Assembly (NCBI GenBank): GCA_021785335.1
Contig: JAJYFW010000122.1
Coordinates: 1-6,201 of the forward strand
Direction of reading: 5' to 3'
DNA: 6,201 nucleotides
Source of the DNA: Pseudomonadota bacterium
Lineage (GTDB): Bacteria; Pseudomonadota; Alphaproteobacteria; Acetobacterales; Acetobacteraceae
Both the position numbers and the translations under genes were made by a program. Positions 1 to 6,201 of this stretch are shown here, one piece after another (the first letter of the stretch is position 1; each line of letters starts with the position of its first letter). The notes under the pieces were generated by a model. It saw only the letters and a program-made list of their open reading frames with translations, was not told where the DNA came from and did not search any database.

Positions 1-678
1 CGCCATGTCGGTCACTTCCTCCGGCCGCTCGTCGATGAGCAGCACCATGAGGAACACCTCGGGGTGGTTGGCGGCGATGGCGGTGGCGATGTTCTGCAGC
101 ATCACCGTCTTGCCGGTGCGCGGCGGTGCCACGATCAGCGCGCGCTGGCCCATGCCGATCGGCGCGATCAGATCGATCACGCGGGGCGTGTAGTCCTTGG
201 CAGGCCCCTTCGCGACGGACTGGAAATTCGCCATCTCCATCTTGAGACGGCGCTCCGGATAGAGCGGCGTGAGGTTGTCGAAATTAATGCGGTGGCGAAC
301 CGCCTCGGGCGGCTCGAAATTGATCGTGTTGACCTTGAGCAGGCAGAAATAGCGCTCGCCGTCCTTCGGCGCGCGGATCTGTCCCTCCACGGAATCGCCG
401 GTGCGCAGGCCGAAGCGGCGGACCTGGGCGGGCGAGATGTAGATGTCGTCGGGCCCGGGCAGGTAGTTGCTCTCGGCGCTGCGCAGGAAGCCGAAACCGT
501 CGGGCAGGATCTCGAGCGTGCCCTCGCCGTGGATCGCCTGCTCGTTCTCCGCGAGATTCTTGAGGATCGCGAACATCATGTCCTGCTTGCGCAGGGAGGA
601 GGCGTTCTCGATCTGCAGGGATTCCGCGAAGCTCAGCAGGTCCGCGGGGGATTTGGCCTTGAGTTCGGCAAGATGCAT
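1..678 (-). CDS. rho: Transcription termination factor Rho, N-terminal 226 residues (cut by window edge)
   Basis: Rho is a hexameric RNA-dependent ATPase/helicase that binds C-rich unstructured RNA and releases transcripts from RNA polymerase in the cytoplasm. The visible part has an N-terminal helical region (about residues 1-48, starting MHLAELK), then the cold-shock-like primary RNA-binding domain with the RNP1-like GFGFLRS at 61-67 and [16 protein letters not shown] near 80-95. The ATPase domain follows, with Walker A APPRTGKT at 184-191 and Walker B plus following residues ([13 protein letters not shown]) at 213-225. The frame runs open to base 1, so the Q-loop, R-loop and C-terminus lie outside. 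The start is ATG at 678-676, preceded by AGAGG four bases upstream; the N-terminus aligns with that of E. coli Rho (MNLTELK). It has its own leader and probably its own promoter. Identification is essentially certain. Confidence 0.98.
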
Positions 679-861
679 GTGACCTCTGGGGGGACCTCGT
701 AAGGGAGGGGCCGCAGCGGCCTCCTCTGGGGCGTCCTTTAGGGCGTACCGCGGTCGGAGAGCGGTCGCGAGGGAGAAAAACCAGTCGGGGGGATGCCCGC
801 GCCGGAGCGCCGCTTCCGGCTTGCGGGGAGGGAGGCGCGGCGAGGAGAGACCGCGCGCGGC
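679..861 (-). promoter_or_regulatory. Long C-rich 5' leader of rho, candidate autoregulatory region
   Basis: If the promoter at 868-896 is correct, rho has an untranslated leader of about 180 bases. It is pyrimidine-rich on the RNA strand: the segment from 850 to 821 has 18 C and only 4 G in 30 bases, and another C/U-rich stretch lies at about 792-771. Between them is a hairpin with a six-base stem (GCCGGA at 801-806, TCCGGC at 815-820, eight-base loop). A U5 run occurs at 780-776, too far from that hairpin for a standard terminator. Near the start codon a GGCC/GGCC stem lies at 709-721. E. coli rho is known to be autoregulated through Rho-dependent termination in its leader. A similar role here is inference from composition and position. 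Confidence 0.4.
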
Positions 862-867
862 ACGCGG

Positions 868-896
868 TAGTTAGAGTGGCGAAATAGGGTCGTCAA
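868..896 (-). promoter_or_regulatory. Candidate promoter for rho
   Basis: On the minus strand CTTGACG (the -35 hexamer TTGACG occupies 896-891) matches the alphaproteobacterial -35 consensus well. The -10 is less clear. TCTAAC at 875-870 matches TATAAT at 4 of 6 positions but with a 15-base spacer; TAACTA at 873-868 has a 17-base spacer but only 2 of 6 matches. The position, in the gene-free stretch upstream of rho, supports the call. No transcription start evidence is available. Confidence 0.4.
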
Positions 897-940
897 GGCC
901 GCTTGTTGCCTTGGGGGCCGCGTGTCCGTGCAACCGGAGG

Positions 941-970
941 TTGACGCACGCCACGGCGCCCGCCCACGAT
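941..970 (+). promoter_or_regulatory. Weak candidate promoter for the two unrecognised plus-strand genes
   Basis: TTGACG at 941-946 is followed after 18 bases by CACGAT at 965-970, which matches TATAAT at 3 of 6 positions. It points toward the gene starting near 1045 and would give a leader of roughly 70 bases. It sits back to back with the rho promoter candidate, the two -35 elements being about 45 bases apart. The -10 is poor, so this is tentative. Confidence 0.22.
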
Positions 971-1044
971 CCTTCCGCGATGACGACGCCCGCAGCCCCG
1001 CCCAGGACGATGACGAACCGCACCATTCCGGCCGGCGGCGGGTG

Positions 1045-1389
1045 ATGAGGGTGGAGACGTTGCGCGAGCAGGTCATGCCGGCGGCCGCGATATGGCGCTC
1101 CGTCCTGGTGGTGGCGCTGGGCATCGCCGCCTCCGGCATCGCCGTCGCCCATGGCGTGCCGGGCTTCCCGGTGCTGATCCTGTTCGCCGACCTGCTGGCC
1201 TTCTGGCACCTGCGCCTGCTCGCGGAGGAGCGGCGGCGGGAGGCGAAGCTGGACGCGGCGGCGTTCCACGCCGCGGCGCTGGAGCTCGGGCTGGTCAAGT
1301 CGCAGCACCGCGACCGGCTGGCGCCGGCCCAGGGGGCGTTGCCGTTCAGCCAGTGGGTCGCGGAAGTCCGCGGAACACGGCCCCGATGA
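1045..1389 (+). CDS. Unrecognised small membrane protein (114 aa)
   Basis: I do not recognise this protein. From ATG at 1045 it has a short polar N-terminus and then two hydrophobic stretches, about residues 17-36 (WRSVLVVALGIAASGIAVA) and 40-60 (GFPVLILFADLLAFW), which look like a membrane hairpin. A charged, alanine-rich helical segment follows (EERRREAKLDAAAFHAAALE, 61-80), then a polar tail ending VRGTRPR. The start is uncertain: GTG at 1042 directly precedes the ATG, and ATG at 1075 has a nearby AGCAGG; no in-frame stop separates these. The stop overlaps the next gene's start as ATGA, implying translational coupling. A long arginine-rich minus-strand frame covers the same bases, but the membrane segments and overlap favour the plus strand. 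No function is proposed. Confidence 0.65.
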   Translation: MRVETLREQVMPAAAIWRSVLVVALGIAASGIAVAHGVPGFPVLILFADLLAFWHLRLLAEERRREAKLDAAAFHAAALELGLVKSQHRDRLAPAQGALPFSQWVAEVRGTRPR

Positions 1390-1934
1390 GCGTGCTCGGC
1401 TCGATCTGGCCGCTTCTGGCGGGCGCCGGCGCCGCGTGGTTCCTCGCCGCCCGCCTCGCCGCGCACCACCGCGCGCTGCGGCGCGCGAGCCAGCGCGCCG
1501 AGGCGGAGGGACTGCTCGCGCGGCATGGCGCGGCGCTGGGGCGTTTCCTCGGCGACGCCGCGGCGCCGGTGGGACTGCAGCGCCTGCTGCTTGTCTACAG
1601 CGACGCCATGCAGGAACAGGACGTCGTGCTCCGCCTGGCGCGCGGCGCGATCGCGGGACACCTCACCCGGATGCCGGATGCCGAGGAGTACCACGACCTC
1701 GCCGAGGCGGCGCAGCGCCTGGCCGTCACGCGGCCCGACCTCGCCGAGGATTTCGCCCGCGCGATGACGACCGGGCTGCTCGCCGCCCTGCTGCGCTGCA
1801 CCGAGACCGCCGACGCGACCGACGCGGTGCTCGCCGCCTTCGCCACCGCGCCGCAGCGCGAGCTGACCTATGCCGTCACCGCGACGCGGCTGCGCGACCA
1901 GGCGGCGCTCGGCTTCCTGCCGGAAATGGCCTGA
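1386..1934 (+). CDS. Unrecognised protein with N-terminal membrane anchor (182 aa)
   Basis: Function unknown. The N-terminus (residues 1-24, with the hydrophobic core IWPLLAGAGAAWFLAARL) looks like one membrane anchor. It is followed by a basic segment (HHRALRRASQR, 27-37), which by the positive-inside rule places the remainder in the cytoplasm. Residues about 38-182 look almost entirely helical and alanine/leucine-rich, with acidic patches (MPDAEEYHDLAEAAQ, 96-110) and a single cysteine at 138. No catalytic or metal-binding motif is visible. Start ATG at 1386 overlaps the upstream stop by ATGA, so the two proteins are probably made together and may form a membrane complex; that is inference. 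It converges on ppa, with 26 bases between the stops. Confidence 0.7.
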   Translation: MSVLGSIWPLLAGAGAAWFLAARLAAHHRALRRASQRAEAEGLLARHGAALGRFLGDAAAPVGLQRLLLVYSDAMQEQDVVLRLARGAIAGHLTRMPDAEEYHDLAEAAQRLAVTRPDLAEDFARAMTTGLLAALLRCTETADATDAVLAAFATAPQRELTYAVTATRLRDQAALGFLPEMA

Positions 1935-1960
1935 GGAGCGCCGCCTCGCTTCGCCCGCGC

Positions 1961-2485
1961 CTACCCGGCCCGGGCGATCGCCTCCAGGATCAGCCGCTTC
2001 GCTTCCGCAGCGTCCCCCCAGCCGGCGAGCTTCACCCACTTGCCGTGCTCGAGATCCTTGTAGTGCTCGAAGAAGTGCTGGATCTGCTCGCGCGTGATCA
2101 CCGGCAGGTCGGTGAAGTTGTGCACGTGCTCGTAGCGGCGGGTGAGCTTCGGCGAGGGCACGGCCACGATCTTCTCGTCGATCCCCGCCTCGTCCTGCAT
2201 GCGCAGCACGCCGATGGGGCGCACGTTGATCACCGCGCCGGGAACGATCGGGCGGGTGTTGGCCACCAGCACGTCGATCGGGTCGCCGTCCTCGGAAAGC
2301 GTGTTCGGCACGAAGCCGTAATTCCCCGGATAGCGCATCGGCGTGTAGAGAAAGCGGTCGACGACCAGCGTGCCCGCCTTCTTGTCCATCTCGTACTTGA
2401 TCGGCTCGCCGCCGATCGCGACCTCGATGACGACGTTGATGTCCTCGGGCGGATTCCGGCCGATGGCGATGGCGTCCAGGTTCAT
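1961..2485 (-). CDS. ppa: Inorganic pyrophosphatase, family I (174 aa)
   Basis: Soluble cytoplasmic family I pyrophosphatase that hydrolyses PPi to two phosphates with Mg2+, pulling biosynthetic reactions forward. The signature DGDPIDV is at 66-72. The known E. coli active-site residues are all present with a shift of one: E21, K30, E32, R44, Y52, Y56, D66, D68, D71, D98, D103, K105, Y142 and K143. Length is typical of bacterial enzymes. Start ATG at 2485 follows a purine-rich GGGAGAGAGAGATC, a good ribosome binding site. It lies 25 bases after hemJ and is probably the last gene of the hem cluster; the stop is TAG. No strong terminator is visible after it. A complete and apparently active enzyme. 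Confidence 0.98.
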
Positions 2486-2510
2486 GATCTCTCTCTCCCG
2501 CGGCGCGGTG

Positions 2511-2957
2511 TCAGAACGGCTTCACGATCACGAGCACGACGATCGCGATCAGCAGCAGCGTCGGAACCTCGTTGGCGATACGGTAGAATTTCTCGGGCCG
2601 GCGATTGCGGTCGTTGAGGAAGTCGCGCCGCCAGCGCGAGCAGGCGCCGTGGAAGCCGGTCATCAGCAGCACCAGGACGAGCTTCACCGGAAACCACAGC
2701 GCGTGCATGTCCACGACGCCGGGGATGCCCGCCATCAGCAGCCCCGCGATCCAGGTCACGATCATCGCCGGGTTCATGATCTGCTTGAGCAGCCGGCGCT
2801 CCATCACCTTGAAGCGCTCGCCCTCGGCGGAACCCGGTGCCACCTGGCAATGATAGACGTAGAGCCGCGGCAGGTAGAACAGCCCGCTCATCCACGCGAC
2901 CATGGCGACGACGTGCAGCGCCTTGATCCACAGCAGGTAGGGAGCGAGGAAACTCAT
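2511..2957 (-). CDS. hemJ: Protoporphyrinogen IX oxidase HemJ (148 aa)
   Basis: HemJ is the oxygen-independent membrane enzyme converting protoporphyrinogen IX to protoporphyrin IX, the substrate of ferrochelatase, in bacteria lacking HemY/HemG. The protein has four hydrophobic segments (about 8-30, 62-82, 88-104, 132-146). Family hallmarks are seen: [20 protein letters not shown] at 12-31 with His15, then LYVYH at 32-36, NPAMI at 62-66, WFPVKL at 88-93 with Lys92, and an [11 protein letters not shown] motif at 126-136. Length is normal. Start ATG at 2957 lies 13 bases after the HAD gene's stop with a weak CAGG upstream. Its position two genes after hemH, with the substrate-product link between the enzymes, supports the assignment. 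Confidence 0.95.
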
Positions 2958-2970
2958 TGCCTGAAACCCG

Positions 2971-3627
2971 TCACAGGTGGTCCATCATCGAGCCCTGGAG
3001 CAGGCTCGCCAGTTCCGCCAGCTCGCGGATCACGCGTGCGCCGGCTGCCCCGTGCGCCGCGTCGTCGCCGTGGCGCACGAGGGCGACCACCTTCATGCCG
3101 GCCGCGCGGGCGCCGGCGATGCCGACGAGACTGTCCTCGACGACGAGGCAGGCTTCCGGCGCCACGCCCTCGGCCGCCGCGGCGGCAAGGAACAGGTCCG
3201 GCGCCGGCTTGCCACGCGCCACGTCCTCGAAGCTGTGCACCCGCCCGGCGGCGCCGAGCCCGATGCGGCCGAGCTTCGCCGCGAGTTCCGCGTGCGAGGA
3301 GTTGGAGGCGACGCGCCATGGCAGCCCCAGCGCCTCGACCGACGCGACCGCCGCGTGGGCGCCGGGAACCGGGATCGCCTCTGTCAGCATGGTGCTTGTC
3401 ACGCGGTTGGCGACCTCCGCCGCCCAGCGTTGCGCGACGGCCTCGCCAAGGCGCGCGGCGACCGCGGGGCGCATGTCGGGCAGCGACTGGCCGAGGAACA
3501 GGCGCTGCGATTGCGCGGCCGTCATCTCCCAGCCGAGTGCCGTGAGGCTCTCGGCGACGACGCGGTTGGCGACCGGCTCGCTGTCCACCAGCACGCCGTC
3601 GCAGTCGAAGATCACGAGGCGCAGCAT
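2971..3627 (-). CDS. HAD-superfamily (subfamily IA) phosphatase, substrate unknown (218 aa)
   Basis: A haloacid-dehalogenase-type hydrolase. Motif I is FDCDGVLVDSE (7-17) with nucleophile Asp8 and acid/base Asp10. Motif II is VASNSS (106-111), motif III is Lys140 in ARGKPAPDLF, and motif IV is VVEDSLVG (162-169) with Glu164/Asp165. Residues of about 16-85 form a helical cap typical of class C1. This pattern fits sugar-phosphate or phosphoglycolate phosphatases and beta-phosphoglucomutase-like enzymes; the sequence alone does not give the substrate. The frame is open 30 codons further upstream, but the start ATG at 3627 is chosen because it immediately precedes motif I and overlaps the hemH stop as TGATG, a classic translational coupling arrangement. 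No link to haem chemistry is established; position suggests co-expression only. Confidence 0.93.
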   Translation of the reverse strand: MLRLVIFDCDGVLVDSEPVANRVVAESLTALGWEMTAAQSQRLFLGQSLPDMRPAVAARLGEAVAQRWAAEVANRVTSTMLTEAIPVPGAHAAVASVEALGLPWRVASNSSHAELAAKLGRIGLGAAGRVHSFEDVARGKPAPDLFLAAAAAEGVAPEACLVVEDSLVGIAGARAAGMKVVALVRHGDDAAHGAAGARVIRELAELASLLQGSMMDHL

Positions 3628-4700
3628 CAGGCGGCCGGCGCCGCCCGGGAGGGCGCGCGCTGGTGCGGGCAGTCGCGATGCTCCGGGCCGCAGATGCCGC
3701 CCGGGCGCAGGGCGCACAGGCCGGGGCCCTCGGCGCGGGCCCTGCGCACCAGGCCCGCGAGGGCGGCGATGAAGGCGGGGTCCGCGTTGGGCACGGGGGC
3801 GCGGAAATAGCCGGGTACGCCGCTTTTTTCCGCCAATTCCCGGTATTCGATATCGAGTTCCACCAGGGTCTCGCTGTGATCCGAGACGAAGGCGATGGGC
3901 ACCACCAGCACAGCAACCCCGTCCCTGGCGGCGCGCTCGATTTCCTCCTCCGTGGAGGGGCTGAGCCAGCGCTGTGGCGTGGCGCGTGACTGGAAGCAGA
4001 TGGCGCTGTCGAGGCCCGCGATGCCCATCGCCGCGAGCACCGCGGCGACGCTGGCACGGATCTGCATCTCGTAGGGGTCGCCGGCGCGCACGATCGATTC
4101 CGGCAGGCCATGGGCGGAAAACAGCACGCGCAGGCCGGTTTGCGGGGGCACCGCCGCGCGCGCCTGGTCCCAGGCATGGCGCACCTGGGCGGCGATGGCG
4201 CCGACATAGCCGGGGTCGTCGGGGTAGCAGCAGATCGTCGTCACCGGCGCCACCAGCCCCGCCCGCGCCGCGGCGTCGCGCCAGGCGGCGGTGGAACTGC
4301 CGGTCGTGGTGGTGGAAAACTGCGGATAGAGCGGCAGCAGCAGCACCTCGGACGGCCGCCAGGCAGCGACCTCCTTCGCGACCTGCTCGCTCATCGGGTG
4401 CCAGTAGCGCATGGCGATGAAGCAGCGCGCCTCCAGTTCCGGCAGCGCCGCCTCCAGCGCGCGGGCCTGTTCCTGGGTCTCCCGCAGCAGCGGCGACGAA
4501 CCGCCGAGGAGCGCATAGTTCCGGCTTGCCGGGCCGGCACGACGGGAAGCGATCAGCCGCGCGAGGAAGGGACGCAGCAGCGGGCCCACGCGCAGGATCG
4601 CCGGGTCGGAGAACAGGTTGCGCAGGAACGGGCGCACGGCCTCGGGCCGGTCAGGCCCGCCGAGGTTGAACAGCACGATGGCGATGCGCGGCCGGTTCAC
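3627..4700 (-). CDS. hemH: Ferrochelatase (357 aa)
   Basis: Inserts Fe2+ into protoporphyrin IX to make protohaem. Family features in order: LFNLGGPDRPEAVRPFL (10-26), NLFSDP (28-33), AMRYWHPM (96-103), LLPLYPQFSTTTTGS (121-135), the ferrochelatase signature LFSAHGLPESIVRAGDPY (193-210) with metal-site His197, FQSRATPQRWLSP (236-248), and FVSDHSETLVELDIEY (271-286) with catalytic Glu277. The C-terminus carries Cys329, Cys337 and Cys344, and a CC pair lies at 157-158; these could hold a [2Fe-2S] cluster as in Caulobacter and mycobacterial enzymes. The start is GTG at 4700: an in-frame TAG four codons upstream leaves no alternative there, and no clear Shine-Dalgarno is visible. It lies 37 bases after hemE, and its stop overlaps the next gene. 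Confidence 0.97.
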   Translation of the reverse strand: MNRPRIAIVLFNLGGPDRPEAVRPFLRNLFSDPAILRVGPLLRPFLARLIASRRAGPASRNYALLGGSSPLLRETQEQARALEAALPELEARCFIAMRYWHPMSEQVAKEVAAWRPSEVLLLPLYPQFSTTTTGSSTAAWRDAAARAGLVAPVTTICCYPDDPGYVGAIAAQVRHAWDQARAAVPPQTGLRVLFSAHGLPESIVRAGDPYEMQIRASVAAVLAAMGIAGLDSAICFQSRATPQRWLSPSTEEEIERAARDGVAVLVVPIAFVSDHSETLVELDIEYRELAEKSGVPGYFRAPVPNADPAFIAALAGLVRRARAEGPGLCALRPGGICGPEHRDCPHQRAPSRAAPAA

Positions 4701-4737
4701 GGGCGGGGTCTAGCCGGAATTGCTGCGATGCAAAATA

Positions 4738-5745
4738 TCATTGGGCGCGTACCAGCTCCACGAGGCGCGCGACGTTCTCCGGCGGCGTTTCCTTCAGGAT
4801 GCCGTGGCCGAGGTTGAAGATGTGCGGCCGGTGTCCGACCGCGCGGCGGACCGCGGCGACTTCCCGCGCCAGTGCCTCGCTGCCCGCCAGCAGCGCCAGC
4901 GGATCGAGGTTGCCCTGGACGACGAGGTCCGGCGGCAGGGTCGCGGGATCGGTCTGGGTGTCCATGCCCACCGCCTGTACGCCGGTCTGCCTGGCATAGG
5001 TGGCGAGGCTGGCGCCGGCGAGGCGGGGGAAGCCGATTACCGGAACCGTGGGAAACCGCGCCCGTATTGCCTGCGTGATGCGTTTGGCGGGTGCGATGAC
5101 GTGGGCGGCGAACAGGCTCGGCGGCAGCAGCCCGGCCCAGGTATCGAACAGCATCACCGCCTCCGCTCCCGCCTCGATCTGGCCGGCGAGGGTCGCGATC
5201 GTGCCCTCGGTGAGCAGGTCGATCAGCGCCACAAGGAAGCCGGGATCGCGGAAGGCAAGCGTCCGGGTTTCGAGGAAATCGCCGCCGCGCCCGTCGACCA
5301 TGTAGCAAGCCACGGTGAAGGGGGCGCCGGCAAAGCCGATCAGCGCCGCATCCCCGAGTTCCCGCGCGATCAGCCGCACCGCCTCGCGTACCGGCGCGGT
5401 GCGTTCGGCTACCTGGTCGAGACGGAGGGTCGCGAGCCCCGCCGCATCGCGGATCGGCGGCAGGCGCGGACCTTCGCCCTCGCCATAGGTCAGGCCCTGG
5501 CCCAGTGCCCAGGGTAGCACCAGGATGTCGCTAAACAGGATCGCGGCGTCGAAGTCGTAGCGGCGCAGCGGCTGCAGCGTCACTTCTGCCGCCAGGGCCG
5601 GGTTCATGCAGAGATCCAGGAAGCCGCCGGCCTCGGCCCGTGTCGCGCGGTATTCCGGCAGGTAGCGGCCGGCCTGGCGCATCAGCCAGAGCGGGGGAGG
5701 GTCGAGCCGCTCGCCGTTCAGGACGCGAAGGAGCCGCTTCGTCAT
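4738..5745 (-). CDS. hemE: Uroporphyrinogen decarboxylase (335 aa)
   Basis: Removes four acetate carboxyls from uroporphyrinogen III to give coproporphyrinogen III; a cytoplasmic enzyme that needs no cofactor. Signature 1 is seen as PPLWLMRQAGRYLPEYR (17-33) with substrate-binding Arg23 and Arg27; the essential Asp is Asp73 in LFSDILVLP (70-78); signature 2 is GFAGAPFTVACYMVDG (137-152) with Tyr148; FDTWAG follows mid-protein and FNLGHG (310-315) supplies the conserved His314. Length is slightly short of the usual 340-355 but all core motifs are present. Start ATG at 5745 has a modest GGAATTGATGAC upstream; another ATG at 5750 is out of frame and stops at once. It is the first gene of the cluster. 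A TTGACA at 5919-5914 could be part of its promoter, but no matching -10 is convincing. Confidence 0.98.
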   Translation of the reverse strand: MTKRLLRVLNGERLDPPPLWLMRQAGRYLPEYRATRAEAGGFLDLCMNPALAAEVTLQPLRRYDFDAAILFSDILVLPWALGQGLTYGEGEGPRLPPIRDAAGLATLRLDQVAERTAPVREAVRLIARELGDAALIGFAGAPFTVACYMVDGRGGDFLETRTLAFRDPGFLVALIDLLTEGTIATLAGQIEAGAEAVMLFDTWAGLLPPSLFAAHVIAPAKRITQAIRARFPTVPVIGFPRLAGASLATYARQTGVQAVGMDTQTDPATLPPDLVVQGNLDPLALLAGSEALAREVAAVRRAVGHRPHIFNLGHGILKETPPENVARLVELVRAQ

Positions 5746-5839
5746 GTCATCAATTCCAAAGAAGAGAATTTAAGAGGATGGGGCGGTAGCAGGGCTGTGG
5801 GTTGCGGGGAACCCCATGAGCCCGCGGTTGGCCAAGCCG

Positions 5840-5848
5840 GTGTCCACA
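5840..5848 (+). promoter_or_regulatory. DnaA-box-like 9-mer (two mismatches)
   Basis: GTGTCCACA differs from TTATCCACA at positions 1 and 3 and keeps the TCCACA core. It lies three bases before the AT-rich core of the candidate origin. Support is from position more than from sequence. Confidence 0.35.
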
Positions 5849-5851
5849 GGC

Positions 5852-5893
5852 ACCATTATCGATAAAATATTGATTTTCCATATTTATTTTTCG
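5852..5893. other. AT-rich core, candidate DNA unwinding element
   Basis: 33 of 42 bases are A or T, unlike anything else in this GC-rich window. On the plus strand the right half is T-rich (TGATTTTCCATATTTATTTT at 5871-5890). It includes the perfect palindrome TTATCGATAA (5856-5865) and the IHF match. In an origin such a stretch would be the first melted; in a promoter region it could be an UP-like or protein-bending element. Confidence 0.5.
5863..5875 (-). promoter_or_regulatory. IHF binding site match
   Basis: The minus strand reads AATCAATATTTTA, fitting the IHF consensus WATCARNNNNTTR at every position. It lies in the AT-rich core. IHF sites are known parts of the Caulobacter and Rickettsia origins at the same locus. 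Chance matches are more likely in AT-rich sequence, which lowers the weight somewhat. Confidence 0.5.
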
Positions 5894-5982
5894 TTCTGCA
5901 CGTTCAGGGAATATGTCAACGCAGGTCATCCGGTGCTCGCGTCTGTCCCCGGGATTGGCGCCGGGTGGGATGTAACGCGAGG

Positions 5983-6000
5983 TTATCCCCGTTATCCTCA
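5983..6000 (+). promoter_or_regulatory. Two abutting DnaA-box-like 9-mers
   Basis: TTATCCCCG (5983-5991, two mismatches to TTATCCACA) is directly followed by TTATCCTCA (5992-6000, one mismatch), forming a tandem GTTATCC repeat with 9-base periodicity. They end four bases before the DUF299 start codon and fill the place where a Shine-Dalgarno would be. DnaA binding is inferred. Confidence 0.42.
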
Positions 6001-6004
6001 CCTC

Positions 6005-6201
6005 ATGGACAACAAGCTCAATCTCCATCTGGTGTCGGACGCCACCGGTGAAACGCTCAACGCGGTGGCGCGCGCGACGGTCGTGCAGTTCGAGCACGCG
6101 ACCATCGTGCATCATCGCTGGAGCCTGGTGCGCACGCGGCTGCAACTGCATCGGGTCATCGAGGGTATCGAGATGGAGCCGGGACCGGTTCTGTCCACCC
6201 T
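6005..6201 (+). CDS. ppsR: Pyruvate phosphate dikinase / PEP synthase regulatory protein (DUF299), N-terminal 65 residues
   Basis: Bifunctional ADP-dependent kinase / Pi-dependent pyrophosphorylase family (E. coli PpsR, formerly YdiA; Rickettsia RP001-type) that inactivates and reactivates PEP synthase or pyruvate phosphate dikinase by threonine phosphorylation. The visible N-terminus has the family's [18 protein letters not shown] (7-24), followed by VQFE (27-30) and a helical stretch ([15 protein letters not shown], 41-55). The P-loop and catalytic part lie beyond the window edge. Start ATG at 6005; no Shine-Dalgarno is close (GCGAGG is over 20 bases away), and no in-frame upstream ATG was found back to 5960. 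This PpsR is unrelated to the photosynthesis repressor of the same name. Family assignment is firm; which target enzyme it controls is not visible. Confidence 0.92.

Follow-up and report, generated by a model that had tools for sequence, protein, structure and literature searches.

The window analyzed here, a 6,201-nt stretch of contig JAJYFW010000122.1 from an uncultured genus of the Acetobacteraceae, carries on its minus strand rho, ppa, a UPF0093 gene that we take to be hemJ, a HAD phosphatase gene, hemH and hemE, followed by a 259-bp gap and, on the plus strand, the start of a PPSR gene (Table 1). The 65 residues of the PPSR product that lie inside the window match Pfam Kinase-PPPase PF03618, presumably the DUF299/PPSR family, with an E-value of 4.1e-11, and the full-length copy of the relative G305 does so with 8.4e-83. 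Together with the URO-D match on the other side, this confirms the pair of flanking genes recognized in the first-pass annotation of this DNA, which had likened it to the neighborhood of the Caulobacter and Rickettsia origins. DUF299 corresponds to COG1806 (PMC1914354). The gap has a GC content of 53% against 70% for the window, its AT content thus exceeding the average of the window, the reference used here in place of the whole genome.

Table 1. Features of the hemE/PPSR locus, in window coordinates
Feature	Position	Strand	Basis or remark
hemE, uroporphyrinogen decarboxylase, left flank	4738..5745	-	Pfam URO-D, E 2e-109
Intergenic gap, proposed oriC	5746..6004	.	Skew, parS, box and motif evidence from relatives
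AT-rich tract beside hemE (32% GC), putative unwinding element	5751..5778	.	Matching place AT-rich in relatives
C-anchored triplets CTA CCG CCC CAT CCT CTT, DnaA-trio-like	5772..5789	-	Periodicity in aligned relatives
Eroded DnaA box 1, CAACCCACA	5796..5804	-	Relatives have TTATCCACA at the matching place
Palindrome GGGGAACCCC beside box 1	5806..5815	.	Invariant in four genus gaps
DnaA box 2, GTGTCCACA	5840..5848	+	2 mismatches; TCCACA the sole part kept in the genus
Full IHF consensus match	5863..5875	-	Sole window match at up to 1 mismatch; not kept in G402 or G403
Two head-to-tail DnaA-box-like 9-mers, TTATCCCCG TTATCCTCA	5983..6000	+	Box-like matches, conservation
PPSR / DUF299 / COG1806 gene start, cut at window end	6005..6201	+	Pfam Kinase-PPPase PF03618

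The genus of G305 comprises four genomes (G305, G402, G403 and G401), with hemE in three of them, and the HemE protein of the window is 94% identical to those of G305 and G402 and 87% identical to that of G403. G098, G193 and G335 (Rhodovastum atsumiense, of the Acetobacteraceae) belong to the same family as G305, and G094, G250, G141, G148 and G019 are relatives at the level of the order. The gap is less conserved than hemE in G402 and G403, where 198 and 159 of its 259 bases, respectively, are identical. Against contig C117 of G305, 256 of the 259 gap bases and 196 of the 197 bases of the PPSR start are identical, as are 928 of the 1008 bases of hemE; this step in identity at the hemE start could reflect either recombination or constraint.

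DnaA boxes are over-represented in the window, with 13 matches at up to two mismatches where shuffled sequence averages 4.0 (none of 200 shuffles reaches 13), and six of the 13, at five places, fall inside the gap. The three DnaA-box-like 9-mers singled out earlier are present, with two, two and one mismatches (TTATCCCCG at 5983-5991 has two and TTATCCTCA at 5992-6000 has one), and the accompanying remark that every box is imperfect extends to the genus: none of its four gaps, the window included, contains a perfect box. The enrichment is seen throughout the 85 gaps that we counted (87 before two from duplicate genomes were removed). The 21 order-level gaps hold 34 boxes at up to one mismatch versus 0.9 in shuffled sequence, 60 further alphaproteobacterial gaps (some of them from the same family) hold 117 versus 3.9, and the four genus gaps, among which the window and L081 are near copies, hold 18 at up to two mismatches versus 2.6. 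In G098, a genome of 3.8 Mb, two of the five perfect DnaA boxes lie inside the hemE/PPSR gap. A genome-wide search of G305, G402, G403 and G401, limited to perfect boxes, recovered 10 sites, every one on a separate contig, and no cluster outside the gap. The tandem motif TTATCCMCGYTATYCT (window 5983-5998), which retains TTAT, occurs as a single genomic copy, located inside this gap, in five of seven genomes (G305, G402, G403, G335 and G193); it is absent from G401 and G098.

The hemE-proximal side of the gap (window 5751-5804) shows a conserved order of elements that runs from a DnaA box through a GGCC spacer and an array with a 3-nt period to an AT tract at the hemE end. Outside the genus, a 21-nt block around box 1 is matched at 15 or more positions in 32 of 33 order-level gaps, some of which are shown to be of the same family; it is made up of an AT-rich purine tract, GGGCC, TGTGGATAA (box 1 on the hemE strand) and CGGGGTACC, often with a second box about 25 nt further on, and the stretch from -50 to -20 relative to box 1 has an AT fraction of 0.56-0.71 in the relatives. 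Within the genus, box 1 reads CAACCCACA (CAACTCACA in L112), with CACA retained and TTAT turned into CAAC, amounting to three mismatches in the window and three to four across the genus. The qualifier ‘diverged’ that the first-pass annotation had attached to its putative origin is correct and proves specific to the genus, in which box 1 is eroded; perfect boxes occur in the same gap of relatives. The adjoining palindrome appears as GGGGTACC(CC) or GGGGTACCCC in many relatives, following the pattern GGGGWACCCC. Despite the overall drift of the gap, the genus has kept TCCACA, the tandem motif and, next to box 1, the block GTTGCGGGGAACCCC.

From box 1 toward hemE, the aligned relatives present a C at every third base over six triplets. 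The C-phase contrast is 0.267 across 35 gaps including the genus (the weakly anchored L104 and L081, as a near copy of the window, were left out), a value as high as which occurs in none of 1000 dinucleotide shuffles. It is 0.323 without the genus, which is out of phase (the triplets of the window are shifted by 2 nt relative to those of the relatives), and 0.262, a value reached by 2 of 1000 shuffles, in a non-redundant set of 14 gaps that likewise leaves out the genus. The contrast stays at or below 0.143 at other offsets; four of these also give low shuffle counts (2, 3, 4 and 7 of 300), indicating that shared ancestry inflates the periodicity test somewhat. The test is also post hoc: base periodicity was examined after the rule of DnaA-trios with a middle A had failed, such trios occurring in 4 of 33 relatives' gaps versus 8.5 expected and hence not being enriched. 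In the window itself, a run of three middle-A trios is present, as it is in a fraction of 0.46 of the shuffles, and box 1, with its three mismatches, falls outside the published definition of a box at up to two mismatches within 16 bp of at least three such trios. Judging from the alignments, the period is unlikely to be of coding origin, because box 1 lies at distances from the hemE start that differ in frame from one relative to another and stop triplets occur inside the array. A usable box is present in 27 of 45 gaps from outside the order set; the pooled columns of these 27 are without a common phase, and six of them, with the box 67-126 nt from hemE, look triplet-like by eye only.

The AT-rich core and the full IHF match, which had been put forward as parts of the origin, do exist as described, the lowest-GC 50-mer of the window starting at 5855 with 24% GC. 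At least one IHF match at up to one mismatch arises in 62 of 200 window shuffles, and a full match in 0.95% of 2000 gap shuffles. The site is shared with the near-identical G305, absent from the diverged genus gaps L111 and L112, and found in one of the 33 other order-level gaps, against 0.18 expected; the 5851-5900 core, in turn, is GC-rich in L112. Lacking conservation in the genus, the IHF site and this core are not supported as functional parts. Alignment of the gap across relatives, which the first-pass annotation had proposed as a check, thus bears out TCCACA and the tandem motif and goes against the other two. Given the conserved order of box, spacer, array and tract beside hemE, and the GC-rich counterpart of the core in L112, we propose that the conserved unwinding-type module is the hemE-proximal one. 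A single CtrA-type site (TTAA-N7-TTAA) with two mismatches was found in the window against 0.99 expected, which is not above chance; as PMC1914354 reports predicted origins without CtrA sites, we did not count such a site as required. A promoter scan was uninformative (0 found, 0.3 expected), and Rfam gave no match at the gathering threshold.

Evidence on where replication starts comes mainly from relatives. In G335, sampled as 40 stretches of 20 kb, 14 of the 19 stretches before 2.30 Mb have negative GC skew, 17 of the 18 at 2.31-5.78 Mb have positive skew, and all three beyond are negative. The best switch separates the 2.31-Mb sample from the 2.33-Mb one; the gap is located at about 2.3009 Mb, and dnaA is at 1.979 Mb. 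Placing the origin at the gap yields an R2 of 0.59, versus 0.33 at dnaA, and none of 300 permutations matches the best fit; sampling was denser around hemE and dnaA, with two overlapping pairs of stretches, and L121 contains 5000 N. The order-level relative G094 gives 0.67 at hemE and 0.03 at dnaA, its best fit at 3.10-3.29 Mb being 0.27-0.46 Mb off hemE (3.56 Mb); the 14 kb examined around this hemE gave no PPSR match. The two locations are not separable in G250 (R2 of 0.46 at the gap versus 0.44 at dnaA; best fit at 4.51-4.76 Mb). Only 8 bp separate the last aligned hemE base from the end of this genome's record, whose start precedes PPSR by about 310 bp, which puts base 1 inside the hemE/PPSR gap. 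In the 2.7-Mb genomes G019, G038 and G039, the distance from the end of hemE to the beginning of contig C1 is 1.6 kb, and in G019 (L176) PPSR is next, at about 3 kb; either record rotation or an assembly break near the origin may be responsible.

Skew is less telling elsewhere. G141 has no usable skew over 4.2 Mb, with 297 of 300 permutations fitting equally well, and G098 lacks a clear switch at the gap (-0.025 / -0.006), its skew rising weakly at dnaA (-0.001 / +0.020). The short hemE contigs of the genus show no switch (+0.016 / +0.053 in G305 and +0.009 / +0.018 in G403), nor does the 189-kb contig C52 of G403 at dnaA, and GC3 skew split by gene orientation was uninformative. DnaA boxes at up to one mismatch are likewise missing near dnaA, none being found in 11.5 kb (G305), 7.7 kb (G402) and 14.0 kb (G403).

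Sites resembling parS point to the same neighborhood as the skew of G335. Twelve genomes were searched, and in all eight with readable linkage such sites lie 6.5-58 kb from hemE: within the family at 45 kb (G335), 27 kb (G193) and 17 kb (G098), and at the level of the order at 26 kb (G141), 39 kb (G250), 44-58 kb (G094), 6.5-14.5 kb (G148) and 9-12.5 kb (G019). Two perfect sites stand at G250:C1:39002-39054, that is, 39 kb from the hemE/PPSR gap, and G141 has two perfect sites at its 26 kb despite its lack of usable skew. Every site in G148 and G098 carries one mismatch, and G335, G193 and G019 have extra sites far off or on other contigs. The four genus genomes give no linkage, the sites and hemE being on different contigs or hemE missing. 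The reversed pattern, used as a control, matched once each in G335 and G250 and in none of the other ten genomes.

We conclude that the gap is very probably the oriC of this uncultured genus of Acetobacteraceae, an origin of the hemE-COG1806 type found in Alphaproteobacteria, the evidence for its location coming mainly from relatives. The origin suggested in the first-pass annotation is accordingly supported, mainly through the skew of G335 and G094, parS proximity, box enrichment, the tandem motif and the negative results at dnaA. Location in the relatives, conserved architecture and the erosion of box 1 in the genus are supported by the data; binding by DnaA, the direction of unwinding and use in the species of the window are what we infer from them. 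DnaA would bind the weak boxes of the gap, namely box 1, box 2 and the tandem pair, and would oligomerize on single-stranded DNA, following the triplet array from box 1 toward hemE, such that the AT tract at 5751-5778 would open and the helicase be loaded there.

Were the origin to have moved elsewhere in the genus, the gap would be an eroded relic kept as the divergent hemE/PPSR promoter region, which would fit the three to four mismatches of box 1, the lack of perfect boxes in the genus gaps and the local skew without a switch in the short genus contigs. Yet the erosion is patterned, with GTTGCGGGGAACCCC, TCCACA and the tandem motif staying in place as the gap falls to the identities given above for G403 and G402; moreover, the perfect boxes of the four genus genomes form no cluster elsewhere, G403 shows no switch at dnaA, and no box lies near dnaA in three contigs. 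We accordingly regard relocation as improbable. Origins close to dnaA are common in bacteria, and replication starting there would leave the gap an ordinary intergenic region. The weak skew rise at dnaA in G098 and the Acetobacter oriC that was assigned near dnaA (PMC3751514) speak for such a start, but it is disfavored by the G335 and G094 fits, by the level skew of -0.0477 and -0.0482 on either side of dnaA in G403:C52 and by the box-free surroundings of dnaA in three genus contigs, which together render it very improbable. The conserved motifs could also be sites of a transcription regulator of hemE and PPSR, unrelated to replication: the genes are divergent, and the gap carries the conserved palindrome GGGGWACCCC. 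Against this stand the perfect DnaA boxes in the relatives' copies of the gap, the skew and the proximity of parS, and we assign it a next to negligible probability.

If the gap serves as oriC, its divergence may be mirrored in the initiator. We took the best 120 of 8000 DnaA matches, 117 of which could be parsed and three not, and delimited a clade of 10 proteins (P0121-P0129 and P0195) separated by an identity of at least 82%. All 10 clade members among these best 120 have a Q before RRAR and the sequence GDRDHTT in domain IV. At the former position, the 107 non-clade proteins of the same best 120 have A (91) or P (16) and in no case Q; at the latter, they have GN (104), GD (2) or GT (1). 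Aligned to the domain IV structure 1j1v, whose chain we take to be numbered from residue 374, the changed residues are the equivalents of E. coli DnaA 397 and 431. R399 of E. coli DnaA reads TTA in the minor groove (PMC5742627), and the base-contacting positions named in PMC5043019 are the same as in the relatives. We tentatively suggest that initiator and origin changed together in the genus, a possibility that we consider rather doubtful: a Q at the K397 equivalent, two residues before R399, and a D at the 431 equivalent, beside R432-H434, would go with the conversion of the TTAT half of box 1, the side read by R399, to CAAC with CACA kept, and initiation would then rely on an altered box together with a non-canonical, C-anchored DnaA-trio array. 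Within the clade, DnaA and the hemE gap could be compared in G305, G402 and G403 only, and the apparent co-divergence is a correlation within one clade as opposed to a demonstration.

On these observations, oriC lies at hemE/PPSR in the chromosome of at least one member of the Acetobacteraceae, G335, and probably in the genus of the window, in contrast to one Acetobacter genome paper, in which oriC is placed near dnaA (PMC3751514). They also provide a natural experiment on how much drift DnaA-box and DnaA-trio sequences tolerate with the origin staying put, G098 having two perfect boxes in the gap whereas the genus of the window has none, along with clade-wide changes in the DNA-binding domain of DnaA.

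Our literature search found no publication dealing with the replication origin of either this genus or Rhodovastum. The hemE-COG1806 origin is, according to PMC1914354 (citing Brassinga et al. 2001), experimentally established in Caulobacter and placed likewise in Rickettsia. The gap has in common with Caulobacter crescentus Cori and the predicted Rickettsia origins the flanking genes, AT-richness and DnaA-type sites, as that paper describes them, whereas the gap of the window is shorter (259 bp), has no perfect box and no CtrA sites above chance, and carries an IHF match that is unconserved. Proximity to hemE is likewise shared with Sphingopyxis granuli TFA of the Sphingomonadaceae, for which an oriC with conserved boxes and a putative DUE was predicted near this gene (PMC4741004); the window belongs to a different order, and the DnaA boxes of its genus are eroded. 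The basal unwinding system of Bacillus subtilis comprises a GC-rich spacer averaging 4 bp and 3'-GAT-5' trios, with deviant trios foreseen (PMC8287927). The gaps of the relatives follow its order, from box through GGCC spacer and period-3 array to T-rich tract, but it is C (3'-G on the complementary strand), not the middle A, that recurs with the period here, and box 1 of the genus is eroded. In Epsilonproteobacteria, DnaA domain IV and the box differ jointly by lineage (PMC5043019); the positions that differ there, as named in that study, are base-contacting ones, whereas the clade studied here retains the equivalents of R399, P423 and R432-T435 and has changes in neighboring residues. Set beside these systems, the probable origin in the gap is a diverged variant of the known hemE-COG1806 type.
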